Shown: positions 1 to 58,716 of the stretch, piece by piece
Position numbering within the stretch: position 1 is the first letter of the stretch
How the letters are laid out: each line of letters begins with the position of its first letter
Origin: Desulfobacula sp.
GTDB taxonomy: Bacteria; Desulfobacterota; Desulfobacteria; Desulfobacterales; Desulfobacteraceae
NCBI GenBank assembly: GCA_013792075.1
Contig: VMSR01000260.1
Span: 1 to 58,716 of the forward strand
Length of the DNA stretch: 58,716 bases
Direction: 5' to 3'
Program-made: the position numbers and the translations under genes
The notes under the pieces: generated by a model
Database searches by the model: none
Told to the model about the DNA's origin: nothing
What the model saw: only the letters and a program-made list of their open reading frames with translations

Positions 1-91
1 CAATGGGAATCACTCTGGACGTATACGCAATTTTACCTTCACCCAGCCATTTGTCGTATCGGTTGGCATATTTTTTCAGGAATGAATCCAT
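1..91 (-). CDS. Unidentified protein, N-terminal 30 residues only
   Basis: The window edge cuts this gene; only about 30 codons are present, beginning MDSFLKKYANRYDKWLGEGK. The start is well supported: an AAGGAGG ribosome binding site lies six bases before the ATG. The opening 'KWLGEGKIAYTSRVIPI' reminds me of N termini of cytoplasmic 4Fe-4S proteins in sulfate reducers, but no cysteine motif is inside the window, so that is only a recollection. The gene lies 49 bases downstream of the DUF3786 gene ending at 141 on the same strand and is probably the third gene of that operon. Confidence 0.6.
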   Translation of the reverse strand, partial: MDSFLKKYANRYDKWLGEGKIAYTSRVIPI

Positions 92-140
92 ATGTCCTCC
101 TTGTTTAAAAATGGATGTTCACTTTATTGCCGGTATAGAT

Positions 141-944
141 TTATCCATGGGTTTTGGCCAATTTTTTAAACATATTGGCAAGACCGGTGGACAAGGTATA
201 AATGTTTTCTATGGGCAGGTTTTTATCGGCGGTAGTGTCAAAAAACAGGTTTAGATCTGATTCCAGGCCTTCTTCGGGGCGATTGTAGCAAATCAACATG
301 GGTACCAGGGGCAGTGGATGGATGATCAGGGAAATATCTGCATCATAATGATTTTGAACCGGCCTGCCGTTAAACAACTCCATGATGTCCCGGAAAAAAG
401 AAGGGTTTGTATCAGCCACCTGTTTAAAAGAACCCACGCATTGATGTTCAAAAAACCGAGCCCAGTCTCTGGATGTTTCAAGCTCCCGGAAGGGGACCCA
501 TGATCCGGTCAGCGGCAACCCTTTGCTGCTCAATACATAATTTAACACCGGTGGGACAATCCAGGGATTTACATGAATATCGGTAGAGATTTCGCCATTT
601 TTACCAATGCCGAAGTCTTTGCCGAAAATTTTTAAAATTAAACGGCCATTTGAAAATTTACCCCCCAGTTTTTCTGCCCTGGACGCAAGATCAATCTGGT
701 TTATCCGGTCTTTTAACTGAGCAAGCACCTTGATATAGTCCTGCTCAAATGCGGATTCATATTCTAATTTCTGGGAACCGTATTTTTTGAGAATGGTTTC
801 ATCAATAAACGGGCACTGGCTTAAAGGGACCTGGCCCTGGAATACAGCTGCGGCAAATGCAAGGCAGGTAGGCTTATTGCATTTTCGGCAATTGGTTTTC
901 TCCAATAGTTTAAAGACATCCATTGTGGTTTTAAATTTTGTCAT
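141..944 (-). CDS. DUF3786 protein with N-terminal [4Fe-4S] motif
   Basis: A 267-residue cytoplasmic protein. Residues about 17-45 hold Cys-x2-Cys-x4-Cys-x16-Cys (CRKC, then PTC, then QCP), the arrangement of the small Fe-S domain also found in the corrinoid Fe-S protein gamma subunit of acetyl-CoA synthase. The rest matches the DUF3786 family by its 'GSWVPFRELE' and 'PLPLVPMLICYNRPEEGLESD' blocks. The function of DUF3786 is unknown. I chose the ATG at 944 rather than the upstream in-frame start at 977 because it overlaps the stop of the preceding gene by 14 bases and an AAGGAAGG site precedes it, implying translational coupling. Its upstream neighbour is a paralogue without the cysteine motif. 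Confidence 0.8.
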   Translation of the reverse strand: MTKFKTTMDVFKLLEKTNCRKCNKPTCLAFAAAVFQGQVPLSQCPFIDETILKKYGSQKLEYESAFEQDYIKVLAQLKDRINQIDLASRAEKLGGKFSNGRLILKIFGKDFGIGKNGEISTDIHVNPWIVPPVLNYVLSSKGLPLTGSWVPFRELETSRDWARFFEHQCVGSFKQVADTNPSFFRDIMELFNGRPVQNHYDADISLIIHPLPLVPMLICYNRPEEGLESDLNLFFDTTADKNLPIENIYTLSTGLANMFKKLAKTHG

Positions 945-1581
945 TGCATTCACCTTCCTTGTTTTTATCAGCCGCAATTAGCTTTTTTGCCAAAAGACCG
1001 CTGGTCATGGCCAGAGACTCCGGGTCCAGATAATATTCGCCCTGCCTTTGAAATAAAACCTTGCACTCTGCCGGAAACTCTTCGTCTGCATCGTTCATCA
1101 ACAGCAGCAGGGATAAGCGGGGCAGCGCCGTAAACCAGACCGCTAAATCATAGTTCAGGTCCATCTCCAGGGCGGTGCCATTCATCTTTTTACATGCGAT
1201 TTTCAGATCGGTCAAACGCCCTGAAAAATACGCTTTGATCTGCCCTATGGTCTCTGTATTAAAAAAATTGGCATTGGTAAAATGGGCCTGCCGTTTAAAA
1301 TCCCGAAATGTGCACCAGTCTCCATCCAGGTATAATTGATCCGGACAAAGCAGGACATATTTGGCCAAAATGACACAGGTCATATAGTCTGCCGTTTTAT
1401 TGTCCATTTTAAAAATACCCTGGCCGGATACCTGATAGGGTTTATTAAAGAAGGGAATCTGTGCAATGTTATTTTCAATATGAATGTCAAGCCGGTCTCT
1501 GATGGATGCAAAATCCACTGATGCAATCTGCCTGCAATAGTCCTTGTAATGCGCTTCAAATATTTTTGAACGCTGTGCCAT
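931..1581 (-). CDS. DUF3786 protein without Fe-S motif
   Basis: A 216-residue soluble protein that lacks the Cys-x2-Cys-x4-Cys motif of its downstream neighbour but shares the DUF3786 core: 'DWCTFRDFKRQAHF' corresponds to 'GSWVPFRELETSRDW' and 'LPRLSLLLLMNDADEEFPAE' to 'LPLVPMLICYNRPEEGLESD' of the other copy. The two are therefore likely paralogues that work together, perhaps as a heteromer. A GGAGGAT ribosome binding site lies about eight bases before the ATG. It is the first gene of a minus-strand operon that diverges from the Fe-S/LuxR-type regulator beginning near 1895. Function is unknown. Confidence 0.75.
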   Translation of the reverse strand: MAQRSKIFEAHYKDYCRQIASVDFASIRDRLDIHIENNIAQIPFFNKPYQVSGQGIFKMDNKTADYMTCVILAKYVLLCPDQLYLDGDWCTFRDFKRQAHFTNANFFNTETIGQIKAYFSGRLTDLKIACKKMNGTALEMDLNYDLAVWFTALPRLSLLLLMNDADEEFPAECKVLFQRQGEYYLDPESLAMTSGLLAKKLIAADKNKEGECNDKI

Positions 1582-1894
1582 ATAAAATTATCCTCCATTT
1601 TTTGATACAGGTTACGCCACAGATTTTGTATTTAATTACGCCATATTTCAATTAAATACATCCCCCATTTGGGCGATTTTTGAGATATTTAAAGATCAAA
1701 ATCAGGGATGGTGTGCTTTGGATAGGCGTTACCGGGATGTTGACATCCTGGGGGATCTACCCTATGGTTGAACAAAATAAATTGAGCCGACAATCATGAC
1801 ACCAGGACATTCAAATATCGGATTTCACAGTTTGCGGGTATGCTCCACTGGCCGGGGGCCCGCCACCCAGCCTGCGGATAAACTAAAGGCATGC
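1582..1894. promoter_or_regulatory. Divergent intergenic region between DUF3786 operon and Fe-S regulator
   Basis: About 310 bases with no convincing gene. It must carry promoters for both directions. It contains one strong symmetric element (1628-1659, listed separately) and two copies of TTACGCCA 26 bases apart (about 1610 and 1636). An in-frame upstream start for the regulator exists at 1796, but the extra 33 residues look non-conserved and a better-placed AAAGG lies before 1895. Confidence 0.5.
1628..1659. promoter_or_regulatory. Perfect 10-bp inverted repeat, candidate operator
   Basis: GTATTTAATT at 1628-1637 and AATTAAATAC at 1650-1659 are exact reverse complements separated by 12 bases. 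The arms are AT-rich and there is no T-run, so it is not an intrinsic terminator. It lies about 50 bases upstream of the DUF3786 start and about 235 bases upstream of the divergent LuxR-type regulator, where an operator for that regulator would be expected. The regulator-operator pairing is inference. Confidence 0.45.
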
Positions 1895-2696
1895 ATGATG
1901 GCGGATTTTGATTTTTCCATGGATATCGAATTCTTATTCCCCTATATCAATGCTGTGGTAAAAAAAGCCCAATTGTATGATAACCCATCCTATATCCGGT
2001 TTGGTTTTGATCATACCCTGTGTGTGCTTTATCCGGACAGGGGTCTTGCCTCCCCGTTTGATGATACTGAGGATGCAAGGGATTTTATGGTTCGGCTTAT
2101 GGCATTTTTAAATGATATGTATCATCGGAAGGCTCAGATCGCCCCTCGGTATAAAATTTTCAGACAGACGGCCATCACCCAGATATTAAAACTGCTGCCC
2201 CAGACCAATTGCAATGATTGCGGCTTTAACACATGTATGGCCTTTGCCGCCATGCTTGGCCGGCAGCAGACCCTTCCGGGGCGCTGCCCGCACATCAGCA
2301 GGCCGGTACAGGAAAAAGCCATTTTCCCGGTCCTTGATAACAACGGAAAACTATTGTCCACCATTACCCTGGATATTGATAACACCCAGAATGTATCTGA
2401 CTTGGATTCAGCAAAGCAATATATTGAAAACCTGGAAAAAAAAAATTGCGCGATTATCCGGCATGAAAAGCGATCTGATGGATGAAGCCAACCGCCAATT
2501 GCCAACGCCCTTGAGCCAGAGGGAAATAGAAGTGCTTCAAATGCTTGCCTGTGGCACCACAAATGTGGAAATCGCACAATCGTTAAATATCAGCCCCCAT
2601 ACGGTGAAAAGCCATATTACCCATATTTTTAATAAACTGGGGGTGAACAGCCGGACCCAGGCATCGGTTTGGGCCACCCAGCAGCATTTTGTTTAA
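1895..2696 (+). pseudogene. Frameshifted Fe-S domain / LuxR-type HTH regulator
   Basis: Two reading frames together encode one plausible regulator. The first (from ATG 1895 or 1898, AAAGG upstream, stop 2485) has a DUF3786-like or unknown N-terminal part and the motif Cys-x2-Cys-x4-Cys-x16-Cys (TNCNDCGFNTC, then GRCPH), the same Fe-S motif as the divergent DUF3786 gene. The second frame continues after an A10 tract (2436-2445) with 'KIARLSGMKSDLMDEANRQL' and a full LuxR/GerE helix-turn-helix ('LSQREIEVLQMLACG', 'NISPHTVKSHITHIFNKLGV') ending at 2696. Removing one A restores a single frame of about 266 residues. Possible explanations are a real mutation, a homopolymer sequencing error, or transcriptional slippage that makes both forms. 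The fused protein would be a redox- or iron-responsive activator or repressor; that role is inferred. Confidence 0.7.
2436..2445 (+). other. A10 homopolymer at the frame junction (slippage candidate)
   Basis: Ten consecutive A residues sit exactly where the Fe-S half and the HTH half of the regulator change frame. Runs of nine or more A are well-known sites of RNA polymerase slippage in bacteria. Loss of one A, or gain of two, in the transcript joins the halves. Confidence 0.6.
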
Positions 2697-2755
2697 TGTT
2701 AATTTGTTTTATTGGTAAGTTCCTTTGGTCGGGTCACCAGGGCCGGGCCAAAAAT

Positions 2756-5700
2756 CTAATCTTTCATATAGGTCTGGAAAATCTGTTCATGGGAAATGTA
2801 TTTTTCCCGGTCAGGGTCTAACAAATACAGGTGAATGGCATTCACCCTGCGCAGGATCTCTTCTTCCGCCCGTTTTCTCATTCGTATTTTTGTCTGGATG
2901 ATCTCTTCTTTCAGGGATGAGGTTGCCTGGGTGGCATAGTATTTTTCGGTTTTGTATGCGATTCGTTTTTCAATGAGTTCTTCCCTCAGGTCATTGTGGG
3001 CGTCATCTAAAAACAGGACCTCGGGCATGAGATCTGCAAAATGGGTCACGGCAATGATATCTTTTTTTCGCTGCCAATACCCGATGAGAAATTCCGGTTC
3101 CAGATCCTTATAATTTTGCAGGGGCATATACATGCGCCTTAAGTATAACAGGACCTTTTCCGTCTTTTTTCTATGGCCGCCGATGATCACGGACCCGCCC
3201 ACTTCGTCTTTTCGCACGCCCTTGGTCCAGGGAGCGCCCGTGATGCCGAAATCAATGCACAAGGGGATTCTCAGGAGGGCGGACATTGTGTTCAGGGCCA
3301 GGGCGTACCCGGCGGATGGGCCGCCCACGTTATAGGAGGCACTCAAGAGCTGGTGGTGGATGGTGTAGTGTTGCAGCAGGTCGCCAAACAGCCAGGGGAT
3401 ACTGATTTTGGGGGACAATTCCTGGATATAGTTTTTCACCATGGTCAAGGCTTCCTGGGCCGATTGCTTGGTCATCTGTACGGCCATGTCCAGCTGGGCA
3501 GCGTTGGGGGCGGAAGAGGAGACCGCGCCGGTGACGATTATCGTGGAGCCGTCCACCCTTCCTGTCAGGCTGGTGGCAATGGGCAGCAGCATGCCGGTGA
3601 CGTCATTGGCCCCCACACCAATGATAAACCCCACCTGGGGCTCTTTGCTCAGTTCTGTTTCAAGGAATTCATTGAGCTGGATGGACCCCTTGCGCACCGG
3701 GCTCCTGGAAATTTCCCTGCGGGCGGATTCCAGATGGGTCGCAACGATTGGGTATTTTTCTTCGGATGTGATATGGTCCACGGATTCCATGATCTGGTCA
3801 TAGTGTGTTACAAAGTTTTTCAGGTCGTTCTTTATGTTGGCCTTTAACAGGGGCGGGGCTTTTACTGCATCCAATATTCCCAGGATGGTTTTAAAATTTA
3901 ATTTGATGAACTCGTGTTTTTCCTGTTCGGTTGAATGTTTCAGATCCCGCAGTTTCAATAATACCTTATATTCGGTGCTGCAAAGGGCAATGGCTTTTTC
4001 CGTAAAAGAGGTAAAATCCGCCGGTGTATTGCAGATGCCCTGGGCGGTTTCAATGATTGTTTCCACTTCAAACTCCCGCTTGTGGGGAATATTGTCAAAT
4101 TGTTTTTTAATGATATCAAAAATATCCTTTTGCCGCATATGGCCTGAAACTTCAAGGGTTTTTAAGCGCTTGGACCGGATCAGGGCAGGGTCCAGGATAT
4201 CCAGACGATTGGTGGTCAGCACCGTAAACACCTTGTTTAAGGGAATTTCGCCGTCAATGATATTCAAGAATTTATTGGTCAGGGCATCGGAGGGTTGGCC
4301 GCCGGTAGCGCTTCTCTTGGGGGCCAGGGCATCTCCTTCGTCAAAGAAAATCACCGTGGGTGCCACCATCTTTGCAATATCATAGACCTTTTCAAGGTTG
4401 GCCACTGCCCCGTGGACCGGGCTTGCGGTATCCTGCAGAGCAGAGGGGCTTGTGGCAATGTCATGGACTTTCAGGTTGGAGGACAGCCAGGTCCTGACCA
4501 GAAAGGTCTTGCCGCTGCCGGGCGGTCCTGTGAGCACCACGCCCTTTTCCTCGCTGACCCCGTAGTTAAAACAATTGTTGGCCATTTCGGAAAATTTGTC
4601 CTTGATATCCCCCACATACTCCTCCCAGTTGACCTTGCGGTCCATGCGGTCCACCACCTTGTTGTAGAGTTCTCCATAGACATTTTTGGCCACCAGCTGG
4701 AAGGCGCTTCGCACAAGGATGCTGTTGTCCAGAAATTCAAGGATGAAGTCCCCCCGGATATTGATGATGGATTCAACCAGTTTCCGGACATAGGCCGGGC
4801 TGATTTTGAGACTGCGTTCCTTGAAAATGGCATAGATCTTTTCGGCTGCCGCGTCCAGAAGCGTGGAGTCCGGAAGAAAGTGGGTGGGAATCTGGTGACG
4901 GTTAATCTCCAGAAGGATGATTTTTTTAAGATTATCCTTGTTCATCCAGAACTTGGACATGTCAATGATGCAGCCTTTTTCCACAAATCGCCGGTAAATG
5001 GCCGAATCAAACCGATGGGTCTGGTCGGTTGTGGCAATGAGAAAACAATCCCGCCGGCCGTCAATGATTTCATCCAGTAAAATATTGCTGGTATCAATGA
5101 GGGTCCGCTGCTGTTTTTCGGCTCCGCCGCTGCCTGGACTGGTTTCCGATTTCCCGAAGGCAGAGTGGGCTTCCTCAATGTGGCGGATGGACGTGACCTT
5201 TGGGTGACCCATGGCCCTTTTAAAATAATTGCCCGGTTCTCCGGACAAGGCGGTCTGGTAATCGTTGGGGGTGATAATGGAGGCATCCACCTCTATACCC
5301 CGTTCTTCAAAATTGGTGAGACTGCTCATGATTCTTTTCTTAAATATCCGTCGCAATATGGGAATCCCTGCCAGGCGACGGTAAAAGGCCAGTTTTTTCT
5401 TTCTGGCAATCTTCATTGCAAAGTTAGGGTCTACATCCTCAAGTGCGGTAAACAGGCTGTGGTTTGCCAGGATTTCAGCCTTTTTTTGTCTCCAGTCGAC
5501 GGTGGGGATGACCTCGTTTCTAAAAACCACCTGCTCAAGGGCTTCCCTGACTGTTGCAGATTTGCCGCTGCCCGATGTCCCTTCGATGAGCATGATGGGC
5601 GCTTTGGGTACGTCCGGGTCCTCAAGATGCTCTTTTCTGATATGGGCCCGGTAGATTTTATCAAAGGTTACAGCCAATTCCATGGGCACATGCAGATCGG

Positions 5701-6070
5701 TGAGTTCCCGGTCCAGAACGGCAATCAGATAGTGGTATTCAGGTTTTGTCAGTTCTTTTTCAATGACCCGGTTCCAGGAAGCACCGGCATTGGTTTCTCC
5801 GGAATAAAGAAAGCGTTTCTTCCAGTCGGTCAGGATTTCAGGATTGTTGAGAACATTCATCACCCGTTTTTTTCTGCGCATATAAAAGATCAGATACAAA
5901 AGATCTTTTATACCCGAGACAAAGGGGCTTGGGGCCTTGTACTGGTTGAGACGGCTTCTTACAAACGCCTTTGTATCATAGGTCCATTCCGTTGCCATGG
6001 ATTCGATCTTTTTTATGGTTTCTTCGGGCAGGTTGATATAGATTTTTTCTTTTGTGATTCGTTTGGCCAT
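2756..6070 (-). CDS. Double AAA+ ATPase fused to a Lon-type protease domain
   Basis: 1104 residues. Residues 1-45 resemble a small DNA- or protein-binding module ('IYINLPEETIKKIESMA', ribbon-helix-helix-like). AAA+ module 1: Walker A GTSGSGKS at 164-171, an unusual Walker B 'HIEEAH' near 297-302, sensor-1 region 'LIATTDQ'. AAA+ module 2: Walker A GPPGSGKT at 515-522, Walker B 'VIFFDEGD' at 573-580, 'LTTNRLDILDPALIRSKR' with sensor Asn and arginines. The C-terminal third (about 800-1030) is Lon-like: 'NVGGPSAGYALALNTMSALL' places the nucleophile at Ser919, and 'GGHRKKTEK' at 964-972 supplies the catalytic Lys, most likely Lys969 by the GGVTxK pattern of LonB. This order differs from LonA, LonB and FtsH. 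Its start is 21 bases after the stop of a membrane SPFH protein, suggesting a membrane-tethered ATP-dependent protease. Substrates are unknown. Confidence 0.85.
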   Translation of the reverse strand: MAKRITKEKIYINLPEETIKKIESMATEWTYDTKAFVRSRLNQYKAPSPFVSGIKDLLYLIFYMRRKKRVMNVLNNPEILTDWKKRFLYSGETNAGASWNRVIEKELTKPEYHYLIAVLDRELTDLHVPMELAVTFDKIYRAHIRKEHLEDPDVPKAPIMLIEGTSGSGKSATVREALEQVVFRNEVIPTVDWRQKKAEILANHSLFTALEDVDPNFAMKIARKKKLAFYRRLAGIPILRRIFKKRIMSSLTNFEERGIEVDASIITPNDYQTALSGEPGNYFKRAMGHPKVTSIRHIEEAHSAFGKSETSPGSGGAEKQQRTLIDTSNILLDEIIDGRRDCFLIATTDQTHRFDSAIYRRFVEKGCIIDMSKFWMNKDNLKKIILLEINRHQIPTHFLPDSTLLDAAAEKIYAIFKERSLKISPAYVRKLVESIINIRGDFILEFLDNSILVRSAFQLVAKNVYGELYNKVVDRMDRKVNWEEYVGDIKDKFSEMANNCFNYGVSEEKGVVLTGPPGSGKTFLVRTWLSSNLKVHDIATSPSALQDTASPVHGAVANLEKVYDIAKMVAPTVIFFDEGDALAPKRSATGGQPSDALTNKFLNIIDGEIPLNKVFTVLTTNRLDILDPALIRSKRLKTLEVSGHMRQKDIFDIIKKQFDNIPHKREFEVETIIETAQGICNTPADFTSFTEKAIALCSTEYKVLLKLRDLKHSTEQEKHEFIKLNFKTILGILDAVKAPPLLKANIKNDLKNFVTHYDQIMESVDHITSEEKYPIVATHLESARREISRSPVRKGSIQLNEFLETELSKEPQVGFIIGVGANDVTGMLLPIATSLTGRVDGSTIIVTGAVSSSAPNAAQLDMAVQMTKQSAQEALTMVKNYIQELSPKISIPWLFGDLLQHYTIHHQLLSASYNVGGPSAGYALALNTMSALLRIPLCIDFGITGAPWTKGVRKDEVGGSVIIGGHRKKTEKVLLYLRRMYMPLQNYKDLEPEFLIGYWQRKKDIIAVTHFADLMPEVLFLDDAHNDLREELIEKRIAYKTEKYYATQATSSLKEEIIQTKIRMRKRAEEEILRRVNAIHLYLLDPDREKYISHEQIFQTYMKD

Positions 6071-6091
6071 TCGCTCCTCCCGGGCAACTCC

Positions 6092-7066
6092 TTAGGGGGT
6101 TGTCTTGTCGGTCTTACTTTGCATATCCGCGGTTTCCGTCAGCTGCTTTTTTTCAAAGGGGGGCAGTGTCATAGACGGCATCTGGCCGCTGGCATGGAGC
6201 ACAAAGGTTTTCTGGACAGACTGGTTTTTCTCGTAGGCGGTTGCCCATTTCTGCTGGGACAAAAATTCAAACAGGGCCGGATTTACCGCCTGGTTTTGGG
6301 AGCCGCCCAGGGCCATGTGAAGGGAGCTGATCCCTTCCAGATACGCTTTGTAGAGTTTGCCGATCTGGGCTGCTTCCTGGTCTGCGGCATAATTATCGGC
6401 CTCTGCGATGAGCTGGCGACGTTTTTTCTCTTCTGTTGCTTCGACCAGCTTGTCCCCGAATCGGGTTTCATTGAGGACAAAACTGACCACCTCAATGCCG
6501 TATTTTCCTTCCAGGGTTGGACCGTTTTTGTTGATGGGTCTGTCTTTCAGGGCCTTAAATATGGCTTCTTTTATGGTCTCCCTGTTGCTGATCAGATTGT
6601 TGACTTTTTCCCCCTGGAGGATGTCCTTGGAGATGCCGTCAAAATCGCCCTGGAGCAGAATTTCAGGGGAAAGGTTTTCAATGCCCCATACTTTCAGGTC
6701 TTTGATTTTAAAGGTCATGAGCGCAGATGTCCACAGGGCGACGTTTTCCTGGGAAATGATTTTTATGGGGGCGGAAGATCCCCCCAGATACATGTTCTGG
6801 TTCATGAGCGGGACCTCTTTTTCAAGCCGTGTGAAAAAGGGGAGACGATAATGCCAGCCCACATCGGTAACGGCTTGTCTTTTTCCCCCGAATTGCTCAA
6901 GAATGACTGCATAGTTGAGCTTTACCTTGTAAATGACATGGGTGGAATAGACAATGGCTGCCAAAGAGTAAAACACTGCGATAATGACCAGAACAAAGGC
7001 GGTCCTTCTGGCCATGGTGATGACCCGGGCCCGCTGGAGAAAAACTTCTGAAGCCTGATCCTTCAT
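6092..7066 (-). CDS. Membrane-anchored SPFH/band-7 (prohibitin-like) protein
   Basis: 324 residues. One membrane helix at about 21-40 ('RTAFVLVIIAVFYSLAAIVY') is followed by an SPFH domain at about 42-205 (the 'VILEQFGGKRQAVTDVGWHYRLPFF' region) and a charged, Ala/Glu-rich coiled coil at 205-240 ('EATEEKKRRQLIAEADNYAA'), as in HflC, HflK and prohibitins, which form large ring or cage assemblies around membrane proteases. A GAAAGGAGCAGGT ribosome binding site precedes the ATG. The next gene, 21 bases downstream, is the AAA-AAA-Lon protease, so the pair looks like an HflKC-FtsH analogue. The tail (about 300-324) is polar and Thr/Lys-rich. Family assignment is firm; partnership with the protease is inferred from gene order. 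Confidence 0.85.
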   Translation of the reverse strand: MKDQASEVFLQRARVITMARRTAFVLVIIAVFYSLAAIVYSTHVIYKVKLNYAVILEQFGGKRQAVTDVGWHYRLPFFTRLEKEVPLMNQNMYLGGSSAPIKIISQENVALWTSALMTFKIKDLKVWGIENLSPEILLQGDFDGISKDILQGEKVNNLISNRETIKEAIFKALKDRPINKNGPTLEGKYGIEVVSFVLNETRFGDKLVEATEEKKRRQLIAEADNYAADQEAAQIGKLYKAYLEGISSLHMALGGSQNQAVNPALFEFLSQQKWATAYEKNQSVQKTFVLHASGQMPSMTLPPFEKKQLTETADMQSKTDKTTP

Positions 7067-7249
7067 ACCTGCTCCTTTCCCTTGGATAAACGATCTGGGT
7101 TTACTGAAACGATTTGGTTAATACCATGAAAAAAAGTCACAAAACACGGTTAGCTTCAAGGGGAAAATGTACGAATTGTAAGTGGAATTCAATATTACGC
7201 GTCAGTATACATGAACAGGGAGAGCTAGTCAAAAAGTTTTTGCTTGTTT

Positions 7250-8245
7250 TTATTCCATGCGGCCTGCCAAAATTCCGGATTGAGTGGGGCCTATAAAATC
7301 AAGTCGAACAATATTTTTTACCCCGCAGGCCACTAGCATGTCAATGAGTTGTTCTTCGCCATAGGACTGTCCTTGTTTGGTCCCCAGAAACATATTCAGG
7401 GAAAACAGCGCTGGAAACAGTGGTCCGTCCATGGTGTTGTTCAGGATAAATTCGTGGATGAATATTTTCCCCCCGGGTCTCAGGGTGGTCAGGGCCCTGG
7501 CAATTATCTTTTCTGCCATTTCGGGGCTTTCGCCGTGGAGAATATGGGAAAGCCATGCTGCATCAAATCTTTGTTCAAGGCAAAATCTTTTTTTGGTATA
7601 GTCACCGGGGACAAAGGAGATACGGTCTTCCAGCCTGAATTTTTTGATGGTGTTTTCTGCAAAGGGCCGGGTTGTGGGAAGATCGCAGACCGAGGCCAAA
7701 AGACCGGGGTTTTCAAGGCAGAAATGAATGGCAAAGGTACCGGGGCCTCCGCCAAGATCCAGGAGGTGCTTACACCCGGTAAGATCCAATGCTTTTGCAA
7801 GGCCCGGGGCAACGGCCATGCCCATATTGAACATGCCCATGAGAAAACTTTCCCGCCATTCTTCTGTTGATACGGAGGATCTCTGTCGGACGGGGCCACC
7901 CCTTGCGATGGCCTTGTCCATGTTCACCCAGGACGGGGCCAGGTGGTGGTGATGAAGGATCATGTGGCCGATATATTGCGGTGAATTTTTTGATAAAAAA
8001 GCAGCGGATTCAGGGGTGTTGGCATAGGACTGGTTTTTTTTGACAAGAAGACCGAGGGCGGTAAGGCCGTTTAACAGCAGGATAACGCCCCGTTGATCCA
8101 TGCCGAGGTTTTTCGCAATTGTTTTTCCGGAGAGGACATTTGCGCCGATAAGGGTAAAAATGTCCAGTTTTACACCGGCATGGAGGGTACAGGTTTTCCA
8201 ATAGTATCCCGACATTTCAAGCAGGGTTCCCGGGTTCCAGTCCAT
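7250..8245 (-). CDS. SAM-dependent O-methyltransferase (family 2, CrtF/acetylserotonin type)
   Basis: 331 residues. The N-terminal 100 residues form a winged-helix dimerisation domain ('LDIFTLIGANVLSGKTIAKNL'), followed by a Rossmann methyltransferase with SAM motif 'LLDLGGGPGTFAI' at 161-173 and the acidic 'VCDLP' strand end near 186-190. 'LSHILHGES' places His237 where plant and bacterial O-methyltransferases of this family have the catalytic base. An AGGAG site precedes the ATG. It follows the diguanylate cyclase by 42 bases on the same strand and may end the long met/nadA operon. The substrate (a hydroxylated small molecule) cannot be read from sequence. Confidence 0.8.
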   Translation of the reverse strand: MDWNPGTLLEMSGYYWKTCTLHAGVKLDIFTLIGANVLSGKTIAKNLGMDQRGVILLLNGLTALGLLVKKNQSYANTPESAAFLSKNSPQYIGHMILHHHHLAPSWVNMDKAIARGGPVRQRSSVSTEEWRESFLMGMFNMGMAVAPGLAKALDLTGCKHLLDLGGGPGTFAIHFCLENPGLLASVCDLPTTRPFAENTIKKFRLEDRISFVPGDYTKKRFCLEQRFDAAWLSHILHGESPEMAEKIIARALTTLRPGGKIFIHEFILNNTMDGPLFPALFSLNMFLGTKQGQSYGEEQLIDMLVACGVKNIVRLDFIGPTQSGILAGRME

Positions 8246-8287
8246 TTATTTTTCTCCTAAAAGGGTTATGGTTATGGACAATCGTTT

Positions 8288-10546
8288 TTATTGAATGCGT
8301 TCAACCTGGTTACGGCCATTGGATTTTGCCAGGTACAGGGCTTTGTCGGCACGGGATATCATGGCCTGGGAGTCATCTTCTTTTTTAAAGGCAGTGACCC
8401 CAAAACTTGCGGTCTGGGAACCGGCTTTTCCAAAGCGTTCTGTCCCGATGCGGCGGCGGAGGGCCCCGGCCAGGTGGCATGCATTTTCAAGGTTGGTCTC
8501 GGGGCAGACAATGAGAAACTCTTCTCCCCCCCATCTGCCCAGGATATCCGTGGCCCGTATGTTTTTTTCGATCAGGCCGGTAAATAGTTTTAAAACTGTA
8601 TCCCCTGTCTGGTGGCCGAAGGTGTCGTTAACGGTTTTGAAAAAATCAATATCCAGCAGGATGATGGAAAGTTCCCGGCCATGCCGGCGGCTTCTTTTCA
8701 ATTCCAGTTCAAAGGTGGCTTCAATGTGACGGCGGTTAAAGATTTCTGTCAGACTGTCCGTGACCGAGATGTGCTCGAGTTCCTGGGTTTTCTGGCTGAG
8801 CTTTTCATGGGCAATGGCGATCTGCTTGTTCAGCCGGGACAGATTCCGGTTCCACAATACCACGAGGACCAGAACAATACCGAAAGCGGACAGGGATTTC
8901 CACAAAAGGCCATAGTCCGGTTTGTTTTCCAGTTCTTGGCCCAGCCATTTCTGGGAGATCGTGTCCAATTCATTTTGACTTAAGGACCTGACCACTTTGC
9001 TCATGATGGAATGAAGCTGCTTGTTTTCTTTTTGCACCCCCATGCGCAGGTCTTCTTTGATGCTGGAATGACCGGCCACCTTAAGGTTGGTAAGACCGGT
9101 TTTCCGAATATAATGGGAGGCCGCGGGCAGGCTTAAAACGGCTGTATCCAACTGCCCGGTGGAGACATCGATGAGGCAGTCCTCAATGGTTTCCATGGGG
9201 ACATAGTTCAGCTTCGGGTATTTTTCAATGACGCGTTCAAGGACATTGCCGGCTGCGACCATGCCGATCGTTTTTGATTTGAGCCCGGGGAGGTCGGTAA
9301 TAAAGGAAAAATTTTCCCGGGAAAGAATAACCACATTATACTCCATGAATGCAGAGGTAAAATCCAGGCGACCTTTTCTTGCCTCGGTTTTGCTGATCAT
9401 GGGGACAATATCCCAGGCCCCTGTTGCCACTTTGTCTATCGCATCGGCAAAGGACAGGGCCGGGATTGCCTGAAAGGAGATGTTCAGCTTTTCTTCAAAT
9501 ATTTCCAGAAGATCAGCGGTCATGCCCACAACCTGGTTTCCCCGGATCGCTGAAAAGGGCATGCGTTCCGGCGGCACACAAACACTTATCTGCTTCTTGT
9601 TTTTCAGCCAGTTCCGTTCTTCGGGGGTCAGCCCCACATCTTCCCCGCCGATTTGTCGTCCTGATCTGGAAAACCATTTGTTCTTGAGCTGTTCCATTTC
9701 AGCCGAAGTGATGCTGGCAAGGGTCTTGTCCAGGATGGAAAATAAAATTGGGTTGGTTTTGAGTACGGCAAAGTGCATGGAGGATGTTTTCTGGAGTTCT
9801 TCATTCTCCAGCCAGGGGGAAAGCGCAAGGTCGGTAAAACCGAATTTTTTTATAAAATACCGGGCAATCCCTTCCTGTTCCACCGTGGCGGTTACCTTGC
9901 CCTGGTCCACATACTCAAGGGCCTGGCGGCTGCTTTCAACTTCTATGATATGGACTTTTGGATAATGGGTTTTGAAAAATTCGATGGAAGACCAGCCTTT
10001 TGGCAGGGCAATAATTTTTTTTTCCAGGTCGTCGAGGGTCTGAATATCCAGGGCATCGGACCTGAAGATCAGTACATTTTTGCTATGGTAGTAAGGGGAG
10101 GAGAACAAGGCTTTTTGCTGCCGTTCAGGGGTGAGACTCAGTGAATGCACCACATCCAGATGCCCCTTAAAGAACATTTCCATCAGTTCCTCCCAGGTGT
10201 ATCCGTTGACATAGGATATGGAAAGCCCTGATTTTCGGGCCAGAAGATCCATTAAATCAATACCGAATCCGGCAGGCAGGCCGTCGGCAATGAAATCAAA
10301 TGGCGGCCAGTCAAATTCGTTGGCCACTGTAATGATAGGTCTCGCGTCGATAAATGCCTGCTCTTCGGCGGTATAGGGTCCTGCTGGGATCGGTTTGGAA
10401 TCCGTTTTATAGCCGAACTGGTGATCCTGGGGATTCCCATGGGCAAGAAGGGGGAAAAATAAAAAAATTACCAGGCATACCCATCCCAGGCCTGTCCGGC
10501 GGCAAAAGGAATACTTTTTTTTGTGATGCAAACGCAAGGCCCCCAA
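8288..10546 (-). CDS. Diguanylate cyclase with two periplasmic solute-binding domains
   Basis: About 750 residues. A signal/anchor segment (about 20-37) is followed by two tandem bacterial solute-binding family 3 domains (about 68-295 and 318-540), a membrane helix at 548-566, a short linker helix and a GGDEF domain (590-750). The active site is GGEEF at 673-677 and the inhibitory RxxD site is present (RATD, 664-667), so it should make c-di-GMP with product feedback. The PBP domains probably sense an amino acid or similar ligand in the periplasm. No ATG or GTG lies near the N terminus: in-frame starts are TTG at 10546, 10537 and 10531, the last having GGGGG about eight bases upstream. The gene begins 24 bases after nadA. 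Confidence 0.85.
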   Translation of the reverse strand: MGALRLHHKKKYSFCRRTGLGWVCLVIFLFFPLLAHGNPQDHQFGYKTDSKPIPAGPYTAEEQAFIDARPIITVANEFDWPPFDFIADGLPAGFGIDLMDLLARKSGLSISYVNGYTWEELMEMFFKGHLDVVHSLSLTPERQQKALFSSPYYHSKNVLIFRSDALDIQTLDDLEKKIIALPKGWSSIEFFKTHYPKVHIIEVESSRQALEYVDQGKVTATVEQEGIARYFIKKFGFTDLALSPWLENEELQKTSSMHFAVLKTNPILFSILDKTLASITSAEMEQLKNKWFSRSGRQIGGEDVGLTPEERNWLKNKKQISVCVPPERMPFSAIRGNQVVGMTADLLEIFEEKLNISFQAIPALSFADAIDKVATGAWDIVPMISKTEARKGRLDFTSAFMEYNVVILSRENFSFITDLPGLKSKTIGMVAAGNVLERVIEKYPKLNYVPMETIEDCLIDVSTGQLDTAVLSLPAASHYIRKTGLTNLKVAGHSSIKEDLRMGVQKENKQLHSIMSKVVRSLSQNELDTISQKWLGQELENKPDYGLLWKSLSAFGIVLVLVVLWNRNLSRLNKQIAIAHEKLSQKTQELEHISVTDSLTEIFNRRHIEATFELELKRSRRHGRELSIILLDIDFFKTVNDTFGHQTGDTVLKLFTGLIEKNIRATDILGRWGGEEFLIVCPETNLENACHLAGALRRRIGTERFGKAGSQTASFGVTAFKKEDDSQAMISRADKALYLAKSNGRNQVERIQ

Positions 10547-10569
10547 AAAAATGATATCAAAAAATTGTC

Positions 10570-11619
10570 CTATAGATTTAGCATATTCTCCAATGCGATA
10601 AAAGCATCTTTTTTGATCGTCTCTTCCACGGTCACGATATTGACTTTGCCGATATTTTCCAGGCAGAAGAGCAGGTTTTTCAGGTTTATTTTATACATAT
10701 TGGGACAAAAAGAATCAAAGAGGGGCAGTATTTTCTTGTCTGGATATTCAATGGCCAGGCGTTTGATGAGATTGATTTCTGTGCCGATGATAAGGGTGCT
10801 GTCAGCCGGAGCATTGGCAACATATTTGACAATAAAGCTTGTGGAGCCCACGGCATCTGACTGGCGAACCACCTCGTTGGTGCATTCCGGATGCACAACA
10901 ATTTTGGCTTTCGGGAAATGGGTTCTCATGTTTAGGATTTGTTGGGGATTAAACCGTGTATGGACCAGGCAATGCCCTTTCCATAAAAATACCCTGGCGC
11001 ATTTAATGGCAGCGGTGGTGTTTCCGCCCAGGGGCTTTTCAGGGTCCCATACCAGGATTTCTTCTCTCTGGATTCCCAGCTGGAAAGCGGTGTTGCGCCC
11101 CAGATGCTCATCGGGGAAAAAGAAGATTTTTTCCCGTTGCCCAAATGCCCATTCAAAGGCCTTTGATGCGTTGGATGAGGTGCAGACAGCTCCACCATGC
11201 CTGCCGCAGTGGGCTTTGATATGGGCATCTGAATTCATATATACCAGGGGCATAACCGCCGTTTCTCCGGTAATGTTTGTCACCTGGTTCCAGGCCCGTT
11301 CCACCAGAACGGAATCCGCCATGTCCGCCATCCAGCAGCCGGCATTCATATCCGGGATCTGGACGACCTGGTTTTCCTTGGCAAGAATGGCGGCACTCTC
11401 TGCCATGAAATGCACCCCGCAAAAGATTATATGCCGGGCATTCTGGTCCCGGGCTGCCCGCTGGGACAGGGCAAATGAATCTCCCCTGTGATCCCCTAAA
11501 TCCACAATTTCCTTGCGCTGGTAATGGTGGGTCAGGATGAGCAGCTTATTGCCCAGGCGCTGTTTGATTTTTATGATTTTATCGATCCGTTCTCTGTCTT
11601 CCACTGCCCTGTCCTCCAT
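10570..11619 (-). CDS. nadA: Quinolinate synthase NadA
   Basis: About 349 residues. It condenses iminoaspartate with dihydroxyacetone phosphate to quinolinate in NAD biosynthesis, using a [4Fe-4S] cluster. The three ligand cysteines are visible in 'MNAGCWMAD', 'VHPECTNEV' and 'DSFCPNMYKINL', and 'LTHHYQ' near the N terminus is the family's substrate-binding block. Three in-frame starts, ATG 11634, ATG 11619 and GTG 11604, lie exactly 15 bases apart; 11619 is chosen because GGAGG sits eight bases before it. It follows metW on the same strand with about 45 bases between. No nadB or nadC is in the window. Confidence 0.95.
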   Translation of the reverse strand: MEDRAVEDRERIDKIIKIKQRLGNKLLILTHHYQRKEIVDLGDHRGDSFALSQRAARDQNARHIIFCGVHFMAESAAILAKENQVVQIPDMNAGCWMADMADSVLVERAWNQVTNITGETAVMPLVYMNSDAHIKAHCGRHGGAVCTSSNASKAFEWAFGQREKIFFFPDEHLGRNTAFQLGIQREEILVWDPEKPLGGNTTAAIKCARVFLWKGHCLVHTRFNPQQILNMRTHFPKAKIVVHPECTNEVVRQSDAVGSTSFIVKYVANAPADSTLIIGTEINLIKRLAIEYPDKKILPLFDSFCPNMYKINLKNLLFCLENIGKVNIVTVEETIKKDAFIALENMLNL

Positions 11620-11634
11620 TGTTGTGTCCTCCAT
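11590..11634 (-). repeat. Threefold 15-base repeat carrying RBS and start codon of nadA
   Basis: On the minus strand three near-identical 15-base units follow each other: ATGGAGGACACAACA, ATGGAGGACAGGGCA and GTGGAAGACAGAGAA. In the first two, the GGAGG of one unit is spaced to serve as ribosome binding site for the start codon of the next. They translate as MEDTT-MEDRA-VEDRE. Confidence 0.7.
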
Positions 11635-11664
11635 ATCTTGGATCCCGTGTCTACTCTTTTCCGA

Positions 11665-12252
11665 TCAAAAAATACCATAGGTGGCAAAGAGGTTGGGAAG
11701 AATCGTGACCATTTTGCCCTGGTCCCCTTTGGTATGAATGGCTGCTTTTTTCAGGATTTTAAACCCGGCCTGGTCGGCAAATTCCTTAAAATCATCCAGG
11801 CTCAATACCCGGATATTGGGGGTATCATGCCAGGAATAGGGCAGCTCCTTTGTTACAGGTGCCTTGCCAGTGGCAGCCAGCTGGGTTCGAATTTTTATGT
11901 GGCCGAAATTGGGGAAACTCACCACCCCCATTTTGGCAACCCTGAGCATGGACCGGATCAGTTCAGAGGGTGCGTATACCTGCTGGAGGGTCTGGGAGCA
12001 GATGGCATAGTCAAAGGCATTGTCCGGGTAATCTTGAATCTCTTCATTGATATCGCCCTGGAGGACGGAAAGCCCGCGTTCAATGCATTTGACCACCTTG
12101 GATTCCTTGATTTCAATTCCCCTTTCAATGACCTGTTTTTCCCGCTTGAGCCAGTCGAGCAGATCCCCTTCTCCGCATCCCAGTTCCAGTATCCTGGCAC
12201 CCGGAGCAATCCAGGAAGCAATTATTTTCAGATCATATCGTAAGGGCATCAT
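11665..12252 (-). CDS. metW: Methionine biosynthesis protein MetW
   Basis: 195 residues, a small class I SAM methyltransferase-like fold with motif 'ARILELGCGEGDLLDWL' near residues 19-35 and the MetW-specific 'VYAPSELIRSMLRVAKMGVVSFPNFGHI' region. MetW accompanies MetX in many proteobacteria and supports homoserine acylation; its precise role is not settled. The ATG at 12252 lies inside the end of metX (20-base overlap) and has GGAG eight bases upstream, so translation is likely coupled. The order metY-metX-metW fits a dedicated methionine operon. Confidence 0.93.
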   Translation of the reverse strand: MMPLRYDLKIIASWIAPGARILELGCGEGDLLDWLKREKQVIERGIEIKESKVVKCIERGLSVLQGDINEEIQDYPDNAFDYAICSQTLQQVYAPSELIRSMLRVAKMGVVSFPNFGHIKIRTQLAATGKAPVTKELPYSWHDTPNIRVLSLDDFKEFADQAGFKILKKAAIHTKGDQGKMVTILPNLFATYGIF

Positions 12253-13423
12253 GGGCGGCGCTCCTTAAAAATCCGGTAATGAGGTTGTCAAGGCGCAGGT
12301 CGGGCAATAAAAATGCATCATGCCCCCACTGGGCATCGATTTCACAAAAGCTGACATCCAGCCCGTTTTTTTTCATGGCCGTAACCATCTCCTTTGACTG
12401 ATAGGTCGGATAGAGCCAGTCCGAGGAATAGGAGACCACTAGAAATTTTGCCTTGCAAAGGGAAAAAGCCTTTACCAGGGAATCGTTCCCATATTCCCTG
12501 GCCAGATCGAAATAATCGGCGGCCTTGGTGATATATAAAAAGCAGTTGGCATCGAATCGCTCAATGAACTTGTTGCCCTGGTATTGGAGATAGGATTCCA
12601 CCTGGAACTCTGCCCCGAATTCAAAGCTTAAGGCACTTTTGTTCTGGAGTTTTCTTCCGAATTTAAGGCGCATGGATTCATCGGATAAATAGGTGATGTG
12701 GCCTATCATCCTGGCAATGGCAAGCCCCATGTCCGGTTTTCTTTTGCCATAATAGTCCCCGTTGTTCCAATTGGGATCGGCCATGATGGATTGCCGTGCC
12801 ACCTCGTTAAAGGCAATGGCCAGTGCGGAATGGCGGCAGGTGGTTGCCAGAGGAACAGCGGAAACCACCATATCCGGATATCGGACACACCATTCCAATA
12901 CCTGCATTCCCCCCACAGATCCGCCGATGACCGACAAAATTTTTTTTATTCCCAAATGATCCATCAATTCCTTCTGGGCCTTGACCATATCTGCGATGGT
13001 GATCATGGGAAAATTGATGGCATACTCTTTTCCGGTTTCAGGATCAATGGCGGCAGGGCCGGTGGACCCCATGCAGGACCCCAGGATATTCGAGCAGATG
13101 ACAAAATATTTGTTTGTATCAATTCCCTTGCCCGGACCCACCATGATATCCCACCAGCCGGGTTTGGCATTGGAGGCCTTGCCATTTTCCGGTTTGTAAA
13201 AGCCGGCCATGTGGGAATCACCGGACAGCGCATGCAGTACCAGAACAGCATTGGTTTTGTCTGCATTCAGGGTGCCGCAGGTCTCGTATGCAATGGTGAC
13301 AGGGCCTAAGGTGGCACCGCTTTCAAGGGCCATCCCATTGGGGGGTGCTGCAAAGGTGAAAAATTGTTTTTCAACAATGCCGATGGTGGCGCCATTTGGG
13401 GCTTGGTCTGTGTATTCGCTCAT
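12233..13423 (-). CDS. metX: Homoserine O-acetyltransferase MetX
   Basis: 396 residues, an alpha/beta-hydrolase acyltransferase that activates homoserine for methionine synthesis. Visible marks are 'LHALSGDSHMAG', the nucleophile elbow 'IGGSVGGMQVLEW' (Ser in GGSVGG), 'DWLYPTYQS' with the acid and 'QWGHDAFLL' with the histidine. Acetyl versus succinyl donor specificity cannot be told from this alone; acetyl is the usual activity with MetW. The ATG is two bases after the stop of the PLP enzyme gene, with AAAGG eight bases before it, and the 3' end overlaps metW. Confidence 0.95.
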   Translation of the reverse strand: MSEYTDQAPNGATIGIVEKQFFTFAAPPNGMALESGATLGPVTIAYETCGTLNADKTNAVLVLHALSGDSHMAGFYKPENGKASNAKPGWWDIMVGPGKGIDTNKYFVICSNILGSCMGSTGPAAIDPETGKEYAINFPMITIADMVKAQKELMDHLGIKKILSVIGGSVGGMQVLEWCVRYPDMVVSAVPLATTCRHSALAIAFNEVARQSIMADPNWNNGDYYGKRKPDMGLAIARMIGHITYLSDESMRLKFGRKLQNKSALSFEFGAEFQVESYLQYQGNKFIERFDANCFLYITKAADYFDLAREYGNDSLVKAFSLCKAKFLVVSYSSDWLYPTYQSKEMVTAMKKNGLDVSFCEIDAQWGHDAFLLPDLRLDNLITGFLRSAAHDALTI

Positions 13424-13425
13424 AT

Positions 13426-14676
13426 TCAGACCTTTTCAAGCGCCTGTTCAAGGTCGGCGCAAATATCATCAATGTGTTCGATTCCCACGGAGAGTCTTAC
13501 CAGGCAAGGGTCTGCCAGTGTATCTTTTAATTCCTTTGGGAAGGAAATATATTGGGAGGAATAGGGGTGAATGATCAGGGTTTTGCAATCTCCCAGATTG
13601 GCGATGTTCAGGATCATGGAAAGCGCGTCAATCATTTCAAAACAGGCCTCCTGATCTTTTAATCCAAAGGTCAGCATGGTGCCGAATCCTTGTTTGCCGA
13701 ATTGTTTTTTGGCCATTGCATGGCTGGGGTGGTCCTGGAAGCCGGGAAAATTCACCCAGGAAACTTTGGGATGATCCTTAAGGAAATGGGCTGTTTTAAC
13801 GGCATTTTCCATGTGGCGTTCCATGCGGACGCCCAGGGTGGTAAGGCCTATGGCCGTAAGAAATGAATGAAAAGGGGCCGGTGTCGTGCCAAAGTTGATA
13901 TGGTGTTCCTTCCACATGCGGTGGACAAATGCCAGATTCCCCTTTTGCGCAACAAAGGGATGAAAATCTTTAAATTTGTCTGTTTGCCAGTCAAAATTGC
14001 CGCCATCCACCACCACTCCGCCAAGGGCCGCCCCATGGCCGGATAAATATTTGGTGGTCGAGTGCAGGACAATGTCTGCTCCCAGCTCAATGGGGCGGCA
14101 GAGCCAGGGCGATGCCAGGGTATTGTCCACCAGAAGCGGAATTTTGTTTTTATGGGCGATATCGGCTATTTGTCGGATATCCGGGATTTCCATGCCCGGG
14201 TTGGTAATGGTTTCCATATAGACAAACCGGGTCTTGTTGTTGATTGCAGCTGTCGTCTCCACAGGATCGAGAAGGTCCACCAGGCGAACATGGATATCGT
14301 ATTTTTTAAAAATATTGGTAAACAGTCCATAGGTGGACATGAAAAGGGATTTGCTGGCAACAAATTGGTCTCCGGCACGCAATAGGGTCATACAGGCATT
14401 GTTGATGGCCGCCATCCCCGATGAGGTGGCAACGGCTGCTTTCCCGGATTCCAGGGATGCCAGTTTTTCTTCCAGGAACCGGTTGGTGGGGTTGCTCAGG
14501 CGCATGTAGATATGGTCCGGACGCTGACCGGCAAAGGTCTGGCTTAAAGAATCTGCCGTTTCGTGGTAATGGGCGGCTGACTGGAAGATGGGCGGCAGGG
14601 TGGCGCCTTCCCAGTCTTTGTTTTTTATTCCGTCGTGGATGGCTCTTGTTTCAAACCGATGGGTGTGTTCATTCAT
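13426..14676 (-). CDS. O-acetylhomoserine sulfhydrylase / trans-sulfuration PLP enzyme
   Basis: About 416 residues. Cys/Met metabolism PLP-enzyme family: 'YMRLSNPTNRFLEEKLASLE' near the N terminus, 'ATSSGMAAINN', 'VDNTLASPWLCRP' and the PLP lysine in 'HSTTKYLSGHGAALGG'. Its place directly before metX and metW makes O-acetylhomoserine (MetY-type, direct sulfhydrylation) the most likely substrate, which suits an organism rich in sulfide; cystathionine gamma-synthase is the alternative. The longest ORF reaches 14775, but the ATG at 14676 or 14679, after GAGG, gives a normal N terminus. It is the first gene of the operon; no SAM riboswitch was recognised upstream. Confidence 0.88.
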   Translation of the reverse strand: MNEHTHRFETRAIHDGIKNKDWEGATLPPIFQSAAHYHETADSLSQTFAGQRPDHIYMRLSNPTNRFLEEKLASLESGKAAVATSSGMAAINNACMTLLRAGDQFVASKSLFMSTYGLFTNIFKKYDIHVRLVDLLDPVETTAAINNKTRFVYMETITNPGMEIPDIRQIADIAHKNKIPLLVDNTLASPWLCRPIELGADIVLHSTTKYLSGHGAALGGVVVDGGNFDWQTDKFKDFHPFVAQKGNLAFVHRMWKEHHINFGTTPAPFHSFLTAIGLTTLGVRMERHMENAVKTAHFLKDHPKVSWVNFPGFQDHPSHAMAKKQFGKQGFGTMLTFGLKDQEACFEMIDALSMILNIANLGDCKTLIIHPYSSQYISFPKELKDTLADPCLVRLSVGIEHIDDICADLEQALEKV

Positions 14677-14783
14677 CATTGGCCTCATTCTTAAACAATT
14701 ACAGGGAAACAGGTTGTAAATATCACATTGTGGTATTCTTTTGTCAATATGCCTTTGTAAAAATATGGGACACACCTATTTAA

Positions 14784-14812
14784 TTGACTTTTTGCCGGGT
14801 TCTTCGTATTTG
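14784..14812 (+). promoter_or_regulatory. Weak candidate promoter for the chemoreceptor gene
   Basis: TTGACT at 14784-14789 and TATTTG at 14807-14812 are 17 bases apart, in the orientation of the downstream chemoreceptor. The -10 match is poor. No FliA-type (GCCGATAA) element was found. Confidence 0.25.
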
Positions 14813-14862
14813 ATTTGCTTAAGATAAAAGGCAGTCAGATAATAAAAAGAAAAGGGGAATCC

Positions 14863-16572
14863 ATGAAATTATTTCAAACGCTTCGTGCCAAGCAGATGAC
14901 CGGTTTTTTGATTATTGCATCCATTACCGCCATTGTAAGTCTGGTCAGTTATAATGGGATGAAAAATTTGGAGAACAAATTCAAGATTGTTATTGAATCG
15001 GCACCCCTGATCGAATCAGCCGTGAACATGAAGCTGAACGTGAGCCGGGATATTATTACCGTAATGAAATTAATGGCCGCCCTTGATACGGAAGAGCTGG
15101 ACATCATATGGAAAGAACATGAAGCCAATATCGCCGGGTTTGATTTTTATAAAACGGGGATACTCCAGGGCGCGACATTAAAATCCAAGACCATTTTTCC
15201 GGCAAAGGATGATGCATTGCGGAAGATCGTTCTGGAGACAGGGACCTTCCATGAACAAGAGTTCAGGCCTGGTTTCAAGGTCGCCTACGAACAGATGGGC
15301 AAGCAATTGTCTGCAGAAGCCTATGACTATAATGTTCTGGACACCATTGACGAAAAAATTATTGGGATGGGAACGGCACTCACCCAACGGATGGACAAGG
15401 TTATTGAAATTTCCGAAGGGTTGATTCTCCAGGCAGAGGCGGATGTCCAGATAGAAAAAACCCGTGCCAACACATTGTTGTGGGCGGCAACCTTGATCGG
15501 CATTGCCGCGGCCGTATTTCTGGGCATCATCATATCCGGCCGGGTGACAGGTCCGGTGAAAAAAGCTGCCCAGTTTACCCAGACCATTGCCGGGGGAGAT
15601 TTTACCCAATCCCTTGAAATTGATCAGAAGGATGAAATCGGCTCCATGGTCACAGCCATGAATCAGATGGTCACGGGGCTTGCCCGGGTCTTTAAGGATA
15701 TATTATCAGGTGTTATGACGCTGAACCAGACCTCTTCGGATTTGTCCGATATTTCCAAGCAGCTTAAGTCCGGTGCCGAGGATATGTCCCATAAGTCTGC
15801 GTCTGTGGATAGTGGTGCCCGGGTCATGCGGGACAAGATTTCAGCGGTATCAGCGAGTGCGGAACTGTCCTCAACCAATCTGGATACAGTGTCAGCCGCC
15901 ATGGAACAAATGAATGCAACGGTAAATGAGATCGCAAAGAATACCAGTGAGGCCAGAAGAATTACCCAGACAGCCGTTGCCACGGCTGAGCATGCCTCCA
16001 TCATTGTTCATGAACTGGGGACGGATGCCCGGGAAATCGGCCAGGTCACAGAAGCGATTTCCAAAATATCCGGCCAGACCAACCTTTTGGCCCTGAATGC
16101 CACCATTGAAGCGGCGCGGGCCGGGGCCGCCGGTAAGGGGTTTGCTGTGGTGGCCAGTGAGATCAAGGACCTGGCCCAGCAGACAGCAGAAGCCGCCGCC
16201 AGCATTGCCCAAAAGATCAGCAGAATTCAGCAGTCTTCCCAGGGAACCGTGGATGAAATCGAGCAGATATCCAGCGTGATCAATGAGGTGGAGGCCATTG
16301 TCTCTTCCATTGCCGGGGCCATTGAGGAGCAGTCCATCACCTCAAGCCAGATTGCCCAGAATATTGCCCAGGCAGCCCAGGGCATCCATGAAACCAATAA
16401 TAATATTGCCGAATCTTCCGAAGCATCCGCCAAAATGGTCCAGGACATTGCCAGTGTGAATAAGAACGCAAAAAAGGTGGCCGATTCCAGTCAGGATGTC
16501 AGTGACAATGTGCTCAAACTCATTGATTTTGCGGCCAGTCTGCAGAAGGCCTTAAGTCGGTTTAAGCTATAG
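14863..16572 (+). CDS. Methyl-accepting chemotaxis protein
   Basis: 569 residues from the ATG after AAAAGGGGA; the 16 upstream in-frame codons are unlikely to be used. TM1 is at about 13-31, a 170-residue all-alpha periplasmic sensor follows, TM2 is at 204-226, HAMP at about 227-280, and the long cytoplasmic coiled coil has the conserved hairpin tip '[20 protein letters not shown]' with '[17 protein letters not shown]' at about 404-440. It should relay ligand binding to CheA/CheW, which are not in the window. There is no C-terminal CheR-binding pentapeptide; the protein ends 'ALSRFKL'. It is convergent with the dodecahaem cytochrome gene (22 bases between), so co-function is not implied by strand. 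Confidence 0.93.
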
Positions 16573-16594
16573 GCGGGTGCGGGTTTTGTTCGGA

Positions 16595-18937
16595 TCAGGG
16601 CTTGTAGTGTCTGAGCATTTTTTCCATAAGCTGGGTGTGGGCCCGGTTATCCACGGGGCCTGTGATTGAAAATTTCTGCCAGATGTCCGGTGTGGCCATT
16701 TGTCCGTGACATCCCATACACAGACCTGTCCTTGAAATACGGTCCAGTTCCGTTCGGTTAAAGGCCCGGCTCAGGGGCCAGTGGGTGCCCACGGTGGCCA
16801 GCTGTTTTCCTTCGGGGGTTACAATCTGTGACCAGTCAAAGGGAAGGGCCGAAACTCCGGCAATGGAACCCGTGTCCTTTTGAGCAACGGTTTTGAACAA
16901 GCCGTTGTTGATCCCCAGGCCCAGGGTCTTTGAAAGGGTGTGGCAGTTTTCACAGGATCTTGCCCGGGCCTGGTTTGTATGGGGGTGGACCGGTGCCATG
17001 TCAATGGAAAGGGGTATATGGGACTGTCCTGCAGCCGCAGCCTCCCCCGGGTTCAGGGGGATTTCATTGTGGATAAGGACCTTGCCGTCCCTTCCAATAA
17101 CCGTGTAGACCACCTGGCATCCGGGCATGAGGGGGGAAATCCTGCCCTCGCCGTTGATGCCCAATATGGGATCTTCCCATCTCAAATATCCGTTTTGTTC
17201 TGTGACGGTTCCGGGCGCGGTTATCCCCCTTGGCCCCTGTTTGTTTGACTTTCTTCGGGATTCTGCGGTCTGGCCGTCTTTTGTCCGGGTATTGCCCGAG
17301 GCCACCCAGTCAATTCCATTGCCTTGGTTTTTGCTGAAATCCACCTTAATATGGCACCCATAGCACTGGGGCGCCCAGCTGGAATGGCAGGCATAGCATT
17401 CCATCCGGTCCATGTGACCGGTCACCGTTGCCATGGCGATTTTGGCATTGGGCGTTTTCCATTGGGATCGGGTATGCAAATTTTTTAAAACCGGCACCTC
17501 AAAGGTCGTTCCCAGGGCTGAATGAACCCGTATGGTATTTTTTTGCCTGACCACATTGCCCAGGGGGTTGCCCCGGGCCGAGAGGAGAAACCCGTCCTGT
17601 TTTGCATGGTCATATCCGAATTGCTGATCGGAGAACAGCCTAGTCTCTGACAGCCCCCGGGGTTTTTTCAGGTCTGGTGTTCTGCCAAATTCATCTCCAT
17701 GGCCGATGGGCAGTTCCCAGGGGTAATGGTTTGGCGTTCCGTGGCAGTCGGTGCATTCGATTTCCACCTGGCCCAGGGTGGTGCCGTGGATATTGCCGTC
17801 CCCATGGACATCCATGCTGGTATGGCAGTCCTGGCACAAAAGACCGCCGGAAGGATTGCCTTGACGGCTTTGGGTCCGATGGTGCAGGTCTTCGGAAACA
17901 AAAAGATAGGTTTTCCCGTGGAGCTGGGGGGATAAATTTCCCCTGGCGTCAAAGGGGCCTGAATAGGCAGATTCCATCATCCCTGTATAGGATACGCCAA
18001 TTCGCTTGCCCCTGTTGTGGCAGGTGTTGCAGGTTTCCACGGGAATCCCGCCGGTTTTTTGATTGCCAGAGATCCTGTGGCGAAGGATATGGCCGGGTTC
18101 GTTTTTGGGAATACTCTTGTCCTTTCCCTGGTATAGCCCTTCGGTGCCATAGGCCATATGGCAGGCAGAACACCCCATGCCCCGAAAATCCCCCCGCTCC
18201 TGACTTCCTTTTACCCCGATGTGGCAGCGCTGGCATTCCCGGCGCTGGTAAGCTATGCCGGCAAGTTTCGGGTCCTTTTCAATCTGGGAGATTGAGGGGG
18301 CGGGCAGTTGTTGAAGGCGGCCGGGAAACTGGGCCGGATAGGCGTTCATCAGACCCGCCATATAGGTTTCATAGGCAGGAAAGCCACCGCTGGGAACAGG
18401 GCCGTCCGTATCCTCAATTTCATAATTTCCCCAGGGGATCTGGTAATTTTTAACCGCTTCCACCCCCCAGGTGTGGAGATTCCCCTGGATTTTTCCGGCT
18501 TCGGTATTCATAAGGGAGTTTCTCGCCCGATATCCGTACCCGGCATGGCAGACCCCGCAGGTATTGTCCACAATCCAGACGGAACCTGGGTCCGGATAAA
18601 AATCCTTGGGTCCGGGCGCCCGGGAAAGACTTTTGGGAACCGATCGGTGGGCCTTTTCTTTCTTGGAAGCCGTTGGGTCGCCGCCGTGGCAGATGATACA
18701 CCCGTCAAAGTCTCCGTGGCGCAGCCCGGTTTTTTTGATGAGCTGCATCATGGGAAGCTGCCCCGGCACAATGTCCATGATGCCGCCATGGCAGTCTTTG
18801 GTTGTACAGCCGGTTTCGGCTGCCGAGCCTTTGTCCAGAATAAGGAATAAGAACAGGGTCATAAGGCCTATAATCCGGATACTCCCAAGGAGACTGCCGG
18901 GGACCGGATTTTGAAAAAAAGGCTTTAAAAGGGACAT
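16595..18937 (-). CDS. Twelve-haem c-type cytochrome, exported
   Basis: 780 residues. An N-terminal signal or anchor ('LMTLFLFLILDKGSAAET') is followed by eleven standard CxxCH haem sites (CIICH, CGVCH, CQRCH, CSACH, CNTCH, CQDCH, CTDCH, CYACH, CYGCH, CENCH, CMGCH) and, first of all, CTTKDCH, a Cys-x4-Cys-His site. With that one the total is twelve. The protein is periplasmic or on the cell surface and should move electrons; the long loops between sites 3 and 4, and 9 and 10, suggest a catalytic or protein-binding part rather than a simple wire. I do not recognise a named family. No quinol dehydrogenase or maturation gene is adjacent, so its partner is unknown. Confidence 0.88.
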   Translation of the reverse strand: MSLLKPFFQNPVPGSLLGSIRIIGLMTLFLFLILDKGSAAETGCTTKDCHGGIMDIVPGQLPMMQLIKKTGLRHGDFDGCIICHGGDPTASKKEKAHRSVPKSLSRAPGPKDFYPDPGSVWIVDNTCGVCHAGYGYRARNSLMNTEAGKIQGNLHTWGVEAVKNYQIPWGNYEIEDTDGPVPSGGFPAYETYMAGLMNAYPAQFPGRLQQLPAPSISQIEKDPKLAGIAYQRRECQRCHIGVKGSQERGDFRGMGCSACHMAYGTEGLYQGKDKSIPKNEPGHILRHRISGNQKTGGIPVETCNTCHNRGKRIGVSYTGMMESAYSGPFDARGNLSPQLHGKTYLFVSEDLHHRTQSRQGNPSGGLLCQDCHTSMDVHGDGNIHGTTLGQVEIECTDCHGTPNHYPWELPIGHGDEFGRTPDLKKPRGLSETRLFSDQQFGYDHAKQDGFLLSARGNPLGNVVRQKNTIRVHSALGTTFEVPVLKNLHTRSQWKTPNAKIAMATVTGHMDRMECYACHSSWAPQCYGCHIKVDFSKNQGNGIDWVASGNTRTKDGQTAESRRKSNKQGPRGITAPGTVTEQNGYLRWEDPILGINGEGRISPLMPGCQVVYTVIGRDGKVLIHNEIPLNPGEAAAAGQSHIPLSIDMAPVHPHTNQARARSCENCHTLSKTLGLGINNGLFKTVAQKDTGSIAGVSALPFDWSQIVTPEGKQLATVGTHWPLSRAFNRTELDRISRTGLCMGCHGQMATPDIWQKFSITGPVDNRAHTQLMEKMLRHYKP

Positions 18938-19026
18938 CTGCTGTTCCTCAAGGATAATTAATCAATGGAATTATCGGATCATATCTGGTATTCCATAGCC
19001 TGAAAAACCAGAATTTTACAAGGTAA

Positions 19027-20055
19027 ATGATGATAAATATTTTAGAATTCACATTGGAGCGCCTGGCCCGGATCTTTGATCAAGAGTTTGGTAAGGGCCG
19101 TTTCCATGCCCATGCCCTTTACCGGGATATTTTTAAACAGGGGAATGAAAATTTTTTTGTCAGTCCGGAATTTCTGGATTCCCCGAGGTTTGCAAAGGCC
19201 CTAAAAGGAAAGGTGTCCGTGGCGCCGGGGGAGGTGGTGAAAACCGTTGACGAAGGCGAGCTGACCAAGTTCATAACCCGATTGCACGACGGCCTTGAAA
19301 TCGAATCTGTTGTCATTCCCATGACCCGGCATAACACCCTGTGCATTTCCAGCCAGGTGGGGTGCAAAATGGGGTGTAAATTCTGTGAAACCGGGCGCAT
19401 GGGGTTTAAACGAAACCTGAGTATTTCCGAGATTGTGGGTCAGGTCTACAATGCCCGGCACAGGTTGAAGAAAGATGTTAAAAATATCGTGTTCATGGGC
19501 ATGGGTGAGCCCCTGGACAATTTTGACAATCTCATGGGCGCCATTGGGGTCATGAACGAGCAGCAGGGCTTTGACATTGCCCTTCGCCATATGACACTGT
19601 CCACCGTGGGCCTGGTCCCGGGGATTGAACGTCTGGCCAGGCTTGCCATGGCAGGCCTGCGCCTGGCCGTTTCCATCAATGCGCCCGATGACGCGACCCG
19701 TTCCCTTCTTATGCCCATTAACACGATATTTCCCCTGGCCCATTTGAAAAAAAGTCTGATCAATTTTCCCCTGCCCAGAAGGGGGGTGTTTTTATTTGAA
19801 TATATTCTGATCAGAGGGCTCAACGATTCTCCGGCCCATGCCGATCTGCTGGCTGACTTTATTCACCCCCTGCCCGTGCGGCTCAACCTGATTGCCTACA
19901 ACCCGGTCAAGGGCCTTGATCATGAAAGCCCCAGTGACGATCAGATGCATGTTTTTGCCGACCTCTTGTCGGCAAAGGGGATCATGGTCATCAAGCGCTG
20001 GAGCCGGGGCCGGTCGGTTGCGGCCGGTTGCGGCCAGCTGGGTCGAAACACCTGA
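19027..20055 (+). CDS. RlmN/Cfr-family radical SAM methyltransferase
   Basis: 342 residues. RlmN methylates C2 of A2503 in 23S rRNA (and A37 of some tRNAs). All hallmark residues are present: radical SAM cysteines in 'CKMGCKFC' (113, 117, 120), Cys106 in 'LCISSQVGC', 'MGMGEPLDN' at 157-165 and the methyl-carrying cysteine in 'VAAGCGQLG' (Cys335). The N-terminal RNA-binding part (1-95) is less similar to E. coli RlmN than the core, so this may be a paralogue with another adenosine target rather than the housekeeping enzyme. AAGG before the tandem ATG ATG makes the second codon (19030) an equally good start. Confidence 0.85.
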   Translation: MMINILEFTLERLARIFDQEFGKGRFHAHALYRDIFKQGNENFFVSPEFLDSPRFAKALKGKVSVAPGEVVKTVDEGELTKFITRLHDGLEIESVVIPMTRHNTLCISSQVGCKMGCKFCETGRMGFKRNLSISEIVGQVYNARHRLKKDVKNIVFMGMGEPLDNFDNLMGAIGVMNEQQGFDIALRHMTLSTVGLVPGIERLARLAMAGLRLAVSINAPDDATRSLLMPINTIFPLAHLKKSLINFPLPRRGVFLFEYILIRGLNDSPAHADLLADFIHPLPVRLNLIAYNPVKGLDHESPSDDQMHVFADLLSAKGIMVIKRWSRGRSVAAGCGQLGRNT

Positions 20056-20247
20056 TTGTCTTTCCCATGAATTTTAAAGATCTTACAAGTTGACAACCCC
20101 TGTATATTGAATGTACACAAAGACAAAAGAAGGAATAGGCTGCGCCTGTTCTCCTTTGGGCAAAAAAGTATGGTGATGGTTGGTACAAACCTTGACCGCC
20201 GTCTGTTTTTCAAAAATGGATGCAAAAGGTAAAAAAGAGATGGTCGG

Positions 20248-21000
20248 ATGGATGCAATAAAAGAACTCAACCAGATTGTGTTGGAGATCATCACTTCATC
20301 TTCCTATGGGGAGCAGATGATAGCCGGGCAAAAATTGTTTGCATATACGGTACGCAAAGATATTGACGGGGATCTCAGGGATTTTGCTGAAAATATCGCT
20401 CTGCTGATGATCCAGAAGGAGGGCCGGGAGCTTCACCTGGAATTTATGAATACAGACCTTCAAAAAACCAGTCATGAACTTCACCTGGCAAAACATGATC
20501 CTTTGACCCGTCTGCCCAATCGGGGGCTTTTCTATGAACGCCTGGAAAAGATTTTTGATGTTTCCCGAAAAGAGAACAGACGACTGGCCTTAATTATTCT
20601 TGATCTGGATGAATTCAAGCCGGTGAACGATACATACGGCCATGATGCAGGCGATCTGCTTTTGGGCCAGGTCGCATCGCGGATAAAAGCTGTGGTTGGT
20701 GATTCAGGGATTACCGCCCGTCTTGGCGGAGATGAGTTTGTCATTCTTTTGCCCGAGCTTCAGAACGACAAACAGGCCCAAACCATTGCCCAGAAAATGC
20801 TGTTCAGTATCAAAAAGCCCTTTGACCTGAGCGCCTCCCTGGTGTTTATTGATTCGTCAATCGGGATCTGTTTTATGGACGAGACAACCAAGGGACCCCG
20901 GGATCTGTTGAAAAATGCAGATCTTGCCATGTATGAGGCCAAAAAGGCCGGCAGGGGGCGGTATGCGGTTTATCCCAGGAAAGAAGAGGTGGAGAAATGA
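20248..21000 (+). CDS. Cytoplasmic diguanylate cyclase (GGDEF) with helical N-terminal module
   Basis: 250 residues. The C-terminal GGDEF domain (about 80-245) has 'DPLTRLPNR', 'LDEFKPVNDTYGHDAGD' and an intact GGDEF at 160-164. The inhibitory RxxD site is absent (GDSG at 151-154), so product inhibition is not expected. The first 80 residues are helical and resemble the N terminus of the next protein: 'LRDFAENIALLMIQKEGREL' here against 'ISSLAESFGLMLVKLEAREL' there. The last four bases overlap the start of the sigma-54 activator gene (ATGA), so the two are co-translated and probably sense the same signal. Confidence 0.88.
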   Translation: MDAIKELNQIVLEIITSSSYGEQMIAGQKLFAYTVRKDIDGDLRDFAENIALLMIQKEGRELHLEFMNTDLQKTSHELHLAKHDPLTRLPNRGLFYERLEKIFDVSRKENRRLALIILDLDEFKPVNDTYGHDAGDLLLGQVASRIKAVVGDSGITARLGGDEFVILLPELQNDKQAQTIAQKMLFSIKKPFDLSASLVFIDSSIGICFMDETTKGPRDLLKNADLAMYEAKKAGRGRYAVYPRKEEVEK

Positions 21001-22364
21001 AGGCCGCCGATAAAAAAATATCAGATGCCCGGCTGTTAGACCTGATTGCCCGGATTTGCCATTCCATTGCCTTTGAAACCACATCAATGCAGGATATTTC
21101 TGCCGATGATCCGGGAAAGACAGATGGCGACAAGAGGGTGGGGCGGGAGAACAAAGAAGATATCATCAAGCGTCTTTTTGCCTTAACGGACCAGGGTAAA
21201 ATCTCCGGAAAAATTTCCAGCCTTGCAGAATCCTTTGGCCTGATGCTGGTGAAATTAGAGGCAAGGGAATTAAGGCAGGAAGAACTTATTGAGGCCTTGA
21301 AAAAAAACAACAAGGCACTTGAGATTGCAAAAAACAAACTTGGCGAACAAAACAGATCCCTGGTGATCTCCCTGAGACAAAAATACAACCCTGCCCAGTT
21401 TGTGGGCCAGTGCCGGCAAATGCAAAAGGCAAAACAGGTGGCATTGAATATTGCCCGTCATCCCATTAACACCCTTATCCTGGGGGCCAGCGGAACCGGC
21501 AAGGAAGTCTTTGCCAAAATGATTCATTTTAATTCTCTGCGGGCTGAAAACCCTTTTATGGCTATCAATTGCACCGCCATACCGGAAGCATTGTTTGAAA
21601 GTGAAATGTTTGGTATTGAAAAAGGAGTGGCCACAGGCGTTTCCCAGCGCAAAGGCTTTTTCGAGCAGGCACACACCGGGACTGTTTTTTTGGATGAAAT
21701 CGGTGACATGAGCCTTGTGAATCAGGCAAAACTTTTACGGGTCCTTGAGGAACGGGAAGTTGTGCGTGTGGGTGCCGTAACGCCCATAAAAATTGATGTG
21801 AAAATTATCTCAGCCACCAATATTGATCTTAAAAAGGCGGTTGAGCAGGGACGGTTCAGACAGGATTTGTATTACCGCTTAAATGTTGTGGAACTGACCT
21901 TGCCGCCCTTAAAAGACAGGGGCGATGATATTTTGATCCTGGCTGAAAAATTATTGATAAAAAATTGTTCGGATTTGGGTCGTTCGCCTCTTTCCCTTTC
22001 CAATGGGGCCCGGCAGTGTTTGCTTGCCCACGAATGGCCGGGAAATGTGCGTGAACTGAACAATGAAATGGAAAGGGCCGCAGCACTTACCCTGGCGGAC
22101 AGGGTTGATGTGAAGGATTTGTCCGTTAAATTAAGCACCCTTTATTCCGGACCTGGAGATGAAAAGACTGCATCCGTCGGTTCGGCAGATCCTGCGGCAA
22201 CAAAAATTTCCGGGTTCAATTTGGAAAACCTTGAACAGCATGTTGTTTCCCAGGCCCTTGAACGCGTTGGCAACAATAAGACAAAAGCTGCGGCCCTCCT
22301 CGGCATCACCCGGGAAGGCCTGCGCAAAAAGCTATTGAGATTTAAGCTTACGGAGACGCCCTGA
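20997..22364 (+). CDS. Sigma-54-dependent activator (AAA+, Fis HTH) with variant GAFTGA loop
   Basis: 455 residues. The N-terminal 125 residues contain a module shared with the preceding diguanylate cyclase; there is no receiver domain. The AAA+ domain (about 133-365) has Walker A GASGTGKE at 163-170, Walker B 'VFLDEIGD' at 230-237 and arginines in 'GRFRQDLYYRLNV'. The loop that contacts sigma-54, normally GAFTGA, reads GVATGV (210-215). A Fis-type HTH occupies 410-450 ('NKTKAAALLGITREGLRKKL'). The gene overlaps the diguanylate cyclase by four bases. Whether it activates sigma-54 promoters normally is uncertain because the loop phenylalanine is missing; relatives with this loop exist to my recollection. 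Confidence 0.88.
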   Translation: MKAADKKISDARLLDLIARICHSIAFETTSMQDISADDPGKTDGDKRVGRENKEDIIKRLFALTDQGKISGKISSLAESFGLMLVKLEARELRQEELIEALKKNNKALEIAKNKLGEQNRSLVISLRQKYNPAQFVGQCRQMQKAKQVALNIARHPINTLILGASGTGKEVFAKMIHFNSLRAENPFMAINCTAIPEALFESEMFGIEKGVATGVSQRKGFFEQAHTGTVFLDEIGDMSLVNQAKLLRVLEEREVVRVGAVTPIKIDVKIISATNIDLKKAVEQGRFRQDLYYRLNVVELTLPPLKDRGDDILILAEKLLIKNCSDLGRSPLSLSNGARQCLLAHEWPGNVRELNNEMERAAALTLADRVDVKDLSVKLSTLYSGPGDEKTASVGSADPAATKISGFNLENLEQHVVSQALERVGNNKTKAAALLGITREGLRKKLLRFKLTETP

Positions 22365-22394
22365 GGCTCCGGTGGCAAGGCAATTAAATTACAT

Positions 22395-22422
22395 GCGTTG
22401 CCCCTGGCTCTGGGGGCAACGC
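22395..22422. repeat. GC-rich hairpin, 10-bp perfect stem
   Basis: GCGTTGCCCC (22395-22404) and GGGGCAACGC (22413-22422) are exact reverse complements around an eight-base loop. It lies 30 bases after the sigma-54 activator stop and 72 bases before the next diguanylate cyclase. No T-run follows on the plus strand, so it is not a classical terminator; it may stabilise the upstream mRNA 3' end or attenuate read-through. Confidence 0.5.
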
Positions 22423-22493
22423 AACTTGACTAAAAAGAAAAACTATGTCAAGTCTGCTGTTTTATCAGGAAAACCCTCTTATGCGGAAACCCT

Positions 22494-23528
22494 ATGAATT
22501 ATTCTGAAGATAAGGGTCAGGCCGGTGAATATTTACGGTTGACCCTAGGTTATATTGCAAAATATAGCCAGCCGGCAAGTCCGGTCAATTATACAATCTG
22601 GTATGAGTATGTGTCAGGGAAAAACCAGAAACTTAGAAAAGCCATTGATGCATCCATTGAATCGGCCATCCCCTTGACAGATAAAAATATGGAAACCCTG
22701 TACCGGAAATTTGTGGCAGACGGAGACAGGATTGTTATCAGCAAGTTATTGACCAAGATCAATCTCATGCTCAGGGAGATCACCAGCCATGTGCTGGAGA
22801 CCGAAGGGGATCTTTCCGGTCATGGAACAAACCTAAGGGGGCTGTCTGAGCAGATCCGAAAGGTTCAGGATTATGAGGGGATTAAACATATTGTCGACCA
22901 GATGATCCTGGAGACCAAGGACCTTATAAAATCAGGATCCAGGCTCCAGAGCCGGATGAAGATTTCTTCTGCTGACCTGCAGCAGCTGTACCGGGAGCTG
23001 GAAAAATCCCAGCAGGAGGCCCAGACAGATTCTCTGACAGGTCTGATCAACCGGAGAGGACTTGAAAAACGGTTCGAGCTGGAGAGGATACGGGCAAAAC
23101 AGAACAATCTTTCTTTTTCTATTATTCTGCTGGACATCGATCATTTTAAACGGGTCAACGATACCTATGGCCACCTGGTGGGGGACAGTCTGCTCAGGGG
23201 AATCTCCGGGATTTTGAAAACACAGCTGCGGCGTAAGGATGTTGCTGCCAGATATGGGGGAGAAGAGTTTTTGATCCTCCTGCCCGAGACCGATCTTGGG
23301 GGCGCGGATGCCGTGGCCGGGAAAATACAAAAGGCCTTGTCAACCAAAGAGTGGAAACTCAAGGATTCTGGTCAGAGCATGGGGACGATTACCGTTTCCA
23401 TGGGGATATCCATGTATGCCATGAATGAACCGGGAAACAATATGATCAAACGGGCGGACGATGCCCTGTATATGGCAAAAAATACCGGCCGAAACCAGAT
23501 TGTTACCCAGGCATCCATCCAGGGTTAA
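22494..23528 (+). CDS. Diguanylate cyclase (GGEEF) with N-terminal helical sensor
   Basis: 344 residues. The N-terminal 170 residues are helical ('NYTIWYEYVSGKNQKLRKAI') with no membrane segment. The GGDEF domain starts near 178 ('TDSLTGLINRRG'), has 'LDIDHFKRVNDTYGHLVGD', active site GGEEF in 'ARYGGEEFLILLPE', and the inhibitory site RRKD five residues earlier, so feedback inhibition is expected, unlike the 250-residue cyclase upstream. No good ribosome binding site is seen before the ATG. The 3' end overlaps the convergent LysE gene by four bases. It may be a target or partner of the upstream activator, but the 129-base gap with a hairpin leaves this open. Confidence 0.88.
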   Translation: MNYSEDKGQAGEYLRLTLGYIAKYSQPASPVNYTIWYEYVSGKNQKLRKAIDASIESAIPLTDKNMETLYRKFVADGDRIVISKLLTKINLMLREITSHVLETEGDLSGHGTNLRGLSEQIRKVQDYEGIKHIVDQMILETKDLIKSGSRLQSRMKISSADLQQLYRELEKSQQEAQTDSLTGLINRRGLEKRFELERIRAKQNNLSFSIILLDIDHFKRVNDTYGHLVGDSLLRGISGILKTQLRRKDVAARYGGEEFLILLPETDLGGADAVAGKIQKALSTKEWKLKDSGQSMGTITVSMGISMYAMNEPGNNMIKRADDALYMAKNTGRNQIVTQASIQG

Positions 23529-24169
23529 TTTCTGGAGGAGGCGGCCATGAAAACCCCGAATCCGATAAATGCGGACCCGCTGGCCCGGCTGAACCATTTC
23601 ATCCTGCAGGGCTTGGCCAGCCATGCCTTTGCTTTATGGGCCAGGAATGCATAGAGCATGAGAAAAGAGAATGAAAAGGTCATCAGGGTTATCACAAGGC
23701 GTATAAATTGGGGAATCAACGCCTGATCCGTAACAATGAACTGGGGAAACAGGGCGGTTAGAAAGACAATGGCCTTGGGGTTGCTTATTGCCACCCCAAA
23801 GGCCTGGAGCATTATTTTTAATGAAGAGATATCAGAAATGCCTCCCTTGTTCTCCAAACAATGAATGGGTCCAATTTTATGCTGCTGTTTTTGAAACAAT
23901 TGTACAAGACCAAGATAGATCAGATACGCGGCTCCTGTATATTTGACAAGGCTAAACAGCAGTTCAGAGGCCTTTAGTACAGCACCAAGTCCGGTCACGG
24001 CAATGGTTGCCAGAAAAAACAGGCCGCAAATATTTCCCAGGGCAGAAAAACTGGCTTTTTTCCATCCATGGATGCCGGATTTTGTCATGATGAAAAAAAC
24101 CGCCGGCCCGGGGGTTGCCGTGGCAATGAAAACAAAACTCAGATATAAGAGCCATGATTCCAAAGACAT
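23525..24169 (-). CDS. LysE/RhtB-family amino acid exporter
   Basis: 214 residues with five to six predicted membrane helices. The N terminus 'SFVFIATATPGPAVFFIMTKSGIHG' is the LysE/RhtB signature (TPGP motif), followed by 'ALGNICGLFFLATIAVTGLG' and 'YTGAAYLIYLGLVQL'. It should export an amino acid such as homoserine, threonine or lysine; the substrate is not predictable. An AAGGAG site inside the end of the upstream dehydrogenase gene precedes the ATG, and the two genes are separated by one base, so it is the last gene of the four-gene operon starting at 27385. Confidence 0.9.
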   Translation of the reverse strand: MSLESWLLYLSFVFIATATPGPAVFFIMTKSGIHGWKKASFSALGNICGLFFLATIAVTGLGAVLKASELLFSLVKYTGAAYLIYLGLVQLFQKQQHKIGPIHCLENKGGISDISSLKIMLQAFGVAISNPKAIVFLTALFPQFIVTDQALIPQFIRLVITLMTFSFSFLMLYAFLAHKAKAWLAKPCRMKWFSRASGSAFIGFGVFMAASSRN

Positions 24170-24170
24170 C

Positions 24171-25115
24171 TTAATACTCCTTTTTGATATTCACTCGGTT
24201 TAAAAGGGGTTTGCCGGTCCTGAGCCGGGCAAGGTTCTCAAGGATCTGGGGGGCAACGGAGATCGGATCTGTCTGACTGGAAATATGGGGGGTGACCATT
24301 ATTTTCGGGTGCTGCCAAAAGGGGTGATCTGCCGGCAGGGGTTCTGTTTGGAAGACATCCAGGCAGGCTCCGGATAAATGCCCCGCATCCAGGGCTGTCA
24401 GCAGGTCGGGTTCCTTCAGGTGCCCCCCCCGTCCCACATTAATGAGATAGGCATTTGGGGGCAGTTTTGAAAAAGTGTCCAGGTTGAGGATATGACGGGT
24501 TTTTTGGGTCAGGGGCAAGAGGCAGATCAGGATTCGGGAAAGGGATAAAAAATCGTCCAGCTGATCCCTTCCGTGGAAGCTTGGGATACCTTGCTTTTTT
24601 TCAGGCGAGTTGCGCCACCCGCAGACGTTAAACCCTGCTGCCGACAACGTTATTGCAGCAGCTCCCCCCAATTGTCCCATTCCCATTATTCCGATGGTGC
24701 ATGCCTCTTTTTCCGGGGGAAGCAGGGGATGCCAGTCTTTGTGCTGTTTCCGGGTCTGGTAGACATCGAATTGCCTGAAATGGTAAAGAACTGCCAAAAG
24801 GAGATATTCCGACATGCTCCTGATAAGTTCCCTGTCCACCAGCCGCACAATCTCCGGGTTGCCGGGAAGGCTCGGGTCCGGCAACAACGGATCTGCCAGC
24901 AGATGGTCTATGCCCGCTCCCATGGAACAGATACAGCTTAAGTTTGGGTATTCCCGGAGGACTCCCGGGGGATGTGCCCAGGTCAGGGCCAGTTCAATCG
25001 CCTGTTTGGGATGGTCATGGGGCCAGACCCGGATATCCAGTTGGGGGTCAAGCGCATTTAACGCCTTAACCCATGGGGTGGTATCACGTTGGGGGCAGAT
25101 AAAGGTAATGGCCAT
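24171..25115 (-). CDS. D-2-hydroxyacid dehydrogenase, glyoxylate/hydroxypyruvate reductase type
   Basis: 314 residues. NAD(P)-binding motif 'GIMGMGQLGGAAA' near 140-152; 'LINVGRGGHLKEPDLLTALD' and 'CLDVFQTEPLPADHPFW' are the signature blocks with the catalytic Arg and Glu context, and 'VTPHISSQ' holds the catalytic His. It resembles GhrA (glyoxylate/hydroxypyruvate reductase A) more than PGDH by its length and the N-terminal 'VKALNALDPQLDIRVWP'. It reduces a 2-oxoacid to the D-hydroxyacid. It sits between a DsrE protein (40 bases upstream) and the LysE exporter. Confidence 0.87.
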   Translation of the reverse strand: MAITFICPQRDTTPWVKALNALDPQLDIRVWPHDHPKQAIELALTWAHPPGVLREYPNLSCICSMGAGIDHLLADPLLPDPSLPGNPEIVRLVDRELIRSMSEYLLLAVLYHFRQFDVYQTRKQHKDWHPLLPPEKEACTIGIMGMGQLGGAAAITLSAAGFNVCGWRNSPEKKQGIPSFHGRDQLDDFLSLSRILICLLPLTQKTRHILNLDTFSKLPPNAYLINVGRGGHLKEPDLLTALDAGHLSGACLDVFQTEPLPADHPFWQHPKIMVTPHISSQTDPISVAPQILENLARLRTGKPLLNRVNIKKEY

Positions 25116-25155
25116 GGCAAATTTCTCTTATGGCAGATTCGATCTGTCCCACCGT

Positions 25156-25500
25156 TTAAACGGTGAGCAGGGTCTCATTGTTTTTCAAGAGGTCTGTGAG
25201 GGGAACGCCCCAGTACTTGACCTCAACGCCCAAAGATTCAATAATGGGTGTTACTTCCAGCTGGTCTGTGCAGGCTTTGCAGGCAGTGACATGGACCCCT
25301 TTTTCCACGGCCTCCCGGATCATCCTTTGGATCTGGGTGTCTTCGGCGGCCAGCTTGGCAGTGGCCCCCCAGATGATCAGGGTGACCTTCTCCCACCATC
25401 CGTGTACCAGGGAGTTGACGGTATACATAAAAACCATTTTTTCGGCGGTTATTTTGTTGTCGTTGGTCCAGAGTAAATACAAATGTGTTTTTTCCTTCAT
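25156..25500 (-). CDS. DsrE-family protein
   Basis: 114 residues, one compact domain of the DsrE/DsrF-like superfamily ('LYLLWTNDNKITAEKMVFMYTVNSL', 'VTLIIWGATAKLAAED', 'VHVTACKACTDQL'). DsrE proteins bind or transfer sulfur through conserved cysteines; here Cys77 and Cys80 in 'ACKACTD' are in the usual loop. It is a stand-alone copy, not next to dsrF/dsrH, so the role in sulfur relay is only a possibility. The ATG at 25500 is preferred over the GTG one codon earlier because AGGAG is five to six bases before it. It follows the CoA-transferase/GNAT gene by 16 bases. Confidence 0.85.
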   Translation of the reverse strand: MKEKTHLYLLWTNDNKITAEKMVFMYTVNSLVHGWWEKVTLIIWGATAKLAAEDTQIQRMIREAVEKGVHVTACKACTDQLEVTPIIESLGVEVKYWGVPLTDLLKNNETLLTV

Positions 25501-25516
25501 CACATCTCCTTTTGTC

Positions 25517-27385
25517 TCAGGTCATTGTTCGGGTCAAATCAATGCTCAGGGCATAGGCCCCGCCTTCCAGCTTTGCCGTTACCGGGAAAGCGCCTTTTTC
25601 AAATACCTTGAGCATGGTCCGGTTGGAAGATAGAACATCGGCTGTCATGGTGACGGCCCCCCGTTCCTTGGCAAGGCGCGCCAACATCTGGTATAAAAAG
25701 GTGGCAATGCCATGGCCCTGGTATTCTTCATCCACAACAAAGGCAATATCCACAAAGGGTTTGTCCGGGTATTTGGCAATTCTGGCTTCGGCAATAAGGG
25801 TCTGCTGGCCGGGTTCTCCCACAAGTCCCACCACGGACAGCACATCCCGATAGTCCACATTGACGTAGGCCTGCATTTTGGCGTGGGGCATGGTTTTAAT
25901 GGGACTGAAATACCGGTAATAAATGGCCTTGTCTGAAAACCGGTAAAACAGCCTGCGCATATGGTCTTCATCCGAGGGCTTGATGGCCCGGAAATGAACA
26001 TGGAGATCGTTTTTGAACCGGTGCTGGGTGGCAATTTCAGACGGATAAAAATGGGCACTGTCCGCCAGGAACATCTGATCCGGGTAGAGCAGTTTTTCCA
26101 TTTTCCCGCCATCCACAAGCCCGGGCCGGTCTTCGGGATGGGCAATCTCTATCAGGGCCTGGGCCCGTTCCCTCAGGGTCCGGCCCCGAAGGTGGGCCAC
26201 CCCGTGTTCCGTGACCACAAGGTCTACGGATTCCGGGAGGCTGAGCATATCCGGGGAGTCATCCAAAAAGAGCCGGATATTGGGGGTGCCTTCCCGGTTC
26301 CGGCTGGGAAGGGCCACAATGGTATACCCGCCCTGGGAAATTTCAGCCCCGTTGAGGAAATCGGCAATTTGGCCTGGGCCTGCCGAGACATTGGCTGCGC
26401 TGTTGTGCAGGGCCACCCGGCCGGACAGGTCCACCCGGCGGACGGGAAGGATCATGACAAACCTGTGGTTCCGCCCGATTTCCATGGGACTGAACACCTT
26501 GTCAATGCTCTGGAATTCCACCATGGGATTTTTGTCCAGCCAGTGCATGAGTTCTTTGCTGCCAAGGGCATAGGCGGTCAGGGATCTTCCCCTGAACATG
26601 CCTTTTTGGCGGTTGGTCACCGCACCGCTTTTCACCAATTCCATGAGGGCATCCGTGAAAAAAGGCGTATGGATGCCCAGGTTGCGTTTCCGGCACAAAT
26701 ATTTGGGCAGGGCTTCAAAAATAGGGCCAAAGGTAAAGGCCAGGCATGATCCGTCCTCAATGACCGAGGCGATATTCTCGGCTATCCTGTCAAATACGGG
26801 CTCCACCGGGTATCGGGGAAAATAAAAGGGCGGAACCGTGGCTTCAACAAGCATGTGAAAATCGTCTATGTTCACAAAGGTGTCCCCCAGGGTAAAGGGA
26901 ATATCCTCATTGACCTCTCCCACCACAAGGGCAGCCTGGGCCATGGCGCGCCTGGCCACATCGACACCGACTCCCAGGCTGCAATAGCCTGCCTCATTGG
27001 GCGGGGTGATTTGGACAAAGGCCACATCAATGGGAACCTGGCCTTCCTTCATGAGGGCCGGGATGGCGGAAAACCGTGAGGGGATCATGTCCACCTGGCC
27101 TGCGGTAATGGCTTCGGCAGAGACCCAGCCCGAAAAAAAGGTTCTAAGGCGGTAGCGTTTGGATTCCAGGGCCTTGAATGAAATGGCATCCCCGAAACTG
27201 AGCAGCTGGATCAGGGTCAGGTCGTCTAAACGATACCCTTGGGCGGTCATGAGGGCATTGACAAGGGTTCGGGGTTCGGCTGTGCCCGTTCCGATAAAAA
27301 TATGCATACCCGGTTCTATTTTTTTTAACACATCATCCGTGGAAACGGCGTTTTTTTTCCATGGGGGGCTCTTTTTTTTAAACAT
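25517..27385 (-). CDS. Acetyl-CoA hydrolase/transferase fused to a GNAT acetyltransferase
   Basis: 622 residues. Residues 1-430 form a family I CoA-transferase/acetyl-CoA hydrolase ('IFIGTGTAEPRTLVNAL', 'GEVNEDIPFTLGDTFV', 'GAEISQGGYTIVALPSRNREG', 'VTEHGVAHLRGRTLRERAQA'). Residues about 455-622 form a GNAT domain with the acetyl-CoA binding run 'VVDEEYQGHGIATFLYQML'. The fusion could couple CoA-thioester chemistry to acetylation of a protein or metabolite, or the GNAT part could regulate the transferase half. An AAAGG site nine bases before the ATG supports the start. It leads an operon with DsrE, dehydrogenase and LysE genes, divergent from an EamA transporter. Confidence 0.88.
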   Translation of the reverse strand: MFKKKSPPWKKNAVSTDDVLKKIEPGMHIFIGTGTAEPRTLVNALMTAQGYRLDDLTLIQLLSFGDAISFKALESKRYRLRTFFSGWVSAEAITAGQVDMIPSRFSAIPALMKEGQVPIDVAFVQITPPNEAGYCSLGVGVDVARRAMAQAALVVGEVNEDIPFTLGDTFVNIDDFHMLVEATVPPFYFPRYPVEPVFDRIAENIASVIEDGSCLAFTFGPIFEALPKYLCRKRNLGIHTPFFTDALMELVKSGAVTNRQKGMFRGRSLTAYALGSKELMHWLDKNPMVEFQSIDKVFSPMEIGRNHRFVMILPVRRVDLSGRVALHNSAANVSAGPGQIADFLNGAEISQGGYTIVALPSRNREGTPNIRLFLDDSPDMLSLPESVDLVVTEHGVAHLRGRTLRERAQALIEIAHPEDRPGLVDGGKMEKLLYPDQMFLADSAHFYPSEIATQHRFKNDLHVHFRAIKPSDEDHMRRLFYRFSDKAIYYRYFSPIKTMPHAKMQAYVNVDYRDVLSVVGLVGEPGQQTLIAEARIAKYPDKPFVDIAFVVDEEYQGHGIATFLYQMLARLAKERGAVTMTADVLSSNRTMLKVFEKGAFPVTAKLEGGAYALSIDLTRTMT

Positions 27386-27513
27386 ATATAAAGTACCTTT
27401 TTGTGATCAGGTTTGGTTGGTCATAAAATTGATTCAGGCCAAATATTGACAGATTCCGGATTTTCCGTCAATCAAAGGTTTCATTTGTGCTCTTCCGGTG
27501 ATAAACACAATTG

Positions 27514-28377
27514 ATGATGAACTGGTTTGTTTTGACACTTATTTCCAGCGTTGCTCTGAGCCTGAGGGAATTGAGCGTGAAAAGGGCTGGCCCTGGCCTG
27601 TCTTCCGCCTATATGAGCTGGGGGTTAAACTTTTTCATGTTTTTGATGATCCTCGGGATCACCTTTTTGTTTGGCAAGACCGTCCCTGTCACAGACGTAT
27701 TTTTAAAGATTCTGGTATTGGCCGCCATAATGGATGCCGTTGCCACCCTTCTTTATCTTAGCGCCATTAAACACGGAGACCTTTCAAAGACCATTCCCAT
27801 GCTCTGTTTTATTCCGGTGGTCCAATTGTTTGTAACCCCTATACTTGTCCATGAAAATTTGTCCTTCCCCGGGGTGGCGGGGGTTTTGGTGGTTGTGGCG
27901 GGTTCTTATATTTTGAACATCCAGCAGTGGGATGGCTTTTTTTCACCCATTAAAGGGATTGTCCGAAACAAAAGCACCCTGATGATGCTGGCCACCGCCT
28001 GCATCTGGGGGGTAAGTTCCAGTTTCCACAAAATCGGAATCCGCCAGACAAACCCGTTGTTCTGGGGGACCTGCGAAATCGGCCTGATCTCCCTGTTTCT
28101 ATTTCCAATTGCCATGAAGTCCGAGAAAAAGGCCTTTTCTGTTCAAAAAATTAAAAAAACCATTTGGCCGGCCCTTTTTTCCACCTTTACCGTATTGAGC
28201 TATTACATGGCCATTAACCTGGGGCCTGTGGCCTATGTTTCCTCGGTCCGGCGCATGGCTGTTCTATTCTCCGTTGTTATCGGTGTGGTTGTTCTAAAGG
28301 AAAAAGCCCGGACAACCGGGCTTTTGGGGGGGCTTATCATGATCACGGGCAGCGTGATCATCTGTCTGTTCGGTTAG
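27514..28377 (+). CDS. EamA/DMT-superfamily transporter
   Basis: About 287 residues with roughly ten membrane helices arranged as two EamA repeats ('LYLSAIKHGDLSKTIPMLCFIPVVQLF' and 'SYYMAINLGPVAYVSSVRRMAVLFSVVIG'). Such proteins export or import small metabolites; the substrate is unknown. Three consecutive start codons (TTG, ATG, ATG at 27511-27519) make the exact start uncertain and no strong ribosome binding site is seen. It is divergent from the CoA-transferase operon and convergent with the YcaO gene, ending three bases before its stop. Confidence 0.87.
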   Translation: MMNWFVLTLISSVALSLRELSVKRAGPGLSSAYMSWGLNFFMFLMILGITFLFGKTVPVTDVFLKILVLAAIMDAVATLLYLSAIKHGDLSKTIPMLCFIPVVQLFVTPILVHENLSFPGVAGVLVVVAGSYILNIQQWDGFFSPIKGIVRNKSTLMMLATACIWGVSSSFHKIGIRQTNPLFWGTCEIGLISLFLFPIAMKSEKKAFSVQKIKKTIWPALFSTFTVLSYYMAINLGPVAYVSSVRRMAVLFSVVIGVVVLKEKARTTGLLGGLIMITGSVIICLFG

Positions 28378-28380
28378 GGT

Positions 28381-30111
28381 TTATTGCTTTGAAAGCCGTT
28401 GAATATTTTCCCTTGCAAAGGTGATGGATGGATCTATTTTCAGGGCCATTTCATAGTATTTGATGGCAAGGGGTATATCTCCCAGCTCCCGGTAGCTTGA
28501 GCCGATATTGGCATAATTAATGGCCAGGGAGGGGTCTACCTCCATGGCATTTTCAAAATGCCCGATGGCCTTTTCATAGGCCTTTGTCATGAAACAGCAG
28601 ACCCCCATGGTGTTGAACATATCCGGACGCTGGCTGTCAATGGCCAGGCCCCGTTCACAAATGGAAAGGGCCCGGGAATATTGTCCAAGGTCCTTGAGGC
28701 AGGTCCCCATGTGGGAATAGATATCCGGGAGGTTCAGCCGGGCAGGGTTCCTTTCCAGGCAGGCTTCAAATTGGGCCAGGGCGTTGCCATGCTCATAAAG
28801 TGCATTGAACATCAGTCCCTTATAAAAACTGGTATAGTATTGGTCCGGCAGCGCTTTTTCAAGGGCATCCAGCCGGGTCAAAGCCTGTATCGGCTCCAGG
28901 GTTTCCGTGATCAGCCGGGCGGAGAACATTCCCACGCTGGCGGCAACGGCCCGTTCCCTGAAATGGGCACCGGGAATAATGGTATAAAAGGCCGGGACCC
29001 CAAGTCCTTCATGCATGGTGTCAATTGCCAGGATATCAAAATCTCTGTCTGCCAGGGTCTGGATCAGGGTTTCCACTTCCACCCGGATATTGTCGCAGGA
29101 AAGATTGGGAAGATCTGTAATGTCCACCATGGAAGTTGGGTTTGTGATAAAATGGGCGTCCTCAATTCGGGTGAATTTGGGAAGGCCCGAGGCCACATAA
29201 TTGGACCCTGTGTTAAAATCGCCTGCCAGCTGTGCCGTCTCTGTCAGGGCCCGGCTCATGGCCTTCTGGGGGTCCGGTGAAGTACCGGCTGTCCAGACAA
29301 TTTCGCTCATCCCGGGGAAAGTGGCAGGGTCCCAGGCCAGAACCCCAATGGTGGGGATACCGGTATCCAGGGAAAAATCAGTGGCATAGACCTGTATCCC
29401 CTGTTGCTTGTATTTTTCCAGCAGTTCTTTTACAAGGGGATCGGTAAAGGACGAAAGGCGGATGCCGGGAACCGGGCTATTTTCATGACTGACAATGGAG
29501 GAGGTATGGCGCTCCACCAATTCACAGATTCCCTGGCTTAAGGCTTCTTCCGTGCAATTTCCCGCACTGGGTCCATTGAATTCATTGATCATGTAGAACC
29601 AGTTAAAGGGGATGAAAACTTCTTTTTTTTGGGTCAGATTGTATCCTCTTGCCCATTGAAGGGGCAATTGATCAAAAATGGGTTTGACCTTGAGGGCATC
29701 GGTTTGTGTATCGTGGACGGATTTGATGATCTGGGAAAAAGCAAGTCCCTTTTCTCCCAATTCTGCCGGCGTGGCAAAAATGAAGTTTTCTTTTTTATTT
29801 ACAAAGGAAAAAAAACTGAACCGTTCCCCAAGTTCCATGACAGCACTGGCCTCGGATTGCTCCGGGGTGCCGCCTTTCCCCATCTGCTTGTTGGTGCCGG
29901 TCACCCGCCGGGCGTCTGCCCCGCATTCGGAGAAGAAGACCGGGATATCCAGTCTGCCGTTATCAATCCGCCGGGTCTGGCTTAGAATATCCAGGTCCAG
30001 ATCCGCCGTCCGTTCTTTGAACCGTTTGACGGTCTCTCCCGGAGACATGATCTTGTCCTGATCGTAGGTATAGCCTTTCATGGCGTCTTTTAATTGAATT
30101 TCATAACCCAT
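28381..30111 (-). CDS. YcaO-like ATP-dependent protein with C-terminal TPR repeats
   Basis: 576 residues. The YcaO domain (about 60-420) carries the ATP/Mg glutamate clusters 'SEASAVMELGERFS' (86-98) and 'CTEEALSQGICELVER' (186-201) and 'TETAQLAGD'. The C-terminal part (about 425-562) has three to four TPR units ('PDIYSHMGTCLKDLGQYSRA', 'AINYANIGSSYRELGDIPLA'). YcaO enzymes phosphorylate amide backbones to form azolines or thioamides; E. coli YcaO, which also ends in a TPR-like domain, is implicated in S12 methylthiolation with RimO. There is no C-terminal PxPxP and no precursor peptide or cyclodehydratase partner nearby, so a RiPP cluster is unlikely. It follows the MOSC gene by 41 bases; AAGGA lies eight bases before the ATG. 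Confidence 0.88.
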   Translation of the reverse strand: MGYEIQLKDAMKGYTYDQDKIMSPGETVKRFKERTADLDLDILSQTRRIDNGRLDIPVFFSECGADARRVTGTNKQMGKGGTPEQSEASAVMELGERFSFFSFVNKKENFIFATPAELGEKGLAFSQIIKSVHDTQTDALKVKPIFDQLPLQWARGYNLTQKKEVFIPFNWFYMINEFNGPSAGNCTEEALSQGICELVERHTSSIVSHENSPVPGIRLSSFTDPLVKELLEKYKQQGIQVYATDFSLDTGIPTIGVLAWDPATFPGMSEIVWTAGTSPDPQKAMSRALTETAQLAGDFNTGSNYVASGLPKFTRIEDAHFITNPTSMVDITDLPNLSCDNIRVEVETLIQTLADRDFDILAIDTMHEGLGVPAFYTIIPGAHFRERAVAASVGMFSARLITETLEPIQALTRLDALEKALPDQYYTSFYKGLMFNALYEHGNALAQFEACLERNPARLNLPDIYSHMGTCLKDLGQYSRALSICERGLAIDSQRPDMFNTMGVCCFMTKAYEKAIGHFENAMEVDPSLAINYANIGSSYRELGDIPLAIKYYEMALKIDPSITFARENIQRLSKQ

Positions 30112-30152
30112 TGTATTTGTCCTTCTTGGCGTATTTTTTTCTTGTCGGGCAA

Positions 30153-30584
30153 TCAGTTCAGCAATGCAATACTATCGCCTACCCTGATGATGCCCCCTTT
30201 TAGAACCTTTGCAAATACACCTTCTCTGGGCATAATGCAATCCCCTGTACGGTAATAGATGGCACATTTTTTATGACATTCCTTTCCGCTTTGGGTGATT
30301 TCAACCAGGGCATCTTCCCCGAGACTTACCCGTTGTCCTATGGGCAGAGATTTCCAGTCAATGCCGGTGGTGGCCACATTTTCTGCAAAATCCCCAAAAT
30401 TGAGTCTGAACGCTTCGGTGCTCACCTGTTCAATGCTTTCTGCAGACAGGAAACTCAGTTGCCGGTGCCAGTCTCCTGCATGGGCGTCGTCCTTTATACC
30501 GTGGTTTTCAATGAGCTCTGCCTGGTCAACACATTTTTTTATGGTGCCTTTTTTCCTGCTGGTTGCAATGGAGACTATTTTCAC
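30153..30584 (-). CDS. MOSC-domain protein
   Basis: About 143 residues from a GTG at 30584, chosen because AGGA lies about eight bases upstream and 'MKIVSIATSRKKGTIK' is a normal MOSC N terminus. Family blocks: 'HAGDWHRQLSFLSAESI', 'GDFAENVATTGIDW', 'PIGQRVSLGEDALVEIT' and the cysteine-containing 'SGKECHKKCAIY' that in MOSC proteins binds or carries sulfur or molybdenum cofactor. There are four cysteines or histidines within 'ECHKKC...GDC'. It is co-directional with and directly upstream of the YcaO gene; together they could act in sulfur insertion, which is inference. Confidence 0.85.
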   Translation of the reverse strand: MKIVSIATSRKKGTIKKCVDQAELIENHGIKDDAHAGDWHRQLSFLSAESIEQVSTEAFRLNFGDFAENVATTGIDWKSLPIGQRVSLGEDALVEITQSGKECHKKCAIYYRTGDCIMPREGVFAKVLKGGIIRVGDSIALLN

Positions 30585-30664
30585 ATGAAATTTCCTGTAA
30601 ATCATTGATATTATAGTTCGTTGGGGATTTATATCACAATGTAGTATACGATTTCAATAGCTTT

Positions 30665-31393
30665 TTAAAATACCATGGCGTAGACCTGGCCGTTCTCTTT
30701 CCAGACCTGTGCGGTACACCCTTTGGTGGTGGTGGTGAAGCGGCTTCCATCGGATAGTTCAGAATCCAGGTGGTCAATGTCCATGATAAAAAGAGAACCT
30801 GTTTTTCCCTGTTTTTCAATGACAAAGTAGGCCGCCCTGCAGTTGCCCAGGGCACAGAGGCGTCCGCCAACAAGGAAATACCCCTGATCGTCCAGGTTTG
30901 GAAGCACCACATTGAATTTCAGTTCTTTTTTTAATATTTCCAGGGCCTGGTAAAGGGTGGCGGTGTCAAAGGTAATGTGTCTGTTCCCCTTTAAATGATC
31001 CATTACCGCCTGTTCACTGATCTGTTCCAGATTTTTGAAGGAAGGGGGAGCCAGGGAAAAAACAAGGGCTGTCAGCAGAACCAGGGCAGTTATTCCGGCT
31101 ATCCAGCCCGTGTGTTTGAGCCGGGAAAACGGCATGCCCTGTTTGGATGTAAACCGATCAAGGAAAGAGGGTGCTTTTTCCAGGGACAGGCGCCGATCGA
31201 TCTGCGCGGCCAGGTTCGGGGGCATGTCCTTTTCGGTAAACGCAAGGGCAATTGCCTGCTCTGCCTGGGTATCCAGGTCATAAAGCTTTTTGCAGTCCTC
31301 GCAGTCTTCCATGTGGGCTATGGCCCCGGTATTTTCTGGGGCATGGCGGATATCACGGTTCCGCAGCCAGTGGTGAAATGCGTTACACTCCAT
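30665..31393 (-). CDS. Anti-sigma factor with zinc-binding N terminus
   Basis: 242 residues. The cytoplasmic N terminus has His-x3-Cys-x2-Cys ('HMEDCEDC', about 27-34), the ZAS zinc anti-sigma motif. A membrane helix follows at about 94-115 ('TGWIAGITALVLLTALVFSL') and a 125-residue periplasmic domain with two cysteines ('GRLCALGNCRAAYFV') senses the signal. It starts 11 bases inside the ECF sigma factor gene, so the two are translationally coupled. The signal is unknown; the periplasmic cysteine pair might be redox- or envelope-sensitive. No convincing target operon is marked in the window. Confidence 0.85.
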   Translation of the reverse strand: MECNAFHHWLRNRDIRHAPENTGAIAHMEDCEDCKKLYDLDTQAEQAIALAFTEKDMPPNLAAQIDRRLSLEKAPSFLDRFTSKQGMPFSRLKHTGWIAGITALVLLTALVFSLAPPSFKNLEQISEQAVMDHLKGNRHITFDTATLYQALEILKKELKFNVVLPNLDDQGYFLVGGRLCALGNCRAAYFVIEKQGKTGSLFIMDIDHLDSELSDGSRFTTTTKGCTAQVWKENGQVYAMVF

Positions 31394-31967
31394 GTTTTGG
31401 ATACTGCCCCTTAAAATTAATGGTTACTATATTTTTTTTTGTATGGGCCCTTAATAAAGTTGTTTTTATGCCTTCCCTTGCCCGGGTCAACCGGGACATG
31501 ACGGTTCCCATGGGAATATCAAGAACTTCTGCAATCTCCTTGTACAGCATATCCTCCATGTAATAGAGGGCCAATACCTCCCTGTATTTCACGGGAAGCT
31601 TGTCAATGGCTTCGTTAAGTGTTTTGTTTTCAGATTTTTCCAAAAGCATTTCGTCCGCACCCTTTTGCCGGATATGGTTTTTCAAAAATTCAATATAGTC
31701 AGTTTCAGACAGCCGCTGCTGGTTTTTGTTTTTTTGGCAGGTTTTCAGAAAATTGTTTCTCAATATTCGCAACAGCCAGGACTTGCATTTGGACGGCTCC
31801 TTTAGCTGGTGAAATTTTTTAAAAGCCATGAGATAGGTTTCCTGGACAATATCTTCCGCATCAAATACATTGCCCGTATATTTCAGGGCTACGTTGTATA
31901 AAAGTTTCATGTGGGGATACGCCAGTTCTTTAAATCTTGGTTCGGATGCCTTTTTTTTAAATATCAT
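31383..31967 (-). CDS. ECF-type RNA polymerase sigma factor
   Basis: 194 residues. Region 2 is 'MKLLYNVALKYTGNVFDAEDIVQETYLMAFKKFHQL' (split here for length, about 20-55) and region 4 'LPVKYREVLALYYMEDMLYKEIAEVLDIPMGTVMSRLTRARE' about 125-165, the standard sigma-2/sigma-4 pair without region 3. The linker of about 60 residues is Lys/Asn-rich. The downstream overlapping gene is its zinc anti-sigma factor. An AGGA about nine bases before the ATG supports the start. Autoregulated promoters are usual for ECF factors, and the region 31968-32184 would hold one. Confidence 0.92.
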   Translation of the reverse strand: MIFKKKASEPRFKELAYPHMKLLYNVALKYTGNVFDAEDIVQETYLMAFKKFHQLKEPSKCKSWLLRILRNNFLKTCQKNKNQQRLSETDYIEFLKNHIRQKGADEMLLEKSENKTLNEAIDKLPVKYREVLALYYMEDMLYKEIAEVLDIPMGTVMSRLTRAREGIKTTLLRAHTKKNIVTINFKGQYPKHGV

Positions 31968-32011
31968 ATGATCAATTCCTGATTTTGCCCCTTTGTTTCT
32001 TAAAGGTAATC

Positions 32012-32155
32012 AGAATATGGATCAATTCAATTGCTCTGGCTGTTTTCTTTTGCATACCCGGTGTTTTTGCCAAAGACTCCGGATTACGGAAGACCTTTGC
32101 CCGTCTTTATCCTAAGGACAGCCAAGCCGGTTTTTTTATTCCCGTATTTTTTTAG
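32012..32155 (+). pseudogene. Possible remnant of a secreted-protein gene
   Basis: A 46-codon open frame reads 'RIWINSIALAVFFCIPGVFA' followed by a polar stretch 'KDSGLRKTFARLYPKDSQAG', which looks like a signal peptide plus the start of a mature secreted protein. There is no ATG/GTG/TTG start in this frame at a normal place, and the frame stops at 32153 just before a tandem repeat (32162-32189). It is divergent from the ECF sigma factor gene. It may be the 5' scrap of a sigma-regulated gene cut by an element, or a chance frame. Confidence 0.3.
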
Positions 32156-32161
32156 GAAGCC

Positions 32162-32189
32162 TGACCCCATTTATTTGACCCCATTTATT
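32162..32189. repeat. Perfect 2 x 14-bp tandem repeat (TGACCCCATTTATT)
   Basis: Two exact copies of TGACCCCATTTATT are followed by TGATCA. The second copy contains the mutY stop codon (32185-32187, minus strand). The minus-strand reading AATGGGGTCA...GGGGTCAGGC resembles sequences I recall flanking REP-associated tyrosine transposases, so this may be a remnant of such an element; no transposase is in the window. Confidence 0.6.
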
Positions 32190-33261
32190 TGATCAGGGGA
32201 ATAAATTTCAAATTGGCCCGTGGAAAGGCAAATTCATCAATCTGGGAAATGTGGATCCATCGATAATCAATGGGGCCGTTCAGGGTGACCTCCCCTGAAA
32301 CATGGTGGCAGTAAAATACATCCATTTCAATTTTAAAATGGGTATAGGCATGTTTTACCCGGGTCAGGAAAGAATCAATTTTTATCTCAATGCCGGTTTC
32401 CTCCCTGATTTCCCGAATACAGGCAGAGGGGCTGTCCTCTCCCGGTTCACGCTTTCCACCGGGAAACTCCCACAACCCCCCCAAAAGGCCGTCAAGCTTT
32501 CTTCTGGTAATGAGCAATTGCTCGTTTTTCCGGACAATGCCCACGCTGATGGTATGGGTGGGCACGGGTTTGGACGGGATCCGTAAGGGGAATTGGTCAA
32601 GGGTTTGGGTCTTAAGGGCCAGACACTCGCCGGACAAGGGACAGATGTCGCATTTGGGATTGGCGGGTGTGCAGACAAGGGCACCCAATTCCATCATCGC
32701 CTGGTTAAAGGTGCCGGGATCTTTTTTTGCCACAAGAGAATCTGCCGCTGATTGAAAGTGATTGTGGGCCCCCGGCTGGTTCACCGGGTGTTCAAGGCAG
32801 AACAGTCTTGCCAGCACCCGCTTGACATTGCCGTCCACCACGGCATGGCAATGGCCGAAGGCGATACTCTGGACGGCTGCGGCAATATAATTGCCCACTC
32901 CGGGCAGGGCCAGAAACCCGGAGAAGTGGTTTGGAATTTCACCGTTAAGAGTCGTTGTCACCAGGGTGGCGGCCTTGTGAAGGTTTCTGGCCCGGGCATA
33001 ATACCCCAGTCCTTCCCAGGCTTTTAAAACAATTTCAAGATCTACAGCCGCCAGGTCTTTGACCGTGGGAAAGGTGGCCATGAACTTTAAATAATAGGGA
33101 ATAACCGTTTTAACCTGGGTCTGCTGGAGCATGACTTCGGATACCCAGATGGCAAAGGGGTCATCACTTTCCCGCCAGGGCAGTGGGCGGTGGTTGGCCC
33201 CATACCAGGTCATAAGTTTTTCTTGGATACACAGGGTTGTTTTATGGGAGGGTTGTTTCAA
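32185..33261 (-). CDS. mutY: A/G-specific adenine glycosylase MutY
   Basis: About 358 residues. It removes adenine mispaired with 8-oxoguanine. 'PLPWRESDDPFAIWVSEVMLQQTQV' (split, about 25-50) includes the catalytic Glu, 'VVDGNVKRVLARLF' the catalytic Asp, and 'CTPANPKCDICPLSGEC' the C-x6-C-x2-C-x5-C [4Fe-4S] ligands. The C-terminal domain has a complete Nudix signature ('GGKREPGEDS...REIREETGI'), which is degenerate in many MutY proteins. The longest ORF runs far into the transglutaminase gene; the TTG at 33261, with AAAGGA upstream, gives the proper distance to LPWR and overlaps the previous gene by 20 bases. It is the last gene of the pepA operon. Confidence 0.93.
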   Translation of the reverse strand: MKQPSHKTTLCIQEKLMTWYGANHRPLPWRESDDPFAIWVSEVMLQQTQVKTVIPYYLKFMATFPTVKDLAAVDLEIVLKAWEGLGYYARARNLHKAATLVTTTLNGEIPNHFSGFLALPGVGNYIAAAVQSIAFGHCHAVVDGNVKRVLARLFCLEHPVNQPGAHNHFQSAADSLVAKKDPGTFNQAMMELGALVCTPANPKCDICPLSGECLALKTQTLDQFPLRIPSKPVPTHTISVGIVRKNEQLLITRRKLDGLLGGLWEFPGGKREPGEDSPSACIREIREETGIEIKIDSFLTRVKHAYTHFKIEMDVFYCHHVSGEVTLNGPIDYRWIHISQIDEFAFPRANLKFIPLIK

Positions 33262-35242
33262 TGGGGTGTTCCTTTCGGGGGTCAGGTTTGGGGTGAAACA
33301 GATGAATACGGGTTTTAAAGTCAGCCAGGGCCGTATGCGGGCAGTTTTTCTGGAATCTGAGCTGAACATAAAGGGCTGTGATGGCCATGATCTCAGTTTG
33401 TAAATCCACTCTTTTTTCTCCACAGGCCCGGGCAAAATCCCAGGGGCCCTGGTGGGGTGGCCTCGCCAGACCCAGTTTGTCAAGGCGGAAGCAGAACTCA
33501 AAATAGGCCTGCCCCACCGGATCAGGCTTGTTCTTCTTTGGGCGGAGCAGCCAGAAAATAATTCCTGAAAACACTGCCAGGGCCCCAAGGGTCACCAGAA
33601 GAAGGACCAGGAGAGTGCCGGTAACGCCTTTCCATTTTTCCAGTCCCAGTTTTTGAAGAAAAGCTTTTTGTTCAAAATAGGAATACCCGGTAAACCAGGC
33701 TTCCCATCTCAGGTTGGCGGCTTCCAGGGCAAATTTTATTTTCCGGGCAAAGGAAAGGGTGCCGGCAGCCGATTCTGGGACTGCAGATGATCCGTCCGGG
33801 TTTGTTCTGATCCTGTCCGGCGCCACAGCCATGGTGGGATCCACCCGCACCCATCCCCTGTCCGGGTCAAAAAATTCCACCCAGGCATGGGCATAGGAAT
33901 TCCGGATGGTCAAATACCGGCTATAGGGATTGTGTTCCCCGCCCAGGTATCCGCCCACAATTCTGGCCGGAACGCCCAGAACATTCATCATGAACCCAAA
34001 GGCAGATGCATAGTGCTCGCAATATCCTTTTTTTTGATCAAGAAGAAAACTGTCAATGGGATGGCGCTCAGCCGTTGGGGGCGTCAGGGTATAGACAAAT
34101 GAATTTTCTTTGAAATAGGCCAGTAAAATCCGGCTTTTCTCTGTTGGTGTGTCCGTCATCCGGGCCAGCTCCATCGCCAGGGCTCTGGTTTTTGGGTTCT
34201 GGTTTTTTGATGGTGAGATGATGGCGGCGGCCATTTCTTCGGGCAAGGTGTTTTCGGCCACCTTTGTTTCACCAGACGTTTCCCCCGCAAGGGAAGTGGC
34301 CGTGTACCGGATTTTTTGTTTCACCGGGAGACGGGATTTTAAGACGCCGTCTTGGGTAAGGTCGGCCCATGGCGGACCCTTGACGGGTCTGTCCAATGCC
34401 ATGAGCCAGTGCGCGTTATGGGGTTCCAGAACAATGGTGTAGGTATGATTTTCCCCCAGGCGGGTCGGGGGCGGGGCCGGCGGGGCCGGCAGGGCCGACG
34501 CCCGGGTTGTCCAGGTTTTTCCGTCAAAGGCCTGGAACACGATTCCACGCCAATAAAGCTGTTCCGCCAATGGCAAAGGACCGTTAAACTCTGCCCTGAA
34601 AGCCGGGGTCTGGTCCATTGTCAGCCTGGAAACACTTCCCGGGCTCAGACGGTCTGAAAAACCGCTCCTGCCAAGGGTCTTGTCCTCAACTCCGAACAAA
34701 CTTCCCGGAAGCCTGGGAAAGAGTAAAAATAGAAGTACCATCAGGGGGATGGCCTGGGCCATGATCCTGGCCGCCATGTTCAGGCTTTGTCTGAAAGGGT
34801 CCTGGGGGGCATTGACCCGGACAAGGGCGATGGTGGTCACAAATACGCTGAAAAACATGTAGAACACAATGAACATGGATTCCGACCGGAACAGGCTGGT
34901 AATGATGATGAAATAGGTCAGGAGGACGGTGATCATCTGGTGGCGGTGGGTGGCCATTTCAAAGGGTTTTATGGCGGCCATGAGGGCCAAAAGCCCGATA
35001 AAGGTATCTGCCCCGATCCGGAAACGATAGGTCAGGAGCAGTCCGGCGATTGACGCAAAGGCCAGGGCGTACCGAACCATGTTTCCCGGCAGGGGCCACC
35101 CTGTTTTCAATTGTACCAGGACATACCCCCACATGACAAGACACCAGGCGTTGATCCACAGGGGCAGTCCAGGTGTATGGGGGGCAATGGCCACCACAAG
35201 GGCGCCAATGACGGGAAGAACATGGGCGGATTCTGCTTTCAC
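33242..35242 (-). CDS. Membrane transglutaminase-like protein (TgpA type)
   Basis: 666 residues. About six to seven N-terminal membrane helices (10-175, DUF3488-like), a large periplasmic region with a transglutaminase core, and a last membrane helix near 545-570. The triad is present: Cys408 in 'KKGYCEHYASAF', His452 in 'SYAHAWVEF' and Asp468 in 'VRVDPT'. TgpA of Pseudomonas is essential and may modify periplasmic proteins or peptides. The GTG start overlaps the DUF58 stop by four bases, with AAGGAT upstream. The set MoxR, DUF58, transglutaminase is a widespread gene group of unknown overall function. Confidence 0.9.
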   Translation of the reverse strand: MKAESAHVLPVIGALVVAIAPHTPGLPLWINAWCLVMWGYVLVQLKTGWPLPGNMVRYALAFASIAGLLLTYRFRIGADTFIGLLALMAAIKPFEMATHRHQMITVLLTYFIIITSLFRSESMFIVFYMFFSVFVTTIALVRVNAPQDPFRQSLNMAARIMAQAIPLMVLLFLLFPRLPGSLFGVEDKTLGRSGFSDRLSPGSVSRLTMDQTPAFRAEFNGPLPLAEQLYWRGIVFQAFDGKTWTTRASALPAPPAPPPTRLGENHTYTIVLEPHNAHWLMALDRPVKGPPWADLTQDGVLKSRLPVKQKIRYTATSLAGETSGETKVAENTLPEEMAAAIISPSKNQNPKTRALAMELARMTDTPTEKSRILLAYFKENSFVYTLTPPTAERHPIDSFLLDQKKGYCEHYASAFGFMMNVLGVPARIVGGYLGGEHNPYSRYLTIRNSYAHAWVEFFDPDRGWVRVDPTMAVAPDRIRTNPDGSSAVPESAAGTLSFARKIKFALEAANLRWEAWFTGYSYFEQKAFLQKLGLEKWKGVTGTLLVLLLVTLGALAVFSGIIFWLLRPKKNKPDPVGQAYFEFCFRLDKLGLARPPHQGPWDFARACGEKRVDLQTEIMAITALYVQLRFQKNCPHTALADFKTRIHLFHPKPDPRKEHPIETTLP

Positions 35243-36147
35243 GGTACATCCTTGTGCAAGGGATTCTTTTCCCGAAGATCAAACAATGCCAATGCCTTTA
35301 AACAAAGGTGCTGATGGGCTTTTCCCCTGGCGGGATTTTTGACAAACCCGGGCAATCTTAGTCCGTATTCCATTTGCCGGCGGTCTGCCCAAAGGATATT
35401 GTGACAGAGCAAGGAGAGTTTGACCTCAGTGTCTTTGCCCGGGACGGCAGTAAAATCCAGCATCACCCAGGGATTGTCTTCGGCAGTAAAATCCTTGACA
35501 AACATCCCCCTGCCCCTGGACAAGGCCTTCCAGGAAATCCGGTTGATACTGTGACCGGGCTGGTATTGTTTTAAGCCCTGGAAATCGTCGGGTCCCTGGC
35601 GGGCAGTTGTTTCTTCCCCGTCGGGTAAAAGAGTGCCGGAGGTCGATCTGAAGGGGCCCGGCAGAGGATGGGGATAGACAAGGCAGCTTGTCTGAGCCGG
35701 CAGGGTGGCGCAAAAGGTGAAGAGTCCAAAGGGATAGCGGCTGGATAGGGTCAGGAATTCGGGGCGCAGCACACCCCTTTTGGGGGCAGGCACCCTCATT
35801 TGAAGGGTCTTATGCCGGTCAACGGATACAAAGACAGGTTCCTGTTCGGCCAGGGAAAATGTAACAGACCGGCACGCGGTTCCAGGAGCCGTGACCCGGA
35901 CGGGGAAAACGGCGGACCGGCCTGCAAAAACGGGTATTGGAGATAAAAAAGCCAGATCAATCCCCACCAGGTTTCGAATCGAGTGGACCATGGAGATCAG
36001 GGCCATGCCCCCCAGCAGAAAGACAAGAATAAATCCGGCATTGTTGTTGTAGTTGATGGACCCCAAAAGCATGGCAATGAGAATGGCCATGAACAAGAAT
36101 CCGTGTTGGGTGGGGAAAATGGACAAATGTTTCCGGTGTAATTTCAT
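35239..36147 (-). CDS. DUF58-domain membrane protein
   Basis: 302 residues from ATG 36147 (the ORF extends further into the MoxR gene but the extra 62 residues are frame shadow). Two adjacent membrane helices at about 15-55 ('FLFMAILIAMLLGSINYN', 'FILVFLLGGMALISMVH'), a beta-rich middle part and the DUF58 signature 'DDFQGLKQYQPGHSINRISWKALSRG' (about 190-215, split) followed by 'VKDFTAEDNPWVMLDFT'. DUF58 proteins have a von Willebrand-like fold and are partners of MoxR ATPases. The gene lies 40 bases after moxR and overlaps the transglutaminase gene by four bases. Confidence 0.87.
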   Translation of the reverse strand: MKLHRKHLSIFPTQHGFLFMAILIAMLLGSINYNNNAGFILVFLLGGMALISMVHSIRNLVGIDLAFLSPIPVFAGRSAVFPVRVTAPGTACRSVTFSLAEQEPVFVSVDRHKTLQMRVPAPKRGVLRPEFLTLSSRYPFGLFTFCATLPAQTSCLVYPHPLPGPFRSTSGTLLPDGEETTARQGPDDFQGLKQYQPGHSINRISWKALSRGRGMFVKDFTAEDNPWVMLDFTAVPGKDTEVKLSLLCHNILWADRRQMEYGLRLPGFVKNPARGKAHQHLCLKALALFDLREKNPLHKDVP

Positions 36148-36187
36148 ACAGGCTCTTTTGTTTATGGTTGGGCAAGGCCGGCGACTG

Positions 36188-37108
36188 TCAGACGGGGACC
36201 GGCACTTTTCGGAACATTTCCACCAGCCTGTCTTTGGGAATTCCCCCAAGGTCCCGGCGATACCTGAGCCGATGGCCGGCCACCCAGGGCAGTATGTGCT
36301 GAAGGTCTTCGGGCAGGGTGTGATCCCTGCCATGGAGAAAGGCCCAGGCCCTGGATGCCCGCAGCAGGGACAGGCCGGCCCGGGGGGAGAGCCCGATCTG
36401 GAAATCAGCTGAGGTCCGGGTGAACTCTAAAAGATCCTGGAGATAGGCCAGGAAGGTGTCTGAAGAATGGACCCGGTCTATCTGGGCCTGGATACTAAGG
36501 ACATCCTTCTGGGCCATGCAGCAGGCAAGTTCGGCCATGGCCTGGTCCGCGCCTTCTCCTTTGAGGATTTTTTTTTCCGCCGCCCGGTCCGGGTATCCCA
36601 GGGCAATGCGCATGAGGAACCGGTCCATTTGAGATTCGGGCAGCAAAAAGGTGCCGGCCTGCTCCAGCGGATTCTGGGTGGCAATGACAAAAAAAGGGTT
36701 TTCCAGGGGCCGGGTCTGGCCCTCAAAGGTTACCTGTCCTTCTTCCATGGCCTCCAGCAGTGCGCTCTGGCTTTTCGGGGTGGCCCGGTTGATCTCATCG
36801 GCCAGAAAGACCTGGGTAAATATGGGCCCGGCATGGAAGTGGAATTTACCTGTGTTCTGATCAAAGACAGACATGCCCAGGATATCCCCGGGCAAAAGAT
36901 CTGCCGTGAACTGCATTCGCTGGAATTTCAACCCCATGCATTTGGCCAATACCTTGGCCAGGGTTGTTTTGCCAATGCCGGGAAAGTCTTCAATCAACAA
37001 ATGACCCCTGGCAAAAAAACAGGTCAGGGCCAGGCGGATCTGGGGCTTTTTCCCCAGAACCACACTGGAAATCCGGTTCACCATATCCTCAAATTCCTGG
37101 GTCATCAT
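36188..37108 (-). CDS. MoxR-family AAA+ ATPase
   Basis: 306 residues. Walker A 'DFPGIGKTTL' at 41-50, Walker B 'VFLADEINRATPKSQSALLEA' (short form VFLADEINR), sensor-1 'VIATQNPLEQAGTFLLPESQ' and sensor-2 'GLSPRAGLSLLRASRAWAFL'. MoxR ATPases act as chaperones that insert metal or assemble complexes, often with a DUF58/VWA partner, which is the next gene. The tandem ATG at 37108/37105 has AGGA about ten bases upstream. It starts six bases after the pepA stop. Confidence 0.94.
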   Translation of the reverse strand: MMTQEFEDMVNRISSVVLGKKPQIRLALTCFFARGHLLIEDFPGIGKTTLAKVLAKCMGLKFQRMQFTADLLPGDILGMSVFDQNTGKFHFHAGPIFTQVFLADEINRATPKSQSALLEAMEEGQVTFEGQTRPLENPFFVIATQNPLEQAGTFLLPESQMDRFLMRIALGYPDRAAEKKILKGEGADQAMAELACCMAQKDVLSIQAQIDRVHSSDTFLAYLQDLLEFTRTSADFQIGLSPRAGLSLLRASRAWAFLHGRDHTLPEDLQHILPWVAGHRLRYRRDLGGIPKDRLVEMFRKVPVPV

Positions 37109-37114
37109 GGGCGG

Positions 37115-38656
37115 CTATTCCTGTTTTAATTTTCCCATTGTCCAGTTTTTGATCAGGGTAAGAAAGGTTCTGACCCCAATGCCGGAAGGTCCCTTGGGAA
37201 TATAGGATTTTTCCGTAAAATCCCAGGCAGTTCCGGCAATATCCAGATGGGCCCAGGGGGTTTTGCCCACAAAATTGGACAGATAGGCGGCCGCTGTAAT
37301 GGTGCCACCGGGCTTGCCCCCGATGTTTTTAATATCCGCCACCTTGGATTCGATCTGTTTTTTATAATGCTTGTTCAAGGGCAGTCTCCACAGGGGCTCT
37401 CCCGCCTGCTTGCCGGCCTCTTCCAGGGATTTTGCCAGGGCATCGTTGTTGGAGATCAGTCCCGAGTAGTGATGGCCCAGCCCGATGATGACAGCGCCTG
37501 TGAGGGTGGCCACATCCACCACGCAATCCGGGGCATATGTTTTAATCCCATAGGCCAGAGCATCGGCCAGGATCATCCGGCCTTCGGCATCGGTGTTGAC
37601 GATTTCAGCAGTCACCTGGTTAAAGTGACGGATGATGTCTCCGGGTCTTACGGCAGAACCGCTGGGCATATTGTCCGTGGCCGGGATAATGGCCACCACC
37701 CCGATATTGGGTTTTTCCTCTCCCACGGCCTGCATGGCGGCAAGCACGGCTGCCCCTCCGGCCATGTCATATTTCATTTCTTCCATGCCCGCCGAAGGCT
37801 TCAGGCTGATGCCGCCGGAGTCAAAGGTAATCCCCTTGCCCACAAGCAGAAGGGTTTCTGATTTTTTTTCCGGCTGGTATTCCAGTATCACCATCCGGGG
37901 GGGAATGGCAGATCCCTGGTTTACGGCAAGAATACCGCCCATGCCCAATTTTTCCATCTCTTTTTTTTCAATACATCGATAAGTGAGCCCATGGGTTTTG
38001 GCAAGCGCCTTGGCAAAGGCTGCAAAATCCGCCGATGTCCAGCCGTTTCCCGGCTCATGGGCCATGTCCCGTGCAGCACAGGCGGCCTGGGCCCAGATTC
38101 TGCCCTGGGTTACGCCTTTGCGGACAGATTTGACAGAGGATTTGCAGGCAAATTTAATGGCCTCAAGCCCGGGATAGTCGGTATCCTTCCGGGTGGTTTG
38201 TTTGTATTTCGCAAACCTGTAATCCCCCAGCAATAGTCCTTCAATAAGGGCTTTGGCCACCTGTTCCGGCCCCGGAATATCCAGGGCGGGCAGGCAGAGG
38301 ACTATCTCTTTGGCCCGGATTTTTTCGCAGGCGCCGGCCAGGTGGCCCCCGGCTTCCCGGAGGCTGTCACAGACCATGGCCGCATCTTTTTCCGATTGGA
38401 TTTCACCAAGCCCCAGGACCAGTATGCGTTTGGCACTGGCGTGTTTTTTCTTTGTGCCGGTTGGGGGGTAATAAAAGAGCTGCTCTCCCTCCTTTGCTTT
38501 AAAATCCCCCAGGTCAAAGGCCTTTTTTACCGGGTCCATGACGGCAGTGTCACAAAGGGGAGCCTTGTCTTTAACCTGGATTGCCAGATAGACCAGAAGG
38601 TCTGTTTCAAAGGAATCAACGACTTTGTCTGTGGTGGTCACGCGGGTTGTTTTCAT
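37115..38656 (-). CDS. pepA: Leucyl aminopeptidase (M17, PepA)
   Basis: 513 residues, cytoplasmic hexameric metallo-aminopeptidase. The C-terminal catalytic domain has 'VGKGITFDSGGISLKP' (metal and carbonate site), 'DMAGGAAVLAAM', and the signature 'NTDAEGRMILADAL'. The N-terminal domain (1-175) is more variable. I chose the ATG at 38656 rather than the upstream in-frame GTG at 38665 because AGAAGG is eight bases before it. It heads a minus-strand operon pepA, moxR, DUF58, transglutaminase, mutY, with gaps of 6 and 40 bases and two overlaps. Confidence 0.95.
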   Translation of the reverse strand: MKTTRVTTTDKVVDSFETDLLVYLAIQVKDKAPLCDTAVMDPVKKAFDLGDFKAKEGEQLFYYPPTGTKKKHASAKRILVLGLGEIQSEKDAAMVCDSLREAGGHLAGACEKIRAKEIVLCLPALDIPGPEQVAKALIEGLLLGDYRFAKYKQTTRKDTDYPGLEAIKFACKSSVKSVRKGVTQGRIWAQAACAARDMAHEPGNGWTSADFAAFAKALAKTHGLTYRCIEKKEMEKLGMGGILAVNQGSAIPPRMVILEYQPEKKSETLLLVGKGITFDSGGISLKPSAGMEEMKYDMAGGAAVLAAMQAVGEEKPNIGVVAIIPATDNMPSGSAVRPGDIIRHFNQVTAEIVNTDAEGRMILADALAYGIKTYAPDCVVDVATLTGAVIIGLGHHYSGLISNNDALAKSLEEAGKQAGEPLWRLPLNKHYKKQIESKVADIKNIGGKPGGTITAAAYLSNFVGKTPWAHLDIAGTAWDFTEKSYIPKGPSGIGVRTFLTLIKNWTMGKLKQE

Positions 38657-38830
38657 TGGGGTCACCTTCTATATGAATGGGAAACATTAATGGTTTGGTA
38701 TCCGATGTGTTAAAATTAACACGAATCTTAAGTTATGTAAAAGGTTTTGGCGTGTTGATTTTTTATGGAGGGACCTGCTACCCCTCCCGCTGCGGGGCCT
38801 TCGACCTGGAAAAACCATGCTTGGAAACCC

Positions 38831-41395
38831 TTAAATGGGGAGTTTGATAATAAAGGATGTTCCCTTGTCCGGCGAGGATTCCACGGTCAGTTGTCCGTTA
38901 TGGTTTTCCGTTATGATGAAATAGGAGACAGACAACCCAAGCCCGGTACCAATGCCCACTTCCTTGGTGGTGAAAAAAGGTTCGAAAATTCGTTTTCGGA
39001 TCTCTTCGGGGATAGCGGGTCCATTGTTCCCTATTTCAACTGCCGCCATGTTCCGCTCTAGAAAATATCGGATAACAAACCTGGGAAAGGCAACTTTGGC
39101 CTCGGACATGGCCTCGGCCCCGTTTTTCAGGATATTAAACAATACCTGCTGGATTTTGGTTTTCTCGCAGGGGACCGGCGGGAGATCGTCCTCGATTTTC
39201 CGGAGAATCTCCATGGTGCGCAGATCATATTTTTTTTTCAGGTTGTAGTCATTTCTCACAAGGTCCAGGGTGGCCTCCATCATGTCGTGCAGGTAATGGC
39301 TGGATCGTCTGCTGTCGCTTTTGCGGCTGAATGACAACATATTGTCAACGATTCTTGCGGCCCGTTTTCCCGAAGAGACCACCTGGTCCATCATGTGGAA
39401 AATGCCCCTGTCTTCCATGTAGCCTTGGATAAGGTCCAGGGATATACCCTGTTTTTGTGCAGCCTTGATATTGGCCGGCAATGGTTTGGACAGGCGGTTC
39501 CGGATGACCTGGGCGTTCTGGAGGATTCCGGCAAGGGGGTTGTTGATCTCATGGGCCATGCCGGCTGCCAGGCCGCCCACGGACATCATTTTTTCGGACT
39601 GGACCATCATTTCTTCTATCTTTATCCGCTTGCTGATGTCATCCACCCGGATAACCGCACCCGGGGTATTCCCTGACAGGATGGGGTAAATGATAATATC
39701 GGTCACAAATTTGTTGGTATCAATGATCAGGAGCATCTTTTCTTTCCTTTGCACCTGCTGGTTTTTGATGGCCAGAAAAATATCGGGGATAATCCCGGCC
39801 AGTTGGGAAAAGACCTTGTCCAGGGGGTTTTTTCGGGCATGGTCGGCAGGGATACCGGTCATCCGTTCGGCCTCAAGGTTCCACTGGGTGACCATCCCCT
39901 TGTCATCTACCCCGATGAGAATGGATGGCATGGAATCGATGATGCTTCTGACATAGTCCCGGGCGAATCGAAGTTCTTTTTCCACTTTTTTAATCCGGGT
40001 AATATCCGTATAATTGACCACCATACGGGTCTGTTTTCCGTCCTTGTCCCGGTACAAGGAGGCGTTTATGCTGACATCCAGAAGCGATTTGGATTTTGTG
40101 TACCGCTGGGTGATAAAATCAAAATTTCCGGCAGGGTTTGTGTAGGTCCGGCGGACAGCTTCTGCCGTGGCCTGTTCCTGGTTTTCAGGAACAAAATCAA
40201 GGGGTGCGCCGACCAGCTCTTCGCGGTCCCAGCCAAATACCCGGGTAAACGCAGGATTGACGTAGGTTACCTCCCCTTTTTCCGAATAATAGACAATGGG
40301 GGTGGGGGAGGCCTCCAACATGGTTCTGTGTTTTTCTTCACTCGCCCTCAGGGCGGATTCTGTCTGTTTTTGTTCGGTAATATCCCTTAAAACGATGAGC
40401 CAGCCGATCTGTTTTCCTTTGGAGAGCAGTAAGGGAGAGATTCTTAAGTGCCATTGCCTGACAGTGTTGTTTATCTTAAGGTCAGTCTCAACTTCAATGG
40501 CTGTTTTTTTTCGGTGGGTGTCGACAAGGGTGAAAAGATCGGAAAATAATTCTTGCGCCGCATCCTGGCCCGGTGTAAATGTTTTGAGGGCAAAGATGTT
40601 CGCACTGGCCGTGTTAATCTCCATGACCCTGTCGTCCATATCCAGAACAATTACGGGATCTCCCATGCCGTCCATGACGGCTTCATGGGCAAGGGGAATC
40701 AGGTTTAACAGTTGATACCGCAGAAGGCCCCAGGCAAATAAACTTCCGCTGATCATAAAGGAAAAGGGAGTCAGATCCAGGTAGCGTAGTGTCTGGAAAC
40801 CGAACAGGTAGGATACATTGCACAGCCAGGGAACCAGAATGCCCGATAAAAGAATGGTCAGCTGTTTTCGGTAAACGCCCCTGGACGATACAAATGCTTT
40901 CACCAGGACCAGGGTTGCCCAGAAGAGCAACCCGTAGGAAAAAGCCACATAGCCCCAGAAGCCAGATGCCCGATTGTACATGACCACCTGGAAGGCGGAA
41001 TTTGATTCCAGCCAGGCATGGTGCCACATCATGCCGTGGAATTCATTGGTTGCGGCCAGAAAGATGGTCAGAACCGGGACCATTAAGAAAATAAAATCCA
41101 GCTGTTTTTTCAGAGGATAGGCTTTCCCGGTGGCGCTGCAAATGAATTTAAACATCAGAACGCCCACCCAGGCGGCACCGATATATTCAACCCGGACCCA
41201 CCAGAGTTTTAAGAAAAGGGTGGGGCTTAAAAATTCCATGCCATACCCCATGGACCAGACGGAAACACCTGCCATGAGCAGCGAAAGCTGCCGGGCGCTG
41301 GTTTTATAGCGGTAGTGGGTCAGGTAGATGGCGATGGCGGCGCTGATCATCCCGGAAATCAGGGAGAAAAAGCCGTATAATTGGGTCCAGTTCAT
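38831..41395 (-). CDS. Sensor histidine kinase, 7TM + three PAS domains
   Basis: 854 residues. Seven membrane helices in residues 5-225 correspond to the histidine-kinase N-terminal 7TM region, followed by PAS domains at about 235-340, 350-470 and 475-590, a HisKA dimerisation domain with His615 in 'GMAHEINNPLAGIL', and HATPase_c with N-box 'FNILKNGAEAM' and G-box 'GIGTGLGLS' (814-822). There is no receiver domain, and no response regulator gene is next to it, so it is an orphan kinase. The N-terminal 7TM part may bind a small ligand. A 174-base gap with no recognised terminator separates it from pepA. Confidence 0.92.
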   Translation of the reverse strand: MNWTQLYGFFSLISGMISAAIAIYLTHYRYKTSARQLSLLMAGVSVWSMGYGMEFLSPTLFLKLWWVRVEYIGAAWVGVLMFKFICSATGKAYPLKKQLDFIFLMVPVLTIFLAATNEFHGMMWHHAWLESNSAFQVVMYNRASGFWGYVAFSYGLLFWATLVLVKAFVSSRGVYRKQLTILLSGILVPWLCNVSYLFGFQTLRYLDLTPFSFMISGSLFAWGLLRYQLLNLIPLAHEAVMDGMGDPVIVLDMDDRVMEINTASANIFALKTFTPGQDAAQELFSDLFTLVDTHRKKTAIEVETDLKINNTVRQWHLRISPLLLSKGKQIGWLIVLRDITEQKQTESALRASEEKHRTMLEASPTPIVYYSEKGEVTYVNPAFTRVFGWDREELVGAPLDFVPENQEQATAEAVRRTYTNPAGNFDFITQRYTKSKSLLDVSINASLYRDKDGKQTRMVVNYTDITRIKKVEKELRFARDYVRSIIDSMPSILIGVDDKGMVTQWNLEAERMTGIPADHARKNPLDKVFSQLAGIIPDIFLAIKNQQVQRKEKMLLIIDTNKFVTDIIIYPILSGNTPGAVIRVDDISKRIKIEEMMVQSEKMMSVGGLAAGMAHEINNPLAGILQNAQVIRNRLSKPLPANIKAAQKQGISLDLIQGYMEDRGIFHMMDQVVSSGKRAARIVDNMLSFSRKSDSRRSSHYLHDMMEATLDLVRNDYNLKKKYDLRTMEILRKIEDDLPPVPCEKTKIQQVLFNILKNGAEAMSEAKVAFPRFVIRYFLERNMAAVEIGNNGPAIPEEIRKRIFEPFFTTKEVGIGTGLGLSVSYFIITENHNGQLTVESSPDKGTSFIIKLPI

Positions 41396-41525
41396 GTTCT
41401 TTATATTACAATAGTTGGGGGCGAATGCAAACCACCTTTTTAGATGGGGAAAATTATTTTAGTTTCAGCAGAAACAGTTCAAATTCATCCTTATTCTTGA
41501 TTTCTCTTTCTGCTATGCCTATAGT

Positions 41526-41547
41526 AATTTACACCTTTGCGTAAATT
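41526..41547. promoter_or_regulatory. 7-bp inverted repeat upstream of SH3/M48 operon
   Basis: AATTTAC (41526-41532) and GTAAATT (41541-41547) are exact reverse complements around eight bases, 54 bases before the SH3 gene. The spacing fits a dimeric regulator site near a promoter. No regulator is identified. The whole 41396-41600 gap holds no gene. Confidence 0.35.
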
Positions 41548-41600
41548 GTATTTAACCTGGGTATCATCCACAGATAATCCTTGTCTGAAAGGAGCTTGCC

Positions 41601-42026
41601 ATGGACAAATCAATGAGTGTTCACGTTAGACAAAGCCATGTCCGGGAAAAACCGTCGTTTCTCGGCAGGATACTGGCCCGGTTGTCCCATGGGGACAGAG
41701 TGCTTGTTCTGGACGACAAAACAGACTGGTTCGATGTCAGGGTTGAGGCCACAGGCGCCCGGGGGTTTATGCACACCTCCGCCCTTACCATAAAAAAGGT
41801 GATTTTAAATCCAGGAGAACAAGCGGTGGAAAAGACCGCCACCAGTGACGAATTCGCCCTGGCGGGAAAAGGGTTTAATGAAAGCGTGGAAGGCCGTTTC
41901 CGGGCAGAGAATCCCCATTTGAATTTTGGCAGCATTGATCGAATGGAAGCGTACGGGGTGTCTGAGGACCAAATGCGGCAATTTCTTTTTGCAGGCAAGG
42001 TAATGCCCAAGGGAGAACCCCTATGA
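41601..42026 (+). CDS. Small SH3-domain protein
   Basis: 141 residues with no signal peptide. The first 60 residues are a bacterial SH3-like fold ('SVHVRQSHVREKPSFLGRIL', 'DWFDVRVEATGARGFMHTSAL'). The C-terminal 70 residues are polar and unassigned. AAAGGAG lies eight bases before the ATG. Its last four bases (ATGA) overlap the M48 protease gene, so translation is coupled. SH3-like folds bind proline-rich or peptidoglycan partners; an adaptor for the M48 protease is a reasonable guess. Confidence 0.8.
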   Translation: MDKSMSVHVRQSHVREKPSFLGRILARLSHGDRVLVLDDKTDWFDVRVEATGARGFMHTSALTIKKVILNPGEQAVEKTATSDEFALAGKGFNESVEGRFRAENPHLNFGSIDRMEAYGVSEDQMRQFLFAGKVMPKGEPL

Positions 42027-42952
42027 AAGAGACCACCCGGAGAGATTTTCTAACCGCAGCCGGAACCTGTGCCGCCGCCGGACTCTTGTTCACCGGCTGT
42101 AAAACCATGGAGGCGGTAACCCAGATAATGGAAGTGGCATCCGTGGACACCGGCCCCGTCACTTCCTCCCAGGTTCAGTCCGCAGTCAAGGTGGGTCAGG
42201 CGGTTGCAAAAACCTTTGAAAGCTTTACACCGGAGCAGGAGTACTATATCGGCCGTACCGTGGGGGCCATGGTGCTGGAAAAATATCCCCCCTTTAACCA
42301 GACGATTGCCAATACCTATATAAACATGTTGGGACAGACCCTTGCCGCTGCATCGGACAGACCGGACACCTTTGGGGGATACCGGTTTCAGATTCAGGAT
42401 TCCGATGAGATCAATGCCTTTGCCGCCCCCGGCGGATTTATTTTTGTTACCCGGGGGCTTGTCCGGTGCTGCAAGGATGAAGATGCCCTGGCCGCTGTCC
42501 TGGCCCATGAAATCGGCCATGTCCAGGAAAAACACGGTCTGCGGGCCATTAAACAATCCAGGATCACCTCGGCCCTTACCACCATCGGCCTTGAAGGGGC
42601 GAAACAGTTCGGGGGAAAAGAACTTGCAGCCCTGACCCAGACCTTTGGGGAGAGCATCACGGATATTACCCAAACCCTTATCGTAAATGGCTATTCCAGA
42701 ACATTGGAAAGCCAGGCAGACCTTGCTGCCGCAGATATCCTTACCCGTGTGGGCTACTCCCCCCAGGGGCTGCTTGAAATGCTGACCCAGATGCAGACCC
42801 GCATCAAACCGGGATCCCTGGATTTTGCAAGGACCCATCCGTCTCCTTTGGACAGGATAAAGGCCCTGGAACCCGAGATCGGCAAATTCATCCCCTATTC
42901 CCAGCCCAGGGTCCGGCTGGAAAGGTTTATCAAGTATATTGCCTGGGTTTAA
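42023..42952 (+). CDS. M48-family metalloprotease lipoprotein
   Basis: 309 residues. The N terminus 'MKETTRRDFLTAAGTCAAAG' carries a twin-arginine motif, and 'LLFTGC' is a lipobox, so it is a Tat-exported lipoprotein by prediction. The zinc motif HEIGH ('AHEIGHVQEKHG') is near residue 162, preceded by 'NAFAAPGGFIFVTRGL' and followed by 'ESQADLAAADIL' with the third zinc ligand Glu. These are BepA/LoiP-like periplasmic proteases that handle outer-membrane proteins. It overlaps the SH3 gene by four bases and its stop overlaps the long form of the following cyclase ORF. Confidence 0.92.
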   Translation: MKETTRRDFLTAAGTCAAAGLLFTGCKTMEAVTQIMEVASVDTGPVTSSQVQSAVKVGQAVAKTFESFTPEQEYYIGRTVGAMVLEKYPPFNQTIANTYINMLGQTLAAASDRPDTFGGYRFQIQDSDEINAFAAPGGFIFVTRGLVRCCKDEDALAAVLAHEIGHVQEKHGLRAIKQSRITSALTTIGLEGAKQFGGKELAALTQTFGESITDITQTLIVNGYSRTLESQADLAAADILTRVGYSPQGLLEMLTQMQTRIKPGSLDFARTHPSPLDRIKALEPEIGKFIPYSQPRVRLERFIKYIAWV

Positions 42953-42983
42953 ACCGGGCATAGAAGGCAAAGGGCTCAAAAGA

Positions 42984-45101
42984 ATGGTCCGGGGGGGGCT
43001 GCTTGGACTGACGGCCCTGGCCATTTCCCTGGTGTTTCACTGGGCCGGCTGGTTTTTTGCCATTGAAAACAAAACCTGGGACTTCCGGGTATCAATTCTG
43101 GCAGATGCCCAAAAGGCGTCCCCGGATATTGTAATGATTTTGCTGGACCAGAACAGCCTGGACTGGGCTGGGAAAACCCTGGGCCTGACCTGGCCCTGGC
43201 CCAGGGAAATCTATGGTATCCTGGTGGATTTCTGCAATCGGCAGGGAGCAAGGGGCCTGGCCTTTGATGTGATCTATTCCGAGCCCTCCCCATACGGGGT
43301 GGCAGACGACAGGCTGTTCGCGGATGCCCTTTCCCGGTTCGGCCATGTGGCCAATGCCGCAGTTCTGGGCAATTCTTCGGGCACTCAAACCCATTGGCCT
43401 GAAACCATTCCCAGGCCTGGGTTCAGGGTGGAGAATCTAAAATCCCAGTCTCGCCAAATCCAAAATTATGGCCCGACATTTTCCAGGATCACCCTGCCCA
43501 TTCCGGAAATTGCTCAAAACAGCCGTATTCTCTGCAATGTGAACCTGGCACCGGATACAGATGGCATCTACCGGAAAATACCGGTTTTCAGTCTGTTTGA
43601 CAAACACGCAGTTCCCGGCATGGGGCTGGGACTGTTTTTGTCAGCCCACTCCGGCACCCAGGGGACCATGACCCCCGATGGCTTGAAGTTCAATGACTAT
43701 ACCATTCCCATGGACCGGCAGGGCAGAACCATCCTCCGGTACAGAGGCCCGTCGGGTACCCACACAATCGTTTCCGCAGCCTGGGTGCTGCAATCGGAAA
43801 TTTTGTTTCGATCAGGCCAGGAACAAAGGGGCGGAGAACAGACGTCATTCAAGGATAAATATGTGTTTTTCGGGTTTTCCGCCCCCGGACTGTTTGATAT
43901 CCATGCCTCTCCCATTGACAGCCAGTGCCCCGGGGTGGAAATCCATGCCACCTTTCTGGACAACCTTCTGTCCCGGGATTTCATTAAGGCCGTTCCTTTC
44001 CCCCTGGTGCTGGCCTTGGCCTTTTTTCTGGCCGTTTCCTGCGGTATGCTTACCGCCTTTTACATCCGGGTCCGGCCCCTGGTCGCCATCGGTATTGGAT
44101 ATCTGATGGTTCCTCTGGTATGCGGTCTGGTGGCCTATGGCATTGGGTTCTGGCTGCCCGTGGCAATTTTGGAATCAAGCATTTTGTTGACCATTTCCTT
44201 TGTCTGGGTCACCAATTATGCCGTGGAAGGCCGTCAGCGGCGGTTCATTAAAACGGCCTTTCACCATTACCTGAGTCCTGAGGTCATAGAACAGATCATC
44301 CAGAACCCTGATAGGCTGCGCCTGGGCGGGGAGCGAAGGACCCTGTCTATTTTTTTCAGCGATTTGGAAGGGTTTACCAGTCTTTCGGAAAGTTTGGACC
44401 CCGAAGCATTGACCACGTTTTTAAACCAATACCTGACGGCCATGACCGATATTATTCACCAGGAGGGAGGAACCATTGACAAGTATGAGGGGGATGCCAT
44501 TATTGCCTTCTGGAATGCGCCTCTGGAAACCTCTGACCATGCCGTCAAATGTGTCAGGGCCGCTCTGCGTTGCCAGGAGAAACTGACCCGGATGCAGCCT
44601 TTTTTCAGAGAGCAGGTGGGCCGGAATATTTTCATGCGCATCGGTATGAATACGGGTCTTGCCGTGGTGGGGAACCTGGGGTCCGACACCCGGTTTGACT
44701 ATACCATGATCGGGGATGCCGTGAACCTGGCGGCCCGTCTGGAGTCGGCCAACAAGCAGTTCGGCACCTATACCATGGTGTCCGAAGCCATCCATGCCCT
44801 TGTTGCATCTGAATTTTCCTTCAGGGAACTGGGCAAGATTGCGGTCAGGGGCCGCAGCCAGGCGGTCCGGGTTTATGAACCCATGTTTTCCGGGGTCTAT
44901 GAGGCCAATTTGCAGGTGTATTCAACCTTTGCAAAGGGTTTGACCCTGTATTATGAGGGGCGGTTTGAGGCAGCAGGTGCTCTTTTTTCATCCCTTGCCG
45001 ACAAGGACCCGGCAGCCGGGGCCTATGTCCCTATCTGCCGGGCCTATGGGACAGATCCTCCCCGGGACTGGGACGGGTGCTGGGTAATGACCCAAAAGTG
45101 A
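42984..45101 (+). CDS. CHASE2-domain class III adenylate/guanylate cyclase
   Basis: About 705 residues. TM1 near 5-25, an extracytoplasmic CHASE2 sensor (about 40-345, 'FRVSILADAQKASPDIVMI' onward), then three membrane helices ('FPLVLALAFFLAVSCGMLTAF', 'GYLMVPLVCGLVAYGIGFWL', 'ILESSILLTISFVWVTNYAV'; quoted shorter than the full spans) and a cyclase domain from about 440. Metal aspartates are in 'FFSDLEGFTSL' (about 460) and 'KYEGDAIIAFWNAP' (about 503); 'RIGMNTGLAVVGNLGS' and 'YTMIGDAVNLAARLES' follow. The ATG at 42984 is preferred to a TTG at 42939 that overlaps the protease gene. It would turn an envelope signal into cAMP or cGMP. Confidence 0.9.
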   Translation: MVRGGLLGLTALAISLVFHWAGWFFAIENKTWDFRVSILADAQKASPDIVMILLDQNSLDWAGKTLGLTWPWPREIYGILVDFCNRQGARGLAFDVIYSEPSPYGVADDRLFADALSRFGHVANAAVLGNSSGTQTHWPETIPRPGFRVENLKSQSRQIQNYGPTFSRITLPIPEIAQNSRILCNVNLAPDTDGIYRKIPVFSLFDKHAVPGMGLGLFLSAHSGTQGTMTPDGLKFNDYTIPMDRQGRTILRYRGPSGTHTIVSAAWVLQSEILFRSGQEQRGGEQTSFKDKYVFFGFSAPGLFDIHASPIDSQCPGVEIHATFLDNLLSRDFIKAVPFPLVLALAFFLAVSCGMLTAFYIRVRPLVAIGIGYLMVPLVCGLVAYGIGFWLPVAILESSILLTISFVWVTNYAVEGRQRRFIKTAFHHYLSPEVIEQIIQNPDRLRLGGERRTLSIFFSDLEGFTSLSESLDPEALTTFLNQYLTAMTDIIHQEGGTIDKYEGDAIIAFWNAPLETSDHAVKCVRAALRCQEKLTRMQPFFREQVGRNIFMRIGMNTGLAVVGNLGSDTRFDYTMIGDAVNLAARLESANKQFGTYTMVSEAIHALVASEFSFRELGKIAVRGRSQAVRVYEPMFSGVYEANLQVYSTFAKGLTLYYEGRFEAAGALFSSLADKDPAAGAYVPICRAYGTDPPRDWDGCWVMTQK

Positions 45102-45130
45102 TCCAATGCCCTAGAAAAAAGACCCAGGGT

Positions 45131-48100
45131 TCAGATTTGCCGGATAAAATTTTTGAGCCGGTGAAATTCTTTTTCCAGGTCTTGTAACAGGGATTGCAAA
45201 TCCCGGCTTTGTTGCAATTTGCTTGCCGTTTCAATGGCGGAAGCGATTTGGCACAGGTCCAGGGCCACTATGTTGGCAGCTCCGCCCTTAATGGCATGGG
45301 ACAGGTCCTGGAGAGCTTGAAAATCCTTTGCCTTTTCTGCTGTGATCATGGCCGGGATTCTGTTTTCAAGATTCTTTAGAAATTCTTCCATGACTTCCAG
45401 GAAAAAGGGTTTGTCATTTTCAAACTCAGCCAGGGCTTTTTGAAGATCAACGGGTGTTTCAGGCTTGATCAGGCCTTCTTCCGTTTGAGGGAAAGGCTCC
45501 CCGGAATCCGGCAGAAGGGCAGGAACCGGGGTTTTTTTTGCAACATAGGTGTCCACCAGGGAAAGAAAGGTCTCTTTTCTCAGGGGTTTGGTCATGAAAT
45601 CGTCCATTTCTGCGGCCAGGCATTTTTCCCGGTAGCCTTTTATGGCATGGGCGGTCATGGCAACAATGGGGGTGCGGTGCCACAGGTGTTCTTTGCCGGG
45701 GTTGTTCAGGACAAAGGTTTTTCTTGATTTTTTTTCATGCTCCCGGATGAGCCGGGTGGCTTCATAGCCATCCATTACCGGCATCTGGATGTCCATGAGA
45801 ATGATGTGGAATCGCTTGGTTTTGAACATTTCAACAGCCTTTTGCCCGTTTTTCGCCAGGCTGACCTGGAACCCTAAGCCGGTTAAATGTTTGATGGCCA
45901 ACTGCTGGTTGGTGGGATAGTCTTCCGCCAATAGAACTTGTATTTTTTCCCGGCTTAAGGGGGGAAGCCCAGGTTCTGTGGCAGGGGCCAAAATTTTGGA
46001 ATCGGACCGGATGTTTTCGGAAATATGGGTGTTTTCGGAAAGATCTTCCATGAAACAAGCTGTAAACCAGAATGTGGAGCCGGTAAAGGGACGGCTTTCC
46101 AATCCGATTTCTCCGCCCATCATCTGGACCAGGTGCTTTGAGATGGTGGTGCCAAGCCCTGTACCCCCATATTTTCGGGTGGTGGATCCGTCTGCCTGGG
46201 CAAAGCCCTCAAAGATGGTGTTCTGTTTTTCCTCTGGAATGCCGATGCCGGTGTCTTGCACAAAAAATTGCAGTTCGACCCGGTTGTTTTCCTGTTTTAA
46301 GGTTTCGACCCAGATGGATATTTCTCCCCTATGGGTGAATTTTATGGCATTGTGGGTCAGGTTGACGAGAATCTGCCGCAGCCGTCCCGGGTCTCCGATC
46401 AATCGCTCCGGGATATCAGGGGGAAAAGAGCACAAAAAGGCCAGTTTCTTTTTCCGGGCCGAAATGGCAAAGGTGGTGGACAGCTCTTCAAACAAAAGCC
46501 TCAGATTGAACGGCGTAAGTTCAAGTTCAAGTTTCCCGGCTTCAATTTTTGAAAAGTCCAGGATGGAGTTGATGATCTCCAATAGAGAGTTGGCTTCCCT
46601 ATCAATGGTTGTGACCAGATTTCGCTGGTCTGGGTCAAGGGCCGTGTCCAAAATGAGTTCCACCATGCCAATGATCCCGTTCATGGGGGTGCGAATTTCA
46701 TGGCTCATATTGGCCAAAAATTCACTTTTTGCCTTTGTTGCGGACTCTGCCAGGACCTTGGCATGCTGGAGCTGCTCTTCGGCTTCTTTCCGTTCCGTGA
46801 TATTGGTAATGGTGCCTTCGATTCCCAGGGCATTGCCATGGGAATCGGTATAAAATTTGCTGCTGGACATGATGGGAATGGGTGTGTCGTCCCGGGTAAA
46901 CAGGGTCAGTTCAAAATTACTGACCCAACCCTTTTTTTTCAGCGTTTTTAGAAAACGGGCATAATCGGGGCTGTTTTTATAGAAAAGTGTTCCGATATTA
47001 TTTCCCAGGATCACGGCGCCGGGGTCATATCCCAAAAGCCGAAGTCCAGACGGGCTTATCATGGTGAGGTTCTGATCAATATCGGTTCTGTAGAAAACAT
47101 CCTGCATATTTTCAATCATCCCCCGGTATTTTTCCTCGCTGTATTTTAATTTTGTTTCCGTCTGTTTGCGTTCTGCAATCTCTTGTTCAAGGGCCCGGGT
47201 TCTTTCTTCAACCAGGCTGCCCAGGGCATCCCTGTGTTTTCTCAGTTCGTTTTCAAGCCTGCTCCTGTCAGTAATATTCCGGATATTGCTGATCCATGCG
47301 GGTCGTCCCTGGTATTCGGTTTCATCGGTCCTGACTTCCACATCAATGGTTTTACCGTCTTTGGTGATGTGGGTATAGCGATGGGTCTGAATTTTTTCTG
47401 AGTCATGGATGTTTTGATTGACCTTTTCCAGTTCTTCTTCCGGATGCAGATCGTGGGGGGTCATGGTTTTGAGTTCATCCCTGGTATACCCGTATACCGT
47501 TAAGAATGCCCGATTGCAGTCAATGATATGGAGATCTTCCTGATCGAAGACAATGATGGGATCGGCAATATGATGGAAGAGTCCCTTGTATTTTTTCTCA
47601 ATTTTTTTGCGCTCATTAAAGGTATGATCAATATCTGTTTTCAGAACGGTAAGGGCATCAAAAACAACCTTAAAGGGGTGGGAATCCGGAATATCCTCCA
47701 CCGGAATTCCCTGTTTGTCCCAGTTGATGGATCCAATATAGTTCAGGATCTCTTCGGCCTGGGCCCGGGATTTGTTCTGGAAAGAAAATTTTTTCATCAA
47801 TCCATGGAAAAAAGAAGTGTATTTTGATTTTTGATTCTGGATTCCCAATGCCCTTTGAATGGCTTCTTTGTAGTTGGTAACAGCAAGCATGGGTATGGCA
47901 GGCTTTTTCAGACGTGTCCCGATATTGTACATCCATTTGATGTGGGTGGGCACATTATAGACAAAATGCCCCTTTAGAAATCCGAGTTTTATTTTCTCAT
48001 ATAATAGCTCCAATACTTTAATCCGGGTTCTTCTGGAGGGGATATTGGTGATCCGGCTGTAATCGGAAATTTCAATAAATTCGAGACCGGATAGACCCGT

Positions 48101-48334
48101 GGTCTCCAAAAACTGGTCATAGCCTTTAAAAAACGCCAGGGTGCCTTCGTAACTGATTTTTCCCTTGGGATAGGAACTTAAAATAGTGTTATTGATCAGA
48201 TGAAAGGTGACCGAATACTCCCGGGTCAGTTGGATATCGGTCCATTGGTGACTGTTATGGATCATGACCCCGGTTTCAGAACAGCGGGTCTGGGCAAAAT
48301 CATCCGGCAGATCTGGTTTTGGTATCAGTTTCAT
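45131..48334 (-). CDS. Hybrid histidine kinase with PAS, receiver and HPt domains
   Basis: 1067 residues, cytoplasmic (no membrane helix). The first 180 residues are an unassigned sensor ('LEFIEISDYSRITNIPSRR', 'VTNYKEAIQRALGI'). PAS domains at about 245-355 and 400-515, a coiled linker, HisKA with His545 ('SHEIRTPMNG'), HATPase_c (N box 'LTHNAIKF', G box 'GGTGLGTTIS'), a receiver with phospho-Asp848 ('ILMDIQMPVMDG') and Lys916 in 'MTKPLRK', and a C-terminal HPt with His1013 ('LSHAIKGGAANI'). It is a full phosphorelay in one chain; the final receiver must be elsewhere. AGGA nine bases before the ATG supports the start. It is convergent with the cyclase gene. Confidence 0.93.
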   Translation of the reverse strand: MKLIPKPDLPDDFAQTRCSETGVMIHNSHQWTDIQLTREYSVTFHLINNTILSSYPKGKISYEGTLAFFKGYDQFLETTGLSGLEFIEISDYSRITNIPSRRTRIKVLELLYEKIKLGFLKGHFVYNVPTHIKWMYNIGTRLKKPAIPMLAVTNYKEAIQRALGIQNQKSKYTSFFHGLMKKFSFQNKSRAQAEEILNYIGSINWDKQGIPVEDIPDSHPFKVVFDALTVLKTDIDHTFNERKKIEKKYKGLFHHIADPIIVFDQEDLHIIDCNRAFLTVYGYTRDELKTMTPHDLHPEEELEKVNQNIHDSEKIQTHRYTHITKDGKTIDVEVRTDETEYQGRPAWISNIRNITDRSRLENELRKHRDALGSLVEERTRALEQEIAERKQTETKLKYSEEKYRGMIENMQDVFYRTDIDQNLTMISPSGLRLLGYDPGAVILGNNIGTLFYKNSPDYARFLKTLKKKGWVSNFELTLFTRDDTPIPIMSSSKFYTDSHGNALGIEGTITNITERKEAEEQLQHAKVLAESATKAKSEFLANMSHEIRTPMNGIIGMVELILDTALDPDQRNLVTTIDREANSLLEIINSILDFSKIEAGKLELELTPFNLRLLFEELSTTFAISARKKKLAFLCSFPPDIPERLIGDPGRLRQILVNLTHNAIKFTHRGEISIWVETLKQENNRVELQFFVQDTGIGIPEEKQNTIFEGFAQADGSTTRKYGGTGLGTTISKHLVQMMGGEIGLESRPFTGSTFWFTACFMEDLSENTHISENIRSDSKILAPATEPGLPPLSREKIQVLLAEDYPTNQQLAIKHLTGLGFQVSLAKNGQKAVEMFKTKRFHIILMDIQMPVMDGYEATRLIREHEKKSRKTFVLNNPGKEHLWHRTPIVAMTAHAIKGYREKCLAAEMDDFMTKPLRKETFLSLVDTYVAKKTPVPALLPDSGEPFPQTEEGLIKPETPVDLQKALAEFENDKPFFLEVMEEFLKNLENRIPAMITAEKAKDFQALQDLSHAIKGGAANIVALDLCQIASAIETASKLQQSRDLQSLLQDLEKEFHRLKNFIRQI

Positions 48335-48509
48335 ATAGATGCATCCTGAAATTGGTTTTCGAAGCGGGTATTCATGATCTCCACAAATTAACCCATCCCG
48401 GGGATATTTGCACGGATATTTTTGCTTTTAAATTTGTCTGCCGGATGGTATGGATACTTTTTTTTAAAAAAACAGATACTAGAAATATTAGCATTCCGGA
48501 GAATAAAAA

Positions 48510-49076
48510 ATGCCCAAGGCCTGTGATTTGAAAAAAGGGAACGTTGTGGAGATCAACAATGAAGCTTACATGGTCAAACATATCGATGTGAGATCTCCTT
48601 CGGCAAGGGGTGCTGTAACCCTTTACAAGATCAGATTCAACAGCATCAAGACCAAACAAAAATACGAAGAGACCTACAAGGGAAATGATATGCTCAATGA
48701 GGTGGCCCTCCTGAGAAGGCCGGTGCAATATCTATATCCAGACGGCGCTCTCCATGTATTCATGGACAGCCAGGAGTATTCCCAGTACATGATTGAAGGG
48801 GATGCAATCGAAGAGGAACTTGCCTGGCTCACAGATGGCATGGAAGGCATTGTTGCACTGATCATTGATGAAAACATGGTTTCCATTGAAATCCCAGCGG
48901 CGCTTGTTTTTGAAATCGAGAAAACAGCTCCCGGCATCAAGGGGGCAAGTGCATCGGCAAGGACCAAGCCTGCAACCCTTTCAAATGGTGTTGAGATTCA
49001 GATTCCGGAATATCTTGAGGCCGGGGAAAGGGTCAAGGTCAATACCGAAACAAAGAAATTCATGTCCAAGGCCTGA
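48510..49076 (+). CDS. yeiP: Elongation factor P-like protein (YeiP/EfpL)
   Basis: 188 residues, the EF-P three-domain fold. 'MPKACDLKKGNVVEINNEAY' and 'SPSARGAVTLYKIRF' match the YeiP/EfpL subfamily, which has Arg33 at the tip (here R33) in place of the modified Lys34 of EF-P. The C-terminal 'APGIKGASASARTKPATLSN' is the EF-P/YeiP OB-fold signature. EfpL helps ribosomes pass proline-rich stalling motifs. CGGAG about nine bases before the ATG supports the start. It is a single gene between the hybrid kinase and the convergent aminopropyltransferase cluster. Confidence 0.93.
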   Translation: MPKACDLKKGNVVEINNEAYMVKHIDVRSPSARGAVTLYKIRFNSIKTKQKYEETYKGNDMLNEVALLRRPVQYLYPDGALHVFMDSQEYSQYMIEGDAIEEELAWLTDGMEGIVALIIDENMVSIEIPAALVFEIEKTAPGIKGASASARTKPATLSNGVEIQIPEYLEAGERVKVNTETKKFMSKA

Positions 49077-49097
49077 TCCGGGAACTATCCTTCAACC

Positions 49098-50795
49098 CTA
49101 TTCGAGAAGCCAGGATTCGTGGTTATAGATGGTGAGCAGTACAGGATGAAGGAGGGTGTTGATTTCGGTTCGGTCCGTTTCCAGCAGGCCCTTGCCGAAA
49201 ACCAATTGGCTTCTGAAAACTTCAGGGGTTAAGAAGCGGGTCTGGACGGAAAAGTTCAGGCCGGCAATCTTGTCCATAAGTTTGGGGGTTTGTATGGCAG
49301 GGTTCCAGGCCAGGTACCAGCCCCAGTCTCCGAAGCTGGGCACATTCTCATGGAAGGGGAGAATGGAAAACCCTGCGCTTTCCAGGGTGCGGCCGATGCA
49401 CAGAAAACTTTCCTTTGCCATGTAAGGGGAGGTGGACTGGACAACCATGATCCCGTTTTGGGACAAATGCTGCTTGATTTTTTTGTAGAATTCACGTGCG
49501 TAGAGTTTGGTAAGCTCGGGGCTGGAGGGGTCGGGCATGTCCACGATGATCACATTCCAGAATCCTTGGATTTCTCCTAAAAACTTGTCTGCATCAACAT
49601 TCATGACCTTTACATCGGCCAGGTGTCGGGTGGACGGTGTCTGGCCAGGCAGTGTCGGAATGGCATGGCGCTTTTCTTTGGTTCCCATGTAAATCTGCCG
49701 GTCCGGACCCGGGAGAATGCCCTTTGCCGGCAAAACGACGGTTCTGGCATCCTGAAAGGCATTTTGATTGATCCGGGTTAACAAGGGATGGCTGGCGGCA
49801 AGTGTTGTCATGGCCGGGTCCAGGTCTACCAGCAGCACCTCTTTTATTTCCTTGTATTTTAAAACTTCCCGAAGGGCACACCCGTCTCCTCCTCCCAGGA
49901 TAAGGACCCGGTTTTTTACTTTGGCCAGGGCCATGGCCGGGTGGACCAGAGATTCGTGGTACCGGTCCTCGTCTGTGCTGCACAATTGAAGGTTGCCATT
50001 CAAAAAGAGGCGGGTTTCATCAAGGGGGTTGTAGTGGGTGATGACAATGTGCTGGTATTGGCTGGCCTGGCTGTATACAATGGGGTCGTCGTAAAGGGGC
50101 TGTTCGATTTTAACCTGCCATTCCCGGTTGCTCAGGTATCCGTAGATGATGGCAGCCAGGGTTATTCCCATGACAAAAGAAAGAACTATGCTTTTGGGGA
50201 TTAATTTTTTCCGGGTAAAATAGACAAAGGTGACCAGGGCAAGGAAAAAATTCATGCCCGCAGTCAGGAAAGCCGCCTGGGTAATGGGGGTATACCGCAG
50301 GAGAACAAAAACATAGATCAGGGACCCCGCCAGGCTGCCGATGTAGTCTGCGGACAGGATACGGCCAAGGTTTGTGGACAGTTCATCGGAGTAATCGTTA
50401 TTGATCCGGATGATCACCGGGATTTCAAGTCCGATCAGGATGCCGATGAGGCTGACAAAAAAGTAGAGGACCAGGCTATAGTGGGCGGTATACCCGTATG
50501 ACAGATAGGTAAGGGTGGGAGAAAACCCGCCGGCCAGGGCCAGAAAGATCTCAATGCCGATAAAGGCGTACACCAGGTATGGTTTTGAGATTCGTGTCTG
50601 GATGAGGCTGCCAAATCCCATCCAGAACATCATGAGCCCGATTACCATGGCCCATTGTTCAAAGGCATTGCCAAGGATCATGGAGGCCAGGCTTGCCTGG
50701 ATATACTCAAGAATGATACCGCAGGCCCCGCTGGCAAACATGCAGGCGCAGAGCAAAAGCGAGGCAAAATTAAAAGATTTTTGCTGGGGGGTCAT
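49098..50795 (-). CDS. Membrane-bound spermidine synthase-like aminopropyltransferase
   Basis: About 565 residues. Seven or so membrane helices in the first 225 residues (MFS-like SpeE family) are followed by a cytoplasmic spermidine synthase fold: 'NGNLQLCSTDEDRYHESLVH', 'VLILGGGDGCALREVLKY', 'VLLVDLDPAMT' and 'VIIVDMPDPSSPELTKLY' (the aspartates bind the aminopropyl donor and amine). The donor or acceptor may differ from the classic pair. ATG 50795 is preferred to a GTG at 50813 that is directly after the DUF350 stop; neither has a strong ribosome binding site. It is the last gene of the minus-strand cluster with DUF350, a lipoprotein, DUF4178 and TelA. Confidence 0.9.
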   Translation of the reverse strand: MTPQQKSFNFASLLLCACMFASGACGIILEYIQASLASMILGNAFEQWAMVIGLMMFWMGFGSLIQTRISKPYLVYAFIGIEIFLALAGGFSPTLTYLSYGYTAHYSLVLYFFVSLIGILIGLEIPVIIRINNDYSDELSTNLGRILSADYIGSLAGSLIYVFVLLRYTPITQAAFLTAGMNFFLALVTFVYFTRKKLIPKSIVLSFVMGITLAAIIYGYLSNREWQVKIEQPLYDDPIVYSQASQYQHIVITHYNPLDETRLFLNGNLQLCSTDEDRYHESLVHPAMALAKVKNRVLILGGGDGCALREVLKYKEIKEVLLVDLDPAMTTLAASHPLLTRINQNAFQDARTVVLPAKGILPGPDRQIYMGTKEKRHAIPTLPGQTPSTRHLADVKVMNVDADKFLGEIQGFWNVIIVDMPDPSSPELTKLYAREFYKKIKQHLSQNGIMVVQSTSPYMAKESFLCIGRTLESAGFSILPFHENVPSFGDWGWYLAWNPAIQTPKLMDKIAGLNFSVQTRFLTPEVFRSQLVFGKGLLETDRTEINTLLHPVLLTIYNHESWLLE

Positions 50796-50813
50796 TTTTT
50801 CTGGGCCTGGCAC

Positions 50814-51704
50814 CTACATGGAATAGGAAATGATAATGGCAATTGCTGCAATGGCACTTTCCACCACGATCAGAGCCGCCACATTCCGGTCTTCCTTTAT
50901 TTCGGTTGCCAGGTTGGTTGTGGGCAGAAGAATCCTGTCAATGAGGCTTCTTAAAATCAGGAGCAGGACCATGCCGTACACCGTATAAATCCCGAAACCC
51001 GCCAGATCATTGGCCCATCCGGTAAAGGGTCCGGAAAGGCTTCCCATGAGGATGATGCCAAGGGAAATAAGAACGCCGCCCAGGCTGATGCCGGCTGCCA
51101 AATTGTTCTGTTTGATTTCTTCCCTGACATTAAAGGGGGTGATCAGTTCATAGATGAACCCAAATACCAGCAGGGCAATTTGTCCGAGGATAAAAAAGAG
51201 GACGGCAGAGACAAGGGATTGGAAAAATGTGCCGCCCCCGCCGGCCAGGCTGCCCTTGAGGATAAATCCCGTGGCAATGTACATGGAGGCTTCCACCATT
51301 CCCAGGGCCGTGTTGCCCGTGACCTTGCGCCCATCCGGCAGGGTGAATTCCTTGATGCACTCAACATCGTTGTTCAAATGACCCATCATGATAAAGTCAT
51401 TGATGAACCGGGACGAGAAAAGGAATCCGGTTATAATAAGGCCGTCCACAAACAGCTGGATCAGGTCCAGGAAAAATCCGCCGGATTTACCGGACAGGGC
51501 TCCTGAAAGCGCAATGGCAATGCCAAGGTATAGTCCTGCCCGCCGCAGGCCCACTGCCACGTTGCCGTCATCAATATGGCGATCATCATCAAAATCTTTG
51601 GTCCGCCAATCGTCCACCTGTTTGACCAGCCAGATAAAGAAAATACAGATAGTAGCATAGACGAATCCCTGGCTGATACCTGTGAGAATTGGTGCGATAG
51701 TCAT
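50814..51704 (-). CDS. Tandem DUF350 membrane protein
   Basis: 296 residues with eight or so membrane helices in two similar halves: 'NVAVGLRRAGLYLGIAIALSG' and 'NLAAGISLGGVLISLGIILMG' are equivalent repeats, and both end near 'DGLIITGFLFSSRFINDFIM' and 'TVYGMVLLLILRSLIDRILL'. This is the DUF350 (YjfL-like) family, integral to the inner membrane and of unknown function. An AAGGAG site precedes the ATG. The stop codon is followed immediately by the GTG of the aminopropyltransferase frame, so the two are tightly coupled. DUF350 genes recur beside PspA, TelA and spermidine synthase-like genes in stress-linked clusters. Confidence 0.85.
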   Translation of the reverse strand: MTIAPILTGISQGFVYATICIFFIWLVKQVDDWRTKDFDDDRHIDDGNVAVGLRRAGLYLGIAIALSGALSGKSGGFFLDLIQLFVDGLIITGFLFSSRFINDFIMMGHLNNDVECIKEFTLPDGRKVTGNTALGMVEASMYIATGFILKGSLAGGGGTFFQSLVSAVLFFILGQIALLVFGFIYELITPFNVREEIKQNNLAAGISLGGVLISLGIILMGSLSGPFTGWANDLAGFGIYTVYGMVLLLILRSLIDRILLPTTNLATEIKEDRNVAALIVVESAIAAIAIIISYSM

Positions 51705-51721
51705 GTGTAATCTCCTTAAAG

Positions 51722-53389
51722 TTATTTGCCCTTGGCTTTGGGACCGCCGCCGCGAAGCCCGGCACCGGAACCTCTGACGGAAGCGGATTGGGATTTAAAA
51801 CCGCCTGTTTTTGAGAAATTGCTGCTCTGATATTTGGGGGATTGCTTCACAAAGCTACCGCGGGTACCATATTGTTGATTTCCGGTTTGGGTTTTCCCAA
51901 AATAGGGTTGCTGGTTCCTATGGGTATTGTTCCAGCTACCCCAGGCCCCCCGGTGAAAATAGGAGGGGGGGAAAAAGAAGAGGTGGGAGAAGAGTGCATA
52001 CTTTCCGTACCAGGACCAGAAGCTGTTGCCGGTATCATCTTTCTTCCATTCTCCGTACTTGGGATTGCCCATGTAGGCAAGCCCCGGTGGCGTGGCCTGG
52101 GTTATACGGTCCTGTTCAAATACCCCATAGGGTTTTGACAGGATGGCCATGCCCAGAAATTCCAGGTTTTGTTCATAAAAGGACGGGTCTACCTGAATCC
52201 AGTCGGTTTCACTGGTTTCCCCGTTTTCTTCCTTTAAATACTTGTGATAATAAACCTCTTTGGAATCTTCAACCCCGAAGGATGCTGCATTGTGATACCG
52301 CGCCGGCCATTGTTCCGTGGGGTTAATGTCCAATTGCTTCCAGGTATCGCCGATCTGGCTTGAGAACCTGAGCCCGCTGAATCCCGGGGACAGTGTGGCG
52401 ATGTTTTCCATTTCGTTCTCTGTTAAGATTTCATATGCCGATGGGGTCACCTGGCGTTGAAAAGTGGCAAACTTTGGATCATAATAGTCGGAGTTCTCAT
52501 CCCAGGATTCCCGTTTAATGGTGACAAAATAATCTTCTTTCATGTCCTGGAGAACCTTTGTATAGCTCTCATAAAGTTGTGCCAGATCCCGCTCAAATAC
52601 GGGCAGGGTCTGTTCAAGGGTTTTATCATCCCGGGTCAGGGCATCGGCATTGTCGATGAAGGCGGCATAGTCGGGGCCGGCTTTGGATTTGTGGGCCTCA
52701 TATTCCCGGGTGGCGGCGTAGAGGTGGTCCTTTGCCGCCTGTTGCATTTTAAGAAAGGGAGAAAATTGTGTATCAATTTTTTCAATGCTGTCCGGAAATG
52801 CATCCCGGGCCTTTGTCACGGATCCTTCCTCCAGGCCGGCTACCTGGGCTATGATCCTTTGGGAAATTGCCTGGGCTGCAGCCTGGACGGCATCGGTGTT
52901 GTCCATGGCCTCACGGATCCGTGAAAACCTGTTGATCGGTCTTTTGGCCTGTTGTCTGGCCTCCTGGATGACCTGGTTGATCCGTTTTGTCTGGACCAGA
53001 ACCTGGGGGGCAGATTCAGGGGCGTTTTTTTTCAATAAAGGAACCAGTTCTTGTTTATGAAGATCTCCGGCCCGGTCCAGAGACTTTCTTGCCTTGGCAA
53101 ACAGGTTGTCCCAGTCTTCTTTCTGGGCATAGGGTGCAATGGGCGCAAAAGCAGCTGATTTTTTCAGGCTTGCAAATTGTTTTTGGTCTTTTTGAATCTC
53201 TTTTTGGGCTGCTTCAATGGCATCTGGAATGGCCTTGGCATTTTTTTTGACATCATCGGGAAGGCCCGGTCCACATCCAGAAAGGGACAAAAACATCAAT
53301 ACAATGCCGGTCAGTATCAAAAAGTTCAAAAGATGAACCCAGGAGCTTGTCAGGTGCCGGATAGCTTCGGGCAATTTATTGGATATCAT
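51722..53389 (-). CDS. Large uncharacterised lipoprotein
   Basis: 555 residues. A hydrophobic segment at about 19-38 ends in 'FLSLSGC' (Cys39), a lipobox. Residues 45-310 are charged and helical (coiled coil: 'PDAIEAAQKEIQKDQKQFA', 'RINQVIQEARQQAKRPINRF'), a folded middle part has Trp/Tyr-rich blocks ('ESWDENSDYYDPKFATFQRQ', 'EVYYHKYLKEENGE'), and the last 90 residues are Gly/Ser/Asn/Arg-rich ('GSGAGLRGGGPKAKGK'). I recognise no family. Its start overlaps the DUF4178 stop by 14 bases and it precedes DUF350 by 17 bases, so it is part of the TelA cluster, probably at the outer face of a membrane. Confidence 0.78.
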   Translation of the reverse strand: MISNKLPEAIRHLTSSWVHLLNFLILTGIVLMFLSLSGCGPGLPDDVKKNAKAIPDAIEAAQKEIQKDQKQFASLKKSAAFAPIAPYAQKEDWDNLFAKARKSLDRAGDLHKQELVPLLKKNAPESAPQVLVQTKRINQVIQEARQQAKRPINRFSRIREAMDNTDAVQAAAQAISQRIIAQVAGLEEGSVTKARDAFPDSIEKIDTQFSPFLKMQQAAKDHLYAATREYEAHKSKAGPDYAAFIDNADALTRDDKTLEQTLPVFERDLAQLYESYTKVLQDMKEDYFVTIKRESWDENSDYYDPKFATFQRQVTPSAYEILTENEMENIATLSPGFSGLRFSSQIGDTWKQLDINPTEQWPARYHNAASFGVEDSKEVYYHKYLKEENGETSETDWIQVDPSFYEQNLEFLGMAILSKPYGVFEQDRITQATPPGLAYMGNPKYGEWKKDDTGNSFWSWYGKYALFSHLFFFPPSYFHRGAWGSWNNTHRNQQPYFGKTQTGNQQYGTRGSFVKQSPKYQSSNFSKTGGFKSQSASVRGSGAGLRGGGPKAKGK

Positions 53390-54023
53390 CCCCCAGGGCT
53401 CCTTTGCTCATGATGGTGATTTCTCCGGGCGCAATTGATTTGGAAAGATATATTTTGTGTTCGTCCCGGCCCGAGCCGGTCCATTCTTCAATGGTTAAAA
53501 ACAGGCTGCTTCCCTCGTTTTCAAATTCATACATATAGACCTTTTCTTCTTTTCCGTTTCTTTGATAAACGGCGGCCCAGTCATCTTCGTACCAGAATTT
53601 CTGTCCGGCATAGACAATGGCATCCTTGTCATCGGCAATCTGGTCCAGGTCATCTTCGTCCACGGCCTGTCCCTCTTCATCTTTGATATACTTGAAGCTG
53701 GTCTGTTCCAGGGTGATGGAAACTTCCAGCTCATCATCAAATTCCCATTCAAAATGACCGGTATGCCCTGTTTCCAGGCACATACAGGTGAGTTCGGTGA
53801 TAAAATAGTCCTGGGGCCTGGCAAAATCCTCGGACATTTCCTGGTATCGGTTTATTTCCTGTACATAATAGGTGTCTCCAAAACAGGTAAAAAAACAACC
53901 GACCGCAGCATCCATAAGGGTCATGGATGTCTGGTCCGCCTCCGGAATAAGCCTTTTTTTATCAAGGGAGCGGACGAGGGAAAACCGCTGTTCAAAGGAT
54001 TTTTTTACGGCCGTATCTATCAT
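53376..54023 (-). CDS. DUF4178-like protein
   Basis: 215 residues, soluble, acidic (many Asp/Glu). A beta-rich pattern with Trp/Tyr ('CLETGHTGHFEWEFDDELEV', 'GQKFWYEDDWAAVYQRNG', 'LTIEEWTGSGRDEHKIYLSK') resembles DUF4178, a family often next to spermidine synthase-like and DUF350 genes; the assignment is by pattern and context, not certain. AGGAG before the ATG supports the start. It comes 16 bases after telA and overlaps the lipoprotein gene. Function unknown. Confidence 0.7.
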   Translation of the reverse strand: MIDTAVKKSFEQRFSLVRSLDKKRLIPEADQTSMTLMDAAVGCFFTCFGDTYYVQEINRYQEMSEDFARPQDYFITELTCMCLETGHTGHFEWEFDDELEVSITLEQTSFKYIKDEEGQAVDEDDLDQIADDKDAIVYAGQKFWYEDDWAAVYQRNGKEEKVYMYEFENEGSSLFLTIEEWTGSGRDEHKIYLSKSIAPGEITIMSKGALGDDIQ

Positions 54024-54039
54024 GGGATCTCTCCTTTTA

Positions 54040-55269
54040 TTAGTCTTGGCGTCTGGCGGTCAGGGCATCGGTTCTTGCCCTGAACCGTTCATTCATTTTC
54101 CCCAGGGCGGAAGAACTCTGGGAGGCGATGTTTATGGTTTCCTTGGAGATCAGGGCATAGGTTTCAAAGGCTTGTTCATAAGAATTGCAGGCTTCTTCCA
54201 GAGCCTTGATATTAACGGTCATGCTCTGGCTCATCTGGGCGCCCTTGATGGCAGCAGCGCCAATGACCTTTGCCGTGTCCTTCATGGTTTCTGCGGCTGC
54301 CTGCTGTACCATGTCCAGGTGCTGAAGGGTTTCCATCTGCTGTTCTGCGGCAACCCGGACCGCCAGGGCATTTTTCACGGCCGTGGACAGGATCATGTCG
54401 GTTCTCTGGACCAGGCGTCTGACCAGGTGGGAGTTTCTTACCATCATCTCTCCGCCGAACCGGGTCTGGAGGTTGGAGTTGTCAATGGTCTGGAGATCCA
54501 CAACCGCCATGGCAAGATCCGAGGTGAGTGTGGTCAGGGCTTCTTTTATCCTGGGGTCTTGAACCGTTTCCATGTGGGCCATAAGTTTCTGCCAGATGAC
54601 CTGGCCCAGAAATATTTTTTCCTGGAGGCGGGGCTGGATTTCTTTTAAGGAGTCGCAGATGGTGGAAAGTTCCGACGCGTCAAAGGCCACCTGGTCTGCC
54701 TCGTTGCGCAAATGGGTCCGGATGCCGTCAATGGTGGAATTGACAGTTTCCCTGCGCTCGGCAATAATCCTTAAGATCTCGTCTCCCTTGGGCAGCCGGT
54801 TTATGGTTTTGGTGAACAGGCCCAGCATTTTTTTGGGAAAGGGCATTTCCTGTCTTCCGACCATGGTTGGATTAACCTTGTCCAGTTCTGTTTTGATGGC
54901 CAGGATGTTTTTTCCCACAGGTGAGGAATCGTCCGTGGCAACATTCTTGAGCACATTGCCCATTTTCCGGTCATAGAGGGTGACCTGGGCCTGGGTCTGG
55001 TCCATGATTTCCTGGCCCAGGGAAAAGACAAAATTGCCCAGCTGCCAGTCGGCGGGTTCGGCTTTGACTTTTTCCAAAAACGCATTGGCCTCGGCTTCAA
55101 TGGCCTGAATATCTTGAACGGCCAGGTGCTTGGGCTGGATCGGTTCCAGGCTGGAGGGGGATTGGACCTTGGTCAGTGCTCCCTGGCCGGAAATTTCAGT
55201 CACGTCTGCAAGAACCGGCGCTTTGGCCTGGCTGGCAACATTTTTTAGGTCTTGGGAATAATCGTTCAT
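54040..55269 (-). CDS. TelA-like toxic anion resistance protein
   Basis: About 409 residues, soluble and mostly helical, in the TelA family first named for tellurite resistance. Visible blocks are 'DRKMGNVLKNVATDDSSPVG', 'FLGQVIWQKLMAHMETVQDP' and the C-terminal 'AVKNALAVRVAAEQQMETLQ'. AAGGAGG lies a few bases before ATG 55269; the ORF extension to 55371 runs through the preceding gene and is not used. TelA usually pairs with XpaC-like proteins and, in the Ter/Psp networks, with envelope-stress genes. The first gene of the cluster, a small membrane protein, is 10 bases upstream. Confidence 0.88.
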   Translation of the reverse strand: MNDYSQDLKNVASQAKAPVLADVTEISGQGALTKVQSPSSLEPIQPKHLAVQDIQAIEAEANAFLEKVKAEPADWQLGNFVFSLGQEIMDQTQAQVTLYDRKMGNVLKNVATDDSSPVGKNILAIKTELDKVNPTMVGRQEMPFPKKMLGLFTKTINRLPKGDEILRIIAERRETVNSTIDGIRTHLRNEADQVAFDASELSTICDSLKEIQPRLQEKIFLGQVIWQKLMAHMETVQDPRIKEALTTLTSDLAMAVVDLQTIDNSNLQTRFGGEMMVRNSHLVRRLVQRTDMILSTAVKNALAVRVAAEQQMETLQHLDMVQQAAAETMKDTAKVIGAAAIKGAQMSQSMTVNIKALEEACNSYEQAFETYALISKETINIASQSSSALGKMNERFRARTDALTARRQD

Positions 55270-55279
55270 TGGTTCCTCC

Positions 55280-55798
55280 TTAAGAAAATTTTCCGGCGAG
55301 AAAATGGGCCATGGTTTTGAATTCAGCGGTCTCGTTTTTTTCAACAATGTCCCGGGATCTGTGGGTAACATCGTGGAGACTCTGGAGGGTTGTTTGAAAG
55401 TTTTCCAACTGATGTTGTCTGCTGTCTTCCGACAGGTCCAAAAATTCCTTTACGGTCTTGTAAAGATGGGACAGACCGATTTTTTTGATCTCATAGGTCA
55501 AAGATTCTCCGGGGTATCGTTCCATCATGGCAGGCAGAACCGCTTTAAGGTCATCAATGATTTGTTCAACTTTGAGAACCATCTCCATTGAGAAGGTTAT
55601 ATCCTTTCGGATCAAAAGATTTAAGCCCAGCAATACATCCAGAATCTCTTTAAACTCTTCTTCGGGAGATTTTGAGGGGGGAGGGGGTGTCATGGGATTT
55701 TCAGACACCTTCATGCCGGCTTCCCTGATTTTTTTCATGACCAGGCCAAAGCCGATGACAGCAGCCAGAAAAATGGTTACAGCAATAATGATGGTCAT
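55280..55798 (-). CDS. Small membrane-anchored helical protein upstream of telA
   Basis: 172 residues from ATG 55798 (AAGGAG eight bases upstream; the earlier ATG at 55828 lacks a site). One membrane helix at 2-18 ('IIIAVTIFLAAVIGFGLVM'), a Pro-rich linker ('NPMTPPPPSKSPEEEF') and a helical cytoplasmic domain ('RKDITFSMEMVLKVEQIIDD', 'LYKTVKEFLDLSEDSRQHQL'). XpaC-like partners are typical upstream of telA; this one has the same position and shape, but I cannot confirm homology. It is the first gene of the cluster and its upstream region is shared with the divergent 56110 lipoprotein. Confidence 0.78.
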   Translation of the reverse strand: MTIIIAVTIFLAAVIGFGLVMKKIREAGMKVSENPMTPPPPSKSPEEEFKEILDVLLGLNLLIRKDITFSMEMVLKVEQIIDDLKAVLPAMMERYPGESLTYEIKKIGLSHLYKTVKEFLDLSEDSRQHQLENFQTTLQSLHDVTHRSRDIVEKNETAEFKTMAHFLAGKFS

Positions 55799-56109
55799 CT
55801 GGTTAGCTCCTTCTAGGGTAGTTTCCATTATAATCTGTTGAAAAATAATGCAGGTCTATGATTTTACAAGGTTAGAAAAATGTTAAAACCTGTAACAGAT
55901 ATACATAGGCAGCAAGAAAAATCAAGCTTTCCGGTCTGTTTGATTTCCCTTAGGTCCTGATTGGATCTGCAGGGCATGCGTGGGGAAACCGGGTTCTTTT
56001 TTGTGCCGGACAATCCATAAGGATGCTTGACTTTGGGAACTTAATGTTTACTTCATATAGCCAAGAATGGGCGGATAAAATCATTAAATCAAAGCGTAAG
56101 GATAATAGT
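55799..56109. other. Intergenic region between TelA cluster and lipoprotein gene
   Basis: About 310 bases with no convincing gene; the in-frame start at 56023 belongs to the lipoprotein ORF but is not favoured. It must contain the divergent promoters for the TelA cluster and the lipoprotein. I see no strong inverted repeat or clear -10/-35 pair. Confidence 0.4.
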
Positions 56110-56580
56110 ATGAAACAATTGGCCGACAGTATAAAAATTATTTTTTTTGCGGGCCTCACGGCAGTTCTGATTTTTGGATGTGCTTCCAGCAGGTCAAGTG
56201 AGGTGTATTCAAGGGACCAGGCCCAAAAGGCCCAGGCTGTTGTTGCAGGAATCGTTGAATCCGTCAAACAAATAACCATTGAAGGCACCAAGACCCCTGT
56301 GGGAACAGTTGCCGGCGGGGTTGCCGGCGGGGTTTTGGGCAGCACCATCGGCGGTGGTTCCGGGAGAGCCGTTGCCACTGTGGTCGGAGCCCTTGCAGGG
56401 GCTGCTGCCGGGACTGTTGCCGAAGAGGGATTGACCAAAAAAGCGGGTCTTGAAATTGTGGTCAAGCAGGACAACGGCCAGACCATTGTGGTGGTCCAGG
56501 AAGCAGACGTCATGTTTGCCCCCGGAGACCGGGTCAGGATAATTTCTGCACCCGACGGCACCACGCGGGTGTCCAAATAA
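56110..56580 (+). CDS. Glycine-zipper lipoprotein (SlyB/17-kDa antigen type)
   Basis: 156 residues from ATG 56110 (AAGGAT seven bases before it). A lipoprotein signal ends at 'AVLIFGC'. The middle carries a glycine-zipper 2TM domain ('GTVAGGVAGGVLGSTIGG', 'ATVVGALAGAAAGTVAEEGL') and a C-terminal beta part 'GLEIVVKQDNGQTIVVVQEA' then 'FAPGDRVRIIS'. SlyB-like proteins sit in the outer membrane and respond to envelope stress. It lies between the TelA cluster and typA on the plus strand. Confidence 0.88.
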   Translation: MKQLADSIKIIFFAGLTAVLIFGCASSRSSEVYSRDQAQKAQAVVAGIVESVKQITIEGTKTPVGTVAGGVAGGVLGSTIGGGSGRAVATVVGALAGAAAGTVAEEGLTKKAGLEIVVKQDNGQTIVVVQEADVMFAPGDRVRIISAPDGTTRVSK

Positions 56581-56649
56581 ACACAAACGATATAATTTCT
56601 ACAAAATCGTCTACTCTGTACCATTTATAAAGGAAAGCAACAGGAGAAT

Positions 56650-58497
56650 ATGAAAAAGAATACAAGTTTTAATGAAAAATTACGCAACATTGCCATTATT
56701 GCCCATGTTGACCATGGCAAAACCACACTTGTGGATGCAATGTTCAAGCAGAGTGGACAGTTCAGGGAAGGCCAGGAAGTGGATGAGCGGCTCATGGACA
56801 GTATGGACCTTGAGCGGGAGCGGGGCATTACCATTGCCGCCAAAAATTGTTCGGTCACCTGGAAGGGCGTAAAAATTAATATTATTGATACCCCGGGCCA
56901 TGCGGATTTTGGCGGGGAGGTGGAACGGGCATTGTCCATGGCCGACTCTGCCATTCTTCTGGTGGATGCCTCCGAAGGACCGTTGCCCCAGACCCGGTTT
57001 GTATTGAAAAAAACCTTTGAAGCCAAATTGCCGGTGATGGTGATCATCAATAAGATCGACCGCAAGGATGCCAGGGTTGATGAGGTTCTGGACATGGTTT
57101 ATGATTTGTTCATCGACCTGAATGCCACGGAAGAGCAGCTTGAGTTTACCTATCTGTATGCCATTGGCCGGGATGGGATTGTCAAACGGGAACTGGAAGA
57201 TGATGTGGACAATCTCAATGTTTTGTTCGACCTTATTTTAGAGGAGATGCCTCCTCCTTACTATGATCCCAGTGCCCCTTTTCAGATGCTGGTCTCGGAT
57301 CTGGGATATTCCGACTACCTTGGCCGCCTGGCCATCGGCAAAGTATTCAACGGATCCGCCGCATCCCATGCAAGTCTTGTCTGCATCAATGAAGAGAACA
57401 AGCAAAAAGTCTTGAAGGTCTCCAAACTCCAGTCCTATGACGGTCCTGCCCTTGTGCCCGTGGAAGTGGCCCAGACCGGGGATATTGTGGTGCTGTCGGG
57501 TATTGAGGATGTCAAGATCGGGGATACCATCTGCACCAAGGAGGAACCGGTACCCCTTCCCAGGATTACCGTGGATGAACCCACAGTTTTCATGCAGTTT
57601 ACGATCAACACCTCTCCCTTTGCCGGCCAGGACGGCAAATATGTCCAGTCCCGGAAAATCCGCGAGCGCCTGCTCAAGGAAACCCTGATGAATGTGGCCA
57701 TTGAGGTGGAAGAAAGCACCACGGATGAAAGCTTTGTGGTTAAGGGCCGGGGGGAACTCCAGCTGGCCATCCTCATCGAAACCATGCGCAGGGAAGGCTT
57801 TGAACTCTGCGTGGGCCGTCCCCGGGTTATTTACAAGGAACAGGACGGGGTTCGCCTGGAACCCATTGAGCATTTGTTCGTGGACTGTGACGAAGCGTTC
57901 ATGGGTGTGGTTACGGAAAAACTCTCCATCCGGAAAGGAAAGATGATCAATCTGGTCAACAACGGCAAAGGCCGCTCCAGGATTGAATTTTCCATTCCCT
58001 CCCGTTCGTTGATCGGGTACCCGGATGAGTTCATGACCGATACCAGGGGAACGGGCATCATGAACTCCTATCTGTCCGGGTATGAACCCTTTCGCGGGGA
58101 GTTCCCGGTCCGGTTCACAGGTTCCCTTGTGGCAGACCGCCAGGGAAAGGGCGTGGCCTATGGGCTTTTTAACCTGGAACCCAGGGGACAGCTGTTTATC
58201 ATTCCGGGCACCCCGGTCTATGAGGGCATGGTCATTGGCGAGCATAACCGGAATACCGACATTGACGTCAATGCCTGCAAGGAAAAGAAACTGACCAATA
58301 TGCGGGCGTCTGGCAAGGATGAAAACGTGGTCTGTTCGCCCATACGGGAGATGACCCTGGAAAAGGCCATCCATTTTATCCGGGATGATGAAATGGTCGA
58401 AGTGACGCCCCACTCCATCCGGATACGGAAAACCATTTTACCGGCCGGGAAACGCCATCTGGCAGCCGGGAAATTAAAAAAGATGGATAAAAACTAA
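56650..58497 (+). CDS. typA: Translational GTPase TypA/BipA
   Basis: 615 residues, elongation-factor fold. G1 'AHVDHGKTTLVDAM', G2 'ERGITIAAKN', G3 'DTPGHADFGGEVERAL', G4 'NKIDRKDARVDEVLD'. The C-terminal domain with 'MNSYLSGYEPFRGE' and 'GTPVYEGMVIGEHNRNTDID' is specific to TypA/BipA. It binds ribosomes under stress and cold and helps 50S assembly. CAGGAGAAT directly before the ATG supports the start. The next gene starts 20 bases downstream. Confidence 0.97.
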   Translation: MKKNTSFNEKLRNIAIIAHVDHGKTTLVDAMFKQSGQFREGQEVDERLMDSMDLERERGITIAAKNCSVTWKGVKINIIDTPGHADFGGEVERALSMADSAILLVDASEGPLPQTRFVLKKTFEAKLPVMVIINKIDRKDARVDEVLDMVYDLFIDLNATEEQLEFTYLYAIGRDGIVKRELEDDVDNLNVLFDLILEEMPPPYYDPSAPFQMLVSDLGYSDYLGRLAIGKVFNGSAASHASLVCINEENKQKVLKVSKLQSYDGPALVPVEVAQTGDIVVLSGIEDVKIGDTICTKEEPVPLPRITVDEPTVFMQFTINTSPFAGQDGKYVQSRKIRERLLKETLMNVAIEVEESTTDESFVVKGRGELQLAILIETMRREGFELCVGRPRVIYKEQDGVRLEPIEHLFVDCDEAFMGVVTEKLSIRKGKMINLVNNGKGRSRIEFSIPSRSLIGYPDEFMTDTRGTGIMNSYLSGYEPFRGEFPVRFTGSLVADRQGKGVAYGLFNLEPRGQLFIIPGTPVYEGMVIGEHNRNTDIDVNACKEKKLTNMRASGKDENVVCSPIREMTLEKAIHFIRDDEMVEVTPHSIRIRKTILPAGKRHLAAGKLKKMDKN

Positions 58498-58516
58498 GCC
58501 ATAAAAAGGGGGGGAG

Positions 58517-58716
58517 ATGATCTGGTTAAACACGTTAATTACATTACTTCTTCCCTTTGTTCCCAAATCCCTGGTAAAATTTATTGCCCGACACTATATT
58601 GCCGGAGAGACCCTGGAACAGGCTGTTGTAAAAACCAAACAACTGAACCGGCAGAAGATCCAGGTGACCCTGGATCTTCTAGGGGAAGATCCGGTCAGCA
58701 AAGCCCATTGTACCCA
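58517..58716 (+). CDS. Proline dehydrogenase family protein, N-terminal part
   Basis: The gene runs off the window after 66 codons. It begins 'MIWLNTLITLLLPFVPKSLV' and continues 'ARHYIAGETLEQAVVKTKQLN' then 'VTLDLLGEDPVSK', which matches the start of proline dehydrogenases (FAD enzyme of proline catabolism; 'YIAGETLEDA...LLGE' pattern). The ATG at 58517 follows a purine-rich GGGGGGGAG. It is 19 bases after typA and may be in the same transcript. Confidence 0.8.
   Translation, partial: MIWLNTLITLLLPFVPKSLVKFIARHYIAGETLEQAVVKTKQLNRQKIQVTLDLLGEDPVSKAHCT

Follow-up and report, generated by a model that had tools for sequence, protein, structure and literature searches.

Do a small SPFH (Band 7) protein and a large AAA-AAA-Lon protein, encoded side by side in Desulfobacula sp., together make a membrane protease machine? 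In bacteria and in organelles alike, membrane proteases are found together with SPFH proteins. The precedent for an SPFH protein combined with an AAA protease is FtsH with HflK/C, for which the role of the scaffold is debated, with a closed, shielding cage on one side and a shell with an entry on the other (PMC12048511). The window, that is, the whole stretch of DNA analysed here, spans 58,716 nucleotides and contains the two genes in the following layout.

7067..7080, minus strand: RBS-like AAAGGAG directly 5' of the SPFH start (sequence)
6092..7066, minus strand: SPFH (Band 7) gene, first of the pair, 324 aa (open reading frame, PF01145, fold matches)
2756..6070, minus strand: AAA-AAA-Lon gene, second of the pair, 1104 aa (open reading frame, Pfam, NCBIfam)

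Linkage and distribution of the two genes

The initial annotation correctly placed the genes 21 bases apart; the protease gene is downstream on the same strand. Its proposal would have suffered had the protease mostly been found without an SPFH neighbour, and the opposite was observed. Among 291 genomes evenly drawn from the class, the protease sequence is present in 72 and SPFH in 66, all of which fall within those 72, so that both genes occur in 66 genomes and SPFH alone in none. Every one of the six protease-only genomes has a partial gene, either cut by a contig end or decayed. The contig starts or stops within the protease gene in G287 and G200, in G285 the match starts near residue 880, 172 bases in from the end of the contig, and in G184 a partial gene runs up to the contig end, its 5' part being absent with no visible cause. 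In G062 and G064, where SPFH was not found, protease remnants lie far from either end of a long contig, and a further genome (G111) holds an intact pair together with a second, decayed copy. Pairing departs strongly from chance (Fisher P = 6e-59 over the 291 genomes, with genome relatedness ignored).

The same arrangement was recovered elsewhere. SPFH lies directly upstream on the same strand in 74 of the best 80 of 188 named relatives, and in the remaining six loci (L105, L111, L117, L128, L131 and L132) the contig extends no more than 106 bases upstream, which leaves no room for it. The SPFH neighbour is likewise present at all 11 additional loci from the phylum sample, although the class, named-genome and phylum sets share genomes and are not independent counts. 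Strand and gene order are constant in 50 of 50 distinct loci with a spacing of -29 to +194 bases, and the genes overlap in 14 of 20 loci from other families (L042-L061). Clustering the neighbours in 100 stretches placed a protease cluster in 99 and an SPFH cluster in 95, counts that include antisense shadows of both genes left by a simple gene caller; four of the five stretches lacking the SPFH cluster have SPFH by profile search (L096, L101, L133 and L144), and the fifth, L132, begins within the protease. There is no general third conserved gene, the next commonest neighbour cluster occurring in 18 of the 100 stretches. Protease and SPFH distances correlate (r = 0.90, slope 0.96 over 43 rows), for which shared descent could suffice. 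These observations support a conserved two-gene unit of constant order.

This tightly linked, uncharacterised pair is carried by sulfur- and iron-reducing bacteria. The named matches listed belong to Desulfobacterales and relatives (54-94% identity) and to Desulfuromonadales-type genomes (47-50%), together with one SAR324 and one Woesearchaeota record, in a scan of the best 80 of 188 relatives that could miss a distant outlier. Isolates carrying the locus include Desulfospira joergensenii, Desulfobacter vibrioformis and Malonomonas rubra (L073, L075 and L125). Presence is patchy: the unit is missing from 219 of the 291 class genomes and present in 72, and restricting the count to good assemblies gives 57 of 200. 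A broader sample of the phylum yielded 12 of 395 genomes, and another that shares part of its genomes with this one yielded 7 of 247. Spread beyond Desulfobacterota was considered and rejected; SAR324 and Woesearchaeota each have a single match among 52 and 237 genomes of their own phylum, respectively, which makes misassigned contigs or rare transfer likely.

Other origins were likewise rejected. In tblastn searches, 392 of 72,556 plasmid records and 33 of 50,697 phage records gave a match, none covering 80% of the protease, and for the at least 37 viral-contig loci the matches listed fall only within residues 438-750, the region of the second AAA module. Matches to PADLOC defence models were low (best 51 bits, IetA) and confined to the AAA stretches, and the SPFH protein had none. 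In the DNA preceding 43 SPFH genes, patterns for sigma54, sigma32 and CIRCE were not commoner than in shuffles, nor were sigma70-like sites in the window commoner than chance. FtsH, two hflK/hflC loci and several Lon genes are also encoded in the host genome. As most genomes of the class moreover lack the pair, basic membrane proteolysis does not depend on it, and it would be an added, specialised device.

Parts of the two proteins

The SPFH protein comprises the following parts.

7004..7066, minus strand: residues 1-21, basic N-terminal tail, candidate cytosolic docking tail (conservation; docking function putative)
6947..7003, minus strand: residues 22-40, sole transmembrane helix (hydropathy; model helix 4-42)
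6371..6925, minus strand: SPFH domain, residues 48-232 (Pfam)

The earlier description of a one-helix, SPFH/prohibitin-like protein is borne out by its single strongly hydrophobic segment and by a Band_7 match above the cut-off (PF01145 at 48-232, 52.3 against 23.6 bits). Residues 22-40 have a mean Kyte-Doolittle value of 2.45, the best value past residue 45 being 0.81, and Arg12 in the preceding tail is identical in 43 of 43 rows. The single-chain model (mean pLDDT 76.5, pTM 0.53) continues after the domain with a helix at 206-252, and residues 281-303 are conserved (0.55) but modelled at pLDDT below 50. With its domain, N-terminal membrane segment and following helical region, the protein belongs to the SPFH/Band 7 superfamily. 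Its fold matches, which cover mostly residues 34-260, include HflK/C, prohibitin, stomatin and QmcA and favour no one subfamily. It is unmatched by the HflK and HflC family models, on which the genome's own HflK/HflC score 207-275 bits. NCBIfam gave it no match at E 0.1 and gave the 1104-aa protein no model at cut-off; hence neither has a specific family name there.

On which side of the membrane the SPFH domain lies determines what a partnership could look like. A periplasmic location has been assigned to HflK/C and a cytoplasmic one to QmcA (PMC10434171). Lysines and arginines number 5.5 before and 3.7 after the SPFH helix, a modest bias shown by 38 of the 43 rows; applied to the genome's own HflK/HflC proteins, this count barely discriminates. 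As judged from the basic tail with its invariant Arg12, a cytosolic tail and a periplasmic domain, as in HflK/C, are favoured by about two to one. If the domain is periplasmic, a cytosolic protease cannot sit within it, and "caging" would mean docking on the cytosolic face.

The protease is organised as follows.

5933..6070, minus strand: residues 1-46, conserved small domain, predicted strand-helix-helix (model, conservation)
5879..5923, minus strand: residues 50-64, candidate membrane-binding helix, variable, mostly hydrophobic (hydropathy, model)
4691..5698, minus strand: AAA module 1 (AAA1), about residues 125-460 (model, Foldseek, conservation)
5558..5581, minus strand: Walker A of AAA1, residues 164-171, Lys170 invariant (conservation)
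3944..4690, minus strand: AAA module 2 (AAA2), about residues 461-709, Cdc48/proteasome/FtsH type (Pfam, NCBIfam, structure matches)
4505..4528, minus strand: Walker A of AAA2, residues 515-522, Lys521 invariant (conservation)
3098..3670, minus strand: Lon-type peptidase domain, residues 801-991 (Lon_C, PDB sequence matches)
3314..3316, minus strand: Ser919, putative catalytic serine, 43/43 (1xhk alignment, conservation)
3164..3166, minus strand: Lys969, putative catalytic lysine, 43/43 (1xhk alignment, conservation)

Pfam and the conservation of both AAA modules agree with the original reading of two AAA+ modules and a Lon domain in one chain. PF00004 reaches 98.2 bits against a cut-off of 21.2 in two stretches, the better at 511-637, and 43 of 43 rows are identical at the Walker A lysine of each module, at the acidic residues of Walker B, Glu300 and Glu578 among them, and at four arginines. 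AAA2 is of the Cdc48/proteasome/FtsH type: NCBIfam models score it at 84 bits (CDC48), 73 (PAN) and 61 (FtsH_fam), all under the family cut-offs, and it aligns with both D1 and D2 of p97. The whole chain aligns with p97 at E = 9e-41, and in Foldseek the full model, of moderate confidence (mean pLDDT 75, pTM 0.53), runs along both Cdc48/p97 rings (725 columns). Against a proteasome AAA subunit, the model gives Z 21.6 over 257 residues at an rmsd of 3.0, with structural match rows that cover mostly residues 413-798. By its sequence, AAA1 is a diverged, weakly matching module that keeps its ATP-site residues. Residues 1-460 alone have no convincing PDB match (best E = 0.046) and the AAA1 profile finds Cdc48 D1 at E = 0.002, behind other P-loop proteins; Lys170, Glu299, Glu300, Arg360 and Arg361 are identical in 43 of 43 rows.

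The pore regions depart from the usual pattern. There is no aromatic residue at 541-556 of AAA2 in 38 of 43 rows, where p97 D2 has MWFG, and residue 275 of AAA1 is Leu in 29 and aromatic in 14 of the 43. The lack of the usual aromatic in AAA2 counts against a plain FtsH-style mechanism; if substrates are threaded, the first ring would probably grip them.

The peptidase is Lon-like by several measures. Lon_C (PF05362) matches residues 801-991 at 24.0 bits against a cut-off of 21.1, and Lon models score 25-39 bits on the 1104-aa protein, mostly on the peptidase part. Searched against PDB sequences, the C-terminal part finds Lon-type peptidases first, with 1xhk at the top (E = 3.6e-6). In that alignment, Ser919, within a GGPSAG motif, falls on the Ser and Lys969 on the Lys of the solved Lon homologue, and a Ser-Lys dyad is what Lon proteases use (PMC2605481). 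Ser919, Thr944 and Lys969 are identical in 43 of 43 rows and Lys968 in 41, with position 967 not conserved. Mean identity between the two main groups is 0.63 in the Lon domain, higher than in the AAA modules (0.48 and 0.59). The domain is poorly modelled, pLDDT falling under 50 over residues 791-860 and 908-919, so that the model is poor in its active-site part. The LonA and LonB equivalog models remain under their cut-offs (30.6, 38.5 and 34.4 bits against at least 516). The protease contains no M41 zinc peptidase, and the genome's only M41 match is on contig C99, the window contig being C91. The description of an "unrelated protease" therefore stands for the peptidase, which is unrelated to that of FtsH, and fails for AAA2, which matches CDC48, PAN and FtsH models.

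How the protease might reach the membrane depends on its N-terminal region. Residues 1-46 have no family in Pfam or PDB profiles, and a ribbon-helix-helix assignment, suggested by the order of strand, helix and helix, was set aside with no support from either source. The statement that the protease has no membrane helix of its own is correct as regards transmembrane helices by crude hydropathy: in 8 of the 43 chains the best 19-residue Kyte-Doolittle windows reach 1.54-2.07, all within the Lon domain, with 1.54 for the protease of the window. It overlooked the hydrophobic segment 50-64. This is the most hydrophobic of 146 variable 15-residue windows (0.63, against a mean of 0.31 and a maximum of 0.48 elsewhere), and the model predicts a helix at 49-63. 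Identity to the Desulfuromonadales-type rows over residues 47-72 is 0.10. The segment is clearly hydrophobic (at least 0.25) in 31 of 43 rows and weakly hydrophobic or polar in 12, ten of which belong to the Desulfuromonadales-type group; several of the 12 have a high hydrophobic moment. Helix 50-64 may thus bind the membrane.

A proposed membrane proteolysis unit and its rivals

We propose that the pair is a membrane proteolysis unit resembling FtsH-HflK/C, in which a Lon-type peptidase has been swapped in and a second AAA ring added, and we give this reading a probability of a little under 60%. It is built on the domains, the invariant ATP-site and dyad residues and the strict genetic linkage. 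The SPFH protein would assemble in the inner membrane as a ring or cage, marking out a membrane patch. Six protease chains would build two AAA rings, one on top of the other, with a serine peptidase chamber of the Lon type, and helix 50-64, together with docking on the SPFH assembly or its tail, would keep this hexamer on the cytosolic face of the membrane. ATP-driven pulling could then deliver proteins, probably membrane proteins, into the Lon chamber for degradation. A more specific version, in which a Cdc48/FtsH-type double motor with a Lon-type peptidase is brought to the membrane by an SPFH scaffold of its own and by the helix, in place of transmembrane segments in the protease itself, as an independent FtsH-HflK/C-like assembly found almost only in Desulfobacterota and relatives, is more tentative, and we place it slightly below even odds.

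The SPFH protein could instead be a client, with the AAA-AAA-Lon protein remodelling or trimming SPFH assemblies, as the long NfeD protease acts on stomatin. There is a known case of a protease cleaving the SPFH protein encoded in its own operon (PMC2636767, PMC13086221), the motor is Cdc48-type, and the conserved yet poorly modelled residues 281-303 look as a processed or recognised tail might. The SPFH C-terminus would nevertheless lie beyond the reach of a cytosolic enzyme if the domain is periplasmic, a placement that is weakly supported, and we regard this reading as unlikely. Slightly less likely again is a membrane-bound unfoldase or segregase, nearer in its job to Cdc48 than to FtsH, with a peptidase that is secondary or serves only for released peptides; the match of the tandem modules along both p97/Cdc48 rings and the unusual AAA2 pore loop fit this idea, whereas the invariance of Ser919 and Lys969 and the highest between-group conservation of the Lon domain speak against it. 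Co-transcription alone, with both products answering the same stress and never touching, fits the lack of a shared third partner, but it is improbable given a near-absolute pairing across families and both main groups while other neighbours change, and given G064 and G062, in which a protease remnant occurs and SPFH was not found.

If the proposed proteolysis unit is real, a second, separately built SPFH–protease pair, with a protease that seems to lack transmembrane helices, could show whether the shell of SPFH protein, the anchoring in the membrane or the type of peptidase is the indispensable feature. Furthermore, a Cdc48/FtsH-type motor fused to a Lon peptidase bears on how freely motors and peptidases can be combined.

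Comparison with known systems

In line with the claim that no described system has this architecture, searches of open-access full texts turned up no description of one. A survey from 2009, which used sequence and operon to define 12 subfamilies of prokaryotic SPFH proteins, names NfeD and FtsH as partners; "Lon" is absent from its main text, and it gives no documented members for subfamilies 6-12 (PMC2636767). A 2008 survey of Lon architectures describes LON-AAA-Lon_C and a few others, and the tandem AAA form is not among these (PMC2605481). The idea of an SPFH protein with an AAA protease is already known, and the present combination of parts appears to be new.

Stomatin/SPFH–NfeD operons resemble the pair in having a protease gene as the operon mate of an SPFH gene. 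However, NfeD is not an AAA protease, its long form carrying a ClpP-type domain (PMC2636767), and no NfeD occurs within the conserved pair. As a separate observation, the pair lies tail-to-tail with a FloA/NfeD gene group in 6 of 100 stretches.

Cdc48/p97 shares the tandem AAA order and fold with the protease, as well as Walker motifs in both modules. The protease differs from it in its fused peptidase, its other N-terminal domain, its highly diverged AAA1 and the AAA2 pore loop that is without an aromatic in 38 of 43 rows.

Lon (S16) proteases share the Lon_C domain, the Ser-Lys dyad and the invariant Thr944. In contrast, AAA2 matches CDC48, PAN and FtsH models, the AAA modules are in tandem, an SPFH neighbour is constant, and no LON N-domain is found among the 25 of 30 Pfam families listed. 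Archaeal LonB is membrane-anchored through a transmembrane segment within its AAA module (PMC9263693), and no such segment is seen here.

FtsH–HflK/HflC and the m-AAA protease–prohibitin system provide the remaining comparison. FtsH has a zinc M41 peptidase, whereas the pair has a Lon-type Ser-Lys peptidase, two AAA modules in a protease with no transmembrane helices seen, and one SPFH gene beside it. Both systems share with the pair an SPFH partner and a AAA motor of the same type joined to a peptidase, and the SPFH model matches the structures of HflK/C and prohibitin.

Possible joint loss of the SPFH and protease genes

Decayed remnants of the protease gene were observed within long contigs at three loci, namely L220, L219 and L221 in genomes G064, G062 and G111, respectively. 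A search for the SPFH gene in G064 and G062 did not find it; this result suggests that the SPFH and protease genes were lost together.

Genes flanking the pair

Domain and motif matches identified the following genes around the pair in the window:

141-977, minus strand, one of two overlapping genes with DUF3786 (domain match)
931-1581, minus strand, the other overlapping gene with DUF3786 (domain match)
1796-2485, plus strand, a third protein, beside the two DUF3786 genes, with an Fe-S motif (motif match)
8288-10546, minus strand, upstream of the pair, a protein in which two solute-binding stretches are combined with a GGDEF domain (domain match)

An Fe-S cluster motif is also present in one of the two DUF3786 genes. 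The cluster of the GGDEF/solute-binding protein was present in 5 of the 100 stretches surrounding the pair.

Other Lon_C and SPFH genes

Besides the protease gene, the window's own genome (G000) contains strong matches to Lon_C, the Pfam Lon-type peptidase domain, in three open frames with lengths of 782-821 aa and in a shorter frame of 320 aa (contigs C165, C116, C120 and C279), and weak matches in three further open frames. In the same genome, a CDF cation-efflux transporter and an HflK-type SPFH domain are joined in one 515-aa open frame (L194, region G000:C244:65457-65969, with L192 and L193), which is adjoined by separate hflK and hflC genes.

In Desulfobacula-type genomes, a second SPFH system, the FloA/NfeD gene group, adjoins the pair in a tail-to-tail arrangement (loci L064, L067, L070, L073, L080 and L102, and partly L065); for three proteins encoded at L080 and L073, Pfam matches confirmed these names.
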